From Bacteroidota bacterium (lineage in GTDB: Bacteria > Bacteroidota > Bacteroidia > UKL13-3), in NCBI GenBank assembly GCA_027482225.1, contig JAIXWD010000023.1, positions 1-64,000 on the forward strand: DNA of 64,000 bases, given 5' to 3'. The position numbers and the translations under genes are program-made. Under the pieces are notes generated by a model. It had not been told where the DNA came from, made no database searches, and worked only from the letters and a program-made list of their open reading frames with translations. Positions 1 through 64,000 of the stretch are shown one piece after another. The stretch's first letter is position 1. The number at the start of each line of letters is the position of its first letter.

Positions 1-89
1 CATGTGCGTTTATGACTGCAAAAGATACAGCGTAAAACCCGACCCTTGGGGGAACACCCAATTGGATTAATTTTATAGCTCTTTTATTT
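1..89. other. Window edge, unassigned
   Basis: Two short plus-strand frames run in from the left edge and stop at 35 and 70, so the 3' end of a rightward gene could lie here. Neither tail is long enough to recognise. A weak hairpin (ttggg/cccaa, 46-61) follows the first stop. A minus-strand frame is also open across the same bases. I make no gene call. Confidence 0.3.
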
Positions 90-119
90 AAAAAAAAACA
101 CCATGCATATTGATGGTGT
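90..119 (-). terminator. Rho-independent terminator of the lpoB-COG3014 pair
   Basis: Perfect 7-bp stem ACACCAT/ATGGTGT with an 8-nt loop. Read on the minus strand it is followed by a run of eight or nine T (the A run at 90-98). It lies about 50 nt past the stop codon of the last gene, and there is no T run in the plus direction. Confidence 0.7.
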
Positions 120-166
120 ATGAGGTAATAGTAGATATTTTTCTATAATAGTTTAGAATTTGGTAT

Positions 167-1558
167 TTATTTAAATGAGCTAGAGTATCCTTTAAAATAT
201 GGTGATTGAAATACTTTGAAGGTGGTTTGATTTTCTTTTATTGAGAATTTAAATTTTAGTAGATCTTTTTCTACTTGAAAAATTGCTTGGTAATTACCAA
301 CTGGTAAATTAATTCTTGTATAATTTATTGTATTGGGTAATGTTTGCCAATTTCTTGTATCGGCTTGTTCGGACATTGCATTTATTACACTTAGAGTTGA
401 ACCAAGGGCGTCATTTTCTTTTCTTAATTTTGCGGCTACAGCCTGTTTAATTGCTAAACGAATGAGTGCTTCGCTCATTTCCTTCACCATCCTGTCTTGT
501 AAAGAGATATAAGCTATTTTATCAAGGTTCTGAACTAACTCAATATTTTGTTCAATTTGAAGACTATCAATTATTATTTTGGCTTTATCGTAAACTGTTT
601 CGCGGGAGATATATTTAGGAAATGCAACTCTAATTATTTTAAGATTAGATATAGACCTACTATCATCTCCTGCATAGAAAGGGAAATTTAAACCTAAGTC
701 CCAATTAGTGAAATTTACCCATCCATTTGAACCGGGTACGATTGTAAAATTTAAACTCCGTTGATCTTTTATTGGGCCAAATCCATTATTCCAAAATGTA
801 ACAAACGAGGATGTATTTTTAAATGATTCGATTGTGAATTGCTTTAAGTTGAATTGGGTTTGGTATTGAATAGCTTCTTCTTTGAAGCCAGTTAGTAATG
901 CTGTTCTTATTAAATCTTCTTTCAGTTGTTTAGGTACTGAAGTATTTAAATTGTTAGCATATTCTTCGTTATATATTTTATATGCGTTTCGGTAAGCTAT
1001 AAATGCACTGTTGTAATCTTTTTGGGCATCGTAAACAATACCTGTTAATAGAAATACAAAAGCATCGTTTTTGTATTTGTTTTTGCCTTTATAATAGTCG
1101 GTTATTTTGTCAAGTTTTAATTGCATGCGTTTACATTCTACTAATGCCTGATCTAATAAACCTTGTTGTAAATAATTGATTGTAGTATAGTAATGTACCA
1201 TTACTTTTTCGAAGTTTTCTCCTTCGTATGTTTGAATGGATGGATTAGTTATGAAAGAAACCGCTTTTAACCCTATATTTTTTTGATAATCTTCTATAAA
1301 ATAATCAGCTTGTTGAAAATATTTATTGCTTTCTTGAGGCTGATTGTTCATGAATAAAAGAGTTCCTTTATTAAGGAAGTAAAGTAACTGATTTCTTTTC
1401 TTCTTTTTTAGATTTCCATTGTCTAATATCTTTGAGGCATGCGCATAGTCTCCGCGGTAAATGCTATCCATTATTGCTTGATTCTTCTGATAATAGCTTG
1501 CACAGGCTGACAGCACAATAATTATCAACAAAATCAATAGATAATAAAATATCCGCAT
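167..1558 (-). CDS. COG3014-like TPR lipoprotein
   Basis: Exported lipoprotein of 463 residues. It starts with a hydrophobic signal and a lipobox ending LSAC, giving a lipidated Cys at about residue 19. The middle part (about 30-230) is helical and looks TPR-like. The C-terminal part is beta-rich and ends in a short 'NYQAIFQVEKDLLKFKFSI' type segment. Length, lipobox and position directly behind an LpoB-family gene fit the COG3014 family of uncharacterised lipoproteins, which often occurs with LpoB-type genes. The gap to the upstream gene is 21 nt, so the two are probably cotranscribed. Function is unknown; a role in cell-wall or envelope upkeep is inference from the partner. Confidence 0.65.
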   Translation of the reverse strand: MRIFYYLLILLIIIVLSACASYYQKNQAIMDSIYRGDYAHASKILDNGNLKKKKRNQLLYFLNKGTLLFMNNQPQESNKYFQQADYFIEDYQKNIGLKAVSFITNPSIQTYEGENFEKVMVHYYTTINYLQQGLLDQALVECKRMQLKLDKITDYYKGKNKYKNDAFVFLLTGIVYDAQKDYNSAFIAYRNAYKIYNEEYANNLNTSVPKQLKEDLIRTALLTGFKEEAIQYQTQFNLKQFTIESFKNTSSFVTFWNNGFGPIKDQRSLNFTIVPGSNGWVNFTNWDLGLNFPFYAGDDSRSISNLKIIRVAFPKYISRETVYDKAKIIIDSLQIEQNIELVQNLDKIAYISLQDRMVKEMSEALIRLAIKQAVAAKLRKENDALGSTLSVINAMSEQADTRNWQTLPNTINYTRINLPVGNYQAIFQVEKDLLKFKFSIKENQTTFKVFQSPYFKGYSSSFK

Positions 1559-1579
1559 AAAACTATTTTCTTGTAAGAG

Positions 1580-2167
1580 TTAGTTACGGATTGCTTTTTT
1601 AATTTTCTTATCTCCTATCCAAACTTTTTCATTTGTTTCGAGATCTGTTAATTCAAGATTAATTTGATAATAAACAGTTTTTTGATTTTTATGTTGGTCG
1701 ACAATTGAGCTGATTACTCCATTAATCATAAAATCGGCACCTTTCTCGCGTCCCCACTTTTTCTTGCTATCTTCACTAGAAAAAGTTTGTTGTTCGTTAC
1801 GTTCTTCACGCAATTGGTTTCGTTCTTCACCAGATTGTACAATAGAAACTGTGCCTGAATTGATGCTTGCTTTTTCAAGATCCTTAATAAAAGTTATAGG
1901 GTCTATTTGTTCAGATGACTTGTTTTTAATACTGCCTACAATTAACACTGGTTTACGGTTGTGCTTTTGTTCGAAATTAGTTCTCCATGCACCTGTTAAA
2001 ATTTGGGTAATCAACTCGTTAGCAACTAATCTTGAGTCGCTATCATTCCAACGTCCGCTAAGATCAGTTTGTTGGTTTGGATCAATACGAGTTACTTTAC
2101 GGTTAGCGCATGCTGTTGAAAAAATAAGACTTGCGGCAAGTGGTAATACAATTAATATGCGTTTCAT
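1580..2167 (-). CDS. lpoB: LpoB-family penicillin-binding protein activator lipoprotein
   Basis: Lipoprotein of 195 residues with a lipobox ending STAC. Right after the lipidated Cys comes the family hallmark LSGRWNDSDSRLVANE. The domain then shows 'RKPVLIVGSIKNKSSE', the LpoB/FlgO-like alpha/beta fold, and 'ADFMINGVISSIVD' near the C-terminus. In E. coli LpoB is an outer-membrane lipoprotein that activates the peptidoglycan synthase PBP1b; here the activation target is unknown. It is first in a two-gene minus-strand unit with a COG3014-like gene, and a terminator at 2232-2259 separates it from the cupredoxin gene upstream. Family assignment is firm; the exact partner is inference. Confidence 0.8.
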   Translation of the reverse strand: MKRILIVLPLAASLIFSTACANRKVTRIDPNQQTDLSGRWNDSDSRLVANELITQILTGAWRTNFEQKHNRKPVLIVGSIKNKSSEQIDPITFIKDLEKASINSGTVSIVQSGEERNQLREERNEQQTFSSEDSKKKWGREKGADFMINGVISSIVDQHKNQKTVYYQINLELTDLETNEKVWIGDKKIKKAIRN

Positions 2168-2231
2168 AATTTACTTTTTTTATTGATATGCAAATGCTGT
2201 TCCAAAATAATAAATTTAACTTCAATAAACT

Positions 2232-2259
2232 AAAAAAGGGAGTCGAAACTCCCTTTTTT
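2232..2259 (-). terminator. Terminator of the azurin-like gene
   Basis: Hairpin GGGAGT-cgaa-ACTCCC, flanked by A6 on the left and T6 on the right. It could work in both directions; its position 27 nt past the cupredoxin stop makes it the minus-strand terminator of that gene. It insulates the lpoB promoter region. Confidence 0.85.
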
Positions 2260-2285
2260 AATTACTAAATTGTTTAAAAGAAGTA

Positions 2286-2789
2286 TTATTCAACAATAAA
2301 CACTCCTTGCATTTTCATCCAGTGACCAGGATAAGTACAAATGTATGCATAAGTTCCTGCTTCTGAAGGAGCTGTGAATTCTACTGTTACTGTTGCACCT
2401 GGAGCTGCAACTGCTGAACCAGCTATTACATTTACATTTTGAGGATTAAAGTAGTTTTGATCTTTAAGGTTGATGCCTTCAGTAGCTACTTCTTTTTCTG
2501 CGCCTTGCTTAACAAAAACAATGTTATGTAGCATAGAAGCGTCAGTTCCTTGATTTGTTAAATTAACTTTTACAGTTGAGCCTGCTTTTACTTTAATTTC
2601 TTTGGTATCAAAGCTCATATCGGCCATGGTATTACCAACAGCATTAATTGTAAATTCTATTGTTTTGGGTGCTTCAGCTCCAATTGTAGCTTGGTTTGTA
2701 GCAGATGTTTCTGCAGTTTTGTTTGAATTAGAATCTCCGCAAGCATAAATTAATGCTAATGCTAATGAGGTGATGATGATTTTTTTCAT
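2286..2789 (-). CDS. Azurin/plastocyanin-family copper lipoprotein
   Basis: Type-1 copper protein of 167 residues carried as a lipoprotein (lipobox IYAC, Cys17). The cupredoxin domain spans about residues 45-167. All four likely copper ligands are visible: His88 in 'MLHNIVF', and Cys151, His156 and Met160 in 'CTYPGHWMKMQG'. The C, +5 His, +9 Met spacing is the same as in azurin. Such proteins carry electrons in the periplasm, for example to cytochrome oxidases or peroxidases; the partner is not in this window. It lies 55 nt after the AsmA gene and ends at its own terminator. The low-complexity linker after the lipid Cys is rich in T, A, S and N, as usual for a tether. Confidence 0.85.
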   Translation of the reverse strand: MKKIIITSLALALIYACGDSNSNKTAETSATNQATIGAEAPKTIEFTINAVGNTMADMSFDTKEIKVKAGSTVKVNLTNQGTDASMLHNIVFVKQGAEKEVATEGINLKDQNYFNPQNVNVIAGSAVAAPGATVTVEFTAPSEAGTYAYICTYPGHWMKMQGVFIVE

Positions 2790-2844
2790 TTTGTTTTATG
2801 TTTAAGTTGATTAGCATTAATAACAAACCAATGTCTATTAAAGT

Positions 2845-5559
2845 TTATGGCTTCTTAAATATTCCTTGTAATTTTTTCTTTGCTTCTTGTTCAGCCTGTT
2901 TTTTTAGTCTTTCTTTTTCTTCGGCAGCTTTTTCTTCAGCTTCTTTTTTTAATCGATCAGCTTCAGCTTGTGCTTTGAGTTTTGCATTATCAGTTTCGGA
3001 TTTAAGTTTAGCTAACGATTCTTTTCTTAACCTATCTGCCTCTGCTTTAGCCTTTTCTGCCTCTGCTTTTGCTTTATCTTCTAATATTTTCCTCTGTTTA
3101 TTAAGTTCATCAGTTGCCTGGTTTTTTAATGAGTTAGCTTGTTGCTTGCCAATGTTTGCTAAATTGGTTGTGATTTTGGGTTCGGAAAATGTTCCTAGAA
3201 TATTTAAAGCCACATTAACGTTTTCATCCATTTTGATACTTGAACCAGTTTTATCATTTATTGCTGTTAATGCGGTTTCTAAAGCTGTATTAACTGCTCC
3301 AAGTTCAGATCTTTTAATGTCAATTAAACCTTTATAGTCTATTGTTTGATTTATTCCTGTATAACCTGATAGATTCATGATTTTTCCTGCCAGATATACA
3401 TCAAAAGGTTCTGTGTATATTCTTCCATTTTCCACTTTGTATGCTAAAGATGCATTTCTCAGTCCAACGCTTCTGTATTTATCATTTTTTAATACATCGG
3501 CTATATTATTGAATAACTTTACGTCTTTAATTTCTGCATTGGGAATTGTTAAAATACCATTTGCAAATAAGGTAGAGTAATTTGGATTTAAGTGTTTATC
3601 AAGTGTTGATGATAAAGTTAAGCTGGTTGAAAATGTACCAAATATGTTTTCGGCTATAGGCGCTAATTTTTTTATTGTATTAAATGTTTTAAATGCTTTC
3701 TGGATATCGAGGTTATTGATTCCCAAATCAATTTTTATTGATGGTTTGTTTGGGGAGGTTGTTTCGTAGAAACCATCCATTTTTATGCTGGAACCAAGTG
3801 TGTTTAGAATAACATTGTTAAATGATAACTTTTGATTTTGAACTATTAATCCTCCTGTAAAATTGGTAATATCAATGTTGGAAAATAAAAACTGTTTGAT
3901 GTTGCTGTTAAATTCAAAATCAATATTAGCTGGTATTTCTGGCGCTAACAATGATGAGGTGTCTTCAGGTGTTTGTGGGTTACCCTTAGATTCTGATGAA
4001 ATAAATTGATTTGCATCAATCGTGTTTGAGTTTAAATTCAATTTACCATTTAAAATTCCATTATTAAACATGTATGCGAAGAAGTTACTTAATTCACCAC
4101 TTATTTTCATGTCGCTTTTACCTACTTGAGCATCAAATGATTTGAGTGCAACTAATTTCGGTGAGAAGCTTAAATGTGCTTGACTAAGATTAAATCCTTG
4201 TGGTAAATCTTTTGACTTGTATGTTATACTTTGGGCTAATATCTCACCATTAGCATTAAATGATTCGTAATTCTGTTTTTCGATATCTGAAATTTTACCA
4301 ATGGCAGTTACATCAGCTATGATGATACCAGAAAGTCTCATTCCGTTTTCTAAAGGAGCAATTTTATTTAAATTGTTTAAGTTGATTTTGCCTTTTAACC
4401 ATGAGTCTATATATGGATCTTTCATGATGTTATTGGCTATTAGTTTCGCGTCAAATGCATCACCAACTATATCCATGTGAAATTTACTAAGATTAATTGT
4501 TGTGTTATTTAATTGACCGTTATTGTTGGTTACAGCTAGTTTCATTTGAATATCCTTTACAGGAATAGGTAAAGCTGGGTATTGAAACATGGCATTACTG
4601 ACGATTGCGTTGAATGCAAAAGCTGGAAGTGTTTTTTCGCTGTAAGTTCCTTTGGCAAATCCGTTGAATGCTAATGTTCCTGCAGTTTTTACATCAGCAA
4701 AGTTTTCTGAATATGCACCAGGTACTAGGGATAAAAAACTTTTGAATGAGGCGTTTTCTGCACCATACTTTATGTCCATTAAAATATCTTTGTTAAGCAT
4801 CTGAATGAAGCCTTCAAAGTTAAATACAAGTTCGTTTAGTGATATTGAATTCTCTTTAAAAGTATATCTCATTTCAGGCATGTTCATATCTAGTTTAACA
4901 TTAATACCTGTATTTACTTTTCTTAAATATGTTATACCACCATATACTAAATCGAACTGTTTTATGCTTGACAATATGTTTAATTCGAAAATATCTTGTG
5001 TAAAATCGCCTATCATATCATAATCCATACCTGTTAAATGAGTATTGATACCCATTACTTTGTCATTGTATGCAATATTTGCATTGTTTATCTTTAGCTT
5101 TTTAAGGCTTATATTAAATTTTGTTTGCGCTGTATCTGTATTTTGATTTTTTGAGGAGTCTGACTTGGTTATATCCCAATTTGTTTTGCCGTTAGCTAAA
5201 ACTTTAGCATTTATTACTGGAGACTCGACTAGTATTTTTCTTATTATGATTTGCTCTCCATTAATTACACTCATTACATCAACTGTTGCTTCTAAATTAT
5301 CCCAAGAAATAAGTGTATCTCCTTCAAAATCATTAATGCCAATTACGCTTAAATCTTTTATGTTTATTGTAAAGTTTGGGAAGTTTTTGATCAAGCTTAA
5401 ACCAATATTATTATTGAAATTTACAGTTGCATTGATACTTTTATTGGCTTGTTGCTTAATTAAATCTACTAGCTTGTCTTTAAAAAAGAAAGGAACAATG
5501 ATTAATGTAGCGATAATGATACCAATAATAATGGTGATGGATATGATTAGTTTTTTCAT
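2845..5559 (-). CDS. AsmA-family envelope protein
   Basis: Large protein of 904 residues. An N-terminal membrane helix (about 5-28) is followed by an AsmA N-terminal domain ('FPNFTINIKDLSVIG'), a long beta-rich repeat body, and the AsmA C-terminal domain (about 600-770, 'GTFSTSLTLSSTLDKHLNPNY'). The last 100 residues are a Lys/Glu/Ala coiled coil, a common tail in Bacteroidota members. AsmA-like proteins are thought to bridge inner and outer membrane and help lipid transport; that is family knowledge from proteobacterial members. A -7-like TAACTTTG lies 27 nt upstream of the start without a clear -33 box. The charged tail creates long spurious open frames on the opposite strand. Confidence 0.85.
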   Translation of the reverse strand: MKKLIISITIIIGIIIATLIIVPFFFKDKLVDLIKQQANKSINATVNFNNNIGLSLIKNFPNFTINIKDLSVIGINDFEGDTLISWDNLEATVDVMSVINGEQIIIRKILVESPVINAKVLANGKTNWDITKSDSSKNQNTDTAQTKFNISLKKLKINNANIAYNDKVMGINTHLTGMDYDMIGDFTQDIFELNILSSIKQFDLVYGGITYLRKVNTGINVKLDMNMPEMRYTFKENSISLNELVFNFEGFIQMLNKDILMDIKYGAENASFKSFLSLVPGAYSENFADVKTAGTLAFNGFAKGTYSEKTLPAFAFNAIVSNAMFQYPALPIPVKDIQMKLAVTNNNGQLNNTTINLSKFHMDIVGDAFDAKLIANNIMKDPYIDSWLKGKINLNNLNKIAPLENGMRLSGIIIADVTAIGKISDIEKQNYESFNANGEILAQSITYKSKDLPQGFNLSQAHLSFSPKLVALKSFDAQVGKSDMKISGELSNFFAYMFNNGILNGKLNLNSNTIDANQFISSESKGNPQTPEDTSSLLAPEIPANIDFEFNSNIKQFLFSNIDITNFTGGLIVQNQKLSFNNVILNTLGSSIKMDGFYETTSPNKPSIKIDLGINNLDIQKAFKTFNTIKKLAPIAENIFGTFSTSLTLSSTLDKHLNPNYSTLFANGILTIPNAEIKDVKLFNNIADVLKNDKYRSVGLRNASLAYKVENGRIYTEPFDVYLAGKIMNLSGYTGINQTIDYKGLIDIKRSELGAVNTALETALTAINDKTGSSIKMDENVNVALNILGTFSEPKITTNLANIGKQQANSLKNQATDELNKQRKILEDKAKAEAEKAKAEADRLRKESLAKLKSETDNAKLKAQAEADRLKKEAEEKAAEEKERLKKQAEQEAKKKLQGIFKKP

Positions 5560-6102
5560 AATTGTTTAGCATAATTACTTCTAAGCAAAGTTAATAAAGT
5601 ATATGATGTAAATAGCTTGTTTATAATTTGTTTAATTATAAGATATTTTACGTTCTTTTTCTATCAAGATTATTTGATATTAAAGAAATGACAATTGTTT
5701 ATTTTAAAGAAACAATCTTGATAAATTTTAACATATTAAATGCAATAAGTGCTAATGATTTTATTAAATTATCGAAGGATAATGTTATTGTTATATTCGT
5801 TATTATTGTTTTACATATATTCAATATAATTTAAGTATAGTTTTTGATTGCTATTATTAAAGAGTGTATTTTTTTAGTACTTTTTATACTTAAATGTTAT
5901 ACTAATATAATTTACTAATTGAAGCGTTAAGATTCGTTATAATTCGTCATTATTTTAATAAGTCTTGTAATGAAGAGGAGATTACCAAAAGAGTATCTTT
6001 GGTTCCTTTGAGCAATAAAGTAAAGGTACTAAAGAAATTGAATTAAATAAAAAATTAAAACGAATTAATAATCAGTTAGAGTTTAATAAACCTTAGCGAT
6101 TA
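5560..6102. other. Gene-free AT-rich gap
   Basis: Very AT-rich stretch between the 3' end of the DUF2027 gene and the start of the AsmA gene. It probably holds the AsmA promoter (TAACTTTG on the minus strand at 5586-5593). A 68-codon plus-strand frame starts with TTG and has no coding character. A short plus-strand frame near 5955-6095 reads like a broken helical peptide with one in-frame stop, possibly a gene remnant. No terminator is clear. Confidence 0.5.
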
Positions 6103-7041
6103 TTATCTAAACCATACTTCTGTAGCCCCCCCACCATATAGCAGGTTATCAGCATCTGCGTATCTCTCTACTAATTCTTTTTGAGATGATAAATAGTTTT
6201 TTATTTTATTTTTAAGAAAATGATTTCCAACTCCGTGAATGAAGATAATGCTTTTAATTTTGTGAACATGTGCCATTTCTAATGATTGTGCAAATGCATT
6301 CATTTGTAAATCTAATATTTCTTGTGCACCCAGTATGTAAATGTTTTCAGCCAAATTTTCGGCATGTAAATCTATAACTTGATTAGGCTTATCTTTTATA
6401 TTAATTGTATTTTTTGATTTAGTTGCAATTGGTTCTGTGAAATCTTTTTCTTGAAGTTTTTTAAGTGACAGAGATGTTACATCGTTATCTAATCTTATGG
6501 TGTATGCTTGCTTTCCTAAAAAATAGCATTGTTTGAATGATGCATGAAACTCTTTGGCATTTAGTCTAACTTTTTTTACTAGAGTATTGATTGATTTAAA
6601 TTCTTCATTAATAGGAGTAATAACAAATGTGAACTCGGGCCATTTGTTAAACTGTTCAATATTAAAAATTCCAATCGATTTATTGGTCTCCAACTCAACA
6701 TTAATCTGATGTTTTAGTTGCTGATTTTCGTATACAGCAACCATAATCCAATCAGCATCACTATTGTGAATCTTTAGGTCAAGTTTATCATCATTTATTC
6801 TATCAAAAGCAATGTGAATACCATGATGAATTTTGATGTATTTAGGTTTAACAGTAATGGATTTTTCGTCTTCTTGTTTAGGCTTGTTAAGAATATCATT
6901 AATCTTTACTACTTCATTTATCAAAACTGGAATTTCAAAGTCATCTTCAATGGTTACGCCTGCTGTATTGCCTTTAATACTGGTAACAATACCCTGCATA
7001 TCTTCATTAATAAATTTCACTTTATCACCCAGCTTTATCAT
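6103..7041 (-). CDS. DUF2027 protein with C-terminal Smr domain
   Basis: Cytosolic protein of 312 residues. The start 'MIKLGDKVKFINEDMQGIVTSIKG' is a small SH3-like barrel typical of DUF2027. A beta-rich middle domain follows. The end is an Smr domain beginning 'VIDLHAENL' (about 223) and carrying the characteristic 'IIFIHGVGNH' with the HGxG motif. Smr domains are nucleases in MutS2 and related proteins; activity in the DUF2027 family has not been shown to my knowledge. It is last in the rseP - unknown - DUF2027 run with a 6-nt gap. Members of this architecture are widespread in Bacteroidota. Confidence 0.85.
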   Translation of the reverse strand: MIKLGDKVKFINEDMQGIVTSIKGNTAGVTIEDDFEIPVLINEVVKINDILNKPKQEDEKSITVKPKYIKIHHGIHIAFDRINDDKLDLKIHNSDADWIMVAVYENQQLKHQINVELETNKSIGIFNIEQFNKWPEFTFVITPINEEFKSINTLVKKVRLNAKEFHASFKQCYFLGKQAYTIRLDNDVTSLSLKKLQEKDFTEPIATKSKNTINIKDKPNQVIDLHAENLAENIYILGAQEILDLQMNAFAQSLEMAHVHKIKSIIFIHGVGNHFLKNKIKNYLSSQKELVERYADADNLLYGGGATEVWFR

Positions 7042-7047
7042 TGTTAT

Positions 7048-7776
7048 TTATTTAATTGCTGATTGCAATATTTCTTTTAGCTTTTGAGCCATTTCAGCCA
7101 AGTATTTTTCGCTGATATTCTTGATGTTATTTTCACCACCTGCATCTAATATTAGCGTTTCTGCAAGTACTAATTTCCCTTTATTATCCCACAAATTATA
7201 ATGCATTACATAAGAGCGTTTATATTCTTGTTTCATCCACTCGATGGTGTTTTTATTTGAAGTATTAATTTCAAATTGTGTGATGTAAAGGATATAATCG
7301 TGTTTATGTTTTTTATATAAACTAGCGTGCAGATTTGGGTCTTGAATCTCGGCTACCATTGTGGATGTATCGTTTACATAAAAAGTTTGGTTTTTATTTT
7401 TTTTACGGAATAAATTACTGCTAAATAATCCTTTATTTTTGCTTATGGCATTGCTTTCGTAATATTGCGAAGCAGCATATACTCTTTTTAAATCTTCTTC
7501 GCCATTTAAACTAGTTGCTGATAGTAAACTTACCGCATCAAATGATGCTAATATTTGGTGATATACATTTGATTCTAAATTTCCGCGCATTAAGTTACGT
7601 AATTTTGGTTCATCAAGTCTGCTATAACGCGCAAGGTCAGCATCTGCATCGCTAAAGTACAACATGCTAGGGTATGGCACTACCAATATTTTTTTGTTTG
7701 ATTTAGTGCTATCAGATTGAGCAATTGCAGGTACACTAAATAAAAAAATGATGATTAATAAAATATTATTTTTCAT
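7048..7776 (-). CDS. Exported protein of unknown function
   Basis: Protein of 242 residues with a clear signal peptide ending 'VPAIAQS', so probably periplasmic. I do not recognise a domain. Visible features are 'ILVVPYPSMLYFSDADADLAR', a basic stretch 'FRKKNKNQ' and a C-terminal helix 'YLAEMAQKLKEILQSAIK'. It lies 2 nt downstream of rseP and 6 nt upstream of the DUF2027 gene, so it is almost certainly cotranscribed with the protease. A role in envelope biology is inference from signal peptide and operon only. Confidence 0.7.
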   Translation of the reverse strand: MKNNILLIIIFLFSVPAIAQSDSTKSNKKILVVPYPSMLYFSDADADLARYSRLDEPKLRNLMRGNLESNVYHQILASFDAVSLLSATSLNGEEDLKRVYAASQYYESNAISKNKGLFSSNLFRKKNKNQTFYVNDTSTMVAEIQDPNLHASLYKKHKHDYILYITQFEINTSNKNTIEWMKQEYKRSYVMHYNLWDNKGKLVLAETLILDAGGENNIKNISEKYLAEMAQKLKEILQSAIK

Positions 7777-7778
7777 AC

Positions 7779-9104
7779 CTATTTGATGAATAGTCCAATG
7801 ATGTCGTTACCGAAAATCAGCACCATTAATGTAAGTAAAATTACCATACCAACTGTTTGAATACGCTCCATTGCTTTTGTGCTTAATGGTTTTCCAGTAA
7901 TCATTTCAATTAATAATAAAACAACATGTCCTCCATCTAATGCTGGAATAGGAAGAATATTCATAAATGCTAAACCTAAAGATATTAAAGCAGTAAATAA
8001 CCAGAATCTACTCCAAATCCATTCTCCGCCATAAAACTTAGCGATACCAATTGGACCTTGAACTGCTTTATTTGCAGGGATATCTCCACTAAAAATTTTA
8101 CCCCAACCTTTTACTTGTAAGTTGATGGTTTCAACAGCTTTATTTACTCCTTTGGGGAATGATTCCAACAAGCCAAATTTTAATGAATCGTATGCTATTC
8201 CAATTGGGTTTGGAGTAACTCCAATTTTACCATCAGAAGTAATATCTATTGGCATAATCATGGTATCAATTCCACGCAACACAGAAATTTGAGCTTGTTT
8301 CCCTGATTCAATTTTTAATGCTTCCTGTAGTTGGTCGAAGAATATTACAGTATTTGAATTAACCGCAAGTAATACATCACCTTTTTTTATTCCTGCTTTT
8401 TCTGCTGGAAATCCGCTTACTGTTTCTTCTATATTGTATTTAAATCGGGGAGTTAAAAATTCTGCTTTTTTTGAAGATGTAAACTTTCGTGTAAAATCTT
8501 TCGATAATGTAATTTGTGTATCTACTCCATTTCTTTCAACTGTATATGTTGTAACATCAGCCAATAACTCTTCGCTACTTAATGCATTCTCGAAATATTT
8601 AATTTCTTTTCCATTAACAGATTTCAATTTATCACCTGTTTTAAAGCCAGATTCTTTAGCTAAATCAGAAGCAACAACTCCATATTCCAATGAACTGTTT
8701 AAGGTGTATTTTTCACCATATGTATATGATATCAATGCGAAAATAACTATACCCGTTATTATATTCATTACCACACCACCAATCATAACGATTAAACGTT
8801 GCCAAGCGGGTTTGCTTCTGAATTCCCATGCTTCGGCAGGTTTGTTCATTTGCTCGCTATCCATACTTTCGTCAATCATTCCAGCTATTTTTACATATCC
8901 GCCAAGTGGTAACCAGCCAATACCATATTCTGTTTCACCAATTTTTATACTGAATAATTTCTTACCCCAAGCATCAAAAAACAAATAAAATTTTTCTACC
9001 TTAATACCAAAAGCCCGAGCAGCCCAAAAATGACCAAGTTCGTGTAAGATAACCAGTATTGAAATGCCCGCAATAAGTTGGGCTGCCATAATTAATCCTT
9101 GCAT
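7779..9104 (-). CDS. rseP: Site-2 zinc metalloprotease RseP
   Basis: Inner-membrane intramembrane protease of 441 residues. The zinc motif HELGH is at residues 21-25 in the first membrane helix, and the second ligand motif 'PALDGG' has its Asp at residue 390. Two PDZ domains lie between, with segments 'ASDLAKESGFKTGDKLKSVNG' and 'PAEKAGIKKGDVLLAVNS'. RseP cleaves anti-sigma factors and leftover signal peptides in E. coli; substrates here are unknown. It follows dxr by 108 nt, a linkage found in many bacteria, and is followed tightly by two further genes. Length is normal for the family. Confidence 0.95.
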   Translation of the reverse strand: MQGLIMAAQLIAGISILVILHELGHFWAARAFGIKVEKFYLFFDAWGKKLFSIKIGETEYGIGWLPLGGYVKIAGMIDESMDSEQMNKPAEAWEFRSKPAWQRLIVMIGGVVMNIITGIVIFALISYTYGEKYTLNSSLEYGVVASDLAKESGFKTGDKLKSVNGKEIKYFENALSSEELLADVTTYTVERNGVDTQITLSKDFTRKFTSSKKAEFLTPRFKYNIEETVSGFPAEKAGIKKGDVLLAVNSNTVIFFDQLQEALKIESGKQAQISVLRGIDTMIMPIDITSDGKIGVTPNPIGIAYDSLKFGLLESFPKGVNKAVETINLQVKGWGKIFSGDIPANKAVQGPIGIAKFYGGEWIWSRFWLFTALISLGLAFMNILPIPALDGGHVVLLLIEMITGKPLSTKAMERIQTVGMVILLTLMVLIFGNDIIGLFIK

Positions 9105-9212
9105 GTATTTTTAAGTATTATATTAATGTTTGTTAAAAATTACCGAGGTGCGAAAATAAGCTATTCGGGTCACAGATTGTAGCAAAGTTTGAATCAAATT
9201 AACGGAGAGAGT

Positions 9213-10367
9213 CTAAACCAACGATGCCGCCACTTTTCGTGTCTCAGCATCTGTTTCTATATAATCTTGTAAACTGGGCTTTTGAATAAAATTTACTTTT
9301 TGCATGCATTTTTCATTTAGTTCAGCGATTTGTAAAAACTTAATCTTATCCTTTAAAAAAGCCTCTACGGCAATTTCGTTAGCCGCATTTAAAATACAAG
9401 CCATATTGCCGCCATTGTTCATCGCCTGGTAAGCTAAAGCTAAATTGCGGAAAGTATCTTTATCTGGTTCCTCAAATGTTAACATATTCACTTCTTTAAA
9501 ACTCATTCGTTTAAAATTAGTATTTACACGCTCTGGATAAAAGAAGGCATAATGAATTGGGAGTTTCATATCTGGTAATCCCATTTGAGCCTTAATGCTA
9601 CCGTCATTAAATTCTACCATACTATGAATAATGCTTTGAGGATGAACAACAGCTTCTATTTGCGAGCCATTTAATCCAAATAACCATTTAGCTTCAATTA
9701 CTTCCAGGCCTTTGTTCATTAATGTGGCTGAGTCGATGGTGATTTTTGCCCCCATATTCCAATTGGGGTGTTTAAGCGCTTGGGCTTTAGTTACCTCTGC
9801 TAAATCGCTCCGCTTTTTTCCACGAAAAGGGCCACCGCTTGCCGTTAAAATAATTTTATCAATGGTATTTAAATCTTCACCTACTAAACACTGAAAAATA
9901 GCTGAATGTTCAGAATCAACAGGGATTAAACTAACCCTATTTTCTTGACACATTTCAGTTATTAATTCACCAGCTACAACTAAGGTTTCTTTATTGGCTA
10001 ATGCAATTCTTTTTTTATTTTGAATAGCTTTGATGGTGGGAAGTAATCCACTGTAACCAACCATTGCTGTTAGCACGGTATCAGCTGATGTTATTTCCAT
10101 CACATCTGCAATAGATTTATTGCCAGCAAATACTTTTATATCATCATTTGCCAATGCCTCTTTAACCTGCAAGTATTTGTTTTCGTCAGCAATTACTACG
10201 TGATTTGGATTGAATTCTTTGGCTTGAGCTATCAATAGATCTGCATTGCTATTTGCCGTTAATACTTCAATTTGAATACGGTCTTTTTGTTCGCGAGCTA
10301 TTTCTAATGCCTGTGTTCCAATTGAACCAGTACTACCTAAAATAGCTATTTTTTTTATTTCGTTCAT
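9213..10367 (-). CDS. dxr: 1-deoxy-D-xylulose 5-phosphate reductoisomerase
   Basis: Makes 2-C-methyl-D-erythritol 4-phosphate with NADPH, the first committed step of the MEP isoprenoid pathway. NADPH-binding 'ILGSTGSIG' is at the N-terminus. Catalytic segments 'NKETLVVAGELI', 'PVDSEHSAIFQ' and 'TIDSATLMNKGLEVIEA' are present. I use the ATG that gives 'MNEIKKIAILG' (384 residues); an upstream in-frame start would add 14 residues and overlap the GH3 gene by 35 nt. With this start the gap to GH3 is 7 nt, so the two are one operon. The region before the start is A-rich, as usual in Bacteroidota. Confidence 0.95.
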   Translation of the reverse strand: MNEIKKIAILGSTGSIGTQALEIAREQKDRIQIEVLTANSNADLLIAQAKEFNPNHVVIADENKYLQVKEALANDDIKVFAGNKSIADVMEITSADTVLTAMVGYSGLLPTIKAIQNKKRIALANKETLVVAGELITEMCQENRVSLIPVDSEHSAIFQCLVGEDLNTIDKIILTASGGPFRGKKRSDLAEVTKAQALKHPNWNMGAKITIDSATLMNKGLEVIEAKWLFGLNGSQIEAVVHPQSIIHSMVEFNDGSIKAQMGLPDMKLPIHYAFFYPERVNTNFKRMSFKEVNMLTFEEPDKDTFRNLALAYQAMNNGGNMACILNAANEIAVEAFLKDKIKFLQIAELNEKCMQKVNFIQKPSLQDYIETDAETRKVAASLV

Positions 10368-10374
10368 CTTTTTT

Positions 10375-11865
10375 TTATGAGGAAAGTTTATCTGCAATTT
10401 TTCTATCATTGCTAAGGCGTGGTACTTTATTTTGCCCGCCTAATTTACCTTCACTTTTCATGTAATTGATAAATGCATTATGGGGTAATGGCTTAATTAC
10501 TAAAGGTTTTAAAATATTGCCATTAATCAAGTCTTTATAGTAAATGTTTTTTTGTTGCAATGCCTCATCTACTTCAAGTGCAAATTGTTCCATATTTTCA
10601 GGTTTTTTACCGAACTCAACAAACCATTCGTGGTAAGGTAATCCACCTTCCTTGGGGTTTACATTAGGGGCCACTGTAAATTCAACTACTTCAACTTGGT
10701 GTTTTTTTGCAATGCCCATTAATGCATATTCTACTTCCTCTCCAATAACATGCTCTCCAAATGCCGAAATAAAATGTTTAATACGACCTGTTACCAAAAT
10801 ACGGTAAGGGTTTTTAGAGGTAAACTTAATTGTATCTCCAATATTATAGCCAAATAATCCGGCATTGGTGTTAAGTATGATGGCATAGTTTTTATTCAAT
10901 TCTACATCTTTTAAACTAATACGTGTTGGATTTTCATTATAAAACTCATCACTTGGAATAAACTCATAAAACATTCCATTATTAGTTAGCAATAGCAATT
11001 CTTTTTCCTTTTGTGAGTCTTGATAAGCGATAAATCCTTCACTTGCTGGGTATGTTTCTATGGTGTCAATTTTTTTACCAATACTTTCTTCGATTTTTGC
11101 TCGATAAGGTTCGAAGTTAACACCACCATATACAAACAAATTAAAGTTGGGAAATAAATCTTTCATTTTTTTTCCACCACTGCGTTTACTTAATTTATCA
11201 AAATACATTTGTACCCAAGGCGGAATTCCGCTTATTAAAGTCATGTTTTGATTCATTGTTTCATCAACTACTGCATCTACTTTTGTTTCCCAATCTTCTA
11301 TACAGTTTGTTGGGTATGATGGCATTTGATTTTTACGCAAATAATTTGGTACATGGTGATTTACAATGCCGCTCAATCGACCTGTGTATACTCCATTTTT
11401 ATTTTCTAAGGTTGGACTACCAGATAAGAAAATTAGTTTACCATCAATAAAATTTGATTTGCCTGTTTCTACAATATAACATAACAATGCATTACGTGCC
11501 GAATTTATATGATATTGTATAGATTCCTTTGAAATGGGAATATATTTTACACCCGAAGTTGTTCCACTTGTTTTGGCTAAATACAACGGTTTTCCTGGCC
11601 ACAATACATTTTTTTCACCTGCTACCATGCTATCAAAGTATGGTTTTAAACCTTCGTAGTCTTTAATAGGAACAGCATTTTTATATTCTTCGTATGATTT
11701 TATTTTAGCAAATTGGTGGTCTATACCAAACTTAGTTTGAGCGGCAGTAGTAATTAATTTAAAAAAGATTTGTTCTTGTGTTTTGAGCGCATTTGCAGCA
11801 TCTTTTTTTACTTTAATTACAATATATTTTGCAAATAGTTTTGCAATAGTTGATTTGATTCCCAT
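10375..11865 (-). CDS. GH3-family adenylate-forming protein
   Basis: Protein of 496 residues of the GH3 auxin-responsive promoter family. It has the adenylate-forming P-loop like motif 'AKTSGTTSGVKYIPIS' (about residue 95), 'YPASEGFIAYQ' and a C-terminal 'GHIKHFISAFGEHV'-type segment (here 'TGRIKHFISAFGEHVI') that contacts the acyl adenylate. Plant GH3 enzymes join amino acids to acyl acids such as auxin; bacterial members are mostly uncharacterised, so the substrate is unknown. It is first in the GH3-dxr unit. About 155 nt upstream, containing the MuiA terminator, separate it from the previous gene. Confidence 0.85.
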   Translation of the reverse strand: MGIKSTIAKLFAKYIVIKVKKDAANALKTQEQIFFKLITTAAQTKFGIDHQFAKIKSYEEYKNAVPIKDYEGLKPYFDSMVAGEKNVLWPGKPLYLAKTSGTTSGVKYIPISKESIQYHINSARNALLCYIVETGKSNFIDGKLIFLSGSPTLENKNGVYTGRLSGIVNHHVPNYLRKNQMPSYPTNCIEDWETKVDAVVDETMNQNMTLISGIPPWVQMYFDKLSKRSGGKKMKDLFPNFNLFVYGGVNFEPYRAKIEESIGKKIDTIETYPASEGFIAYQDSQKEKELLLLTNNGMFYEFIPSDEFYNENPTRISLKDVELNKNYAIILNTNAGLFGYNIGDTIKFTSKNPYRILVTGRIKHFISAFGEHVIGEEVEYALMGIAKKHQVEVVEFTVAPNVNPKEGGLPYHEWFVEFGKKPENMEQFALEVDEALQQKNIYYKDLINGNILKPLVIKPLPHNAFINYMKSEGKLGGQNKVPRLSNDRKIADKLSS

Positions 11866-11995
11866 GTTAAATTATGTAATGTGGTAAACGTATTTTATGA
11901 ATGATAATAAGTTAAGCTGATATTTTATAAAATACATTACTTTACAATATATCAAATTTAGTTACCAATCCGATTTAACGTTACACATCAATATA

Positions 11996-12017
11996 AAAAT
12001 ACAGGCCTATGTATTTT
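11996..12017 (-). terminator. Terminator of the carboxylase-MuiA unit
   Basis: Inverted repeat AAAATACA/TGTATTTT with a 6-nt GC-rich loop, four bases past the stop of the MuiA-like gene. On the minus strand it ends in five T. The stem is AT-rich, so strength is uncertain. Confidence 0.5.
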
Positions 12018-12021
12018 ATCA

Positions 12022-13701
12022 TTAATAGTTAGATATGATTTTTTCTTTAGGATACTTTACTTCAAAACTGAATTTTAAAGTATGTGACTTTTCACCATCA
12101 ATCGTAACTATCCATTTTAATTTTCCAGTCGTTTCATCATACTCAGCCCCTCCATTATTTAATAGGGCTATTTCAATTTCTTTGTCGGTACTAATGGGGA
12201 TTTGATCTTCAACTACTATGGTTATTATTTCCTTTCGCGTATTACGAATACTAATTTCCCAAGTATTTAACTCCTTTTTACTTCCACCAGAAAAAGATTT
12301 ACTGCTAAAGTCTTTTAATAAATTTCTTTGCACTTGTATGCGTTTATCTTTCCCTAACGATATTAACAGCGAGTCGTTTGAAGTACCGTTAATAAAGGTT
12401 TTTCCGGTATACGTACCATCAAAATAAACATTGGCTTCGCCACTAATTTGGTTTACCAAATCGTTGCCCGAAACTTTAGCTGTTACATAAGCAGTTTTAT
12501 CTAATTTAGGAACCGTTCCGTATGCATAATTTGCCTCTAAATTACTTGTGGTTAAATCTACTTGGTGCGGGTTGTTATCGCTTGGTATGGTGTAGGCCGA
12601 GGTGACATTAAACTCTGTATTTATTTCTGTTTGAACTGTATTTGAAATACCGCTCGAAAAATCAACTTCGGCATCACTTGCTGCTTCCCCTTGTGCCCTA
12701 ATTCCATCTTGATAATAAGCAGATTCCTCAGCTCTTGAGCCTCTAATATTTGGTGCGCTTGATTTTTGCTTATTTATAGTATATACCTTTGGCATCTGAT
12801 AACCCAAATATGTTGGAATTAATTCTGGTTTACTTCCGTTTTCGGTTGGATTAGCAGTACTTAATTTTAATATTACATTTTTCCAATCTTCACCGGTACG
12901 CTGAGTAATGTTTGCTTTACTTACTAATTGTAGTTGGCTTTTAGTGTCTTTAACTCTGATATCGTAAAATGGGACCCAACTAGTATTACCAACTAAGTAA
13001 CTCCATTCAATTTTAGTATTGTTAACAGCACTCAATGTTTTAACGGTAATTACTATTTCTAATGTGTTGTTGATGTTTTTTAAATACAAATTTAATTGCG
13101 ATTGGAATTTGTTTTTAATCACATTAAGCTTTGCAATTGTGGCATCAAGTTTTAACAATTCTTCACCAATTTCTTGAGAACGTTTTCTAAATAATACCAA
13201 AGCATCTTCTAGGTCTTCAACTTTAACACCTGAGTTTTCGCCACCAATGTGTTTGTTTGCCATTATTACTTCTTTTTCTGTATTTAATGCCTCTTTGCGA
13301 ATATTAATGAGTGCAAGTTGGTTTTCTAACGTTGCTATGGTGTCTTCAAATTCAATCACAAATTGAGGTTTATCGTTATTTGCTAAATAGTTATTTCTGT
13401 GAGATACTGAGAGTAAATTTACATTACCTTCTGTTTTAACTTGAATACTTTTGATGTTTATGTATGGCGAAACGCGATCAAAAACAATATCAGTAGTACC
13501 TGCTTCCAGGTTTGTTTTAGCTAAACGTGTAACTTGTGCTTGATTTAAAAACACTGTAACATGAGTAATACTTGATGGTAAACGCAATTCTGATTCCGCA
13601 GCCCAAATAACCGATGAAGCAAGAAAGCTTATAGTTGAAAATACAAATATTTTAAACCCGAAAATAATTGAACGGATTTTATTATAAGGGAATGTTTCCA
13701 T
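12022..13701 (-). CDS. MuiA-like DUF4139 protein
   Basis: Exported protein of 559 residues. A signal peptide ends near 'VIWAAES'. The N-terminal domain '[24 protein letters not shown]' is DUF4140, a helical coiled section follows (about 120-210), and DUF4139 runs to the end. Relatives are annotated as mucoidy inhibitor MuiA; biochemical function is unknown. An insert at residues 319-338 ([17 protein letters not shown]) looks like a TonB-receptor plug motif. The start overlaps the carboxyltransferase gene by 20 nt, so translation is probably coupled. Confidence 0.85.
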
Positions 13702-15250
13702 GTTTTTTTCTTGGTAAGTTAGCTACTTTATTTTCAAGCATTTTAAATGCTTTTATCAGCTTTAAACGTGTTTCTTCAGGGAATATTACTTCATCAATAA
13801 ATCCACGTTCAGCTGCACGATAAGGATTAGCAAAAATATCACCGTATTCTTTTTCTTTCTTCGCCAATTCAGCTGCTGAATCTGCAGCCGCATCAATCTC
13901 TTTTTTGAAAATTATTTCAGCAGCGCCTTTAGCACCCATTACGGCAATTTCTGCTGTTGGCCAAGCAAAGTTCATATCGCAACCAATGTGTTTGCTGTTC
14001 ATCACATCATATGCTCCACCATATGCTTTTCTTGTTATAACAGTTACTCGAGGTACGGTTGCTTCACAAAATGCATAAAGCAATTTAGCACCGTTGGTAA
14101 TAATTGCGTTCCATTCTTGGTCTGTGCCCGGTAAAAAACCTGGTACATCTTCAAATACTAATAGAGGAATATTAAATGAATCGCAGAAACGAACAAAACG
14201 TGCACCTTTTTGTGAGGCATGAATATCTAAACAACCAGCCAATTGCGATGGTTGATTTCCAACAATGCCAATGCTTCTGCCGCCTAAACGTGCAAAACCC
14301 ACTACAATATTTTCTGCATAATTCTTATGTACCTCGTAAAACGAACCTTCATCAGCAATTTGTTCAATTACCTCACGCATGTCGTATGGCTGATTTGGAT
14401 TTTCAGGGATTATATTTTTTAAAACTTCTCTAATTTCATTTGATTGATTATAGGCTAGGTTAGGAGTCCTTTCCTCGCAATTACTTGGAATATAACTTAA
14501 TAGTTTTCTCAGTTGGTTAAGGCAATCAATTTCATTGGCAGCAGTAAAATGTGCTACACCACTTTTACTTGAATGCAAAGAGGCTCCACCTAATTCTTCT
14601 GAAGTTACTTCTTCGTGAGTTACAGTTTTTACTACATTTGGTCCTGTAACAAACATATATGACGTGTTTTCAACCATCATAATAAAATCGGTAATTGCAG
14701 GACTATAAACAGCACCACCTGCGCACGGACCCATTATGGCAGATATCTGAGGAATTACACCACTTGCCATGGTATTGCGATAAAAAATATCGGCATAACC
14801 ACCAAGTGAAACTACACCTTCTTGTATACGTGCTCCTCCCGAATCATTTAACCCAATTAGTGGCGCTCCTGCTTTCATGGCCATATCCATTAATTTGCAA
14901 ATTTTTTCAGCATGTGTTTCACTTAACGAGCCACCAAAAACTGTAAAATCTTGGGAGAAAACATACACTAATCTACCATCAATAGTTCCATATCCAGTGA
15001 CAACTCCATCGCCCAAGAACTGTTGTTTTTCCATGCCAAAGTCTTTGCTTCGGTGTGCTACAAAAGCGCCAATCTCTTCAAAGCTGCCTTCATCCAATAA
15101 AAAATGTAAACGTTCACGTGCGGTAAGTTTTCCTTTTTTATGCTGAGAATCTATGCGTGCTTGACCTCCACCTAATTGTGCTTCATCGCGTTTTTGTTGT
15201 AATAAATCTCTTTTATTCATGGCGTTAGCTTGGATTGATGTATTGCTCAT
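13682..15250 (-). CDS. Acyl-CoA carboxylase carboxyltransferase subunit (propionyl-CoA type)
   Basis: Protein of 522 residues, the beta subunit type that moves carboxyl from carboxybiotin to acyl-CoA. Visible are '[19 protein letters not shown]', the acyl-CoA oxyanion region '[19 protein letters not shown]', and '[12 protein letters not shown]' with its Gly-rich loop, plus '[14 protein letters not shown]' in the second crotonase-like half. Substrate (propionyl-, methylmalonyl- or acetyl-CoA) cannot be told by eye. The biotin carboxylase gene lies some 33 kb away and no biotin carrier protein is seen in the window. It overlaps the MuiA-like gene. Confidence 0.9.
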
Positions 15251-15318
15251 ATTAATTTGTTATCGATGTTCGGGTAAATGCAATAATAGTTATTTACGCT
15301 TTGATTTTTATGGTTTGA

Positions 15319-18300
15319 TTAACTCAATAGCTCAATAATTTCATCCACATTAATCGTTTTAATAAAACTTTCTTCGTTTGTTATAATACTGTTGGCCAAT
15401 TCTTTTTTCTTTTGTTGTAAAGCAAGTATTTTTTCCTCAACAGTATCCTTAGTAATAAACTTGTAAGTAAATACGGTTTTGGTCTGACCAATTCGGTGTG
15501 AGCGGTCAATGGCCTGTTGCTCCACTGCAGGGTTCCACCATGGGTCGATGATAAAAACGTAATCTGCCTGGGTTAAATTTAAACCTACACCACCTGCTTT
15601 AAGAGATATTAAAAAGTAATTGATGTTTTCATCGGTTTGGAACTTTTGTACGGCTTGTTGTCGTTGTTCGTTGCTCATGCTACCATCTAAGTAACAATAG
15701 TTCCAACCTTTGCTATCAAAATGTTGCTTATAAATATCAAGTTGCTTTACAAATTGAGAGAAAATTAATACCTTATGTCCTTCTTGTTGGGCTGTTTCAG
15801 CCCTGGCAATTAATTCATCAAACTTACCTGATTGTCCGCTGTAATCTGCATTGGTAAGTATGGGGTGATTGGCAATTTGGCGGAGTTTGGTTAAACCTTG
15901 TAAAATCGCAAACTGCGATTTGTTTAATCCTAACTCTTTTATCGATTTTAAAATTTCGTTTCTATAATGAGATTTTACAGTTTCATATGCCTCGGCTTGT
16001 TCTTCTGTCATGTTACTATAAACCACCTGTTCAATTTTTTCAGGAAGTTCTGTTGCAACCTGATCTTTGGTTCTACGTAAAACAAAAGGTTTAATAATGG
16101 CTTTAAGTTGTTGTAATTTATGTACGTCTTTGCCACGCTCAATAGGTGTTACAAAACGTTCGGTAAAACTTTGTAGACTACCTAATAATCCTGGGTTTAT
16201 AAAAGCTAACTGACTCCATAATTCGGATACACTGTTTTCTATAGGTGTTCCAGTTAGTACTAATTTATTTGATCCTTTAAGTTGTTTAACAGCCCTTGAT
16301 GATTGTGATTGAGGATTTTTTATGGATTGGCTTTCATCTAAAATGATATAGTTAAACGAAAAACTTTTAAGTAAATCGATATCAACACGAACTGTACCAT
16401 AAGTAGAAATAACCAAATCGTAAGCCAAAAAAGTTTGTGGATTTTTTTCACGATTTATTCCAGTATAAATCAAAATGCGGAGGTTTGGAGTAAATTTTCT
16501 GGCTTCGTTATACCAATTGTAAACTAATGAGTTTGGTACTATAATTAATGAAGTTTTGATGAACGTGTGCAAACTTTCATCTAAAGTTGCAGATACCTTT
16601 GCGATTTCTATGTGTGCTGTAGTTTTAACTTGTGTTTCAATACCACCAAATAAGTTTAACTGAGGTTCTTGTTTTTCTGATTGTTTAACAATCGTAATTG
16701 GTTCAATAACGTTATGGACTGATTGTTTTGTAAAAGCATATAGTTCTTTTTCTTTTTGTAATAATGCCAATGTTTGAATGGTTTTACCCAATCCCATGTC
16801 ATCTGCTAAGCAACCTCCAAATTTGTTTTGTTTTAAAAAATAAAACCAGTTAAATCCAGCTTTCTGGTAAGGTCTTAATGTGCCAATAAAATCTATAGGC
16901 ATATCAATATCTCTTACCTGTCCATAGGTTTTCATTTTTTCAAGCTTATCGCTTAAACGCAAATACTTCCCGCCATTTTGATTTAACTCTTCTATTAAAC
17001 CAACATGCTGTTTTTCTAGTATTATTTCATCTTCGCTGGTACTAAAAGCAAGCATACCTCCTAGGTTACCAAACCACTCGTTGGGTATGATGGCTATTTG
17101 TGCGTTGGGTAGTATAAACTCACGTTTGCCTTTTAGGATGTATTCCTTTAGTGCCATAAAACTAAAAGTATAATCACCAAACTGAACAACTGCTTTTACA
17201 TCAAACCAATCACGCTGCTCGGTAACTTCAAGTTTAATATGTCTATGACCAATAAAATATTTATTAAAATCGGTGCCTTGTTCAACTAAAATATTTTGTT
17301 GTCGAAGTGTTTCTGTATTTTCATTTAACCATTCAAGAAATTCGTATTTGTTGGTTGTTTCAAGTTTTATTAACTCATGTGTATCAATTTGTGGTGATGC
17401 AGTATTTAAACTAAAGTAAGGTCCGTTTAATTGTTTTAATCCTAATTCTTCTATTTGTTTTTTCTGCTCTTCTTCCCAATTCTTATTACGTTTAAACCTA
17501 ATAAAAGCATAATTATCCCCATGTTTTTCTACTACTACACTAATTACTTGTTTTGTTCCGTATTCAAAGTTTGAAGCACCATAATTAAAAGTAAGTTTAA
17601 GTGACAGTTGCTCGCCTTCATACATTTGTACTTTTAAAACAGTGTGTGCTGCAACTGGTTTGGTTAAAATCTCTAGCCCTTCTGCATATACATCATACTT
17701 TTCAACCAATTGTGTTACAAATTTATTGAAGTAAGTTTCTTCTGCACTTTTAGCAATTTGAATAAATCGTTTGTTTAAAAATGGTTGAAGTTTTTTGCCA
17801 TCCACATCTTTTGCAAAATCAAAAAGTTTGTCGTTTAAAAGCATCCATGCTGGAGTGTTACAAATGATGTTTGCCCCTTTAAACATAAATTCAACACGCT
17901 GGCCTCCATACTTAATTGTTGGGAAGTAGCGTGTGCCTTCTTGATCTCTTCTGAAGTGGAATAATACAGTTGCTTTTTCACTAGAGACAGAAATTTTTAG
18001 TGAGGTAGGATTGTTGTCGTTACCCATTTTAAAAATGGTTTTACCTCGTAATGCATTCAAAACAATATTCATTCTTTCGTCAATAAATGATCGTATGGCA
18101 TTCATTAAGAAATCATCTTTTTTGTTGCGTTCAAAAAACTCAGAGGTACGCATTTTCTTTTTCCCACCTACATAAAACTTCTTAACTAAATAGTCATCAT
18201 CCAATTCATCCAATATTTTAATTAGACTATGGTCGGAGTCGGCAATTTTTTTGGAAAAGTACTCAGATGTTTTGGCGAATACACGTTGGTGTGTTAGTGT

Positions 18301-18396
18301 AAAATTACCTAACGAATTTATCTGCACCACATGAGGTTCAAGTACAAACCCTATGTGAGGGTGGTTTACAAGAGTGTAAACCAAATCGAATGGCAT
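15319..18396 (-). CDS. SNF2-family DEAD/DEAH-box helicase
   Basis: Protein of 1025 residues. The N-terminal half (about 1-490) is a long uncharacterised region. The SNF2 ATPase follows: Walker A 'DDMGLGKTIQTLALL' with Lys538, motif II 'LDESQSIKNP', motif III 'LTGTPIENS', then the helicase C domain with 'SLKAGGVGLNLTQADYV' and 'DRSHRIGQTKTVFTYKFI'. Such proteins move along DNA and remodel DNA-protein complexes; the role in bacteria is poorly known. I chose the ATG giving 'MPFDLVYTLVNHPHIGF'; an upstream TTG would add six residues. It follows dapF by 96 nt. Confidence 0.9.
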   Translation of the reverse strand: MPFDLVYTLVNHPHIGFVLEPHVVQINSLGNFTLTHQRVFAKTSEYFSKKIADSDHSLIKILDELDDDYLVKKFYVGGKKKMRTSEFFERNKKDDFLMNAIRSFIDERMNIVLNALRGKTIFKMGNDNNPTSLKISVSSEKATVLFHFRRDQEGTRYFPTIKYGGQRVEFMFKGANIICNTPAWMLLNDKLFDFAKDVDGKKLQPFLNKRFIQIAKSAEETYFNKFVTQLVEKYDVYAEGLEILTKPVAAHTVLKVQMYEGEQLSLKLTFNYGASNFEYGTKQVISVVVEKHGDNYAFIRFKRNKNWEEEQKKQIEELGLKQLNGPYFSLNTASPQIDTHELIKLETTNKYEFLEWLNENTETLRQQNILVEQGTDFNKYFIGHRHIKLEVTEQRDWFDVKAVVQFGDYTFSFMALKEYILKGKREFILPNAQIAIIPNEWFGNLGGMLAFSTSEDEIILEKQHVGLIEELNQNGGKYLRLSDKLEKMKTYGQVRDIDMPIDFIGTLRPYQKAGFNWFYFLKQNKFGGCLADDMGLGKTIQTLALLQKEKELYAFTKQSVHNVIEPITIVKQSEKQEPQLNLFGGIETQVKTTAHIEIAKVSATLDESLHTFIKTSLIIVPNSLVYNWYNEARKFTPNLRILIYTGINREKNPQTFLAYDLVISTYGTVRVDIDLLKSFSFNYIILDESQSIKNPQSQSSRAVKQLKGSNKLVLTGTPIENSVSELWSQLAFINPGLLGSLQSFTERFVTPIERGKDVHKLQQLKAIIKPFVLRRTKDQVATELPEKIEQVVYSNMTEEQAEAYETVKSHYRNEILKSIKELGLNKSQFAILQGLTKLRQIANHPILTNADYSGQSGKFDELIARAETAQQEGHKVLIFSQFVKQLDIYKQHFDSKGWNYCYLDGSMSNEQRQQAVQKFQTDENINYFLISLKAGGVGLNLTQADYVFIIDPWWNPAVEQQAIDRSHRIGQTKTVFTYKFITKDTVEEKILALQQKKKELANSIITNEESFIKTINVDEIIELLS

Positions 18397-18492
18397 TGTA
18401 TTAACAACTAACAAAGTTTACCCTAAATTAATCTGGCTAAGGTAAGTTAATGCAGTTATTTAACACGCATTTTTTTAATAGATAGTTATCCT

Positions 18493-19305
18493 CTAAATTT
18501 CCACAGTGCCTTTAAAAACGAGTGTTGCGGGGCCTTGTAACCAAACATTATCAAATGTTGAATTATCTACATTGTAATAGAAGGTAACTTTTAACCTGCC
18601 ACCTGGAGTATTTACGTTTGTGGTATGTAAACCGTTAGGAAAATTATTTAATACTGCTGAACTTAATGCTGCAGCGGTTACACCTGTGCCACAACTTAAA
18701 GTTTCATTTTCCACACCACGCTCATAGGTACGCATACTAATTTCGTTTATTCCTATTAGGTTAACAAAATTTACATTTATCCCTTCTTTTGTATACTCTT
18801 GGCTATATCTTATGCTTTTAGCATCTGCAACTATATTTAAAGAGTCTATATTTAGGGCATTAAATTGCACATAATGTGGCGAACCTGTATTCAGTATAAA
18901 GATATTGTTTTCTCGGATTTCAATTTGCTCAACATCTTTCATTTTTAATTTTATCCATACAGCTTTATTGATGTCGCCTTCAGGTTCTACATCGTGTATG
19001 CCATCTATGGCCATAAAAGAATGTTTCCCAAAGGCAATTCCTATGTGTAATGCAAATGCAGCAAGACATCTTCCGCCATTCCCACACATGCTGCTTTCTT
19101 TGCCATCACTATTGTAATATTTCATAAAATAGCTTTGTGAAGCGTGAGGTTGAAGTAGAATTAAGCCATCAGCTCCAATACCAAATTTCCTATCACATAA
19201 ATGGGCTATTAAACCAATGTCATCAATTGGAAATGTCAAGTGTCGATCATCAATCAAAATAAAGTCGTTACCTGTACCTTGATATTTATAAAAGTTAAGC
19301 TGCAT
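18493..19305 (-). CDS. dapF: Diaminopimelate epimerase
   Basis: Interconverts LL- and meso-diaminopimelate for lysine and peptidoglycan synthesis in the cytosol. It has 270 residues. Both catalytic cysteines are present: Cys74 in 'MCGNGGRC' and Cys205 in 'ETLSCGTGVTA'. The N-terminus 'FYKYQGTGNDFILID' is typical. It starts 2 nt after the stop of the anti-sigma-like gene, so the two are cotranscribed. Confidence 0.97.
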   Translation of the reverse strand: MQLNFYKYQGTGNDFILIDDRHLTFPIDDIGLIAHLCDRKFGIGADGLILLQPHASQSYFMKYYNSDGKESSMCGNGGRCLAAFALHIGIAFGKHSFMAIDGIHDVEPEGDINKAVWIKLKMKDVEQIEIRENNIFILNTGSPHYVQFNALNIDSLNIVADAKSIRYSQEYTKEGINVNFVNLIGINEISMRTYERGVENETLSCGTGVTAAALSSAVLNNFPNGLHTTNVNTPGGRLKVTFYYNVDNSTFDNVWLQGPATLVFKGTVEI

Positions 19306-19307
19306 GA

Positions 19308-20147
19308 TTAGTAATTATGTATTTGGTTATCTGCAAGTAAAATAATTTCTCTTTCTGCTTCAATCCATATTAACTCGCCTTCATCCTTTAATAATAAAAG
19401 CTCATAAGGAAGTTTTAATCCTGTTATAATTAAATTATTCCCATCAAACCGATATGTGTTACCAAGTTCAATTGAGTTCCAAAATGAAACGCTAATGGGC
19501 GAACTTTTATGTTTGATATCATATTTATAACTGTTTTTATATACCAATTGTTGAACCTCAGTTGCTAGAAGTGTGCTGTCTAAGTTATTTAAATAAAATG
19601 CAAGTTTTTCTTCGTAGTAACTTCTCTTAATTGGAATTAAAATGGTGTCAAATAATAACTCGTCTAAGGTTTCTTTTTCCGCTATTGAGGAGTCGTTATA
19701 ATTTTTTTTAACATATAAAGTTTTGTTCTCATTGATGGTATTAGTTTGTGTTCTTGTAGAAACGAACTCATTAGTATCTTTAATAATTTTTTTTCCTACA
19801 AAAGGAATATATGATACGAGCCTTTTGATTAGTTTTTTGTCCCTATTAATTTCTTCTTTAAGGGAGCGGTTTTCTTCGTAATAATTGGTTGCAACGGCTA
19901 TTCCAATTATTGTTATTGTTAAGTAAAAGATATTTGCTAATCTACTTCTTTTTGGGCCATTGTCATGCTCAGTTATAAGTTCTTTTAGCAAGTTTTTACG
20001 GTTTGACTTATAATGCTCAAACGCTTGATTTAATTCTATGTCGTTTGCTAGACGTTCTTCCAATTGCGATTTTTCGCTCTCCGTCAATTTATTGCGCAGG
20101 TATCGTTCAAAATAAAATTGGTGTGAATCGTGTGGTGAATTTCCCAT
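19308..20147 (-). CDS. Anti-sigma-factor-like single-pass membrane protein
   Basis: Protein of 279 residues. I use the ATG that gives 'MGNSPHDSHQFYFERYLRNKL'; the longer open frame has no plausible start and would overlap htrA. The N-terminal segment 'FERYLRNKLTESEKSQLEERLA' looks like the sigma-binding helix region of Bacteroidota anti-sigma factors. One membrane helix ('FYLTITIIGIAVATNYY', about 75-92) follows, then a coiled and a beta-rich exported part. No sigma factor gene is adjacent, so the function is inference. It is divergent from htrA with 137 nt between starts and leads into dapF. Confidence 0.55.
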   Translation of the reverse strand: MGNSPHDSHQFYFERYLRNKLTESEKSQLEERLANDIELNQAFEHYKSNRKNLLKELITEHDNGPKRSRLANIFYLTITIIGIAVATNYYEENRSLKEEINRDKKLIKRLVSYIPFVGKKIIKDTNEFVSTRTQTNTINENKTLYVKKNYNDSSIAEKETLDELLFDTILIPIKRSYYEEKLAFYLNNLDSTLLATEVQQLVYKNSYKYDIKHKSSPISVSFWNSIELGNTYRFDGNNLIITGLKLPYELLLLKDEGELIWIEAEREIILLADNQIHNY

Positions 20148-20284
20148 ATGAGTTTGCTTTTGCAAAGTTGTACAAATTTTTGAACGGTAAAATAAAATTT
20201 TAAGGTAAGCGTTAAATTCCTTAAAATAAAAAATTGGAACGTTGTTTGAAATCATCATCAACCAAATAAATATTTTAGTAGCAC

Positions 20285-21745
20285 ATGAAAAATTACTTAG
20301 GATTATTTGCCGTTGCAAGCCTTGGAGGACTTGTCGCTGTCGGTATTACAACATTAATTGATGACAAACATGCTGACACTTTTTCAGCAAATTACATGGC
20401 AAGATATGCCAGTTTAAACGAGTCAGGCAGTCGACCCGACTTTGTAGAGGTTGCCGATTTGGTTACCCCAACAGTAGTTCATATTGTTACTACCGTTGAG
20501 CCTAAACAGCAAGATCGTCAACAACAATTAAATCCGTTTGATTTATTTGGTCCTGGATTTGGATTTGAAATGCCTAACACACCTCGCAGTGGTTCGGGTA
20601 GTGGTGTTATTATTAGTGCTGATGGATATATTGTTACCAACAACCATGTTATAGATGGTGCCAATAAAATTAGGGTAATTCTTAATGATAAACGTGAGTA
20701 CAATGCTGAGCTTTTAGGGAAAGATCCAAATACAGACTTAGCATTACTACGCATTGATGAATCGAATTTACAATATGCAGTTGTTGGTAATAGTGATGAT
20801 GTAAAAGTAGGACAATGGGTTTTAGCTGTAGGTAATCCGTTTAACTTAACTAGTACTGTAACAGCAGGTATTGTAAGTGCAAAAGGGCGTAATTTAAATT
20901 TATTGCGTGATGCCCGTAATCCGGAAAGCCAATATAGTATTGAAAGTTTTATCCAAACAGATGCAGCTGTTAATCCAGGAAATAGTGGTGGTGCATTGGT
21001 TACATCTGATGGTAAATTGGTAGGGATTAATACCGCAATAGCAAGTCAAACTGGTCAGTATGCCGGTTATGCTTTTGCTGTACCAGCAAATTTAATGAAA
21101 AAAATTATTGGCGATTTAACCAAATATGGTGAGGTGCAAAGAGGTTTCTTGGGTATAAGCATTCAGGATGTAAATAGCCAATTGGCCGATAAAGAAGGAT
21201 TGCGTGAAGTACGTGGTGTTTTTGTTGCAAAAGTAAATCCCAATAGCAGCGCAGAAGATGCAGGTGTTAAAGATGGAGATGTGATTCTTAAAGTGGAAGA
21301 TGTAGTTGTGAATAGCAGTAGCGAATTACAAGAACAAGTTGGAAAACGCAGTCCGGGTGATAAGGTGAAATTAACAGTATTGCGAGATAACAAAGAAATG
21401 ATCTTTGAGACAGTGCTTAAAAATAAAGAGGGAAAAACGGGCTTGGTAAAAACCGAAAAAGTAGAAACCAATAAGGTTTTAGATGCCGAGTTTGAAACTG
21501 TAAATCGTGAGGATCGATTGAAATTAAAAATTACCAACGGTGTTCGTGTTAAAAAAGTTGCTGATAAAAGTATTTTAAAGAAGGCAGGAGTTCCAGTTGG
21601 GTTTATTATTACTAGCATAGACAAACAACCAGTAGCTACACCAAGTGAGGTTAAATCTGCTTTAGATAATGCAGGAGAAGGTGTTTTGTTAGCAGGAATG
21701 AATCCTGATGGCAGCAAAGGTTTTTATGGGATTGGATTGAAATAA
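20285..21745 (+). CDS. HtrA/Do-family periplasmic serine protease
   Basis: Protein of 486 residues. It has an N-terminal membrane helix or signal anchor (about 5-25) followed by a trypsin-like domain. The catalytic triad is His121 ('TNNHVIDG'), Asp151 ('NTDLALLRI') and Ser234 ('GNSGGAL'). Two PDZ domains follow ('FLGISIQDVN...' and 'GVRVKKVADKSILKKAGVPVG'). DegP/DegQ proteins degrade or refold misfolded envelope proteins. The gene stands alone and ends at a strong terminator. A TTTG box about 35 nt upstream of the start lacks a good -7 partner, so the promoter is uncertain. Confidence 0.93.
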   Translation: MKNYLGLFAVASLGGLVAVGITTLIDDKHADTFSANYMARYASLNESGSRPDFVEVADLVTPTVVHIVTTVEPKQQDRQQQLNPFDLFGPGFGFEMPNTPRSGSGSGVIISADGYIVTNNHVIDGANKIRVILNDKREYNAELLGKDPNTDLALLRIDESNLQYAVVGNSDDVKVGQWVLAVGNPFNLTSTVTAGIVSAKGRNLNLLRDARNPESQYSIESFIQTDAAVNPGNSGGALVTSDGKLVGINTAIASQTGQYAGYAFAVPANLMKKIIGDLTKYGEVQRGFLGISIQDVNSQLADKEGLREVRGVFVAKVNPNSSAEDAGVKDGDVILKVEDVVVNSSSELQEQVGKRSPGDKVKLTVLRDNKEMIFETVLKNKEGKTGLVKTEKVETNKVLDAEFETVNREDRLKLKITNGVRVKKVADKSILKKAGVPVGFIITSIDKQPVATPSEVKSALDNAGEGVLLAGMNPDGSKGFYGIGLK

Positions 21746-21768
21746 AACCGAAGAACATAGCATAAATG

Positions 21769-21807
21769 AAAAGACTCGCGGAGCTTTGCTCCGCGCGTCT
21801 TTTTTTA
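21769..21807 (+). terminator. Terminator of htrA
   Basis: Strong hairpin: 5-bp AAGAC/GTCTT plus 8-bp CGCGGAGC/GCTCCGCG around a TTT loop, one mismatch between the two parts, followed by T8. It sits 25 nt past the htrA stop. Confidence 0.9.
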
Positions 21808-21832
21808 TCTCATTAAGGTGTTGGTTTAATAT

Positions 21833-23056
21833 TTATTCCTCATTGTAGTTTAAATCTTTACTAAAAGTTTCATCAATATACCAAGTGCTTACCAATGCAA
21901 TGAAACTACAAACCACACCAACAATAATAGCAGCAGTAGTAATGCTGTAACTTTCGCTAAGCCATTTAAAACTTAAGGTGATGGGTACTACAGCTCCTCT
22001 TACAAAATTCGGTACCGTATTAGTTACTGTACTTCTTATGTTAGTACCAAACTGCTCACTGGCAATGGTTACAAATAATGCCCAATAGCCAGTAGCTGCT
22101 CCTAATAAAAAGCTCATAATTTTATAGTAAGTAATACTATTTGCTCCTACATATAAATAGATTAATGATAGTATTAGGCATGTAGTTAAATAAATCATCA
22201 CCACCTTTTTTCGGCTCTTCATTATCTGGCTTAGTAATCCACTTAATAAATCGCCAACAGATAAGCCCAAATAAGCATACATCACACAATCAGCTACATC
22301 AACTTGCACTCCATTATTGGCGGCAAATCGGTTACTTAGGTTAATTAAAACGCCAATTACATACCACACTGGTAAGCCAATTCCAATACAAGCCAAGTAT
22401 TTTAAAAATGTTTTATTAGAACTGAATAACATAAAAAAGTTACCACGCTTAATTGATGTGTTTTCAGCCGCTTGTTTGTACATGCCGCTTTCAAAAGCTC
22501 CAGCCCTCAATAATAGTAGGGCTAATCCCATGCATCCACCAGTAATATATGTGGTTTGCCATCCAAAGTTTTTGCCCACTAAGCCAGCAACTACAGCTCC
22601 TAAAGCACCAAAGGTTACTATAATCATTGTTCCATAGCCGCGCTTATCTTTATGCATACTTTCACTTACTAAAGTAATACCTGCGCCTAATTCTCCTGCA
22701 AGTCCTAAGCCTGCTATAAATCTCCACATCGCATACCCATCCAAGGTGGTAACAAAGGCGTTGGCTATATTAGCAAATGAGTATAAAAATATTGAACCAA
22801 ATAATACTGAAATTCGACCTTTTTTATCGCCTAATACGCCCCACAATATACCACCCAATAGCATGCCTGTCATCTGCACATTAAACAAGTAAATTTCGCT
22901 ATTTTTTAATGCTTCGCCTGAAATCCCAATAGCCTTAAGGCTTTCGTTTTTAACCACATTAAAAACAATCAAGTCGTATATATCTACGAAATAACCAAGC
23001 GCAGCAACTGCAATCAGGCTGTATAATTTTTTATTGTCTGATAATTTATTGCTCAT
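21833..23056 (-). CDS. MFS transporter
   Basis: Inner-membrane carrier of 407 residues with about 12 membrane helices. The MFS motif A is seen as 'GVLGDKKGR' between helices 2 and 3, and 'GYFVDIYDLIVFNVV' lies in helix 1 in the style of the metabolite:H+ symporter families. The substrate cannot be told. It overlaps the upstream reductase gene by 4 nt (ATGA), so it is second in a two-gene unit. Confidence 0.85.
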   Translation of the reverse strand: MSNKLSDNKKLYSLIAVAALGYFVDIYDLIVFNVVKNESLKAIGISGEALKNSEIYLFNVQMTGMLLGGILWGVLGDKKGRISVLFGSIFLYSFANIANAFVTTLDGYAMWRFIAGLGLAGELGAGITLVSESMHKDKRGYGTMIIVTFGALGAVVAGLVGKNFGWQTTYITGGCMGLALLLLRAGAFESGMYKQAAENTSIKRGNFFMLFSSNKTFLKYLACIGIGLPVWYVIGVLINLSNRFAANNGVQVDVADCVMYAYLGLSVGDLLSGLLSQIMKSRKKVVMIYLTTCLILSLIYLYVGANSITYYKIMSFLLGAATGYWALFVTIASEQFGTNIRSTVTNTVPNFVRGAVVPITLSFKWLSESYSITTAAIIVGVVCSFIALVSTWYIDETFSKDLNYNEE

Positions 23057-23535
23057 ATTAAATCTGCTATGATTTGGCTAAGTTTTTCTAAGTAAATTCG
23101 ATCAGTTTCATCGTAATGATTAATGTGTTCGCTATCGCAATCAAGTACACCAACCACCACATTTTTTTTCATAATGGGCACAACAATTTCACTTTTGCTA
23201 GCCGCACTGCAAGCAATATGTCCAGGGAATTTTTCTACATTAGGTACAATAATGGTTTGTTGATTTAACCAAGATGTGCCACAAACTCCTTTTCCTTTTG
23301 CAATGCGCGTACATGCAATCGGGCCTTGAAAGGGGCCTAAAACCAATTCGTTATTTTCAACCCAATAAAATCCAACCCACCACCAATTAAAAGTTTGTTT
23401 TAATGCCGCACCAATATTTGCCATGTTAGCTGTTAAGTTCTTTTCTCCTCTTATTAACGCTTTTATTTGTGGCAAAAGTACCTCATACTTTTCTGTTTTT
23501 GTTTGGGTTGATAGGATAAATAATTCTTCTGCCAT
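23053..23535 (-). CDS. msrC: Free methionine-(R)-sulfoxide reductase (GAF domain)
   Basis: Single GAF-domain protein of 160 residues that reduces free L-methionine (R)-S-oxide. The three family cysteines are present: Cys75 ('IACTRI'), Cys85 ('GVCGTS') and Cys109 ('HIACSA'), with 'SEIVVPI' following. I use the ATG giving 'MAEELFILST'; an upstream start would add ten residues. Its stop overlaps the start of the MFS gene. Role is repair of oxidised methionine in the cytosol. Confidence 0.87.
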   Translation of the reverse strand: MAEELFILSTQTKTEKYEVLLPQIKALIRGEKNLTANMANIGAALKQTFNWWWVGFYWVENNELVLGPFQGPIACTRIAKGKGVCGTSWLNQQTIIVPNVEKFPGHIACSAASKSEIVVPIMKKNVVVGVLDCDSEHINHYDETDRIYLEKLSQIIADLI

Positions 23536-23601
23536 GATGAAAACAATACTAAGTAATTGTTTCAATAAAAAAAATGGGTTTTAGACTCACTAATGAGGAA
23601 T

Positions 23602-23629
23602 AAAAAAGCCACTCGACTTGAGTGGCTTT
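23602..23629 (-). terminator. Terminator of tRNA-Asp
   Basis: Perfect 10-bp stem AAAGCCACTC/GAGTGGCTTT with a 5-nt loop, directly after the tRNA 3' end on the minus strand and followed by T-rich sequence. It could also stop plus-strand reading. Confidence 0.8.
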
Positions 23630-23630
23630 G

Positions 23631-23704
23631 CGGTGCGGACGGGACTCGAACCCGCGACCCCCTGCGTGACAGGCAGGTATTCTAACCAGCTGAACTACCG
23701 CACC
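23631..23704 (-). tRNA. tRNA-Asp (GTC)
   Basis: 74-nt cloverleaf without encoded CCA. Acceptor GGTGCGG pairs with CCGCACC, discriminator G. The anticodon arm CCTGC/GCAGG encloses a loop with anticodon GTC. The T arm carries the GGTTCGAGTCC type sequence. It is a single tRNA gene with its own promoter (23758-23787) and terminator. Confidence 0.97.
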
Positions 23705-23757
23705 GTTACATTTATAAAGATATTTTTTCTTGCGATTTGTTCTCCTTATAAGGTGTG

Positions 23758-23787
23758 CAAATGTAGGCTAAAATATTATTTTGTCAA
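23758..23787 (-). promoter_or_regulatory. tRNA-Asp promoter
   Basis: On the minus strand TTG, a 19-nt spacer and TACATTTG, matching the Bacteroidota consensus TTTG-N19-TAnnTTTG except for the first T. Transcription would begin about 45 nt before the tRNA. Confidence 0.75.
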
Positions 23788-23966
23788 TACTTTGGCCCAA
23801 AAAAAGTGAAAAAAGGAAAGATTAATTTGCAATTCGCTGTTTTACTGAATGATTTTTTTATGTCAATAAGCCCCAATTGGGCAATTATAAACAATACTCA
23901 CACTTCTATTGGTTGGTTTCTATTTTTTAGAATAATCTTTGTTACTTTGCAACCTCAAATAAAACT

Positions 23967-24920
23967 ATGGCATATTTCGATTTTGAAAAACCTATTGAAG
24001 AATTGGAACTTCAACTAGAGAATATTAAAAAAACAGCCGATAAAAACAAGCTAGATTTAACAGCATCTGTTTTTGAATTGCAAGAGAAAATAGAAAAGGC
24101 TAAGCAAGATATTTATTCAAATCTAACAGGATGGCAAAGGGTACAAATATCTCGTCATACAGATAGACCTTATACTTTAGATTATGTTGAACATGTATTT
24201 ACTGATTTTATTGAAATGCATGGCGACAGAAATGTAAAAGATGATAAGGCCATGATTGGTGGTATTGCCCGAATTGGAGATCAAAGTGTAATGGTTATTG
24301 GTCATCAAAAAGGAAGAAATACCAAGCAGCGCCAGATGCGAAATTTTGGTATGGCCAACCCTGAAGGATACAGAAAAGCGTTACGCTTAATGAAGTTGGC
24401 AGAGAAGTTTAACATGCCAATTATAACGCTTATTGATACTCCAGGTGCTTCTCCAGGATTAGAGGCAGAAGAGCGTGGACAAGGAGAGGCTATTGCAAAA
24501 AATCTGTTGGAAATGAGTGTACTAAAAGTACCTGTAATTTGTGTGGTGATAGGAGAGGGCGCATCAGGTGGTGCTTTGGGTATTGGTATAGGAGATAGGG
24601 TAATGATGCTAGAGAATACTTGGTATTCGGTAATTTCTCCTGAATCGTGCTCATCTATTTTATGGAGAAGCTGGGAACATAAAGAGAAAGCTGCAGAAGC
24701 ATTAAAACTTACTGCTAAAGATATGCTTAAAAATGGATTAATTGATGGTGTAATACCTGAACCATTAGGAGGTGCGCATAATAATCCCGAAAAAATGTAT
24801 CAAACTTTAAAAGATTCATTACAAAATATGATTGCTGATTTAAGTAAGTTAAGCTGTGAAAAATTAATTGAAACCCGTATTGGTAAGTTCAGTAAAATGG
24901 GCTCATATACAGAGCTGTAG
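23967..24920 (+). CDS. accA: Acetyl-CoA carboxylase carboxyltransferase alpha subunit
   Basis: Protein of 317 residues, half of the heteromeric carboxyltransferase that makes malonyl-CoA for fatty-acid synthesis. It shows the N-terminal helical pair '[17 protein letters not shown]', '[12 protein letters not shown]', '[19 protein letters not shown]', and the crotonase-type loops '[21 protein letters not shown]' and '[12 protein letters not shown]'. The length is normal. The partner accD is not in the window. The gene lies alone between tRNA-Asp (opposite strand) and its terminator. An imperfect -7 box TTACTTTG lies 17 nt before the start. Confidence 0.97.
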
Positions 24921-24945
24921 TGGATTACAATATTAACTTTTAAAC

Positions 24946-24975
24946 ATGCCACGGTATATTACTGTGGCATTTTTA
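24946..24975 (+). terminator. Terminator of accA
   Basis: Stem ATGCCAC/GTGGCAT with an 11-nt loop, then TTTTTATT, 25 nt past the accA stop. Confidence 0.75.
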
Positions 24976-25037
24976 TTAGTTTTTGTTTATCAATGCCATC
25001 ACAAAAAAAGCTCCGAAAATCGAGGCGTTAAATTTAG

Positions 25038-25111
<74 letters not shown>

Positions 25112-25121
25112 TTATGTGGTG

Positions 25122-25152
25122 CAAATATATCAATTGCATCACCTAATGCAAA
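25122..25152 (-). promoter_or_regulatory. tRNA-Ala promoter
   Basis: On the minus strand a perfect TTTG, 19-nt spacer, TATATTTG. This is an exact match to the Bacteroidota primary-sigma consensus; the -7 box ends 10 nt before the tRNA 5' end. Confidence 0.85.
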
Positions 25153-25191
25153 TATTTTTGAGAGCAGTTTTTAATCAATTGTTTGTCAGTT

Positions 25192-27213
25192 TTATTCTAT
25201 TTGTTTTTGAAGTGCAAAAAGTTCATCACGTAATCTTGCTGCTTCCATAAAATCTAAGTTTTTAGCGGCCTTTTGCATGCGTTTTTGTGTTTCTTCAGTT
25301 GCTTTTTTCAATTGGTCTTTATTCATATATTGAATCACAGGATCAGCGGCAACATTTAATTCTTCCGGTTCAACATAATAACGCATTTCTTGAGTTCCTT
25401 CCCTTGAATCGGCAACACTTGTTTGTTTTAAAATTTCTTCAGTATTTTTTCTTACTGTTTTAGGTGTAATTCCGTGTGCCAAGTTATAAGCAATTTGTTT
25501 ATCGCGTCTTCTATTGGTTTCATCAATAGTTCTGCGCATACTTTCGGTAATTTTGTCGGCATACATAATTACATGGCCATTCTCGTTTCGCGCAGCTCTA
25601 CCAATAGTTTGTGTTAGCGATTTGTCGTTACGTAAAAAACCTTCTTTATCAGCATCCATTATTGCTACCAAGCTCACTTCTGGCAGGTCTAAACCCTCTC
25701 TTAAAAGGTTAACACCTATCAATACATCAAAAACACCTAATCTTAAATCTCTTAAAATTTCTACACGTTCAAGTGTTTTAACTTCACTGTGTATATATCT
25801 ACATTTGATATTAAGTTTAGCCATGTATTTGGATAATTCTTCAGCCATACGTTTGGTTAAAGTAGTTACCAAAATACGGTCACCCATTTTTATGCGCTCA
25901 TCAATCGCGTCCAATAAATCATCAACTTGATTGCTGCTTGGTCTAATTTCAATGGTAGGGTCTAATAACCCTGTTGGTCGAATAATTTGTTCAACAACTA
26001 CACCTTCGCTTAAGCGCAATTCGTATTCGCTGGGTGTAGCACTCACATATACTACTTGATTCACTACCTGCTCAAATTCATTAAACGTAAGTGGTCTGTT
26101 GTCCATAGCACTTGGCAAACGAAAACCATATTCCACTAAATTTTCCTTACGTGCTCTATCACCTCCATACATGGCACGCACTTGTGGCATAGTGGCGTGA
26201 CTTTCGTCAACAAACATCATGTAGTCTTTTGGGAAATAATCTATCAAACAAAAGGGGCGTTCTCCAGGCTTACGTTGGTCCATGTATCGGCTATAATTTT
26301 CTATTCCGCTACAGTAACCTAGCTCACGCATCATTTCCATATCAAAATTTGTGCGCTCTTCCAATCGTTTAGCTTCTAAATGTTTGCCTATACTTTTAAA
26401 ATATTCTACTTGTGCTACTAAATCATCTTGTATTTCTCGAATAGATCGATTTAGTTGATCTTTGGGCGTAACATACATGTTGGCAGGGAAAATGGCAATT
26501 TCGCTAACTCGTTCCTGTTGCTTACCGCTTACGGGATCAATAACTGCAATATTTTCAATTTCGTTTCCGAAAAATGTAATGCGGAAGGCAAAATCAGCAT
26601 AAGCAGGAAACACATCTAATACATCACCTTTAACCCTGAAATTACCACGGTTAAAGTCCGCTGTTGTTCTAGAATAAAGGGAATCTACTAATGCATATAA
26701 AATAGTATTTCGCGAAATCTTTTGTGATTCGTGAAGGCGAATAATACTGCTTTCATAATCTTTAGGATTTCCCGCACCATATATACAACTTACTGAAGCA
26801 AGTACAATCACATCTCTTCGTCCTGATAAAAGTGAAGATGTAGTTTTTAAACGCAATTTTTCGATTTCCTGATTTATTGCCAAGTCTTTTTCTATGTATG
26901 TATTGCTCGAAGGAATAAAGGCTTCGGGTTGATAATAGTCGTAATAAGAAACGAAATACTCCACCGCATTTTCAGGGAAAAACTGCTTAAACTCGCCATA
27001 TAATTGCGCTACCAAAGTTTTGTTATGACTCACAATTAAAGTAGGCTTTTGCACTTGCTGAATAATATTGGCCATGGTAAATGTTTTACCCGATCCAGTT
27101 ACCCCTAATAAAGTTTGGTATTTATTGCCATTATTGACTCCCTCAACCAGTTGTTTGATAGCTGTAGGTTGATCACCACTTGGCACATATTCCGATGTTA
27201 ATTTAAATGTCAT
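25192..27213 (-). CDS. uvrB: UvrABC excinuclease subunit B
   Basis: DNA damage recognition and helicase subunit of nucleotide excision repair, 673 residues. It has Walker A 'GVTGSGKTFTMA', the beta-hairpin 'YYDYYQPEAFIP', 'DESHATMPQVRAMYGGD', helicase C motif 'IGVNLLREGLDLPEVSLVAI' and 'QTIGRAARNENG'. The C-terminal UVR motif that binds UvrC is present ('KAAKNLDFMEAARLRDEL'). A minus-strand TAGATTTG (27224-27231) fits a -7 box but has no -33 partner. A strong hairpin lies further upstream. Confidence 0.98.
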   Translation of the reverse strand: MTFKLTSEYVPSGDQPTAIKQLVEGVNNGNKYQTLLGVTGSGKTFTMANIIQQVQKPTLIVSHNKTLVAQLYGEFKQFFPENAVEYFVSYYDYYQPEAFIPSSNTYIEKDLAINQEIEKLRLKTTSSLLSGRRDVIVLASVSCIYGAGNPKDYESSIIRLHESQKISRNTILYALVDSLYSRTTADFNRGNFRVKGDVLDVFPAYADFAFRITFFGNEIENIAVIDPVSGKQQERVSEIAIFPANMYVTPKDQLNRSIREIQDDLVAQVEYFKSIGKHLEAKRLEERTNFDMEMMRELGYCSGIENYSRYMDQRKPGERPFCLIDYFPKDYMMFVDESHATMPQVRAMYGGDRARKENLVEYGFRLPSAMDNRPLTFNEFEQVVNQVVYVSATPSEYELRLSEGVVVEQIIRPTGLLDPTIEIRPSSNQVDDLLDAIDERIKMGDRILVTTLTKRMAEELSKYMAKLNIKCRYIHSEVKTLERVEILRDLRLGVFDVLIGVNLLREGLDLPEVSLVAIMDADKEGFLRNDKSLTQTIGRAARNENGHVIMYADKITESMRRTIDETNRRRDKQIAYNLAHGITPKTVRKNTEEILKQTSVADSREGTQEMRYYVEPEELNVAADPVIQYMNKDQLKKATEETQKRMQKAAKNLDFMEAARLRDELFALQKQIE

Positions 27214-27263
27214 AGTAACTAAACAAATCTAATAAAAGTAATTGAAGTAATTGGGTTAATTCT

Positions 27264-27308
27264 GAAAAACACTAAGCCCCGATTCAATTCAGAATCGGGG
27301 CTTAGTGT
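27264..27308 (-). terminator. Strong orphan terminator upstream of uvrB
   Basis: Perfect 16-bp inverted repeat (27269-27284 with 27293-27308, core CTAAGCCCCGATT) around an 8-nt loop. On the minus strand it is followed by five T. No annotated gene ends in front of it, since lipA has its own terminator 260 nt earlier. Confidence 0.8.
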
Positions 27309-27570
27309 CCTTATAAACCCTAAGCTAAATAAAAAGGCAACATTGACAAAAACTTGTTGGTTTGCATTAATTTACTATACTCAACTATCAATTTAATGTA
27401 TCTCATTTATCTAGTTTGTAATTAGTCTAAATGTTTGCCATTATTTTCTGATGTTGTTTAATGTCAGTCACAGAAATGTTAAGTAATAACTGAAATATCA
27501 AACTATATTTTGTAATGCTCAAATATATTTTGTTGTCATTTTACTAAATAATTCCTGTTTTGGTAAATGC

Positions 27571-27604
27571 AAAAGCGCCCTGATATTTATATCAGGGCGC
27601 TTTT
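27571..27604 (-). terminator. Terminator of lipA
   Basis: Perfect 14-bp stem AAAAGCGCCCTGAT/ATCAGGGCGCTTTT with a 6-nt loop, 21 nt past the lipA stop. The A/T ends make it usable in both directions. Confidence 0.9.
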
Positions 27605-27625
27605 AAAACTATTGCCTTAATTAAA

Positions 27626-28495
27626 TTATAATAAATGTTTTTCTGCATGGTATGAAGAACGAACCAATGGCCCCGACTCGACATATTTAAGCCCCATATT
27701 AAGTCCTGCTTCTTTAAAATAGTCAAATTCTTCAGGGGTAACAAAACGTTCCACATTTAAGTGCATTTTAGTTGGTTGTAGGTATTGACCTAAGGTAACC
27801 ACATCACAGCCCCAATCTTTTAAGTCTTGTAAAACTTCAAGTACTTCTTCTTTGGTTTCTCCTAAACCTAACATAATTCCAGATTTAGTTCTGCGGCCGC
27901 GTTCTTTTGTTTTTAAAATCTGCTCTAAACTTCTTTCATATTTTGCTTGCGGCCTAACTTTACGATAAAGCCTTTTTACTGTTTCCATATTGTGAGAAAC
28001 AACTTCTGGTTTTTCATCAATCACCTGATACAATAAATCCCACTTAGATAAAAAGTCAGGAATTAGTGTTTCAATTGTTGTACCTGGGTTTAGCTCTTTT
28101 ACTAATCTGATGGTATCAGCCCAAACTTTTGCACCTTTATCTTTTAATTCATCACGATTCACTGAGGTAAGTACTGCATGCTTTACCCCCATTAATTTTA
28201 TGGCTTCTGCAACGCGCAAAGGCTCAGATAAATCATAATCTTGGGCTCGGCCAGTAGCAACTGCACAAAAACTGCAACTGCGTGTACATACATTACCAAG
28301 AATCATAAATGTAGCAGTACCTGCTCCCCAGCATTCTCCCATGTTTGGGCAACTTCCACTTTCACAAATTGTATGCAGTTTATATTCATCAACAATCTTT
28401 CTTACATTACGGAAGTTTTCTCCTGTAGGTAATTTTACTTTTAACCAAGATGGTTTTTTTATACGTTCTTCTGCTAAAGTTGGTAATTCTATCAT
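27626..28495 (-). CDS. lipA: Lipoyl synthase
   Basis: Radical SAM enzyme of 289 residues that inserts two sulfurs into protein-bound octanoate. The auxiliary cluster cysteines are Cys44, Cys49 and Cys55 ('[12 protein letters not shown]'); the radical SAM cluster is Cys70, Cys74 and Cys77 ('CTRSCSFC'). The C-terminal 'RSSYHA' carries the serine ligand of the auxiliary cluster. It starts 2 nt after the stop of an outer-membrane-like gene, so they share a transcript. lipB is not in the window. Confidence 0.97.
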
Positions 28496-28497
28496 GT

Positions 28498-29265
28498 TTA
28501 TCTGTTCTGTCCGAAATTAAATCCTAAAAATAATGTAATGTATAATTGATTGTTTTTGGCCAATTCATTAGCCATTAATGGCAGCGGTTGAGCAAATAGA
28601 TCAACACAAAATCCAGCTTCTAAACTGTTAAATGCATCAGGGTAATCGCCCCACTCAACTGACAAACTATTTTTAAAATGGCCACCTATACGAGCTGTCA
28701 TTTCATCAAATCCACGTGTAAAGGTAGCATTTCCATAGATGATATAAGGAGTAGTGTGTGTATTTATGGGTTCGTATTTTTCTGTAGCAATATAATCTTG
28801 ACCAAATGGATCTTGAGATAGTTTAAATACATCAATATAAATTGGTTTTAATAAAGCAGTGGTAAAACCAAATGAGTAATTATAGTGTAAGGAAACGGAG
28901 TTTTTATAATCGCGGGTGGTGATAAATATATTTTGACCATAACCTGTACGAAGGAAAAATGCCATGTTAACTCGTCCTGGAGTGTATTGCTTTGGGTTGT
29001 CAGATTGACCATAAACACGCTCTTCTTTTGGATGTCGAATACGTGCTAATTCCAATTCAAATCCGTTTTTCAGGAGCGCTGTTTTTTGCCACTGGTATTT
29101 AAAGTTTATACCTCCTAAGCTTGAGCTGTTTAAATTTCCACCATATAGCACACGTTTCCTATATAGCAATGTTGGTTCTGTTATTAAGTCGTTTTGTGCT
29201 ATAGCATTTAAAGCTGTTAGCATAAAAACCACACTACATAATTTGGCAACAACAGTCATGTGCAT
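28498..29265 (-). CDS. Exported beta-barrel-like protein of unknown function
   Basis: Protein of 255 residues with a signal peptide ending 'NAIAQN'. Alternating aromatic and polar strands ('[25 protein letters not shown]', ending '[14 protein letters not shown]') suggest a small outer-membrane beta barrel. I do not recognise a family. It lies directly upstream of lipA (2 nt). The start could be the first or third codon (both Met). Its start region overlaps the osmC promoter on the other strand. Confidence 0.65.
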
Positions 29266-29272
29266 ATATTTG
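29242..29272 (+). promoter_or_regulatory. osmC promoter
   Basis: TTTG, 19-nt spacer, TATATTTG: an exact Bacteroidota consensus promoter. It ends 22 nt before the osmC start, and most of it lies inside the first codons of the divergent gene. Confidence 0.8.
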
Positions 29273-29294
29273 AAAATTCAAAAATAAAAAAAAT

Positions 29295-29696
29295 ATGTAT
29301 ACTTCTGAGGTTATTTATTTAGGAGGTTTGCGCACGCAAGCTAAACATATGATAAGCGAAAGTGTAATGATAACAGACGCACCTATAGATAATCAGGGTA
29401 AAGGCGAGGCGTTTTCTCCAACTGACTTGTTAGCCACATCATTAGCCCAATGTATGATGACCATTATGGGTATTGAAGCTGTTAAACTTGACATTAATTT
29501 GACAGGAACTAAAATTGAAGTAACAAAAAAAATGACTGTTAGCCCAAGAAAAGTGGCTAAGATAGATATAGTATTTCATTTGCCTGAATCGGCATTTAAA
29601 TACAAAATTGAGTTAGAACATGCTGCATTAAACTGTCCAGTTGCACTTTCGTTAAACCCAGAACTTAAGCAGCATGTTGTATTTAACTACGTTTAG
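29295..29696 (+). CDS. OsmC/Ohr-family protein
   Basis: Protein of 133 residues of the OsmC family, thiol peroxidases that reduce organic hydroperoxides in the cytosol. The two redox cysteines are visible in 'LAQCMMTIMG' and 'LNCPVALSL'. 'GKGEAFSPTDLLATSLAQC' is the usual segment before the first Cys. It has its own promoter and ends convergent with a small lipoprotein gene, overlapping it by 4 nt. Confidence 0.9.
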   Translation: MYTSEVIYLGGLRTQAKHMISESVMITDAPIDNQGKGEAFSPTDLLATSLAQCMMTIMGIEAVKLDINLTGTKIEVTKKMTVSPRKVAKIDIVFHLPESAFKYKIELEHAALNCPVALSLNPELKQHVVFNYV

Positions 29697-29803
29697 TTGA
29701 AAAAGCTTACCCAATCAATACTGAATTTTGGGCAAGAACCTTTACAAGATGTTAAGCTAACCGATACTAGGGCTAGTGCTAAAATAATTATTACTTTTTT
29801 CAT
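29693..29803 (-). CDS. Small lipoprotein, 36 residues
   Basis: Short gene missed by length cut-offs. It encodes a start 'MKK', a hydrophobic stretch of about 12 residues, then the lipobox LTSC (Cys20) and a 16-residue mature tail with a second Cys and the end 'WVSFFN'. This is a textbook lipoprotein signal. It is convergent with osmC, and their stop codons overlap. On the minus strand TAACTTTG (29822-29829) lies 19 nt upstream as a possible -7 box, inside the methyltransferase start. The function is unknown; size recalls entericidin-like lipoproteins but I see no sequence match. Confidence 0.65.
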   Translation of the reverse strand: MKKVIIILALALVSVSLTSCKGSCPKFSIDWVSFFN

Positions 29804-29815
29804 ATAAAATATAGA

Positions 29816-31027
29816 ATGCTACAAAGTTATGTAAATATTATTCAATGTATGCAAGATTTAAACATTGAATTATTGAATGAGTATACAAAACTGTACAACA
29901 AGACACAGCTCATTTTGTTTCTTAAAAAGAAATATGGTGATTGCACTCCCTTTGTATCAGAGCAACTAGCGTTAATTGAGAAATCAAAAAAAAAGCTACC
30001 AGAATGGTTTGCCCAGGGTTGTTTTTTTACTAAAAAAAGTTTGGAGCAGTCTAGTTCAATTCCTTTGGCAAAATATAAAGCCTCTTTACTTAAAGGTGAT
30101 TTATTAATTGATTTAAGCGCTGGACTGGGCGTAGATGATGTTGCTTTTTCAAATACCTTTAATTGGGTTATTGGGGTTGATGTTGATGCAAGTTTAAATA
30201 CTATAGTTAGGCATAATTATGAACGGTTAAACATCCAAAACGTAACTAGGGTTGATGCCACTGCTGAAGCATTTTTGATTGATAGCCAAATTAAAGCAGA
30301 TGCTTACTACATTGATTCAGATAGACGTCCTTCTGGTTCTACCAAAACATTTTCTTTAAATGGTGCTACTCCAAATGTGCTAGAAATTTATCCTGCTTTG
30401 TTAGGCCAAGGATCTGAGGTACTACTTAAATTATCGCCAATGGTCGATATCGCATATCTATTTAATACTTTTGATCATATTAAACGGCTTTTTGTTGTTG
30501 GTGTAAAAAACGAAGTGAAAGAAGTACTATTGTTACTAAACAGCCAAGCCACAACTTATAAGAATAACATTGAGGCCGTTCAGGTAAATGAGGATGGCAA
30601 AGTTGAATTTAAATTTTCTCCTGCCGCCAATGAAGTAATAAGGTTAAGTACTATTGATGATCATTTTTTTTATGAACCATCAAATATGATTATAAAAGCA
30701 GGACTTAGTAATGTTTATGCTAAGAGTTGTGGTTTAAGCATAGTGTCAAAAAATAGTCATTACGCCACAGGCGGATATATTGATGGTTATTTTGGTAGAT
30801 GTTTCAGTGTGGTTAATCATTTTGATTTTAATAAGAGTGGCATTAAACAATATATAAAACAAAATAGCATAACCAAGGCAAATGTTTCTGCACGTAATTT
30901 TGTTAGCTCTGTAGATGAAATAAGAAAAAGCTTCAATCTTGAAGATGGGGGAGACGATTATTTGTTTTTTACACAAGATGCAGTTAAAAACAAGTTGTTT
31001 TGGCATTGCAAAAAAATCAGTCTGTAG
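29816..31027 (+). CDS. SAM-dependent methyltransferase with THUMP-like domain
   Basis: Protein of 403 residues. A helical N-terminal region is followed by a class I methyltransferase fold: motif I 'LIDLSAGLGVDDVAFS' (about 97-112), 'VIGVDVD' and 'YYIDSDRRP', the family's variant of the DPARR motif. The C-terminal third is the THUMP-like domain with 'ATGGYIDGYFGRCF'. The family is assigned to RNA or tRNA modification by similarity only; the target is unknown. The start ATG lies 12 nt from the start of the divergent small lipoprotein. The end overlaps the next, convergent gene by 11 nt. Confidence 0.8.
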   Translation: MLQSYVNIIQCMQDLNIELLNEYTKLYNKTQLILFLKKKYGDCTPFVSEQLALIEKSKKKLPEWFAQGCFFTKKSLEQSSSIPLAKYKASLLKGDLLIDLSAGLGVDDVAFSNTFNWVIGVDVDASLNTIVRHNYERLNIQNVTRVDATAEAFLIDSQIKADAYYIDSDRRPSGSTKTFSLNGATPNVLEIYPALLGQGSEVLLKLSPMVDIAYLFNTFDHIKRLFVVGVKNEVKEVLLLLNSQATTYKNNIEAVQVNEDGKVEFKFSPAANEVIRLSTIDDHFFYEPSNMIIKAGLSNVYAKSCGLSIVSKNSHYATGGYIDGYFGRCFSVVNHFDFNKSGIKQYIKQNSITKANVSARNFVSSVDEIRKSFNLEDGGDDYLFFTQDAVKNKLFWHCKKISL

Positions 31028-31376
31028 CTCTTTTTACAAGCATGTAGTTTTCATTGTCAATTTTCAAGTATCCATATTCATAACAAAATGAATAATTCGA
31101 TCCAACTTTGGTTGTATAAGTATGCGTATGATACCCAAAGTTGAATCCTTTTGCTAAAAGTTTTTGTTGTGATATCTTTATTTTTCCGGTGTCTTTGGGT
31201 ACCAACAATTCCATGATTTTCCTATTCTTCTTTAGGGCAGCAGTAATCTCTTTAACCCAAATTGGATCTGTATTTTTTTTATTATTATAGGTAGTTCTGC
31301 ATTGATCATCACAGAATTTCTTATCTGAACGACCACGTAACTCAACTTTGCAGGTAAGGCAATTTTTCACTCTCAT
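31017..31376 (-). CDS. Zn-ribbon protein (DUF2116-like)
   Basis: Protein of 119 residues with the ATG chosen so that it begins 'MRVKNCLTCKVELRGRSDKKFC'; the longer frame would need a TTG start. Four cysteines (Cys6, Cys9, Cys23, Cys27 as CxxC...CxxxC) form a likely zinc ribbon, as in DUF2116-type proteins. The rest is basic with an aromatic C-terminus. It may bind nucleic acid, which is inference. It overlaps the 3' end of the methyltransferase gene on the other strand by 11 nt. Confidence 0.7.
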   Translation of the reverse strand: MRVKNCLTCKVELRGRSDKKFCDDQCRTTYNNKKNTDPIWVKEITAALKKNRKIMELLVPKDTGKIKISQQKLLAKGFNFGYHTHTYTTKVGSNYSFCYEYGYLKIDNENYMLVKRATD

Positions 31377-31420
31377 ATAAAATGGGGTTAGGTTTACATG
31401 GGTGAAATTCGTAAAAAATA

Positions 31421-31458
31421 TTTTAAAAAACAACGCCCAACTTGAAAAGTTGAGCGTT
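31421..31458 (-). terminator. Terminator of sppA
   Basis: 12-bp stem with one mismatch (AACGCCCAACTT/AAGTTGAGCGTT), GAA loop, followed on the minus strand by a T6 run. It begins 8 nt past the sppA stop. Confidence 0.8.
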
Positions 31459-31465
31459 TAGAAAA

Positions 31466-33235
31466 TTAATTTATTTCTATGGCAGTTGGCATCCGCATTT
31501 GCATGCCCTCATATTTAAGTAGTTTAGAGATTTGGCTGTACCATTCATAGTGTTGCCCAAACTTTTGTTTGGCCATGTAAGTTGATGCCTCTTCACCAAT
31601 ACTTTCCATAAATTGCTCAAATGGTTCTTTTTGTTCCGGGAATGAAGAAATCCTGTATTCTTTTAAATTTACTTTTTGCGCTGCAATTTGAATGGCTTTA
31701 TTAAGGCCGCCAAATTCATCAATTAAGCCAATTTTTTTGGCATCGCTTCCACTCCAAACGCGCCCTTGTGCAATACTATCTACTTGCTGTAAAGTTAACT
31801 TACGCCCTTCTGCAACTTTGGTAATAAAGTCAGTGTAAATTCTATCAATATATTTTTGTATTATGGCTTGTTCTGCTTTTGTTAATGCACGGTTTGCTGT
31901 CCCCATGTCTGCATATTGCCCGAACTTAACGGTTTCCATGTTTACTCCTAATTTTTCTTCAATTAGTTTTTGAGCATTTACTAATAATGCAAACACCCCA
32001 ATACTACCTGTTATTGTATTTTGTTCTGCAACTATTATATCAGCAGGTGCAGCAATGTAATAACCACCACTAGCAGCGGTGGCTCCCATCGATACAATAA
32101 CTGGTTTTACTTTTTTGGTTAATACTACTTCACGCCACATTACATCGCTTGCCATTGCACTACCTCCTGGAGAATTTATCCGTAAAACCACAGCTTTAAT
32201 ATTGCTATCGTTTTTTGCTTTACGCAAACTCTCTACTATAGTTGTTGATCCCATAGTTTGACCATCACCCTTACCACTCACAATGTCACCTATACAATAA
32301 ATCACAGCAATTTTCTCTTTCACACTGTATGGTTCACCTTTAACTGTCTGTGCTACTTCTGCCGCAGAAACCATTTCGATATCATCAAATTTATCTACAC
32401 CTACTTTTTTTATTAAAAAATCATGTACTTGGTCTTCAAACATTATACCTGTAATCATACCCAAACGTTTTGCATCTTCTGGGCTTTGAATAGATAGATT
32501 GTCTATCATTTGTTTTATTTCATCAGAAGATTTTTTACGAGATTTTGCAATGGCATTCACAAAATTATCATACATACTTCCAAGGTATACTTCTGTTTGT
32601 TCCCGGTTGGCATCGCTCATTTTATCAGCAATTAATGGTTCTCCTGCAGATTTAAATTTACCATGACGTATAAGTTGCGGTTCAATTCCAAGTTTATTAA
32701 ACATTCCTTTAAGATACGGGGTAGTACTGCTAAATCCATCCATTAGTAATTCTCCAGATGGGTTTAAAAAAATCTCATCAGCTACACTTGCCAAATAATA
32801 GGAGTGTTCTTCCAAAAGTTCACTATAAGCCACAATGAACTTTTTACTTTTCTTGAAATTGATCAGTTCAGCACGAATAGCTTCAAGTGTAGCATAATCG
32901 TTGGGTGATACACTCAAGTTTAAGTAAATACCGTTTATGTTTTCATTTTCTTCGGCTCCTTTAATAGCTTTTAAGATATCGTTTAGGCCAGTAGTTTTAT
33001 TGCTTTCAAATGTGTTGAAGTTAAATTGCTCAAACGGATTTTTACTCGTACGCTCGGCAATCATGTAATCTAATTTTAGCATCAAAACGCTATTTGCTTC
33101 TATTGTTTTGTGTTTCTCTTCACTAGCTGATGAAACTATTCCACCAATTATTGCAGCTATTAAAAAAAACAAAAGAAATACTGAAATGATAACCCCTAAT
33201 GCGGAAGCTAACATAAACTTAAAGAATTGTTTCAT
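31466..33235 (-). CDS. sppA: Signal peptide peptidase SppA, 67K type
   Basis: Inner-membrane serine protease of 589 residues that cuts up leftover signal peptides. One N-terminal membrane helix (about 8-35) is followed by two tandem crotonase-like halves. The general base Lys195 is in 'GKFKSAGEP' and the nucleophile Ser389 in 'ATAASGGYYIAAP', the same Lys-Ser dyad as in E. coli. Length fits the long type. It is monocistronic with its own terminator. Confidence 0.95.
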   Translation of the reverse strand: MKQFFKFMLASALGVIISVFLLFFLIAAIIGGIVSSASEEKHKTIEANSVLMLKLDYMIAERTSKNPFEQFNFNTFESNKTTGLNDILKAIKGAEENENINGIYLNLSVSPNDYATLEAIRAELINFKKSKKFIVAYSELLEEHSYYLASVADEIFLNPSGELLMDGFSSTTPYLKGMFNKLGIEPQLIRHGKFKSAGEPLIADKMSDANREQTEVYLGSMYDNFVNAIAKSRKKSSDEIKQMIDNLSIQSPEDAKRLGMITGIMFEDQVHDFLIKKVGVDKFDDIEMVSAAEVAQTVKGEPYSVKEKIAVIYCIGDIVSGKGDGQTMGSTTIVESLRKAKNDSNIKAVVLRINSPGGSAMASDVMWREVVLTKKVKPVIVSMGATAASGGYYIAAPADIIVAEQNTITGSIGVFALLVNAQKLIEEKLGVNMETVKFGQYADMGTANRALTKAEQAIIQKYIDRIYTDFITKVAEGRKLTLQQVDSIAQGRVWSGSDAKKIGLIDEFGGLNKAIQIAAQKVNLKEYRISSFPEQKEPFEQFMESIGEEASTYMAKQKFGQHYEWYSQISKLLKYEGMQMRMPTAIEIN

Positions 33236-33412
33236 GTATGTGTGATTTTGATTTTACAAAGATGATTTATTGCAAACAAAGTAAATATGATTTTTAATAA
33301 GGTTTACAACCTTTACATTAATGGATATTAAATTTACTTAAGCGGTATAAGTATAAATATAATAATTTATCATGTGTTAAAAACTTAAACTTCATTATTA
33401 TTTTAGTTCGAT

Positions 33413-33420
33413 TATTTTTG
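33413..33420 (+). promoter_or_regulatory. Possible -7 box of purB
   Basis: TATTTTTG matches TAnnTTTG but ends only 4 nt before the purB ATG, and no -33 TTTG is visible at the right distance. If used, the mRNA would be leaderless or nearly so. Confidence 0.4.
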
Positions 33421-33424
33421 CACC

Positions 33425-34771
33425 ATGGAATTTTCTGCACTAACAGCCATTTCACCTATTGATGGCAGATATCGTAAACAAACTGAGCAATTAGGATTGT
33501 ATTTCAGTGAGTTCGCTCTAATTCAATACCGCGTACTTATGGAAATCGAATACTTTATTGCGTTAGCAGAATTGCCAATTCCACAGATTAAAGGTAAAAT
33601 AAGCGTAGCCGATAAAAAAGCCTTGCGTGATATTTACACTAATTTCACTGAGCAAGATGCTATAAGGGTGAAAGAAATTGAGAAAACAACCAATCATGAT
33701 GTAAAAGCGGTTGAATACTTAATTAAAGAGAAAATGCAAATCTTGGGCTTATCTGATATCAGTGAATTTATTCATTTCGGGTTAACATCACAAGATATTA
33801 ATAATACCGCTATTCCACTTAGTTTAATGGACGCCAACGTTCAATGTATGTTGCCAACACTATACGAATTGGTTAAAAAATTGAATTCATTAGCAAAGGA
33901 TTGGAAACAGATTCCAATGCTAGCGCATACTCATGGGCAACCTGCATCTCCTACAAAATTAGGAAAAGAAATTTTGGTGTTTGTTGAGCGATTAGAAAAA
34001 CAAATTGAACAATTAAAAAGTATTCCTTATAGTGCAAAATTTGGCGGTGCTACTGGTAACCTTAACGCACATTATGTGGCTTACAGTAAAATTAATTGGG
34101 TTGATTTTAGTAACAAATTTCTTGACGGATTAGGATTAACTAGAAGCCAATATACCACGCAAATTGAACACTATGATAACCTTGCCGCTATGTTTGATGC
34201 CTACAAGCGCATTAATACTATTTTGTTAGATATGAGTCGTGATTTTTGGCAATATATCTCAATGGAGTATTTTAAGCAGCAGTTAAAAAAAGGCGAGGTT
34301 GGTTCATCTGCAATGCCACACAAAGTAAACCCAATTGATTTTGAGAATGCCGAAGGGAATTTAGGCATTGCTAATGCATTGTTTGAGCACCTATCGGCAA
34401 AGCTTCCAATTTCTCGTTTACAAAGGGATTTAACTGATTCAACTGTATTGCGCAATATAGGCGTTCCATTAGCTCATACTTTAATTGCATATAATAGTAT
34501 TCAAAAAGGTTTGGGTAAATTATTATTGAATGAAAAAGCCATACACAATGACTTAGAAGAAAATTGGGCTGTTTGTGCAGAAGCTATCCAAACAATTTTA
34601 AGACGAGAAGGATATCCTAAGCCATATGAAGCATTAAAAGATTTAACGCGCACCAATGTAAAAATCAATCAAAAACACTTACATGCATTTATTGATAAGT
34701 TAAAAGTTAACGCAAAAATAAAAACAGAGTTAAAAAAAATTACCCCACACAACTACACAGGAGTTTACTAG
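33425..34771 (+). CDS. purB: Adenylosuccinate lyase
   Basis: Protein of 448 residues acting twice in purine synthesis: on SAICAR and on adenylosuccinate. It is the E. coli-like type ('ALTAISPIDGRYRKQT'). The fumarase-superfamily signature 'GSSAMPHKVNPIDFENAEGN' carries the catalytic Ser loop, 'HFGLTSQDINNTA' and 'HTHGQPASPTKLG' hold the catalytic His. It is followed 29 nt later by an exonuclease gene and may be cotranscribed with it. Confidence 0.97.
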   Translation: MEFSALTAISPIDGRYRKQTEQLGLYFSEFALIQYRVLMEIEYFIALAELPIPQIKGKISVADKKALRDIYTNFTEQDAIRVKEIEKTTNHDVKAVEYLIKEKMQILGLSDISEFIHFGLTSQDINNTAIPLSLMDANVQCMLPTLYELVKKLNSLAKDWKQIPMLAHTHGQPASPTKLGKEILVFVERLEKQIEQLKSIPYSAKFGGATGNLNAHYVAYSKINWVDFSNKFLDGLGLTRSQYTTQIEHYDNLAAMFDAYKRINTILLDMSRDFWQYISMEYFKQQLKKGEVGSSAMPHKVNPIDFENAEGNLGIANALFEHLSAKLPISRLQRDLTDSTVLRNIGVPLAHTLIAYNSIQKGLGKLLLNEKAIHNDLEENWAVCAEAIQTILRREGYPKPYEALKDLTRTNVKINQKHLHAFIDKLKVNAKIKTELKKITPHNYTGVY

Positions 34772-34800
34772 TAGTTTCTATCAATAAAACATAAACTATA

Positions 34801-35568
34801 ATGAAACTACATCTAAAAAGACCATTGGTGGTATTTGATTTAGAAACCACAGGAACAAGCGTAAATCTTGACAGAATTGTTGAATTTAGCTTCATAAAAG
34901 TAATGCCTGAAGGTACTGAGACTATTAAAACATTAAGATTTAACCCAGGAATACCAATACCTCTCGAGGTAAGTTTAATTCACGGTATTTATGATGATGA
35001 TGTAAAAGAGGCACCAATGTTTAAATTTAAAGCTAAGGAATTGGCAGAGGAATTTATGGGCTGTGATTTTGCAGGTTTTAATTCCAATAAATTTGATTTT
35101 CCATTATTGGTGGAAGAGTTTTTGAGAGCAGGGGTTGAGTTTGATGTAGAAAACAGAAAATTTGTTGATGCCCAACGTATTTTTCATATGATGGAACAAC
35201 GAACTTTGACTGCGGCTTATAAGTTTTATTGTAACAAAGAATTGATTAATGCTCATAGTGCAGAGGTAGACACTATAGCAACACTTGAGGTTTTAAAGGC
35301 TCAAATTGAAAGGTATGAAAGCCTAGAAAATGACGTAGAATTTTTACACAACTTCACCAAACAAGATAAGAACGTGGATTTAGCGGGGCGAATTATCTAT
35401 AACAAGGATGGTATTCCTGTTTTTAATTTTGGTAAGCATAAGGGTAAAGTGGTACAAGAAGTTTTTAAGACCGATTTTGGTTATTATGATTGGATGATGA
35501 ATGGAGATTTTGCCGAAGATACTAAACGCAGGCTTACCAAAATAAAACTTCAAGGATTTAAACGTTAA
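34801..35568 (+). CDS. DnaQ-like 3'-5' exonuclease
   Basis: Protein of 255 residues. The DEDD exonuclease fold spans about 8-180, with Exo I 'VFDLETTGTS', Exo II 'FAGFNSNKFDFPLL' and Exo III 'NAHSAEVDTIATLEVL' (DEDDh type, with His before the last Asp). The C-terminus 'FNFGKHKGKVVQEVF...YYDWMM' resembles the exodeoxyribonuclease X-like C-terminal domain. Probably a DNA repair or RNA turnover nuclease. It lies 29 nt behind purB. Confidence 0.85.
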   Translation: MKLHLKRPLVVFDLETTGTSVNLDRIVEFSFIKVMPEGTETIKTLRFNPGIPIPLEVSLIHGIYDDDVKEAPMFKFKAKELAEEFMGCDFAGFNSNKFDFPLLVEEFLRAGVEFDVENRKFVDAQRIFHMMEQRTLTAAYKFYCNKELINAHSAEVDTIATLEVLKAQIERYESLENDVEFLHNFTKQDKNVDLAGRIIYNKDGIPVFNFGKHKGKVVQEVFKTDFGYYDWMMNGDFAEDTKRRLTKIKLQGFKR

Positions 35569-36149
35569 AATCATAACAATAAATTTTAATAAAAAGCCTT
35601 AGGTAACTGCGTTAAGAAACTAAACATTCAAATTAAAGCCCAAACCAAATAGTATTCGCTTTTCTATTATTAATCACTTTATGTTGTTTATAGGGAATAA
35701 CTTAATTATTTCTGCAATTTAAAAATACACACCTGACTGTTGTTTTGAAAAGGTAAGCCTTCTGTAAACTCATTATCTCTGATTGCTCTATACTCTTAAT
35801 GGTGTAATGTTTGTCTAATTCAAATCATTGTCTTTTATGTCCATACAGAAAAGGTGGCAACCATCTACTTAGGCATTGACTATGATAGCTCTTCATAATA
35901 TTCATAAATTTAGAAAAGTAATTTCTTGTAATGATATTTAAAATATAAAAGCTTTTATATCGCAGTTAATCTTGCTAATGTGTATGCTAAAATGCAGTTA
36001 TGTAGTCGCTTGCAAGATTTTGAGATGAATTTCCCATACGCTAAATTAAAATAAAGTAAAAAATAGATATGGCTTTACATTTATTAACTTCAAATAATTT
36101 GTTAGATTTGGTGTAGGTAAGGTTAAACATAGATTTATAAAGTATCTTC
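35569..36149. other. Gene-free region with a possible decayed gene
   Basis: No intact gene. On the minus strand at about 35725-35860 three frames in turn read as plausible protein, for example 'EYRAIRDNEFTEGLPFQNN' followed by 'CIFKLQK' and a stop, with frame changes between them. On the plus strand 'VATIYLGIDYD' occurs near 35852-35884 and then stops. Both look like relics. TAGATTTG at 36103-36110 is a likely -7 box for the chromate transporter gene, 39 nt before its start. Confidence 0.4.
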
Positions 36150-37334
36150 ATGTTGAAAAAACATAAGCAAATCAAAATTCTATTATATCTATTAGATGTA
36201 TTAAAACTAGCAGCAACTGCTTTTGGTGGTCCTCAAATGCATTTTACTCAGTTCTATAAGGTTTTTGTACTAAAACGAAATCATCTAACCGAAGAGGAGT
36301 TAAAAGAGATGAATTCTTTATGTAGTATGTTGCCAGGGCCAACATCAACCCAAACCATTACTGCTATTGGATACAGTATTGGTGGGCCTGTTTTAGCTTT
36401 TATAACATTAGCTATTTGGGTATTGCCAGCAAGTATGCTCATGTTAAGTTTTGCTATACTCTTGTCTTTACTTGATATTACTAATCCCAGACTTGATTTT
36501 TTAAAGTACTTGCAACCTATGGCCGTTGGTTTCATAATATATGCTGCTTATCAAATCAAGAATCTGTTTGTTAAAAGAATCCACCATTGGGTTTTAATGC
36601 TTTTATCTACTGTTTTAGCAATTGTTATCGAGACGCCTTTGGTTTTTCCCCTTATACTGCTTGTTGGTGGATTTGTATCCTCCCAAATTAATAAGGCAAA
36701 TTACCGGGATGTAAAGCCGATAAAAAATATACTTTGGAAAAACTTTTTTTTGTTTGTTGGTGTCTTTCTGTTTGCAGCAATATTGGGTGCTTTAACTAAA
36801 AATAAAGCATTTCTATTGTTTGAAAATACGTATCGTTTTGGAAGTATAGTTTTTGGAGGAGGCCATGTATTGATACCGATGATGTACAATCAATTTGTGG
36901 AGTTTAAGCACTACATTGAGCCCAACACGTTTTTGGCTGGTGTAGGAATATTACAAGCTACACCAGGTCCGGTATTCAGTTTTAGTGCATATGCCGGTGC
37001 CATGGCATTGAATGAATGGGGTATTTGGGGGCAAGTTGTTGGAGGCGTTATTGGTACAGTTGCTATTTTTTTACCAGGTATTCTGTTAATTTTCTTTGTT
37101 TATCCTATTTGGGCTCAAGTGAAAAATTATTCTCCTATAAAAAATGCGATTGAAGGTATTAATGCCACTTCCGCAGGGTTAGTTTTGGCATCCGCATATT
37201 TATTATTTAAACCAATACAGGTAAACGAGCCTAACATGTTGGTGCTTTTAGGTACTTTATTCTTATTATTGACATCCAAAATACCAAGTCCATTGTTGGT
37301 ACTAATTTGTATTGCAGTTGGGTTTGTTTTTTAA
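36150..37334 (+). CDS. chrA: Chromate transporter family protein (ChrA-like)
   Basis: Inner-membrane protein of 394 residues with two CHR domains. The first starts 'TAFGGPQMHFTQFY' and has 'LCSMLPGPTSTQTITAIGY'; the second repeats it as 'FGGGHVLIPMMYNQF' and 'LQATPGPVFSFSAYAG'. Family members export chromate, but many have unknown anions as substrate. The gene follows a 580-nt gap and is followed 7 nt later by an exported protein gene. Confidence 0.85.
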   Translation: MLKKHKQIKILLYLLDVLKLAATAFGGPQMHFTQFYKVFVLKRNHLTEEELKEMNSLCSMLPGPTSTQTITAIGYSIGGPVLAFITLAIWVLPASMLMLSFAILLSLLDITNPRLDFLKYLQPMAVGFIIYAAYQIKNLFVKRIHHWVLMLLSTVLAIVIETPLVFPLILLVGGFVSSQINKANYRDVKPIKNILWKNFFLFVGVFLFAAILGALTKNKAFLLFENTYRFGSIVFGGGHVLIPMMYNQFVEFKHYIEPNTFLAGVGILQATPGPVFSFSAYAGAMALNEWGIWGQVVGGVIGTVAIFLPGILLIFFVYPIWAQVKNYSPIKNAIEGINATSAGLVLASAYLLFKPIQVNEPNMLVLLGTLFLLLTSKIPSPLLVLICIAVGFVF

Positions 37335-37341
37335 AGCCATC

Positions 37342-37992
37342 ATGAAAAAAAACTTTGTTTTAGCACTTACGTATGTGTTTTTAATGACCCCCTGTTTGCT
37401 CAAGGCTCAACAACCTTCGCAAGTCCAAATTCCTGAGCTGATTCAACTTTCAGGGTTAGTTGTTTCAGTTGATAGCTTGCAGGGGTTACCTTTGGTTTCT
37501 ATTCGTATAAAAAATACCAATAAAGGAACATTTACTGATGAAGGAGGCTTTTTTTCTTTTGTTGTTAAAAAAACAGATACAGTAGTTTTTAGCTTTATCG
37601 GTTATAAGACTATTGAGTATGCTATGCCTCAAAATTTGAGAGGCATTAAATACAGCATCATTCAACCGATGACAGAAGATACCGTGTTTTTAAACACTGC
37701 CGTTATTCGTTCTTATCCAACACCTGATGAATTTGATTATTATTTTGTAAAGGCTACCATTCCTGATGCATATTATGAAGCATCAACACGTAATTTAAGA
37801 AAGAAAACGCTTGAAAATATTGCTCAAAGTATGAGTATGGATGGGGTTGAATCGCAACGTTACACTGCACAACAGCAAGCTTATCGATATTACTATAATG
37901 GTCAACTTCCACCTAATAGGATATTTGATCCATTCGCATGGGGGCAATTTTTTAATGCATGGAAAAATGGCGCTTACAAGAAAAAAGATTAA
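37342..37992 (+). CDS. Exported protein with carboxypeptidase-regulatory-like domain
   Basis: Protein of 216 residues; the ATG giving 'MKKNFVLALTYVF' is used, since the longer frame starts with TTG inside chrA. A signal peptide ends 'CLLKAQQ'. Residues about 35-120 form the carboxypeptidase-D regulatory-like beta sandwich ('LSGLVVSVDSLQGLPLVSI', 'GTFTDEGGFFSF', 'FSFIGYKTIEYAM'), a domain common in Bacteroidota envelope proteins. The C-terminal part is Tyr- and Asn-rich and not recognised. It lies 7 nt after chrA. Confidence 0.75.
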   Translation: MKKNFVLALTYVFLMTPCLLKAQQPSQVQIPELIQLSGLVVSVDSLQGLPLVSIRIKNTNKGTFTDEGGFFSFVVKKTDTVVFSFIGYKTIEYAMPQNLRGIKYSIIQPMTEDTVFLNTAVIRSYPTPDEFDYYFVKATIPDAYYEASTRNLRKKTLENIAQSMSMDGVESQRYTAQQQAYRYYYNGQLPPNRIFDPFAWGQFFNAWKNGAYKKKD

Positions 37993-37998
37993 TAATTT

Positions 37999-38652
37999 TT
38001 AGTTATTTATATAATCAATACTACTGGGGCCTTGATTAAATAACAGGTCAATGATGCTTAAGTTAGGTTCAAATGCGAATTTCTCTGCAAATATTTGTAA
38101 ATATGGTTTAAAAACTTCGTTAGGAACAACTTTAGGGGTTATATGCTGTCTAAGGTCTATATCACTAGAGAGACAATCAATGTAAGTGTCACTTAAGTTT
38201 ACTTGCACATCAACTTTCAAATACTTGATGCATAGTTTTATTAAATCAATTTCAAATTCAAGCAAGCTGTTGGCATTTGTTGTATACAATTTTTCGAATG
38301 CATCAGCATAATGGATAAAATAAGGTGCAGAACCATAAGCTGATTTAAGACTTTGCCAATGCTGTCGTTGCCAATGAATTGAATTGTCGGGCTTCAGTTC
38401 GTGAATTGGCATTTTGTGGGCTGTTTTTATTACTGGTATCGTAAGTGCTAAAGGTCCGTTTGCCGATAAGATTTTGGTTCGATTACGATAGGTTTGTTTT
38501 ACAAAATGTTCATGAACATCAATTATTGCATTGCCTTTTAATAAGTAGCGCATCCATAAAACATTGGGTAAATAATTTAGACTCAATACAGCTCTCATGC
38601 AGCGAATATAATAGATAGCCGAATATTGGTTGTTAACAAAAACAATTAGCAT
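37999..38652 (-). CDS. WbqC-like family protein
   Basis: Protein of 217 residues of the WbqC family. The middle motif 'HFVKQTYRNRTKILSANG' and 'LTIPVIKTAHKMPIHELKPD' are typical, as is 'WQRQHWQSLKSAYGSAPYF'. WbqC-like genes occur in O-antigen and other surface sugar clusters but also alone; the reaction is not established. I use the ATG giving 'MLIVFVNNQ'; the longer frame starts with TTG. The N-terminus departs from the usual family pattern, so the start is less sure. Divergent from the acyl-CoA dehydrogenase gene. Confidence 0.75.
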   Translation of the reverse strand: MLIVFVNNQYSAIYYIRCMRAVLSLNYLPNVLWMRYLLKGNAIIDVHEHFVKQTYRNRTKILSANGPLALTIPVIKTAHKMPIHELKPDNSIHWQRQHWQSLKSAYGSAPYFIHYADAFEKLYTTNANSLLEFEIDLIKLCIKYLKVDVQVNLSDTYIDCLSSDIDLRQHITPKVVPNEVFKPYLQIFAEKFAFEPNLSIIDLLFNQGPSSIDYINN

Positions 38653-38702
38653 GTTTGACTCATTGTGTTTTTTATATATTTGCAGCAACTTAAAAATACA
38701 AT

Positions 38703-39869
38703 ATGACTACTGAAGGTATGACCGGTTTGGGATTTGGACACACAGAAAATCAAAAAATGGTGGCTCAAATGGCTAAAGATTTTGCAGAAAAACACATAAG
38801 GCCACATGTTATGGAATGGGATGAAGCACAGATTTTTCCTAAATCTACCATGCAAGAAATGGGCAAATTAGGTTTGTTGGGTGTTTTGGTTCCAGAAGAA
38901 TATGGAGGTGCAGGTTTGGGTTATTTTGAATACATAACGGCTATTCAAGAAATAGCAAAGGTTTGCAGTTCGGTTGGCTTATCTATGGCCGCTCACAACT
39001 CTTTGTGTACAGGGCATATTTTACAATTTGGTAATGAGGAGCAAAAGAAAAAATGGCTTCCAAAGTTAGCTGTTGGAGAATGGATTGGCGCTTGGGGGCT
39101 AACTGAAGCCAATACAGGAAGTGATGCGATGCGCATGCAATGCGTAGCTAATGAAGATGGAGACCATTATATTATTAATGGAACAAAAAATTGGATTACC
39201 CATGGTATTACTGGTGATGTGGCAGTTGTACTGGTTAGAACAGGAGATCTTTTAGATAGTAATGGAATTACTGCCATTGTTGTTGAACGAGGAACACCTG
39301 GGTTTAAAGGAGGTAAAAAAGAAAATAAATTGGGAATGCGTGCTAGCGAAACTGCGGAGTTAATATTTGAAGATTGTCGTGTGCCAAAAGCCAATGTTTT
39401 AGGTAAAGTAGGAGAGGGCTTTAAGCAAGCGATGAAAATACTTGATGGCGGACGCATTTCTATTGCTGCTTTAAGTTTAGGTATTGCTAAAGGAAGTTAC
39501 GAGGCCGCTTTAAAATATGCCAAAGAGCGTGAACAATTTGGTCAGCCAATAGCAAGCTTCCAAGCAATTTCATTTAAGTTGGCCGATATGGCCACCCGAA
39601 TTGAAGCAGCTGAATTGTTAACTTATCAAGCAGCTGATTTAAAAATGAAGCACAAGCCAATGACAACAGAGAGTGCTATGGCCAAGTATTATGCTAGTGA
39701 AGTATGCGTATATGCAGCTACAGAAGCAGTTCAAATTTTTGGAGGTTATGGTTATACTAAGGATTTTCCGGTAGAGAAATTTTACCGCGATTCTAAGCTT
39801 TGCACAATCGGTGAGGGAACCAGTGAAATTCAGAAATTGGTTATAGCCCGAAATATTCTTAGAGATTAA
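38703..39869 (+). CDS. Acyl-CoA dehydrogenase
   Basis: FAD enzyme of 388 residues that puts a 2,3 double bond into acyl-CoA. It has 'GAWGLTEANTGSDA' (FAD/substrate loop), 'GTKNWITHG', 'REQFGQPIASFQAISFKLADM' and the catalytic Glu371 in 'IGEGTSEIQ'. The position of the base is that of short-chain and butyryl-CoA dehydrogenases. A -7 box TATATTTG ends 20 nt before the start; the nearest TTTG lies 17 nt upstream of it, shorter than consensus. Confidence 0.92.
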   Translation: MTTEGMTGLGFGHTENQKMVAQMAKDFAEKHIRPHVMEWDEAQIFPKSTMQEMGKLGLLGVLVPEEYGGAGLGYFEYITAIQEIAKVCSSVGLSMAAHNSLCTGHILQFGNEEQKKKWLPKLAVGEWIGAWGLTEANTGSDAMRMQCVANEDGDHYIINGTKNWITHGITGDVAVVLVRTGDLLDSNGITAIVVERGTPGFKGGKKENKLGMRASETAELIFEDCRVPKANVLGKVGEGFKQAMKILDGGRISIAALSLGIAKGSYEAALKYAKEREQFGQPIASFQAISFKLADMATRIEAAELLTYQAADLKMKHKPMTTESAMAKYYASEVCVYAATEAVQIFGGYGYTKDFPVEKFYRDSKLCTIGEGTSEIQKLVIARNILRD

Positions 39870-39877
39870 TTTTATTA

Positions 39878-39908
39878 TTTGGTAAATTAATAAATCGAAC
39901 TACTTTTG
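39878..39908 (+). promoter_or_regulatory. rpsU promoter
   Basis: TTTG, 19-nt spacer, TACTTTTG: exact Bacteroidota consensus. It begins 9 nt after the acyl-CoA dehydrogenase stop, so rpsU has its own promoter. The 5' leader is about 45 nt. Confidence 0.85.
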
Positions 39909-39939
39909 CAGTCCTTTTATTATTAAAAGAGATTGAAAG

Positions 39940-39949
39940 GAAAGGAGGT
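39940..39949 (+). promoter_or_regulatory. Strong Shine-Dalgarno of rpsU
   Basis: GAAAGGAGGT, complementary over all ten bases to the 16S 3' end ACCUCCUUUC, placed 10 nt before the ATG. Other start regions I checked here have only A-rich sequence and no such element. Confidence 0.9.
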
Positions 39950-39959
39950 AATTTAGTAT

Positions 39960-40154
39960 ATGATATTTGTAAACGTTAAAGAAAACGAATCATTAGATAG
40001 AGCACTTAAGAAGTTCAAAAAGAAGTTCGAAAAGACTGGTGTTGTAAAGGAAATGCGCGAGCGTAAAGAATTTACTAAGCCATGTGTAAAAAATCGTTTC
40101 AAACGAATTAGAGCAGCTTATAAATTACACCTTCAACAAGAAGCGCAAGGTTAA
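39960..40154 (+). CDS. rpsU: Small ribosomal subunit protein bS21
   Basis: Basic protein of 64 residues, of usual length, with 'ESLDRALKKFKKKFEKTGVVKEMRERKEF' and 'KPCVKNRFKRIRAAYK' characteristic of bS21. It binds the 30S platform near the 3' end of 16S rRNA. In Bacteroidota bS21 with bS18 and bS6 hides the anti-Shine-Dalgarno, which is why most genes do without SD; rpsU itself keeps a strong SD, as seen here, giving feedback control. The gene is monocistronic with promoter and terminator. Confidence 0.97.
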   Translation: MIFVNVKENESLDRALKKFKKKFEKTGVVKEMRERKEFTKPCVKNRFKRIRAAYKLHLQQEAQG

Positions 40155-40171
40155 TTAATCTAGTAATTTAT

Positions 40172-40208
40172 AAAAAATCCCCCAATCGTTTTCGATTGGG
40201 GGATTTTT
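40172..40208 (+). terminator. Terminator of rpsU
   Basis: Perfect stem of about 16 bp (core ATCCCCCAATCG/CGATTGGGGGAT) with a TTTT loop, A run before and T run after, so bidirectional. It may also end the RluA-family gene from the other side. Confidence 0.9.
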
Positions 40209-40296
40209 ATTTTATTATTTAATAAGTTTTTCACTTCTGTTTTACAATGTCAATGTTTAAAAAGTTTATGGTTTTCAGGATTCGAATTGTCATAAA

Positions 40297-40941
40297 CTAA
40301 CGTGCTTGATAAGTTATTTTAATAGGAGCATTTGTTACTGGATGCTCAAATGATAGTTCAACAGCTGTAAGGGCGATGCTTTTATCATCTAATCGCTTGC
40401 TAGCACCATATTTTACATCGCCAATTATTGGACATTTAATTGCACCTAATTGGGCGCGTATTTGGTGTTTACGGCCAGTAAGTAATTTAATACGTAAAAT
40501 GCAGTTACTGTTATTAACGTATTTTACTTCAAAGCTCAGTGTAGCTTTTTCCGAATTAGGAATAGGTTTAATGTGTGCTTTTGTAATGTTTTTGATTTCA
40601 TCCCTTACTAAGAAATGAGTGAGGGTATCTATATTGTGTAATGGCTTTCCTTCTACTTTAGCCTCGTATATTTTATCAACTTTACGATTTTTAAATAACT
40701 CGTTCATACGTGTTAATGCCTTACTTGTTCTTGCAAATAAAACTATCCCACTCACAGGCATATCAAGTCGGTGTATTACACCTAAAAAAACATCACCAGG
40801 TTTATTGTATTTTTCTTTAATATATAACTTAACTTCATCCTCCAAACTTTTTGGTTTACCGGGTTCGGGCTGAACAGTTTGCCCTGGTTCTTTTACCACC
40901 GCAATTAGGTGGTTGTCTTCGAATAGTACTTGTAAACTCAT
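40297..40941 (-). CDS. RluA-family pseudouridine synthase
   Basis: Protein of 214 residues that isomerises uridine in rRNA or tRNA. The catalytic Asp60 lies in 'VIHRLDMPVSGIVLFARTSKA'; 'LLTGRKHQIRAQL' and 'PIIGDVKYGA' are the other family motifs. No S4 domain is present, which fits RluA/TruC-type short members; the target base is unknown. It follows panB by 28 nt and is probably cotranscribed. Confidence 0.9.
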   Translation of the reverse strand: MSLQVLFEDNHLIAVVKEPGQTVQPEPGKPKSLEDEVKLYIKEKYNKPGDVFLGVIHRLDMPVSGIVLFARTSKALTRMNELFKNRKVDKIYEAKVEGKPLHNIDTLTHFLVRDEIKNITKAHIKPIPNSEKATLSFEVKYVNNSNCILRIKLLTGRKHQIRAQLGAIKCPIIGDVKYGASKRLDDKSIALTAVELSFEHPVTNAPIKITYQAR

Positions 40942-40969
40942 TGCTTGTTGATGACTAAATTACGTTGAT

Positions 40970-41785
40970 TTAATATTGTTCTTTTTCATTGGGGAATTCA
41001 ACGCTTTTTACATCTGATATGTATAGCTCAACAGCACTCTTAATTTCGTCATACAGGTTTAGGTACCTGCGTAAAAACTTGGGTGAAAAATCTTTGTTAA
41101 TTCCAAGCATATCATGACAAACCAAAACTTGTCCGTCTACATGAGGTCCTGCGCCTATACCTATAATTGGTATTTTAACTGTTTCGGCAACTTGTTTAGC
41201 TAGTTTACTTGGTATTTTTTCTAAAACAATAGCAAAACATCCAGCGTCTTCAAGTAATTTAGCATCAGCAATAAGTTTATTGGCTTCTTCTTCTTCTTTA
41301 GCTCTTACTTCGTATGTGCCAAATTTATAAATGCTTTGTGGGGTTAAACCTAAATGTCCCATTACGGGTATTCCAGCAGTTAAAATTCTTTTAATTGAAT
41401 CAACCACATCCTCCCCGCCTTCAAGTTTTACAGCATGTGCTTCTGCTTCTTTCATAATTCGAATAGCAGAATTTAGTGCCTCTTTTGAGTTGCCTTGGTA
41501 TGAGCCAAAAGGTAAATCAACCACTACTAAACTTCGGTTAACAGCGCGAATAACTGCTGAAGCGTGAGAAATCATCTCGTCTAAAGTAATTGGTAGGGTA
41601 GTTTCGTGTCCATGCATTACATTACTGGCCGAATCACCAACAAGAAGTACATCTATTTTAGCATCATCAAAAATACGAGCCATACTGTAGTCGTATGCCG
41701 TTAACATTGATATTTTTTCACCCCTAAGTTTCATTTCTTGTAACACATGGGTGGTTACTTTTTTAATTTCTTTATAAGTACTCAT
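40970..41785 (-). CDS. panB: 3-methyl-2-oxobutanoate hydroxymethyltransferase
   Basis: Makes ketopantoate from 2-oxoisovalerate and methylene-tetrahydrofolate in pantothenate synthesis. It has 271 residues with '[19 protein letters not shown]', '[19 protein letters not shown]', 'VKLEGGEDV', '[11 protein letters not shown]' and the catalytic-loop '[15 protein letters not shown]' with its conserved Glu. TACCTTTG on the minus strand (41803-41810) is a likely -7 box. It is first in a two-gene unit with the pseudouridine synthase. Confidence 0.97.
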
Positions 41786-41920
41786 AATAAGTAATTAGTC
41801 ATCAAAGGTATGTATTAAATATTGATATAATTATCGAAACAATACAACCTAACTGCTAAATAATGTTACTTGAGCTATGAGTACCTCTATATTCATCAAA
41901 TAAATTATATTTGTGCCTCT

Positions 41921-42883
41921 ATGAAAAATCGGCTATTAACTTTTTTAACTGGTGTTTTATTACTTGCAGCATGCGATAATACACTTGATATTAACGCTCC
42001 TTATCGCGAAACTCCAGTGGTTTATGCTATTATTGATATGGGGCAAGACAGTCAGATTTTTCGTATACAGAAAACCTATCAAAATGATGTTAATAAAACA
42101 ACTGATGAAGTAGCCCAAATTGCTGATTCGTTGTACATGAAAAACATAACGGTTAAAGTGGTTAGTGGGAATAATCCGAATCTATTTAGAGAATTTAAGC
42201 GATTGGCACCTCGTAAAGAAGCTGGTTTTTTTAGCAATAAGGATTCTAGCTATTGGGGACAAAGAACAACAGGCTTTTTTACTCCTGGTACAAGCTACAC
42301 GTTACGTATTAAAAATAACGAAACAGATAAGGAATACATAGCCACAACAACCGCAACAGGTATGGCAAATATACGTTTTGGTAGTCCAATCAATTTTATT
42401 GAATCGCCAAATGGAACATTCTCTTATCAGGTTGAACAAATTGGTGATAATGTTTTTATTTTCGATTTAATTGTTAGGCTTAACTATTGGGAGATAAATA
42501 AACTAACCAACGACTCATCTTTTCGATATATAGATTATTACCTGAGGAGAGATGCTTTGTACACTTCAGTTTTGAACGGTAAGGCAACTATTGGTGTTTC
42601 TAAGCAAGGTTTGTTGGGTCATTTCACCAGTAATTTACCTGTAAATGCTGATGTTAATAGAAGGTTTAATTCAATAGAGTCTGTTGTAATCGGATCTAAT
42701 AAAGATTACAGCGACATGATACAAACAAATAAGCCTAGTGGAAGTATTATTCCTAAAGTATCTGATTACTCCAATATTTCAAATGGAATTGGTGTTTTTG
42801 CCTCAAGAACCATCACCAAACTTAAACAGTCGGTAACCGACCAGAGTATAGATTTGTTAAATACGCAAGTCTTAAATAGGTAA
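41921..42883 (+). CDS. Lipoprotein, DUF4249-like
   Basis: Protein of 320 residues from the ATG that begins 'MKNRLLTFLTGVLLLAACDN'; the longer frame adds 17 residues before the signal peptide. Lipobox LAAC gives an outer-membrane or surface lipoprotein. A beta-rich N-terminal half ('PVVYAIIDMGQDSQIFRIQKT', 'GTSYTLRIKNNETDKEY') resembles DUF4249, a family often found with TonB-dependent receptors; none is adjacent here. A TATATTTG -7 box ends 7 nt before the start. Confidence 0.6.
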   Translation: MKNRLLTFLTGVLLLAACDNTLDINAPYRETPVVYAIIDMGQDSQIFRIQKTYQNDVNKTTDEVAQIADSLYMKNITVKVVSGNNPNLFREFKRLAPRKEAGFFSNKDSSYWGQRTTGFFTPGTSYTLRIKNNETDKEYIATTTATGMANIRFGSPINFIESPNGTFSYQVEQIGDNVFIFDLIVRLNYWEINKLTNDSSFRYIDYYLRRDALYTSVLNGKATIGVSKQGLLGHFTSNLPVNADVNRRFNSIESVVIGSNKDYSDMIQTNKPSGSIIPKVSDYSNISNGIGVFASRTITKLKQSVTDQSIDLLNTQVLNR

Positions 42884-42899
42884 TAAATCGTCATATTTG

Positions 42900-42955
42900 C
42901 TGACAATTTTTAGGGTTTAATACCGTTCATTTCACTAAAAACTGACAATTTTTAG
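42900..42955 (+). repeat. Twin 14-bp upstream sites of dnaK
   Basis: CTGACAATTTTTAG occurs twice, at 42900-42913 and 42942-42955, same orientation, exactly 42 bp apart (four helical turns). Each copy is an imperfect dyad of an ideal CTGACAATTGTCAG. Position and spacing fit two binding sites for one activator. Confidence 0.7.
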
Positions 42956-42978
42956 CCTTATTACTGCCAAATTCCAAG

Positions 42979-42994
42979 TGGCACTACTATTGAA
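42979..42994 (+). promoter_or_regulatory. Sigma-54-like -24/-12 element of dnaK
   Basis: TGGCAC, five bases, TTGAA. The distance between the GG of the -24 box and the position of the -12 box is 12 bases, exactly right for sigma-54; the -12 GC is GA here. No TAnnTTTG box and no CIRCE element (TTAGCACTC-N9-GAGTGCTAA) is visible in this gap. Confidence 0.5.
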
Positions 42995-43018
42995 TAGTTG
43001 TGACAAACAACTTTTAAT

Positions 43019-44932
43019 ATGAGCAAAGTAATAGGTATAGATTTAGGAACCACGAACTCTTGTGTAGCCGTTATGGAAGGTAACGAGCCAGTGGTAATTG
43101 CCAATAGTGAAGGCCGCAGAACAACGCCCTCAATCGTGGCATTTTTAAAAGATGGTGAACGTAAAATTGGTGATCCTGCAAAGCGTCAGGCTGTTACCAA
43201 TCCCCAAAACACCATTTATTCCATCAAACGTTTCATGGGTAGTAACTTTGATGAAACAAAAAAAGAAACTTCACGTGTTCCTTATGCATTAGAAAAAGGT
43301 GATAACAATACGCCACGAGTTAACATTGATGGTCGTATGTATACACCTCAAGAAATTTCTGCAATGATTCTTCAAAAAATGAAGAAAACTGCCGAGGATT
43401 ATTTGGGTATGGAAGTTAAGGAAGCAGTTATAACTGTTCCTGCATATTTTAATGATGCGCAACGTCAGGCAACTAAAGAAGCAGGTGAAATTGCAGGTTT
43501 AAATGTAAGACGTATTATTAACGAACCAACCGCAGCAGCATTAGCTTACGGTTTAGATAAAACAGGTAAAAAAGATTTAAAAGTAGTAGTGTTTGATTGC
43601 GGTGGTGGAACACATGACGTTTCTGTATTAGAAATGTATGATGTAGATGGAACTGGCACTTTTGAAGTTAAATCAACTGATGGTGATACCCACTTAGGTG
43701 GTGATGATTTTGATCAAGTAATTATTGATTGGCTAGCTGATGAATTTAAAGCAGAAGAGGGTATAGATTTACGTACTGATGCAATGGCCTTACAACGTTT
43801 AAAAGAGTCTGCTGAAAAAGCTAAAATTGAATTATCAAGTTCTGCTCAAACAGAAATTAATTTACCATATGTTACTGCAACTGCAAGCGGCCCTAAACAT
43901 TTGGTTAAAACATTAACCCGTGCAAAATTTGAACAATTAGCAGACAGTTTAATAAAACGTACAATTGAACCATGCAAAACGGCATTAAAAAATGCAGGCA
44001 TGAGTACAAGCGAAATTGACGAAATTATTTTGGTTGGCGGTTCTACTCGTATTCCTGCCATTCAAGCAGCAGTTGAAAACTTCTTTGGTAAATCACCTTC
44101 TAAAGGTGTTAATCCTGATGAGGTTGTAGCTTTAGGAGCTGCAATACAAGGTGGAGTTTTAACAGGTGAGGTAAAAGATGTATTGTTACTTGATGTTACA
44201 CCACTTAGTTTAGGTATTGAAACAATGGGTGGTGTATTTACCAAGTTAATTGAGGCAAATACTACAATTCCAACCAAACGTAGTGAAACTTTTAGTACAG
44301 CTTGTGATAACCAACCAAGTGTGCAATTACATGTACTTCAAGGTGAACGTCCGATGGCAAAGGATAACCGTACAATTGGTATGTTTAATTTAGATGGTAT
44401 TCCGCCAGCACAACGTGGCGTGCCTCAAATTGAAGTAACTTTTGATATTGATGCCAACGGTATTATTCAAGTAAGTGCTAAAGACAAAGGAACTAACAAA
44501 GAGCAGAAAATTCGCATTGAAAGCAACAGCGGCTTAAGTAAAGAGGAGATTGAGAAAATGAAGCGAGAAGCAGAAGTAAATGCTGAAACTGATAGAAAAG
44601 CGAAAGAGGAAGCGGAAAAAGTAAATGGAGCAGATAGCTTAATATTCCAAACTGAAAAGCAGTTGAAAGAATATGGCGAAAAAATTCCTGCAGAGAAAAA
44701 AGAAGCAATTGAAAATGCGGTAGCTGAATTAAAGAAAGCGCATGAAGCTAAAGATTTAGCAGGCATTGATACGCAAATGGAAGCATTAAATGCTGCATGG
44801 GCTGCTGCTAGCGAAGATATGTATAAGGCTACACAAGGTGCTGAAAACAACGGAACAGCAGATGCTGGTGCTGAAGGTACAGGTGCTGGAGCTGAAAATG
44901 TACAAGATGTGGATTTTGAGGAAGTAAAGTAA
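43019..44932 (+). CDS. dnaK: Molecular chaperone DnaK (Hsp70)
   Basis: Hsp70 chaperone of 637 residues. The ATPase domain starts '[17 protein letters not shown]' and has '[16 protein letters not shown]' (phosphate 2 loop), '[13 protein letters not shown]'; the substrate-binding domain has '[23 protein letters not shown]' and a helical lid. The tail is Gly/Ala/Asn-rich and ends '[10 protein letters not shown]', like the classical EEVD-type acidic end. Length is normal. No grpE, dnaJ or hrcA is adjacent. It is monocistronic, with a terminator and an unusual promoter region. Confidence 0.98.
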
Positions 44933-44955
44933 GTTTCTTATAAATCTGTAAAACT

Positions 44956-44994
44956 AAAAGCGGGCTATCCTTTGGATAGCCCGCTTTTTTGTTT
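44956..44994 (+). terminator. Terminator of dnaK
   Basis: Perfect 15-bp stem AAAAGCGGGCTATCC/GGATAGCCCGCTTTT with TTT loop and a T run, 24 nt past the dnaK stop. Could also serve the convergent cluster. Confidence 0.9.
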
Positions 44995-45031
44995 GATAAC
45001 TATAATTGTTTTTTAATTATGAAAATGGCAT

Positions 45032-45499
45032 TTATTTTTCATCACAACCACAATAACCTCCTACCGTAAGATTAGTAAAAGTTAGTTTTATTTTATTAGT
45101 AGTGGAGTCGTAAATACCTATCAAGCTGAATACATTATCATAATTGCTAATGAGGTCATTTCCTCTTAAATTTCCACTATTATCCAATGTGAAATTTGAG
45201 TTGTTCTCAATTTGCTGACTAGAGTTTTTATCAAGGTTTATTGGACCAATAATAAAAATACCCGCTTTGTGTGTTGGGGAAATTGCTGTTTCAAATTCAT
45301 ATGATTCCCACACATTACCCGTGCTGAAATATTTAGTGCATTGAAAAGATCTTTTTCCGGTGATAGGATGATTGGGGCTATATTGTGTAATAGCATTTCC
45401 GAAATTATCTGAATACAACGCTTCTTCCTTATTGCAACTATAAAAAATTAAGGAGCAAGTTAAAATTGATAATGCTTTTGTTAAGTAATTTGTTTTCAT
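45032..45499 (-). CDS. Lipoprotein of unknown function
   Basis: Protein of 155 residues with lipobox FYSC (Cys22). The mature part is Asn/Ser-rich with three more cysteines, one in 'FQCTKYF' and two in the C-terminal 'GGYCGCDEK'. I recognise no family. It is the last gene of the accC - M48 - lipoprotein - barrel - lipoprotein run, 10 nt behind its neighbour. Confidence 0.65.
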   Translation of the reverse strand: MKTNYLTKALSILTCSLIFYSCNKEEALYSDNFGNAITQYSPNHPITGKRSFQCTKYFSTGNVWESYEFETAISPTHKAGIFIIGPINLDKNSSQQIENNSNFTLDNSGNLRGNDLISNYDNVFSLIGIYDSTTNKIKLTFTNLTVGGYCGCDEK

Positions 45500-45509
45500 A
45501 ATACACTGC

Positions 45510-46238
45510 TTAAAATAACATTAACCCAAGTTGAATATTTCCTGAAATTCCAAAACTTCTGGATTGTTGATCTTGAATTGGGTTTTCTGCATTGAAAAAA
45601 TTCATAGAGACTAAATTTGAGCCATAGTTTTTTAAAACACCTGATGCAACATGTTGAGGAAGACCTTCTATTAAGTTTCCATAACTAACATAATTAAATG
45701 TGAACTGCCCACCAATAAAAAGCCACTTATTAATCGGTTTTTGATAGCCAAGTCCAAAACCGAATTTAGCTAAGCTGATTCCGCTTATTTGGTAGGTAAC
45801 ATTTTGTGTACCTTCAGCAATAAAAAGTTTTTCGGAATAGGATCCTTTATCTATGTTTAAATTTCCGTTAGCATAATTTGCACATAAGAATAAACCATAA
45901 GGCGCAGGTTTTTCTCGGGATAAATATTTTCTAAATTCAACATGAATTCCCTTGTAAGTTGTTTGTGCCTTACTACTCATTAATATAGATGACCCAACTG
46001 TTTCCATTTGATTGTATGATTGTATGACATCGGTATTAATTGCATCATAACCCAATGTAATCGTCATTTTTCTGTTGAAGGCAATCTCTGCACCATAACT
46101 ATTTAAAAAACCGTTAAGGCCATTTATTACAGTGCTTTTTAAAAGCACCCGTTTGCCTGCAAATCCAGTATTTTGAGCATTTAAAGAATAGGTAAGGCTA
46201 CAACCTAAAGTGAGCATAATAAAAAGTATTTGTCTCAT
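45510..46238 (-). CDS. Outer-membrane beta-barrel-like protein
   Basis: Protein of 242 residues with a signal peptide ending 'YSLNAQ'. The pattern of short beta strands ('MTITLGYDAINTD', 'FGFGLGYQKPINKWLFIGGQFTFNYVSYG', ending 'GNIQLGLMLF' with a terminal Phe) is that of a small outer-membrane barrel; a C-terminal Phe is the usual BAM signal. No known family is recognised. Its start overlaps the upstream lipoprotein gene by 4 nt, so translation is coupled. Confidence 0.65.
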   Translation of the reverse strand: MRQILFIMLTLGCSLTYSLNAQNTGFAGKRVLLKSTVINGLNGFLNSYGAEIAFNRKMTITLGYDAINTDVIQSYNQMETVGSSILMSSKAQTTYKGIHVEFRKYLSREKPAPYGLFLCANYANGNLNIDKGSYSEKLFIAEGTQNVTYQISGISLAKFGFGLGYQKPINKWLFIGGQFTFNYVSYGNLIEGLPQHVASGVLKNYGSNLVSMNFFNAENPIQDQQSRSFGISGNIQLGLMLF

Positions 46239-46957
46239 GGATTCAAGTTTTTGTTTAGTAAATAAAATGTATCGTATAAGGTTAACATAAGATGTTCCGG
46301 TTTCATATCAGAATCAAACACCCTGATATCTCTGTATATGATTTTACCTGTAACGATATTAACGATGTAGTGATACTGTAAATATCCATTTTTAGGCAAA
46401 TATTTTATGTATTCAATATTCTTTGTTAAATCGTTGTTTCGGCTTTTTAAATCAATTGCAATTACGCCAATTAGGCCTACTAACTCTGATTTAATAACTG
46501 GTGCTAAAAACGAATAATCATATCCAATATTTGGTTCAATAGTAAAGAGCTGTTGCACAAGTTTACTATCGTCTTTTCTGGATATTTGATTGAATATATT
46601 TTGTTGTATTTCGTTAGCGTTTATAATTCTTTGTGATAAGTTGTTCAGTCCAGAAATACTGTCATTAATCGAGTTAAGAGATTGAAGATCATTTCTAATC
46701 TTAAACTTGTTTGTTAACTTATTAATGGTTTTACGCATCTCATTTTCTGAAGATATTACAAGGGAGTAGTCTTCTTTTTTATATCCTTCGATCCTGAAAA
46801 TTGAAACTTGTGGTCGTAAATAATATACTGCATTTAACTTGTTAGTTTGAGTAATTAAGGATTCTGATTTCTGAATAGAACTATTAATTTGGTATGTACA
46901 TCCATTTACCAAGAGTAAAAGGACGATATAAAATGGTATTAATCTATTTGTTTTCAT
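46235..46957 (-). CDS. Lipoprotein of unknown function
   Basis: Protein of 240 residues from the ATG giving 'MKTNRLIPFYIVLLLLVNGC'; a TTG three codons earlier is the alternative. The lipobox is LVNGC. The mature part has a helical Asn/Ser/Ile-rich middle and an end with 'QYHYIVNIVTGKIIYRDIRVFD'. No family recognised. It overlaps both neighbours (14 nt with the M48 protease, 4 nt with the barrel gene), so the three are tightly coupled. Confidence 0.65.
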   Translation of the reverse strand: MKTNRLIPFYIVLLLLVNGCTYQINSSIQKSESLITQTNKLNAVYYLRPQVSIFRIEGYKKEDYSLVISSENEMRKTINKLTNKFKIRNDLQSLNSINDSISGLNNLSQRIINANEIQQNIFNQISRKDDSKLVQQLFTIEPNIGYDYSFLAPVIKSELVGLIGVIAIDLKSRNNDLTKNIEYIKYLPKNGYLQYHYIVNIVTGKIIYRDIRVFDSDMKPEHLMLTLYDTFYLLNKNLNP

Positions 46958-48326
46958 TGTAAGCAAGCTTTTGTTTGGCTACTAATACGTACTTTCCATT
47001 TGGGAATTTATTCAATAGGTTTTGAAAAATAATTTGTGATGTTTGTTTACCTAGAAAGGCTTCGTTACAAAGTGCATAGTAAAAATAGGTATCTTCATTT
47101 TGCTTTTGATCAACGAGTTTTTTAGCATATCCATAGATTAACTTTTTAAACTTATCGTTATCGTAAGTATAAAGTATCTTGTTTAAATCAACCAAATTCG
47201 AATCTATAGTTATGGCACATTTACTTAACAATTCTTCATCATATTTATTTTCTTTTGATTGTGCTATGAAATAAAAGGATTTTAGTAAGGTCGTGTTTCG
47301 TATATCGCGATCAAATTGAAATTTGTTGGTTAGTACCAATATAATTGCCGTTTGGTATTCAAAATCATCTATGGCGGTAGCCAATGCTAAGTGGCTTAAC
47401 TGTTGCTGTATTTTATTATAACTGGCGCTATCTTTTATTTGAAATAGCTGACTGTTCTCAGGCTGGTCATAAACCATCATTTGTTCGCGAAGGGAAATTA
47501 TTCTCTTTGTAATGTCAGGATGAGTAGAGAATTGGTCTGTATTACTAACTTCAATTTTTAAGTTTTTCTTTTCATCACGTCTTTTACTTTTAGACCATTC
47601 ACTACTGTCCAATTGCGCCAGTGAATTATCAATCTCATTGCTTAGTATTTGGGCTACATTTATTCTTGAAAATAAACTTGAGTCCGTGTTCAATAAGTTA
47701 AGGGCATTAATGGCTACATTGGCATTATAACCAGCCTGAATAACCAATTTTAGTGCTACACCATCAGCTTCATATTCGTTTTCTTTTGAATGTATGAGAT
47801 TACGATAGTTTCGACCAATATAATTATCAGTATTTATTTCTGCTTTTGCAATTTTGTTTTGTAGCTCAATTTCTTTTAATGCATGTTGTTTCATAACATG
47901 CGCAATTTCATGTGCTATAATAAACGCAAGTTCTGATTCTGTTTTTAGATGAATAATTAAACCTTGATTGAGGTAAATACTTCCATCAATAAAAGAGAGT
48001 GCATTGGCCGATAAATCTTTTACACACCATACTTTAATTTTTTGAAGTAGTGTAGGTTCATTTTGTAATAATTTACCAGCTATTGTGTTTAAGTATACCT
48101 CCCAATTTTTATCATTAATAAGTCTACCATTTTTAATCATGTTAAACTTCTCTATTGCAACGGTTGCAATAATCTCTTTTGACTTTGTTTCATCAAATCC
48201 TTTCGGGAAAGTCACATTTTTTTTAACTTCTTCATATTGGTTTACATGCTGACTAATAGCATTTTCGGTAAGGCATCCAAAAACTAATATAAGAATGATG
48301 TTTGCTAGTTTATATTTAACGGTCAT
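46944..48326 (-). CDS. M48-family periplasmic metalloprotease
   Basis: Zinc protease of 460 residues. The signal region 'ILILVFGCLTENAIS' could be a lipobox (VFGC) or a type I signal. The catalytic motif HEIAH is at residues 139-143 and the third ligand Glu184 in 'ENEYEADGVAL'. The C-terminal half is helical and may form TPR-like repeats. The layout recalls BepA/LoiP-type proteases of outer-membrane assembly, but the substrate is unknown. It lies 1 nt behind accC and overlaps the next lipoprotein gene. Confidence 0.85.
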   Translation of the reverse strand: MTVKYKLANIILILVFGCLTENAISQHVNQYEEVKKNVTFPKGFDETKSKEIIATVAIEKFNMIKNGRLINDKNWEVYLNTIAGKLLQNEPTLLQKIKVWCVKDLSANALSFIDGSIYLNQGLIIHLKTESELAFIIAHEIAHVMKQHALKEIELQNKIAKAEINTDNYIGRNYRNLIHSKENEYEADGVALKLVIQAGYNANVAINALNLLNTDSSLFSRINVAQILSNEIDNSLAQLDSSEWSKSKRRDEKKNLKIEVSNTDQFSTHPDITKRIISLREQMMVYDQPENSQLFQIKDSASYNKIQQQLSHLALATAIDDFEYQTAIILVLTNKFQFDRDIRNTTLLKSFYFIAQSKENKYDEELLSKCAITIDSNLVDLNKILYTYDNDKFKKLIYGYAKKLVDQKQNEDTYFYYALCNEAFLGKQTSQIIFQNLLNKFPNGKYVLVAKQKLAYNENK

Positions 48327-48327
48327 A

Positions 48328-49830
48328 TTAATAGGCCTTTCTTTTGTTTACCCAATTTGAACTAGTAGGTTCAATTGAGACATTATTATTTAAATTATCA
48401 CTAATAGATATTTTCTTATTTCCACTACTAAACAAAACATTTGCGGCCAAAGCTGCAATATCTGCGTTTTCAAATGTTGGTTTTAGTTGTTCTGGATTGA
48501 AATGTTTATCAATAAATTTAGTGTCAAAATTACCACTAATAAATGCGGGGTGTTGCATTACATATTTACCAAATTGCAATGTAGTTTCTATGCCAGTAAT
48601 ATGGTAATCGTCTATTGCGCGAATCATTCTGCTTATTGCTTCTTCACGTGTTTTACCAAAAGTAATTAATTTAGCTATCATTGGGTCGTAATGTATAGGA
48701 ATTTCCATGCCTTCTTCAAAACTATCATCAACCCTAACACCGTATCCTTGTGGTGTTTTGTATGTATTTAGCTTTCCAATATCTGGTAAGAAATTATTTA
48801 TTGGATCTTCAGCGCAAACACGTAATTCAATCGCATGGCCATGTATGTTCAACTCATTTTGTGTGTATCCAAGTTGTTCTCCCTTGGCAACACGTATTTG
48901 TTCTTTAACTAAATCTAAACCAACAATTTGTTCGGTTACTGGATGTTCTACTTGCAGGCGTGTATTCATTTCCAAGAAGTAGAAGTTAAGTTGTTCATCC
49001 ACTAAAAATTCTACAGTTCCGGCACCAGTATAATTACAAGCTTTAGCAACATTAACGGCTGCTTCGCCCATTGCTTTTCTTATTTCTGGTGATAAGCAAC
49101 TTGATGGTGCCTCTTCAATTAATTTTTGATGTCTACGTTGTATGCTGCATTCTCTTTCAAAAAGATAAACAATATTGCCATGATTATCTCCTAAAATTTG
49201 TATTTCTATATGGCGGGGAGATCCAACATACTTTTCAATAAAAACGGCATCATCACCAAATGCTGATTTAGCTTCGCCTTGAGCCATTTTTATTTGTTCT
49301 TCAAACTCTTCATTTTTTTCAACAACACGCATTCCCTTACCGCCACCTCCTGCAGAGGCTTTAATTAAAACGGGATACCCAATTGATGCTGCAATACGTT
49401 TACCCTCTTCAATATCTCTTAATGCTTCTTGGGTTCCTGGTACCATGGGTACATTAAATTTTGATACTGCTTGTTTAGCTCCAATTTTACTTCCCATGGT
49501 TCTCATAGCATCGCCTGTTGGACCTATGAAAGTAATTCCTGCAGCAGCTACCATATCAGCAAAAACTGCATTTTCACTTAAAAAACCGTAACCAGGGTGT
49601 ATTGCATCAACGTTTAAATTTTTACATACTTCAAGTATGGTATCCATTTTTAAGTATGATTGTGAAGATGCTGCTGGACCAATACAAACGGCCTCATCGG
49701 CATAACGCACATGAAGCGCATTTCTATCTGCTTCACTATATACCGCAACTGTTTTAATTCCTAACTCTTTGGCAGTTCGCATAACGCGTAATGCTATTTC
49801 GCCACGGTTTGCAACTAATATTTTTTTCAT
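48328..49830 (-). CDS. accC: Biotin carboxylase subunit of acyl-CoA carboxylase
   Basis: Protein of 500 residues that carboxylates biotin with ATP and bicarbonate. It starts 'MKKILVANRGEIALRVMRTAKELG' (the longer frame adds 13 residues without an ATG). Glycine-rich ATP loop 'KASAGGGGKGMRVVE', 'ECSIQRRHQKLIEEAPS', 'FLEMNTRLQVEHPVTE' with catalytic Glu and Arg, then an Asn/Ser-rich tail of about 50 residues beyond the usual end. No biotin-carrier (AMKM) motif is present, so this is a separate subunit. The carboxyltransferase partner may be the gene at 13682-15250 or accA/accD. Confidence 0.93.
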   Translation of the reverse strand: MKKILVANRGEIALRVMRTAKELGIKTVAVYSEADRNALHVRYADEAVCIGPAASSQSYLKMDTILEVCKNLNVDAIHPGYGFLSENAVFADMVAAAGITFIGPTGDAMRTMGSKIGAKQAVSKFNVPMVPGTQEALRDIEEGKRIAASIGYPVLIKASAGGGGKGMRVVEKNEEFEEQIKMAQGEAKSAFGDDAVFIEKYVGSPRHIEIQILGDNHGNIVYLFERECSIQRRHQKLIEEAPSSCLSPEIRKAMGEAAVNVAKACNYTGAGTVEFLVDEQLNFYFLEMNTRLQVEHPVTEQIVGLDLVKEQIRVAKGEQLGYTQNELNIHGHAIELRVCAEDPINNFLPDIGKLNTYKTPQGYGVRVDDSFEEGMEIPIHYDPMIAKLITFGKTREEAISRMIRAIDDYHITGIETTLQFGKYVMQHPAFISGNFDTKFIDKHFNPEQLKPTFENADIAALAANVLFSSGNKKISISDNLNNNVSIEPTSSNWVNKRKAY

Positions 49831-49890
49831 AATTAAATTAGCTTGAATAAATAAATATACAAAGCGCAAATATATACACCTGCAATATTT

Positions 49891-51252
49891 TTAATAAACT
49901 TTTAGTGGCCGTCTAATCTCTCCAAATACCAGATTAAAGCCTAGTCGTAGACTCATAAATTGGAATTGGTCGGGTATAAAATAGGCGAGTACATTATCTT
50001 GCATTAAATACCATTGTACAGGCCCCATCTTTAATGACCAGCCTAACCCAATGTTAGTATAACTATTACCAATTATACTATAGTTGGCTGTAAGGTGAAA
50101 TTCATCCTTTATTTTGCGTGCATAACTGAGAGTGTAAGCAGGTAAAATAGAACCAAGTAAGTAACGACCTTGAATTACTGCTCCGATTGTATTTCGCCTA
50201 TTAAACTTGTAATTAGCTGTTATATAAAAACGCCATGGCATAAATGTGGTAAAACTATTCTCACTTACCTGGGGCTTAAGTAAATTGAATAAACTATCTA
50301 AATAATCATCTCGCTTTTGGCCATTATCTATTTGCTCCTTATTTAAACCATTGGTTCTTACATCGGCATTATTAATGCTATAATTAGTTACGTTATTGGT
50401 CCAATTAATAAATCCAAAATCAATAATGGATGCACCAAAAGTTAAACGGTTGTTTACATCATAGGTTAACCCTAAATCAATACCTGCACCAAGATTGCCC
50501 ATAGAGTAAAAGTTTTTAGGATCGATTGATTTTTCATCACTTGTACTAGCCCTGCCATTAACACTATCTGTTAATACACCTATACTTGCTGTATTAATAA
50601 CACCTCCTGCATTTAGAGATATTTCTTCTGTTGGTTTTTTAGGTTGATTAAGTTTTAATGTAAAATCTTTTGTTTGTGCTACACCAATTCCTTGGTATAA
50701 TTTTGCTCTACCACCAACATTAAATCTGTTGAAGTTACGTGCCATGCTAAAACCAAGTTCATTAAATGCAATGTTGGTCATGGCGGTTGATGATGCATCC
50801 CAGGTGTTACCAGCGTAAAAGTCGTTTCCATTTGCTAACAATCCAACCAATTCATTTGATAGCCTTAGATTGGTTATGTTACGTGTGTTAAAGTTAATGC
50901 CGTAATACCAATTTTTACTTTTAAAACGCACATGGAAAATTTCGTAATTCACAGCAACATCTATTTCAATATTATCTCCTTTTAAATTGTTATATAACTG
51001 AGGGATGTTTAAATAACGATTAGTATCTAAACTAGTGATAACTGATCGTACATTTAATCCGTTTAGGCCAATATTTAATCCAAATCCTGACATAACCGGT
51101 GTTCCAATAGAAGTTGAATATGCAGGTAAAATAGCAGGATTAATATATGTGGCCTGATGTGTAGCGGTTAGTGCAGGTTGTGTGGTTTCAATCTGTGCTA
51201 ACAAACCAAACGGTAATGCAACAAGTACAAGCGTTTTAAAAATGTTTTTCAT
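49891..51252 (-). CDS. DUF5723 outer-membrane protein
   Basis: Protein of 453 residues with a signal peptide ending 'PFGLLAQ'. The start of the mature part 'THQATYINPAILPAYSTSIGTPV' and the many short strands are typical of the Bacteroidota DUF5723 porin-like family, related in layout to FadL/PorV-like barrels. Function unknown. It is last of three genes (52975-55710, 51277-52926, this one) with gaps of 48 and 24 nt. Confidence 0.8.
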   Translation of the reverse strand: MKNIFKTLVLVALPFGLLAQIETTQPALTATHQATYINPAILPAYSTSIGTPVMSGFGLNIGLNGLNVRSVITSLDTNRYLNIPQLYNNLKGDNIEIDVAVNYEIFHVRFKSKNWYYGINFNTRNITNLRLSNELVGLLANGNDFYAGNTWDASSTAMTNIAFNELGFSMARNFNRFNVGGRAKLYQGIGVAQTKDFTLKLNQPKKPTEEISLNAGGVINTASIGVLTDSVNGRASTSDEKSIDPKNFYSMGNLGAGIDLGLTYDVNNRLTFGASIIDFGFINWTNNVTNYSINNADVRTNGLNKEQIDNGQKRDDYLDSLFNLLKPQVSENSFTTFMPWRFYITANYKFNRRNTIGAVIQGRYLLGSILPAYTLSYARKIKDEFHLTANYSIIGNSYTNIGLGWSLKMGPVQWYLMQDNVLAYFIPDQFQFMSLRLGFNLVFGEIRRPLKVY

Positions 51253-51276
51253 AACAAAGTGTCGGATTTGGTTAAC

Positions 51277-52926
51277 TTATTTACTACGATAGGTTATGTT
51301 TGTTCTCGCACCAATTTTTACATTTAATTTATGATAATCATATATACCAACATAAGGTAAATTACCAGGACTACTCTCGGGTGTAGTTAATCTCACCTGT
51401 AACCTAAATTTATTTCCTCTTTTTAGGTTATCATATTGCGCTTTATTTATAGTATTGGTAATGTTTACTTTTGTTGGCTGAATAACCTCTCCTTCAGCGT
51501 TAACATTAGCTGCTAAAATTAAATAGGCGGGTTTAAAAATACTATCAACAAGTGTATTGGTTACGGTGTCTTCTATATAAACTTGAACACTAGCATTTAA
51601 AGGAAGACCATTTGCGATTTCTGATACTACTTCGGCCCAGTTAATTGTTACTACATTTGAATCTATATCACCTAGTGTTTCTCCTAATTCAAAATCCCCA
51701 TCCGACTCAATAGCGTAATTTAATATCTTTATATCAACAGGTAAATCCAATGTTGACTCTTGTTTTACTGTGGTATTGTCGTACAAAACATTAGGATTCG
51801 GAATATCAACTATATTGGCTGTGAATAGTACTTTGTAATAAATGGTTTGTGGTGCAGTGTTTAGCACAACATCAATGTTTGAGTTTGATTTATCAATAAT
51901 GTATTCTGTTACTTTACTTTGGTCAATGCTAGACGTGTATTCTAAAGCAAACGTATCTTTGAATGCATTTATAATTACGGGAGTTTTTACTCCTGAACCT
52001 GAAACTACATATATTTCTAAAACTCTTGCTGTAACTGGGAGGCCAAAAGAATTGGTAAGCTTCAGGCTTAGTGATGGGTTTTCAACAAACACATTACCCT
52101 CTAGTTTTTTATCAAACAATCCAAGTTCATCACTCTGAGTTAATTCTGCAATATCAAACTTGCCGAAGTAACCTTCTATTCGTTTGTACTGTGTTACGTT
52201 AATACCCTGAACAATACTTACCTTGTCAGTTAATGATACATTGTTTGAGGGGTTTCTTGTAATATCAACACCAATTTCATAGGAGAAAACATTGTATGTG
52301 CTGCCGTTCTTGGTAAAGTCTATTTCGTAGCCACTTAAATCGACACTTCTTGTAATGTTAGCAGGAGTTGAACCATTGTAAATAAATACAAAACTATCGA
52401 TAAATGGAATACCATTTTTGGTAATACCAGGATAAGATATTTTAACAGTGGTATTGTGTTTGAAATTTGATCCAATGTTAAAATTAAAACTACCTTGTTT
52501 AACTACTACTCTCTCTACTCTCTGATTACCGCTTAGAACAATGTTGAGGTCTTTGGATATATTTTGACTAAATTTCCCCGTTGTTACAAAGTTTGGAATC
52601 TCATTCGGAGGCATGATTGCATCTATGGAAGAATTAATATTGGGGAGTGTTATATATTGCTTTTCCTCAACACTATCTCTTGAAAAAAACTTCAAACTTA
52701 TCTTTCCTTCAGAATCTGTGGTGGTAAAAACATCGTCATCTTCCGACAAATCATTTAGTAAATCTCTTAAATTTATCGATCCATTAATAAGCGGTGCTGC
52801 TAAAGTAGGGTTGCTTGTTACACCTTTTATCGAGGATAATTCGTCAATAGTATCCTCAAATTCTTTTATGCATGACGCATTTAGTAAAGCAAATGCAGAT
52901 ATAATTCCTAGTGCAAGTTTTTTCAT
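51277..52926 (-). CDS. Large lipoprotein of unknown function
   Basis: Protein of 549 residues with lipobox LNASC (Cys19). The mature part is beta-rich with repeats of Thr/Asn/Val-rich strands; 'PTLAAPLINGSINLRDLLND' follows the tether. I recognise no family. Close linkage to a DUF5723 barrel suggests a surface or periplasmic partner of it; this is inference. Confidence 0.7.
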   Translation of the reverse strand: MKKLALGIISAFALLNASCIKEFEDTIDELSSIKGVTSNPTLAAPLINGSINLRDLLNDLSEDDDVFTTTDSEGKISLKFFSRDSVEEKQYITLPNINSSIDAIMPPNEIPNFVTTGKFSQNISKDLNIVLSGNQRVERVVVKQGSFNFNIGSNFKHNTTVKISYPGITKNGIPFIDSFVFIYNGSTPANITRSVDLSGYEIDFTKNGSTYNVFSYEIGVDITRNPSNNVSLTDKVSIVQGINVTQYKRIEGYFGKFDIAELTQSDELGLFDKKLEGNVFVENPSLSLKLTNSFGLPVTARVLEIYVVSGSGVKTPVIINAFKDTFALEYTSSIDQSKVTEYIIDKSNSNIDVVLNTAPQTIYYKVLFTANIVDIPNPNVLYDNTTVKQESTLDLPVDIKILNYAIESDGDFELGETLGDIDSNVVTINWAEVVSEIANGLPLNASVQVYIEDTVTNTLVDSIFKPAYLILAANVNAEGEVIQPTKVNITNTINKAQYDNLKRGNKFRLQVRLTTPESSPGNLPYVGIYDYHKLNVKIGARTNITYRSK

Positions 52927-52974
52927 ACTGTATTCGGGTAAAACTTATGTCCTCCGAAGGTACAAAATATTTGA

Positions 52975-55710
52975 TTACTTAAGCTTGTACACAAAAATAT
53001 TATTCAGTTGATCGCCACCAATTAGATAATTTCTCCTGTCCATCATAAGATTAGCAGTATTAAAAGGTGTGTTTCCTTTTATCGGGAAGTCTATATAAAG
53101 TTCTCCCTTCATGTTATACCAATAATATTCTGATTGTTGTTTTTGGAAGTTTGATAACATTACTTTTCCTACAGCATCTGATGTAAAATAGTTATATTGA
53201 GGAATACTGTCAGTATATATTTTGCTTATTATTTTCTTCAAATCAGGTCCATATAATGACCACGAATTTTTTGTTTGAGTTAAGATAAAGGTGTTGTTTG
53301 TTACTAGGTCATTTTGGGCAATAATTTTTGTAAATGGCTCAAATTTTGCTATATCCTTTGGCTCTCCAATTGGATTACATAATGAGTCAAATGTTATTTG
53401 CTTTATGATACCTGAACTGTCGAACATATTAAACTTTACCTGAACAGTATCGATATTGTAAACATATTCGAATAAAATTGCCGTATTAGTGTGTTTAAGT
53501 TTTACAGCCTTTCCTTTGATATCATACAAGCATAATTGGCCCTTAATATTGGTGGTATAAACAAATCGTTTCAATCCTTTTTTTATTAGGCCAATTGGTG
53601 CATTGGCTTTACTTTCTAGTACTTTAGGCATCCAACCTTGTAATGGCTTTCCATTCAATGCATATCCAACAATTCTGTTGTTTTCTAAAGCAACAAAAAA
53701 CTGAAGTGTACTATCATCATAAAAATCTGCTATTGTTAAGGGTAATAATGCTTTTCCGGGGTAACGAATAGGGTAATTGTATAAACTTATGCCTTTAGCA
53801 TCAATTAAATTTGCTTGTTTATCAGTACTAAATAAGTAGCAAGTTGTACCATTTTTTTGAGGGTCGATTACGTGAAAATTCCCTACTAATTTACCATTAA
53901 GTTTACTACGCCAAATTAAGTTACCATTAGTATTAATACAATATAGCGTGTTGTTAATGTCCTGTACAAAAATTACATGTTGTTTTAATTCACTGTTATA
54001 AACAACCTGTGGTGCAATATCGAAAATAGTATCTAATTTACTTGCCCATAACAGTTGCGTTTCATTTGTGTTTACGTTGTTATATTTGTATGAGACTTGG
54101 GTATAAAATGCTTTATTGTTGGTGTTAGAAAATTGGATGGAAAAGAATTCAAACTTTTTAAAATCGTATTGATAAGTATTTAATGAACTGAAGAAAGAAT
54201 CGTTTACAAAGTTAGTAGGTAATAAAAAGTTTCGAGCAGGACTTATAAAAATACTAACATTATTGTTTACAGCAAGGCCATTTTGGTATGTTTTAAAATT
54301 TTCATCATTGGCTAGTGTGTTTCCCAATTTATATTGATCAATTATATATTTTAGTGTATTTATATCGTTTGCAAAAACAAAAACATCATCCAACTGAACG
54401 TAATAAGGAGAGTAAATATTTTCCATGATTTCTCCGTAATACAGTTTTAAGAAGTTGCCTAATTTTATTCGTTCAATTTCTAATCCTTGATGATAATGTG
54501 TAACAGAATCGATTTCGCCTTTTCGGTTCATGGCTTGAATAATGTTTTTTAAGGCATTGGCCATTCCTACTGGATCTTTAAAACGAATAAATGCATTAAG
54601 GTTGTTGTAAAAATTGCTCCCCGCAGGTTCTACCATCACTAACGAAGCTTCACCATCAATATAGTTTATTATATTTTGCGATATATCTATATTATAACGA
54701 TTTTCAATACTATCAGAGAAACGTGCGTATAAATCACCTTTTTTATGTACTTGCAAATATTCATTTAATTCAGTGTTAAATTTCATGTAATCACTAAACC
54801 CCATTTGAAAAGCCATGGCTGTATTCTTAGGCATGTATTTATGTAGTTGTAATTGTTTTGGAGTTTGATTTTTAAATAAATCCAAGAATTGAAATACCGA
54901 ATCATCGGTAAATGTAACTCCTGATAATTTAAATATGTCATCATTCAGTTCAACATCCAACATACTCCAATTAGCAAATCCTTTTATGTATGATAGTATG
55001 TTATAATATTCTGATTTGGTAAAAAGGTTACCTAATAGTGGTAGCTTTTGGTAATTGATGAAAAGATTTAAATCAGCACTTGTTTCAGACATTAAATACG
55101 CTTGATTCAAGCCTTTTGTGGGGTTAGTTAAATTATATTTTAGCTTGCGTATACTTTCTTCAACCAAAGATGCATCTGCTGCACAAAGTAATAATTGATC
55201 GCGGTATGAAATACTAAATAGTGCATTTCCTTGTGCATCGTTAAAATCATAAACAGGAGTTTTGTCAAAACTTCTTAATATGGCTTTCGCATTTACTTTT
55301 TTAGATAGGTAATTGGTTATATCCGAAAGTTCTATTGGTTTACCTGTTTCAACTATGGCTAGTAATCCTAATTTATTGCTGTTATTATGTAACGAAATTA
55401 CTGTCGTGTTCTCTTCAAGTATTTCATTTAATTCCTCATCGTTACTAATTATATTTATGGTTTCTTCTAATTGTTTATTCAATTTTGATACACTTGGATT
55501 TGCGATTAAATCAGCCCAAAGTGATGACTTACCTATTAGAGACAATGATTTAGTAATTTCTTTAGATTGTAAGATAATAAAAGCATCATCAGGTACTCCT
55601 TCTATTGCCGGTCTATTTTTTATTTTAATATTGTTCAAATAAAAATATATTGCGATGCCTGAGAACAATGCAATAGTTGCTATTATGCCTATTAATAAAG
55701 ATCTATTCAT
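52975..55710 (-). CDS. Membrane-anchored DUF3352-like protein with beta-propeller end
   Basis: Protein of 911 residues. One N-terminal membrane helix (about 5-26) and then a large domain (about 38-470, 'IEGVPDDAFIILQSKEITKSL') like DUF3352. The last 350 residues show repeated strands such as 'LYCINTNGNLIWRSKL', 'ANLIDAKGISLYNYPIRYPGK' and 'RIVGYALNGKPLQGWMPKV', the pattern of a PQQ/quinoprotein-like beta propeller. No cofactor site is evident. It heads the three-gene envelope run. The first codons oppose the upstream part of the DUF423 locus. Confidence 0.7.
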   Translation of the reverse strand: MNRSLLIGIIATIALFSGIAIYFYLNNIKIKNRPAIEGVPDDAFIILQSKEITKSLSLIGKSSLWADLIANPSVSKLNKQLEETINIISNDEELNEILEENTTVISLHNNSNKLGLLAIVETGKPIELSDITNYLSKKVNAKAILRSFDKTPVYDFNDAQGNALFSISYRDQLLLCAADASLVEESIRKLKYNLTNPTKGLNQAYLMSETSADLNLFINYQKLPLLGNLFTKSEYYNILSYIKGFANWSMLDVELNDDIFKLSGVTFTDDSVFQFLDLFKNQTPKQLQLHKYMPKNTAMAFQMGFSDYMKFNTELNEYLQVHKKGDLYARFSDSIENRYNIDISQNIINYIDGEASLVMVEPAGSNFYNNLNAFIRFKDPVGMANALKNIIQAMNRKGEIDSVTHYHQGLEIERIKLGNFLKLYYGEIMENIYSPYYVQLDDVFVFANDINTLKYIIDQYKLGNTLANDENFKTYQNGLAVNNNVSIFISPARNFLLPTNFVNDSFFSSLNTYQYDFKKFEFFSIQFSNTNNKAFYTQVSYKYNNVNTNETQLLWASKLDTIFDIAPQVVYNSELKQHVIFVQDINNTLYCINTNGNLIWRSKLNGKLVGNFHVIDPQKNGTTCYLFSTDKQANLIDAKGISLYNYPIRYPGKALLPLTIADFYDDSTLQFFVALENNRIVGYALNGKPLQGWMPKVLESKANAPIGLIKKGLKRFVYTTNIKGQLCLYDIKGKAVKLKHTNTAILFEYVYNIDTVQVKFNMFDSSGIIKQITFDSLCNPIGEPKDIAKFEPFTKIIAQNDLVTNNTFILTQTKNSWSLYGPDLKKIISKIYTDSIPQYNYFTSDAVGKVMLSNFQKQQSEYYWYNMKGELYIDFPIKGNTPFNTANLMMDRRNYLIGGDQLNNIFVYKLK

Positions 55711-55792
55711 TTTGAGTAGTGATCGTTTATCAAATTTAGTGGGTTTGAAAGCTTCTAAGCATTACTTTTTACACAGGTTTATTGTTAAACAT

Positions 55793-56266
55793 ATGACAAA
55801 CTCTACACTTCAAAAACAACTTTTTCAAATAGGAGCAGCCTTTGCTGGATTAGCTGTTGTTGCAGGAGCATTTGGCTCACATGCGATCAAAGAAAATATT
55901 GATTCTGCTAATTATGATATTTATCAAACAGCAGTAACTTACCAATTTTATCATGCATTTGCTATGCTTATAATTGGGTTAGGTATAAGAAGGATTAAAG
56001 AAAATGTAGCAAAATTAGCTATGGTGCTATTTGTTTTAGGGATTATATTTTTTAGTGGTAGTTTATATTTGTTATCAACAAGTACAATTTGGGCTAGTAG
56101 CCATTTAAGTTGGTTCGGCATGATTGCTCCTTTGGGTGGTTTATGTTTTGTTGCGGGTTGGGCATACCTTGCTAAAAAGGGGTATAAACCTAGTGAAAGT
56201 TCTAATTCAGCGAAGAAGGTGCAAAATATGCAAAGAAGAAAATCATCAACATTCGAAGAAAAATAA
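55793..56266 (+). CDS. DUF423 membrane protein
   Basis: Small inner-membrane protein of 157 residues with four helices. 'IGAAFAGLAVVAGAFGSHAIKENI' and 'YQTAVTYQFYHAFAMLIIG' are the DUF423 hallmarks. The ATG giving 'MTNSTLQKQLFQ' is used; the longer frame would overlap the divergent gene. A basic cytosolic tail of about 30 residues ('KKVQNMQRRKSS') is longer than usual. Function unknown. The end is 5 nt from the end of the convergent ftsB-like gene. Confidence 0.85.
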   Translation: MTNSTLQKQLFQIGAAFAGLAVVAGAFGSHAIKENIDSANYDIYQTAVTYQFYHAFAMLIIGLGIRRIKENVAKLAMVLFVLGIIFFSGSLYLLSTSTIWASSHLSWFGMIAPLGGLCFVAGWAYLAKKGYKPSESSNSAKKVQNMQRRKSSTFEEK

Positions 56267-56271
56267 GTTAT

Positions 56272-56574
56272 TTATTTTATTGAATCTTTTTTTACAAAAA
56301 CGAAAACGTCCTCTTCTTCTTTTTTCATTAAGTATTTTTCTCGTGCAAACTTTTCTAGGTTCTTATCGCTGGTAAAAAGTTCATCACGTTGTTTTTTTGC
56401 ATCTTCTATTTGTTGTTGGTAAAACTTATGTTCTGCTTTCACCTTGTTGTGTTGTTTACGAAGTTTATACTGTTCTATCACATTATTTCTATCCGAAAAA
56501 AACAACAAAGCTAAAAATGCCAGTGTGGCAATAATGTATTTGTTGGTAATTAACTTAGCCCAGTTAAATTTCAT
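56272..56574 (-). CDS. FtsB/DivIC-type septum formation initiator
   Basis: Protein of 100 residues (117 if the upstream ATG at 56625 is used). A membrane helix ('YIIATLAFLALLFFSD', about 13-28) is followed by a coiled coil ('QYKLRKQHNKVKAEHKFYQQQIEDAKKQ') and 'LEKFAREKYLMKKEEEDVFVFV', the C-terminal signature of FtsB/DivIC. It links early and late divisome proteins at midcell. It follows eno after a terminator. Confidence 0.88.
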   Translation of the reverse strand: MKFNWAKLITNKYIIATLAFLALLFFSDRNNVIEQYKLRKQHNKVKAEHKFYQQQIEDAKKQRDELFTSDKNLEKFAREKYLMKKEEEDVFVFVKKDSIK

Positions 56575-56659
56575 AAGTTCAAATTTAATAATTTTAGGTT
56601 TGATGTTTTTAAATGATGTAAACATAAATAATAAATGTGACTAACATTATTTACATCAA

Positions 56660-56705
56660 CCTCCAAAAAAGAAACGCCCCGCAATAATGATACTGCGAGG
56701 CGTTT
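56660..56705 (-). terminator. Terminator of eno
   Basis: Stem AAACGCC/GGCGTTT plus CGCA/TGCG across a one-base mismatch, 10-nt loop, followed on the minus strand by TTTCTTTTTT. It begins 20 nt past the eno stop. Confidence 0.8.
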
Positions 56706-56724
56706 TTTTATTTTATAACGACCT

Positions 56725-58026
<1,302 letters not shown>

Positions 58027-58055
58027 TTAGTTATTGTATGTAATTATTGGTTGGA

Positions 58056-59156
58056 TTAGTTCATTAATTTGATAAAATCATCAAATAAATACCTACTATC
58101 GTGAGGGCCGGGAGCGGCCTCAGGGTGATATTGAACTGAGAATGCTTTTTTATCTTTTAAGCGAATACCTTCAACTGTATTATCGTTTAAATTAATATGG
58201 GTTACCTCTACATTTGGGTTTTTAGACACATCTTCGGCCCTTACACTAAAACCATGATTTTGAGATGTAACTTCACATAAACCGGTAATCAGGTTTTTAA
58301 CCGGGTGATTCATTCCTCTGTGGCCGTTATGCATCTTAAAAGTAGAAATACCGTTTGCTTCAGCCAAAATTTGATGACCTAAACAAATACCAAAGGTAGG
58401 GATATTATTGTCCAAGATGGTTTTAACTGTATCTACTGCATAAGTCATGGTAGCAGGATCACCAGGTCCATTACTAAGCATAATACCATCTGGTTTAAAT
58501 TTCATTATCTCGTCAAAACTTGTTTTGCCATTAAATACAGCCAGGTAACAATCTCTTTCAACCAAGCAACGTAAAATATTTTTCTTAATACCAAAGTCTA
58601 ATACTGCTACACGCTTAGAAGCTTCGGGATTACCCAAGTAATAGGTTTGTTGCGTTGAGATTTTTGATGAAAGTTCTAAACCTTCCATTGAAGGAACATT
58701 ATTTAATTCATTCAAGAGTTCTTCAACCGTTTTGTCTTCGGCAGATATGATGGCATTCATTGCACCTTTATTGCGCACATGCATTACCACCTCGCGGGTG
58801 TCTATATCCGTTATCCCTACAATATTGTTTTGGGTAAAGTAATCTTGTACACTCATACCTGCCATTTTACGAGAATAAGGTACGTTAAACTGCTTACAAA
58901 CTAGGCCAGCAATTTTAATGTCATCCGATTCTACTTCTTCAGCATGAATTCCATAGTTACCAATATGTACATTGGTTTGCAACAAAATTTGTCCGTAATA
59001 TGATGGATCTGTGAATACTTCTTGATAACCGGTCATTCCTGTATTAAAACAAATTTCTCCGGTGGTGGTACCTATTTTACCAATCGAGGTGCCTTTGAAT
59101 ACGGTGCCGTCTGCTAAAACTAAAACAGCTGGGAATTTATTGATGGATTTATTCAA
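58056..59156 (-). CDS. carA: Carbamoyl-phosphate synthase small subunit
   Basis: Glutaminase subunit of 366 residues feeding ammonia to CarB for arginine and pyrimidine synthesis. Catalytic Cys258 in 'GICLGHQ', His344 and Glu346 in 'YHPEA'. N-terminal half has 'GTVFKGTSIG' and 'GEICFNTGMTGYQEV'. The start codon is TTG: an in-frame stop lies two codons upstream and no ATG occurs before conserved sequence. A -7 box TATCTTTG (59174-59181, minus) lies 17 nt upstream. carB is not in the window. Confidence 0.95.
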   Translation of the reverse strand: MNKSINKFPAVLVLADGTVFKGTSIGKIGTTTGEICFNTGMTGYQEVFTDPSYYGQILLQTNVHIGNYGIHAEEVESDDIKIAGLVCKQFNVPYSRKMAGMSVQDYFTQNNIVGITDIDTREVVMHVRNKGAMNAIISAEDKTVEELLNELNNVPSMEGLELSSKISTQQTYYLGNPEASKRVAVLDFGIKKNILRCLVERDCYLAVFNGKTSFDEIMKFKPDGIMLSNGPGDPATMTYAVDTVKTILDNNIPTFGICLGHQILAEANGISTFKMHNGHRGMNHPVKNLITGLCEVTSQNHGFSVRAEDVSKNPNVEVTHINLNDNTVEGIRLKDKKAFSVQYHPEAAPGPHDSRYLFDDFIKLMN

Positions 59157-59173
59157 GGTTGTTTAGATTTTGG

Positions 59174-59181
59174 CAAAGATA
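59174..59181 (-). promoter_or_regulatory. Possible -7 box of carA
   Basis: TATCTTTG on the minus strand matches TAnnTTTG and ends 17 nt before the TTG start. No clear -33 box at 19-20 nt. Confidence 0.45.
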
Positions 59182-59236
59182 ATTAAAGTAATAAAAATGG
59201 CTAATTTAATTTGAAAATAGACAATTCAATTCAAAC

Positions 59237-59274
59237 AAAACAGCCGCATCAATTCAAGATACGGCTGTTTTTTT
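59237..59274 (-). terminator. Terminator of the DUF3467 gene
   Basis: Stem AAAACAGCCG/CGGCTGTTTT with a 15-nt loop partly closed by further pairs, T-rich on both strands, 5 nt past the stop of the DUF3467 gene. Confidence 0.75.
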
Positions 59275-59279
59275 ATACA

Positions 59280-59591
59280 TTATGCTTGCGCGGTTGGTCC
59301 GCCAAAATTCATCGGGAATGGGGGAGAGTCATGCAAATCAATAGTGCCGTTTTGTTCTTCGTATTTTAGAATATTATCACCAAGAGCCATTAATAATCTT
59401 TTGGCATGTTGAGGTGTAAGTACGATTCTTGATTTTACTTTTGCTTTAGGAACACCTGGCATTACACGTATAAAATCAATTACAAATTCGGCATTGCTAT
59501 GTGTTATTATGGCTAAGTTACTGTATATGCCTTCGGCCATTTCTTCGCTTAACTCTATGTTTAATTGGTTTTCGTTATTTGTCGTTTCCAT
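59280..59591 (-). CDS. DUF3467 protein
   Basis: Small protein of 103 residues. 'LSEEMAEGIYSNLAIITHSNAEFVIDFI' and 'RIVLTPQHAKRLLMALGDNI' are the DUF3467 signature. Function unknown; the fold is probably a small beta sandwich. It lies downstream of rpoC, as in many Bacteroidota, but a terminator between them suggests separate or reduced expression. Confidence 0.9.
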   Translation of the reverse strand: METTNNENQLNIELSEEMAEGIYSNLAIITHSNAEFVIDFIRVMPGVPKAKVKSRIVLTPQHAKRLLMALGDNILKYEEQNGTIDLHDSPPFPMNFGGPTAQA

Positions 59592-59633
59592 TTTTTTGAG
59601 GTTGTTAAATTGATTTAGAATTATTCAAAAATA

Positions 59634-59665
59634 AAAAAGGCAGTGAGAAATTCATCACTGCCTTT
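59634..59665 (-). terminator. Terminator of rpoC
   Basis: Perfect 11-bp stem AAAGGCAGTGA/TCACTGCCTTT with an 8-nt loop and a T6 run on the minus strand, 23 nt past the rpoC stop. Confidence 0.88.
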
Positions 59666-59688
59666 GTAAATAATATTTACTAATGTTA

Positions 59689-62600
59689 TTAGCCTTTAGA
59701 GGCCATTAGCATTTCGTATTCTTCTTTAGAACCTACTACTAATTTTTCGTACTCACGTAAACCTGTACCTGCTGGTATTAAGTGACCAACAATGATATTC
59801 TCTTTCAAACCTAACATGTGATCCACTTTGCCAGATATAGCAGCTTCATTTAATACTTTTGTTGTTTCCTGGAACGATGCAGCACTTAAGAAACTATGTG
59901 TACCTAAAGATGCACGCGTTATACCTTGAATAATTTGGGCTCCTGTTGCAGGTTGTGCATCACGGGCTTCAACTATTCTTAACGCCTTACGTTTTAACAT
60001 AGAGTTTTCGTCACGTAATTTACGTACGCTTACAATTTGTCCTGGTTTAAACGATGAAGAATCACCTGCTTCAACCACTACTTTTTTGTCGAAAATCCAA
60101 TCATTAGTTTCTTTAAATGTCCAACGGTCTACGTTTTCTCCTTCAAGGAATAATGTATCACCAGCATCAATTACCTCCACTTTTTGCATCATTTGACGCA
60201 CAATGGTTTCAATGTGTTTATCGTTGATTTTTACACCTTGTAAACGGTAAACCTCTTGGATACCATTTAGGATATAACGTTGCACAGCTAAAGGACCTTC
60301 AATACGTAAAATATCTTGTGGACTGATAGCACCATCAGATAGCGGAGAACCTGCTTTCACGAAATCGTTTTCTTGCACTAAAATGTGCTTAGAAAGTGAT
60401 ACCATGTATTTCTTTTGTTCACCATCTTTTGATGTAATCATCACCTCACGGTTACCACGTTTAATACCACCAAAAGTTACAACTCCATCAATTTCGGTTA
60501 CTACCGCTGGATTTGATGGATTACGTGCTTCGAATAATTCGGTAACACGCGGTAAACCTCCTGTAATATCACGTGTTTTACCAACAACACGAGGGATTTT
60601 TACTAGTATTTGACCAGCAATTACCGTTGTACCTTGTTCCACTACGATATGAGCCCCTACAGGAATATTGTATTCCTTAGTATTTTCACCCTTTTTATCG
60701 CTAACAATAATTGATGGAATTTTGGTTTTGTCTTTCGACTCGATAATTACTTTTTCTTTGTGACCTGTTTGCTCATCACTTTCTTCCTTAAAGGTAACAT
60801 TCTCAATAATATTTTCGAACTTAACCTTACCAGCAGATTCTGTGATGATAACAGCATTGTATGGATCCCAAGTGTAAAGACGTGCACCTTTTTCTATTTT
60901 TTGTCCGTTTTTAACAAATAAGTGCGCTCCGTATGGAATATTAACCGTGATAATAGTAACACGAGTCTTTTCATCCAAAATTCGAACTTCACCTTGACGA
61001 CCAATTACTACTTCTGAAGGTCCTTCTTCAGTAACCATTGGTGTAGTTCTAATTTCTTCGAACTCCAACAATCCACCGAATTTAGCGTTCATTTCACTTT
61101 CTGTAGCAATGTTAGATGCAGTACCACCCACGTGGAAAGTACGTAAAGTTAACTGTGTACCTGGTTCACCAATTGATTGTGCTGCAATAACACCTACAGC
61201 ATCTCCACGTTGTGCCATACGAGATGTAGCCAAGTTACGACCATAACATTTCGCACACACACCATATTTAGATTGGCAGGTTAATACCGAGCGGATTTCA
61301 ACTTGTTCAACCGGAGATGCTTCTATTTTAGTAGCTATTTCTTCTGTAATTTCATCACCGCTGTAGCAATAAACTTCATTGGTTAATGGATCTATTACAT
61401 CATGTAAACTTGTGCGACCTAAAATACGTTCGTATAAAGTTTCTACAACCTCTTCATTGTCTTTTAATGCACTCATCACAATACCACGTAAGGTACCACA
61501 ATCAGGCTCGTTTACAACTACATCTTGAGAAACGTCATGTAACCTACGTGTTAAGTAACCCGCATCTGCAGTTTTTAAAGCGGTATCGGCCAAACCTTTA
61601 CGCGCACCGTGGGTAGAGATAAAGTATTCAATTACGGATAAACCTTCTTTAAAGTTAGATAAAATCGGGTTCTCGATAATCTCTCCGGTACCACCACTTA
61701 AGTTTTTCTGTGGTTTCGCCATTAATCCCCTCATACCACCTAACTGACGAATTTGTTCTTTACTACCACGCGCTCCTGAATCCAACATCATATAAATTGG
61801 GTTGAATCCTTGACGGTCTTCTTTTAACTGTTTCAAAACAGTATCTGCTAAACGAGAGTTAATACGGGTCCAGATATCAATTACTTGGTTATAACGCTCA
61901 TTGTTTGTGATAAAACCATTGTTGTAGTTATTCCAAATTTCATCAACCTCATCCATAGCTTGCTTTACGAATTCTCCCTTTTCTTTTGGAATCATTACGT
62001 ATTTCAAGTTAAATGAAAGACCGCCTTTAAATGCATAATGGTATCCTAATTCCTTAATGTCATCTAAGAATTTAGCAGCTACATCCATACCGCAATCTTT
62101 AATTACGCTACCAATAATGTCACGTAAGTTTTTCTTGGTTAACAATTCGTTGATGTAACCATATTCGGTTGGTACAACATTGTTAAATAAAATACGGCCC
62201 ATGGTTGTTTCGGTAAGTTTGTATTTTAACTCACCATCTTCTTTAACCATTACACGGCATTTTACGTTAGCATGTAAATCAACACGCTTTTCATTAAATG
62301 CAATCATGGCTTCTTCAGCGCTATAAAATGCTAAATCTTCACCTTTAACAGGATTTTCGGTAATAGATTTGCGGCCTTTAGTAATGTAATAAAGACCCAA
62401 AACCATATCTTGAGAAGGTACAGCAATAGGAGCACCATTAGCAGGATTAAGAATATTGTGTGATGCAAGCATTAACACTTGGGCTTCCAAAATTGCTGCG
62501 TTACCTAATGGTACGTGAACAGCCATTTGGTCACCATCAAAATCCGCGTTAAAACCAGTACAAACCAATGGGTGAAGTTGAATTGCTTTACCTTCAACCA

Positions 62601-63960
62601 ATTTTGGTTGAAAAGATTGTATACCCAATCTGTGTAGAGTAGGGGCACGATTTAGTAATACCGGGTGACCTTTTAAGATGTTTTCTAAAATATCCCAGAT
62701 TACAGCTTCTTTTCTATCAACTAATTTCTTTGCAGATTTAACTGTTTTTACTATACCACGCTCCAATAACTTACGGATAATAAATGGCTTGAATAACTCT
62801 GCTGCCATGTTTTTTGGAATACCGCACTCGTGTAGTTTTAAGTTTGGACCTACCACAATAACAGAACGGCCAGAGTAATCAACACGTTTACCTAGTAAGT
62901 TTTGACGGAAACGACCTTGTTTACCTTTAAGCATATCGCTTAAAGATTTTAACGGACGGTTACCTTCTGTTTTAACAGCGCTAACACGTCTTGTATTGTC
63001 AAATAATGAGTCAACCGCCTCTTGTAACATACGTTTCTCGTTACGTAAAATCACCTCTGGAGCTTTAATTTCCATTAAGCGTTTTAAACGGTTGTTACGA
63101 ATTATTACTCTGCGGTATAAATCATTTAAATCTGATGTAGCAAATCGGCCACCTTCTAGAGGAACTAGCGGACGTAATTCTGGTGGAATAACAGGTAGTA
63201 TTTTTACCACCATCCACTCAGGACGGTTTTCACCGTTTTCTTGAGCCGAACGGAAACCTTCAACAACTTTTAAGCGCTTTAAAGCTTCTTGTTTACGTTG
63301 CTGTGAAGTTTCGTTGCTAGCCTTATTACGAAGGTCGAAACTTAAGTTATCAAGGTTGATGCGAGACAATAAAAACCACAATGCATCACCGCCCATTTTA
63401 GCGATAAATTTATTAGGATCTTCATCATCTAAATGCTGGTTATCTTTTGGTAACGTATCAAGAATATCTAAATATTCTTCTTCTGTTAACAAATCGTGCA
63501 TCAACACACCATCATTTCCTTTAATACCAGGTTGACATACTACATAACGTTCGTAGTATACAACCATGTCAAGTTTTTTAGTTGGTATACCTAACAAGTA
63601 ACCAATTTTATTTGGTAACGAGCGGAAATACCAGATATGTGCTACCGGAACAACAAGATTAATGTGTCCGATACGCTCACGTCTTACTTTTTTCTCAGTA
63701 ACTTCAACACCACAACGATCGCATACGATTCCTTTGTAGCGAATACGTTTGTATTTTCCGCAATGGCATTCGTAATCTTTGATTGGTCCGAAAATACGCT
63801 CGCAAAACAATCCACCCATTTCAGGTTTAAAGCTACGATAGTTAATTGTTTCGGGTTTTGTTACCTCACCGTGAGATTTAGTAAGTATTGATTCGGGCGA
63901 AGCCAAACCAATACGTATCTTGGTGAAATTACTTTTGATTTTAATATCTTTTTTTGACAT
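59689..63960 (-). CDS. rpoC: RNA polymerase beta' subunit
   Basis: Complete gene of 1423 residues. The N-terminal zinc ribbon has Cys65, Cys67, Cys80 and Cys83. The catalytic magnesium loop 'NADFDGDQM' spans residues 471-479 with three Asp. '[19 protein letters not shown]' (trigger loop/bridge helix area), the second zinc site '[16 protein letters not shown]' and '[18 protein letters not shown]' are present. The C-terminus '[18 protein letters not shown]' is normal. rpoB would lie beyond the right edge. Confidence 0.99.
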
Positions 63961-64000
63961 ATTAGTTGCTGTCTTTAATTATTCAAGTGTAACATCAAGA
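63961..64000. other. rpoC upstream gap at window edge
   Basis: Forty bases of AT-rich sequence before rpoC, without hairpin or promoter box. Presumably the rpoB-rpoC spacer; rpoB itself is not visible. Confidence 0.4.

Follow-up and report, generated by a model that had tools for sequence, protein, structure and literature searches.

A 36-codon gene convergent with osmC and its predicted family of very small lipoproteins in Bacteroidia

The locus

The window, that is, the whole stretch of 64,000 nucleotides that was analysed, carries at 29693-29803 on the minus strand a small gene of 36 codons followed by TAA, for which orthologs were found. Its product, MKKVIIILALALVSVSLTSCKGSCPKFSIDWVSFFN, is a predicted lipoprotein. 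Residues 1-19 (MKKVIIILALALVSVSLTS; 29747-29803, minus strand), as read from the sequence, form a putative signal peptide in which a positive start (MKK) is followed by hydrophobic residues 4-16 and by LTSC, the LTS lipobox preceding the Cys. Then come the conserved core CKGSCPKF (residues 20-27; 29723-29746, minus strand), delimited by alignment and by 113 members of the family, and a variable tail, SIDWVSFFN (29696-29722, minus strand), which is missing from five relatives. The core comprises the lipobox Cys20, a second Cys four residues later (Cys24), Pro25 and the aromatic Phe27.

The initial annotation, which gave no strand, had claimed a complete short frame with ATG, a hydrophobic signal and LTSC, as well as a 16-residue tail with a second Cys after the lipobox Cys; all of these are present as read in the minus-strand frame. 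Frame 1 of the plus strand is interrupted by stops in 29693-29803, and on the opposite strand of this interval there is another 36-codon frame, with a TTG start.

The small gene is convergent with an osmC-like gene (29295-29696, plus strand; Pfam PF02566, PDB relative 2pn2). Its TAA lies at 29695-29693 and the TAG of osmC at 29694-29696, so that the two stop codons overlap by 4 nt (29693-29696), exactly as had been claimed. On the other side, 12 nt separate the start of the small gene from that of a divergent methyltransferase-like gene with a THUMP-like domain (29816-31027, plus strand; Pfam PF18096). Beyond osmC, as seen from the small gene, lie a gene for a 255-residue protein (28498-29265, minus strand), a conserved neighbour, and lipA, encoding lipoyl synthase (27626-28495, minus strand; NCBIfam and Pfam).

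The 255-residue protein has no match in Pfam or NCBIfam. Its AlphaFold2 model has a mean pLDDT of 84.0 and a pTM of 0.75, and the best Foldseek matches of the model include NspA, Ail, OmpA and OmpX (best E 1.6e-05, query TM-scores about 0.4). By fold it is predicted to be a small, OmpA/OmpX-like outer-membrane beta-barrel. In many Bacteroidia loci the barrel gene and lipA have remained adjacent.

Evidence for a gene

A protein search of 58 related genomes recovered the gene, scores being strong within the genus and lower within the family. Examined locus by locus, it adjoins osmC in 25 of the 35 same-family genomes. According to the OsmC profile, three of the remaining ten have no osmC match and seven have one; four of these seven carry a divergent relative beside osmC, of the SCHRQKCPTFS or SCQKKICPTFK type, and three do not. 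A relative is thus found beside osmC in 29 of the 32 same-family genomes with an osmC match. Protein search accounts for 25 of these relatives; the four divergent ones were recognised by their motif next to osmC, without a score.

The initial annotation had held the frame to be non-random, and had named a lack of conservation or of codon-position bias as what would speak against it. Neither was found. Over the 21 pairs formed by seven same-genus sequences, pN/pS ranges from 0 to 0.65, and third-position changes are the most frequent in most pairs. The two closest sequences differ by two synonymous and no non-synonymous changes. Close relatives thus exhibit a synonymous surplus, and in distant ones the motif, and often the locus, is kept.

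Upstream elements were also considered. The -7 box of Bacteroidota has the consensus TAnnTTTG, and a candidate, TAACTTTG, is present on the minus strand at 29822-29829; it precedes the ATG by 18 nt and falls within the beginning of the divergent methyltransferase frame. Among the 113 members, TAnnTTTG occurs at most 80 nt upstream of the start in 56, whereas 100 shuffles gave 7.7 on average and never more than 15, and the opposite strand gave 6; since the members are related sequences, this excess does not amount to a strict probability. It speaks for a promoter belonging to the small lipoprotein gene itself. In the interval 29200-30000, no Rfam match and no terminator were found, and a sigma-70 scan gave values near the shuffle level.

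Short frames are common, and the TTG frame of equal length on the opposite strand illustrates that a frame of this size might arise in the gap between osmC and the methyltransferase gene by chance. The probability of this is practically nil, because selection at the codon level, orthologs at the same locus, the class-wide motif described below and the promoter enrichment already refute it. On the same grounds, which include a conserved frame under purifying selection, the 36-codon frame is almost certainly a genuine gene. The earlier claim, that a short gene for a lipoprotein converges with osmC, is therefore supported, its lipoprotein part as a prediction. The positive N-terminus, the hydrophobic stretch and the lipobox before the Cys, by which lipoproteins are recognised, are all found in the window protein, which is very probably processed as a lipoprotein.

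Core motif of the family

The 113 distinct members were selected by profile, and conservation of the motif among them is partly built in; gene order provides independent evidence. Three partial matches, which are second copies in L116, L179 and L062, are excluded from this number, and one member departs from the full pattern yet has the second Cys. At position -3 of the lipobox, 100 of the 113 have Leu, Phe or Met; at -1 all of them have Ser or Ala, the search pattern itself having required Ser, Ala, Gly, Thr or Cys at the latter position.

The core consists of the lipid-bearing Cys, three to seven residues, a second Cys and usually Pro-x-Tyr/Phe. The second Cys is present in all 113 members, and the number of residues between the two Cys is 5 (76 members), 3 (24), 4 (10), 6 (2) or 7 (1). 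Pro directly follows the second Cys in 100 of 112 members, and Tyr or Phe stands three residues past it in 111 of 112. The tails, on the other hand, vary: they are hydrophobic in the family of the window (SIDWVSFFN, SIDLPIIGLSF), whereas many other members have polar, basic ones (GKVDKEKTERSV). In 25 of the 113 the C-terminus is formed by a basic residue, at most one further residue, Ser and then Val, Ile or Leu. Conservation in these predicted lipoproteins centres on the Cys-x(3-7)-Cys-Pro-x-aromatic core and not on the tail.

Five members from three genera end at the core, four with CKGSCPKF and one with CKGACPNF (L012, L019, L021, L023 and L024). After the predicted cleavage, their mature lipopeptide would be eight residues long. 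Such very short mature parts might suggest that the signal peptide or a cleavage fragment is the active product, as in lipoprotein-derived pheromones, and that the mature part is a remnant. The alignments point in the opposite direction, the signal region being variable and the core after the Cys being conserved, and this explanation is hardly credible.

Many distant members share the form C-K/R-S/T-H-E-x-C-P-A-Y, as in SCK[ST]HE[RK]CPAYGK. A His-Glu-x-Cys-Pro-x-Tyr stretch of this kind could provide a membrane-located binding site for a metal or haem. The His and Glu are, however, absent from the whole family of the window (CKGSCPKF) and from other members (CSSKLCPAY, CSTAKSCPAY); therefore, binding by these residues cannot be the common function, and a role as metal or haem ligand is considered very unlikely.

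Tandem second copies of the small lipoprotein occur in L183 (5525-5801) and also in L198, L199, L189, L179, L068 and L101; often the Pro after the second Cys is replaced in them (CDAYGK, CAAYSK, CQAYSK), or the tail is of another type. Tandem arrays of other small lipoproteins, matched via PG1828 or signal-peptide profiles, were noticed in G112 (contig 3, 289995-290800) and G175 (contig 94, 29823-31021). Near osmC, L138 (3925-4206, minus strand) and L234 (about 1035-1271) have lipoprotein frames of greater length that begin in a similar way (CRNGKIPCPKFGTDKK... and CKPKKASKCPSYENSGNTKVKYNKDG..., respectively); these two share a Y-x-K-D-G-like stretch and perhaps represent a related family. An 88-residue lipoprotein-like open frame, acidic in its middle part and rich in His towards its end (EGHDHAGHSH), was seen in the genome of the window itself, at 1501-1746 of the reversed locus L002 (contig 22, 135408-135494).

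Extent of the family

The reach of the family was estimated with a profile built from 21 members (A3) and a decoy made of the same signal peptides with reversed tails. At E ≤ 1e-4, profile A3 has matches in 268 of 395 Bacteroidia genomes; with the limit set at E ≤ 1e-7, the figure is 178 of 365. The decoy matches 94 of 390 genomes at E ≤ 1e-4, many of these matches being the same genes reached via the signal peptide, and none of 390 at E ≤ 1e-7 (best 2.1e-7). Therefore, about half of the genomes of the class carry a relative beyond what the signal peptide explains. In a draw at the level of the phylum, a profile of 26 diverse members (A4) matches 9 of 247 genomes at E ≤ 1e-6, and among the 29 matches listed all are from the same class. 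A tblastn search of a plasmid collection with one distant member gave no match.

Gene neighbourhood

Gene order was compared in 40 loci with strong matches, drawn from 24 families, some of the stretches ending at contig ends. UNG lies divergently upstream in 33 of the 40, and in 22 it is followed further out by a POTRA-domain protein. Linkage to OsmC is not universal: it is convergent downstream in 27 and absent from 13. The small outer-membrane barrel and LipA are present in 27 each. The methyltransferase in the family of the window occupies the place that UNG has in distant families. CKGSCPKF, the convergent osmC, and the barrel and lipA beyond it place the window protein within the family, as defined by Cys-x(3-7)-Cys-Pro-x-Tyr/Phe.

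When OsmC was taken as the anchor, a family member (> 20 bits, within 4 kb) was found in 17 of 80 loci, a set that extends beyond Bacteroidota and includes Psychrobacter, Mailhella and many Flavobacterium records without a member; in all 17 it lies downstream of osmC on the opposite strand. Pedobacter nanyangensis, Daejeonella lutea, Pararcticibacter amylolyticus and Nubsella zeaxanthinifaciens are among the cultivated carriers with a member at this distance from osmC. Where the lipoprotein gene and osmC are on the same stretch, they are convergent in all 86 pairs, of which 23 overlap, 16 by exactly 4 nt; these pairs come from 103 stretches of very unequal length, some picked via osmC, and neighbour tallies from them are not frequencies.

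The predicted small lipoprotein family is thus spread widely across Bacteroidia, often in the same gene neighbourhood. The initial annotation, made from one sequence alone, could not reveal this class-wide family, or that osmC is one among several conserved neighbours.

BrxC bacilliredoxin lies directly downstream on the lipoprotein strand in 7 of the 40 loci. It follows the lipoprotein gene on the same strand in all four f40 loci (L222, L223, L224 and L228), at a distance of about 80-90 nt in three of them and about 0.8 kb in L224. Bacteroidetes are described as producing bacillithiol (PMC6282198). These observations, together with a second Cys that is invariant among the profile-selected members whereas the Pro is lost in 12 of 112, raise the possibility that the second Cys is a membrane-tethered thiol, serving as a sensor, scavenger or disulfide partner in conjunction with BrxC, the OsmC peroxidase and LipA nearby. 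The lipoprotein would, however, face the periplasm, and UNG, OsmC, BrxC and LipA are cytoplasmic enzymes. In addition, an acylated lipobox Cys leaves a single free thiol, so that no internal disulfide can form once Cys20 is acylated. In the genome of the window no BrxC was found at the lipoprotein locus, nor any VKOR-type disulfide-forming enzyme at E ≤ 0.001, which gives no help to a disulfide role. A thiol-redox function is accordingly considered improbable.

Possible function

The eight-residue members set narrow bounds on the function, which must be achievable with no more than a lipid, two cysteines and a single aromatic residue. Since cleavage would leave five relatives with just eight residues, the peptide cannot fold alone, and would therefore act through a partner or through its own chemistry. 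Docking, with the thiol as a possible contact, is favoured because the members have in common a predicted lipid anchor, a thiol and an aromatic residue.

It may be proposed that the precursor is exported by Sec, cleaved and acylated at Cys20, and sorted to the outer membrane, where it would face the periplasm. The mature peptide would then dock on an envelope partner, either an outer-membrane barrel or an assembly machine. The membrane-proximal Cys-Pro-x-aromatic stretch would make the contact, and the thiol might form a reversible disulfide. The peptide would be a housekeeping accessory, working as LptM does for the LPS translocon while being unrelated to LptM. The POTRA-domain protein and the small barrel, with the counts given above, are envelope genes nearby and speak in favour of an envelope role; on the other hand, UNG, OsmC, BrxC and LipA are cytoplasmic, and the conservation of the neighbourhood could be fortuitous or have different causes. 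The docking mechanism, which is drawn by analogy, is put forward tentatively. The explanation as a whole, that of a tiny envelope lipoprotein gene whose processed product may serve as a docking accessory peptide, is considered reasonably probable.

A family so widespread and so conserved in its place in Bacteroidia is likely to matter for the envelope biology of this class, which comprises bacteria of the environment and of the gut. Concrete candidates for partners are offered by the genes that recur nearby, namely UNG, OsmC, BrxC, the small barrel and LipA.

Comparison with known families

When the members were scanned with the Pfam and NCBIfam models, no model reached its cut-off. The nearest NCBIfam model is the PG1828 family lipoprotein (NF050142), which at E ≤ 0.01 is matched by 13 of 26 members, the best of them at 3e-07; it scores 20.3 bits with the window protein and 31.1 with the best relative, against a cut-off of 50. 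This model was also searched in 119 genomes, and among the matches listed and compared none coincides with the family loci. The best Pfam match of the window protein, DUF4995 (PF16386), has 16.8 bits against a cut-off of 28.4 and is matched by 1 of 26 members at E ≤ 0.01. Entericidin A (NF007319), which is likewise a very small lipoprotein, reaches 15.8 bits at best against a cut-off of 86, also with 1 of 26 members at E ≤ 0.01. A PDB profile search gave three matches with E of 0.43 or worse, whose alignments span the signal-peptide and lipobox end only. A literature search with words for the core motif returned no relevant paper within its scope, and among the titles and abstract openings listed for small lipoproteins in Bacteroidetes, for unannotated small proteins and for outer-membrane complexes, none concerns the family. 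The predicted lipoproteins thus make up a widespread family that is new with respect to Pfam, NCBIfam, PDB and the literature searched. It belongs to a known kind, but its working core is unusually small.

The closest functional parallel is LptM (YifL) of Enterobacteriaceae, also a small lipoprotein, in which the residues immediately behind the lipobox Cys are conserved. LptM is characterised by binding to LptD-LptE and by assistance with the LptD disulfides. According to PMC10567701, LptM docks on LptD-LptE, the remainder of the protein is poorly conserved in other Proteobacteria, and the mature acylated form has a mass of 5888 Da, which is far larger than the eight-residue peptide of the shortest members here. 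Identity with LptM was rejected: the LptM model (NF047847) gives 14.5 bits against a cut-off of 27.7 and aligns over residues 1-20, the signal peptide, only. The two differ in core and in phylum. Small lipoproteins are easily missed, and LptM is an example of how one of them can control an essential outer-membrane machine. It is conceivable, if doubtful, that the uncatalogued mini-lipoproteins of this class, with a unit reduced in the extreme to an acylated octapeptide, are accessories of an envelope machine of Bacteroidota and an independent counterpart of LptM.
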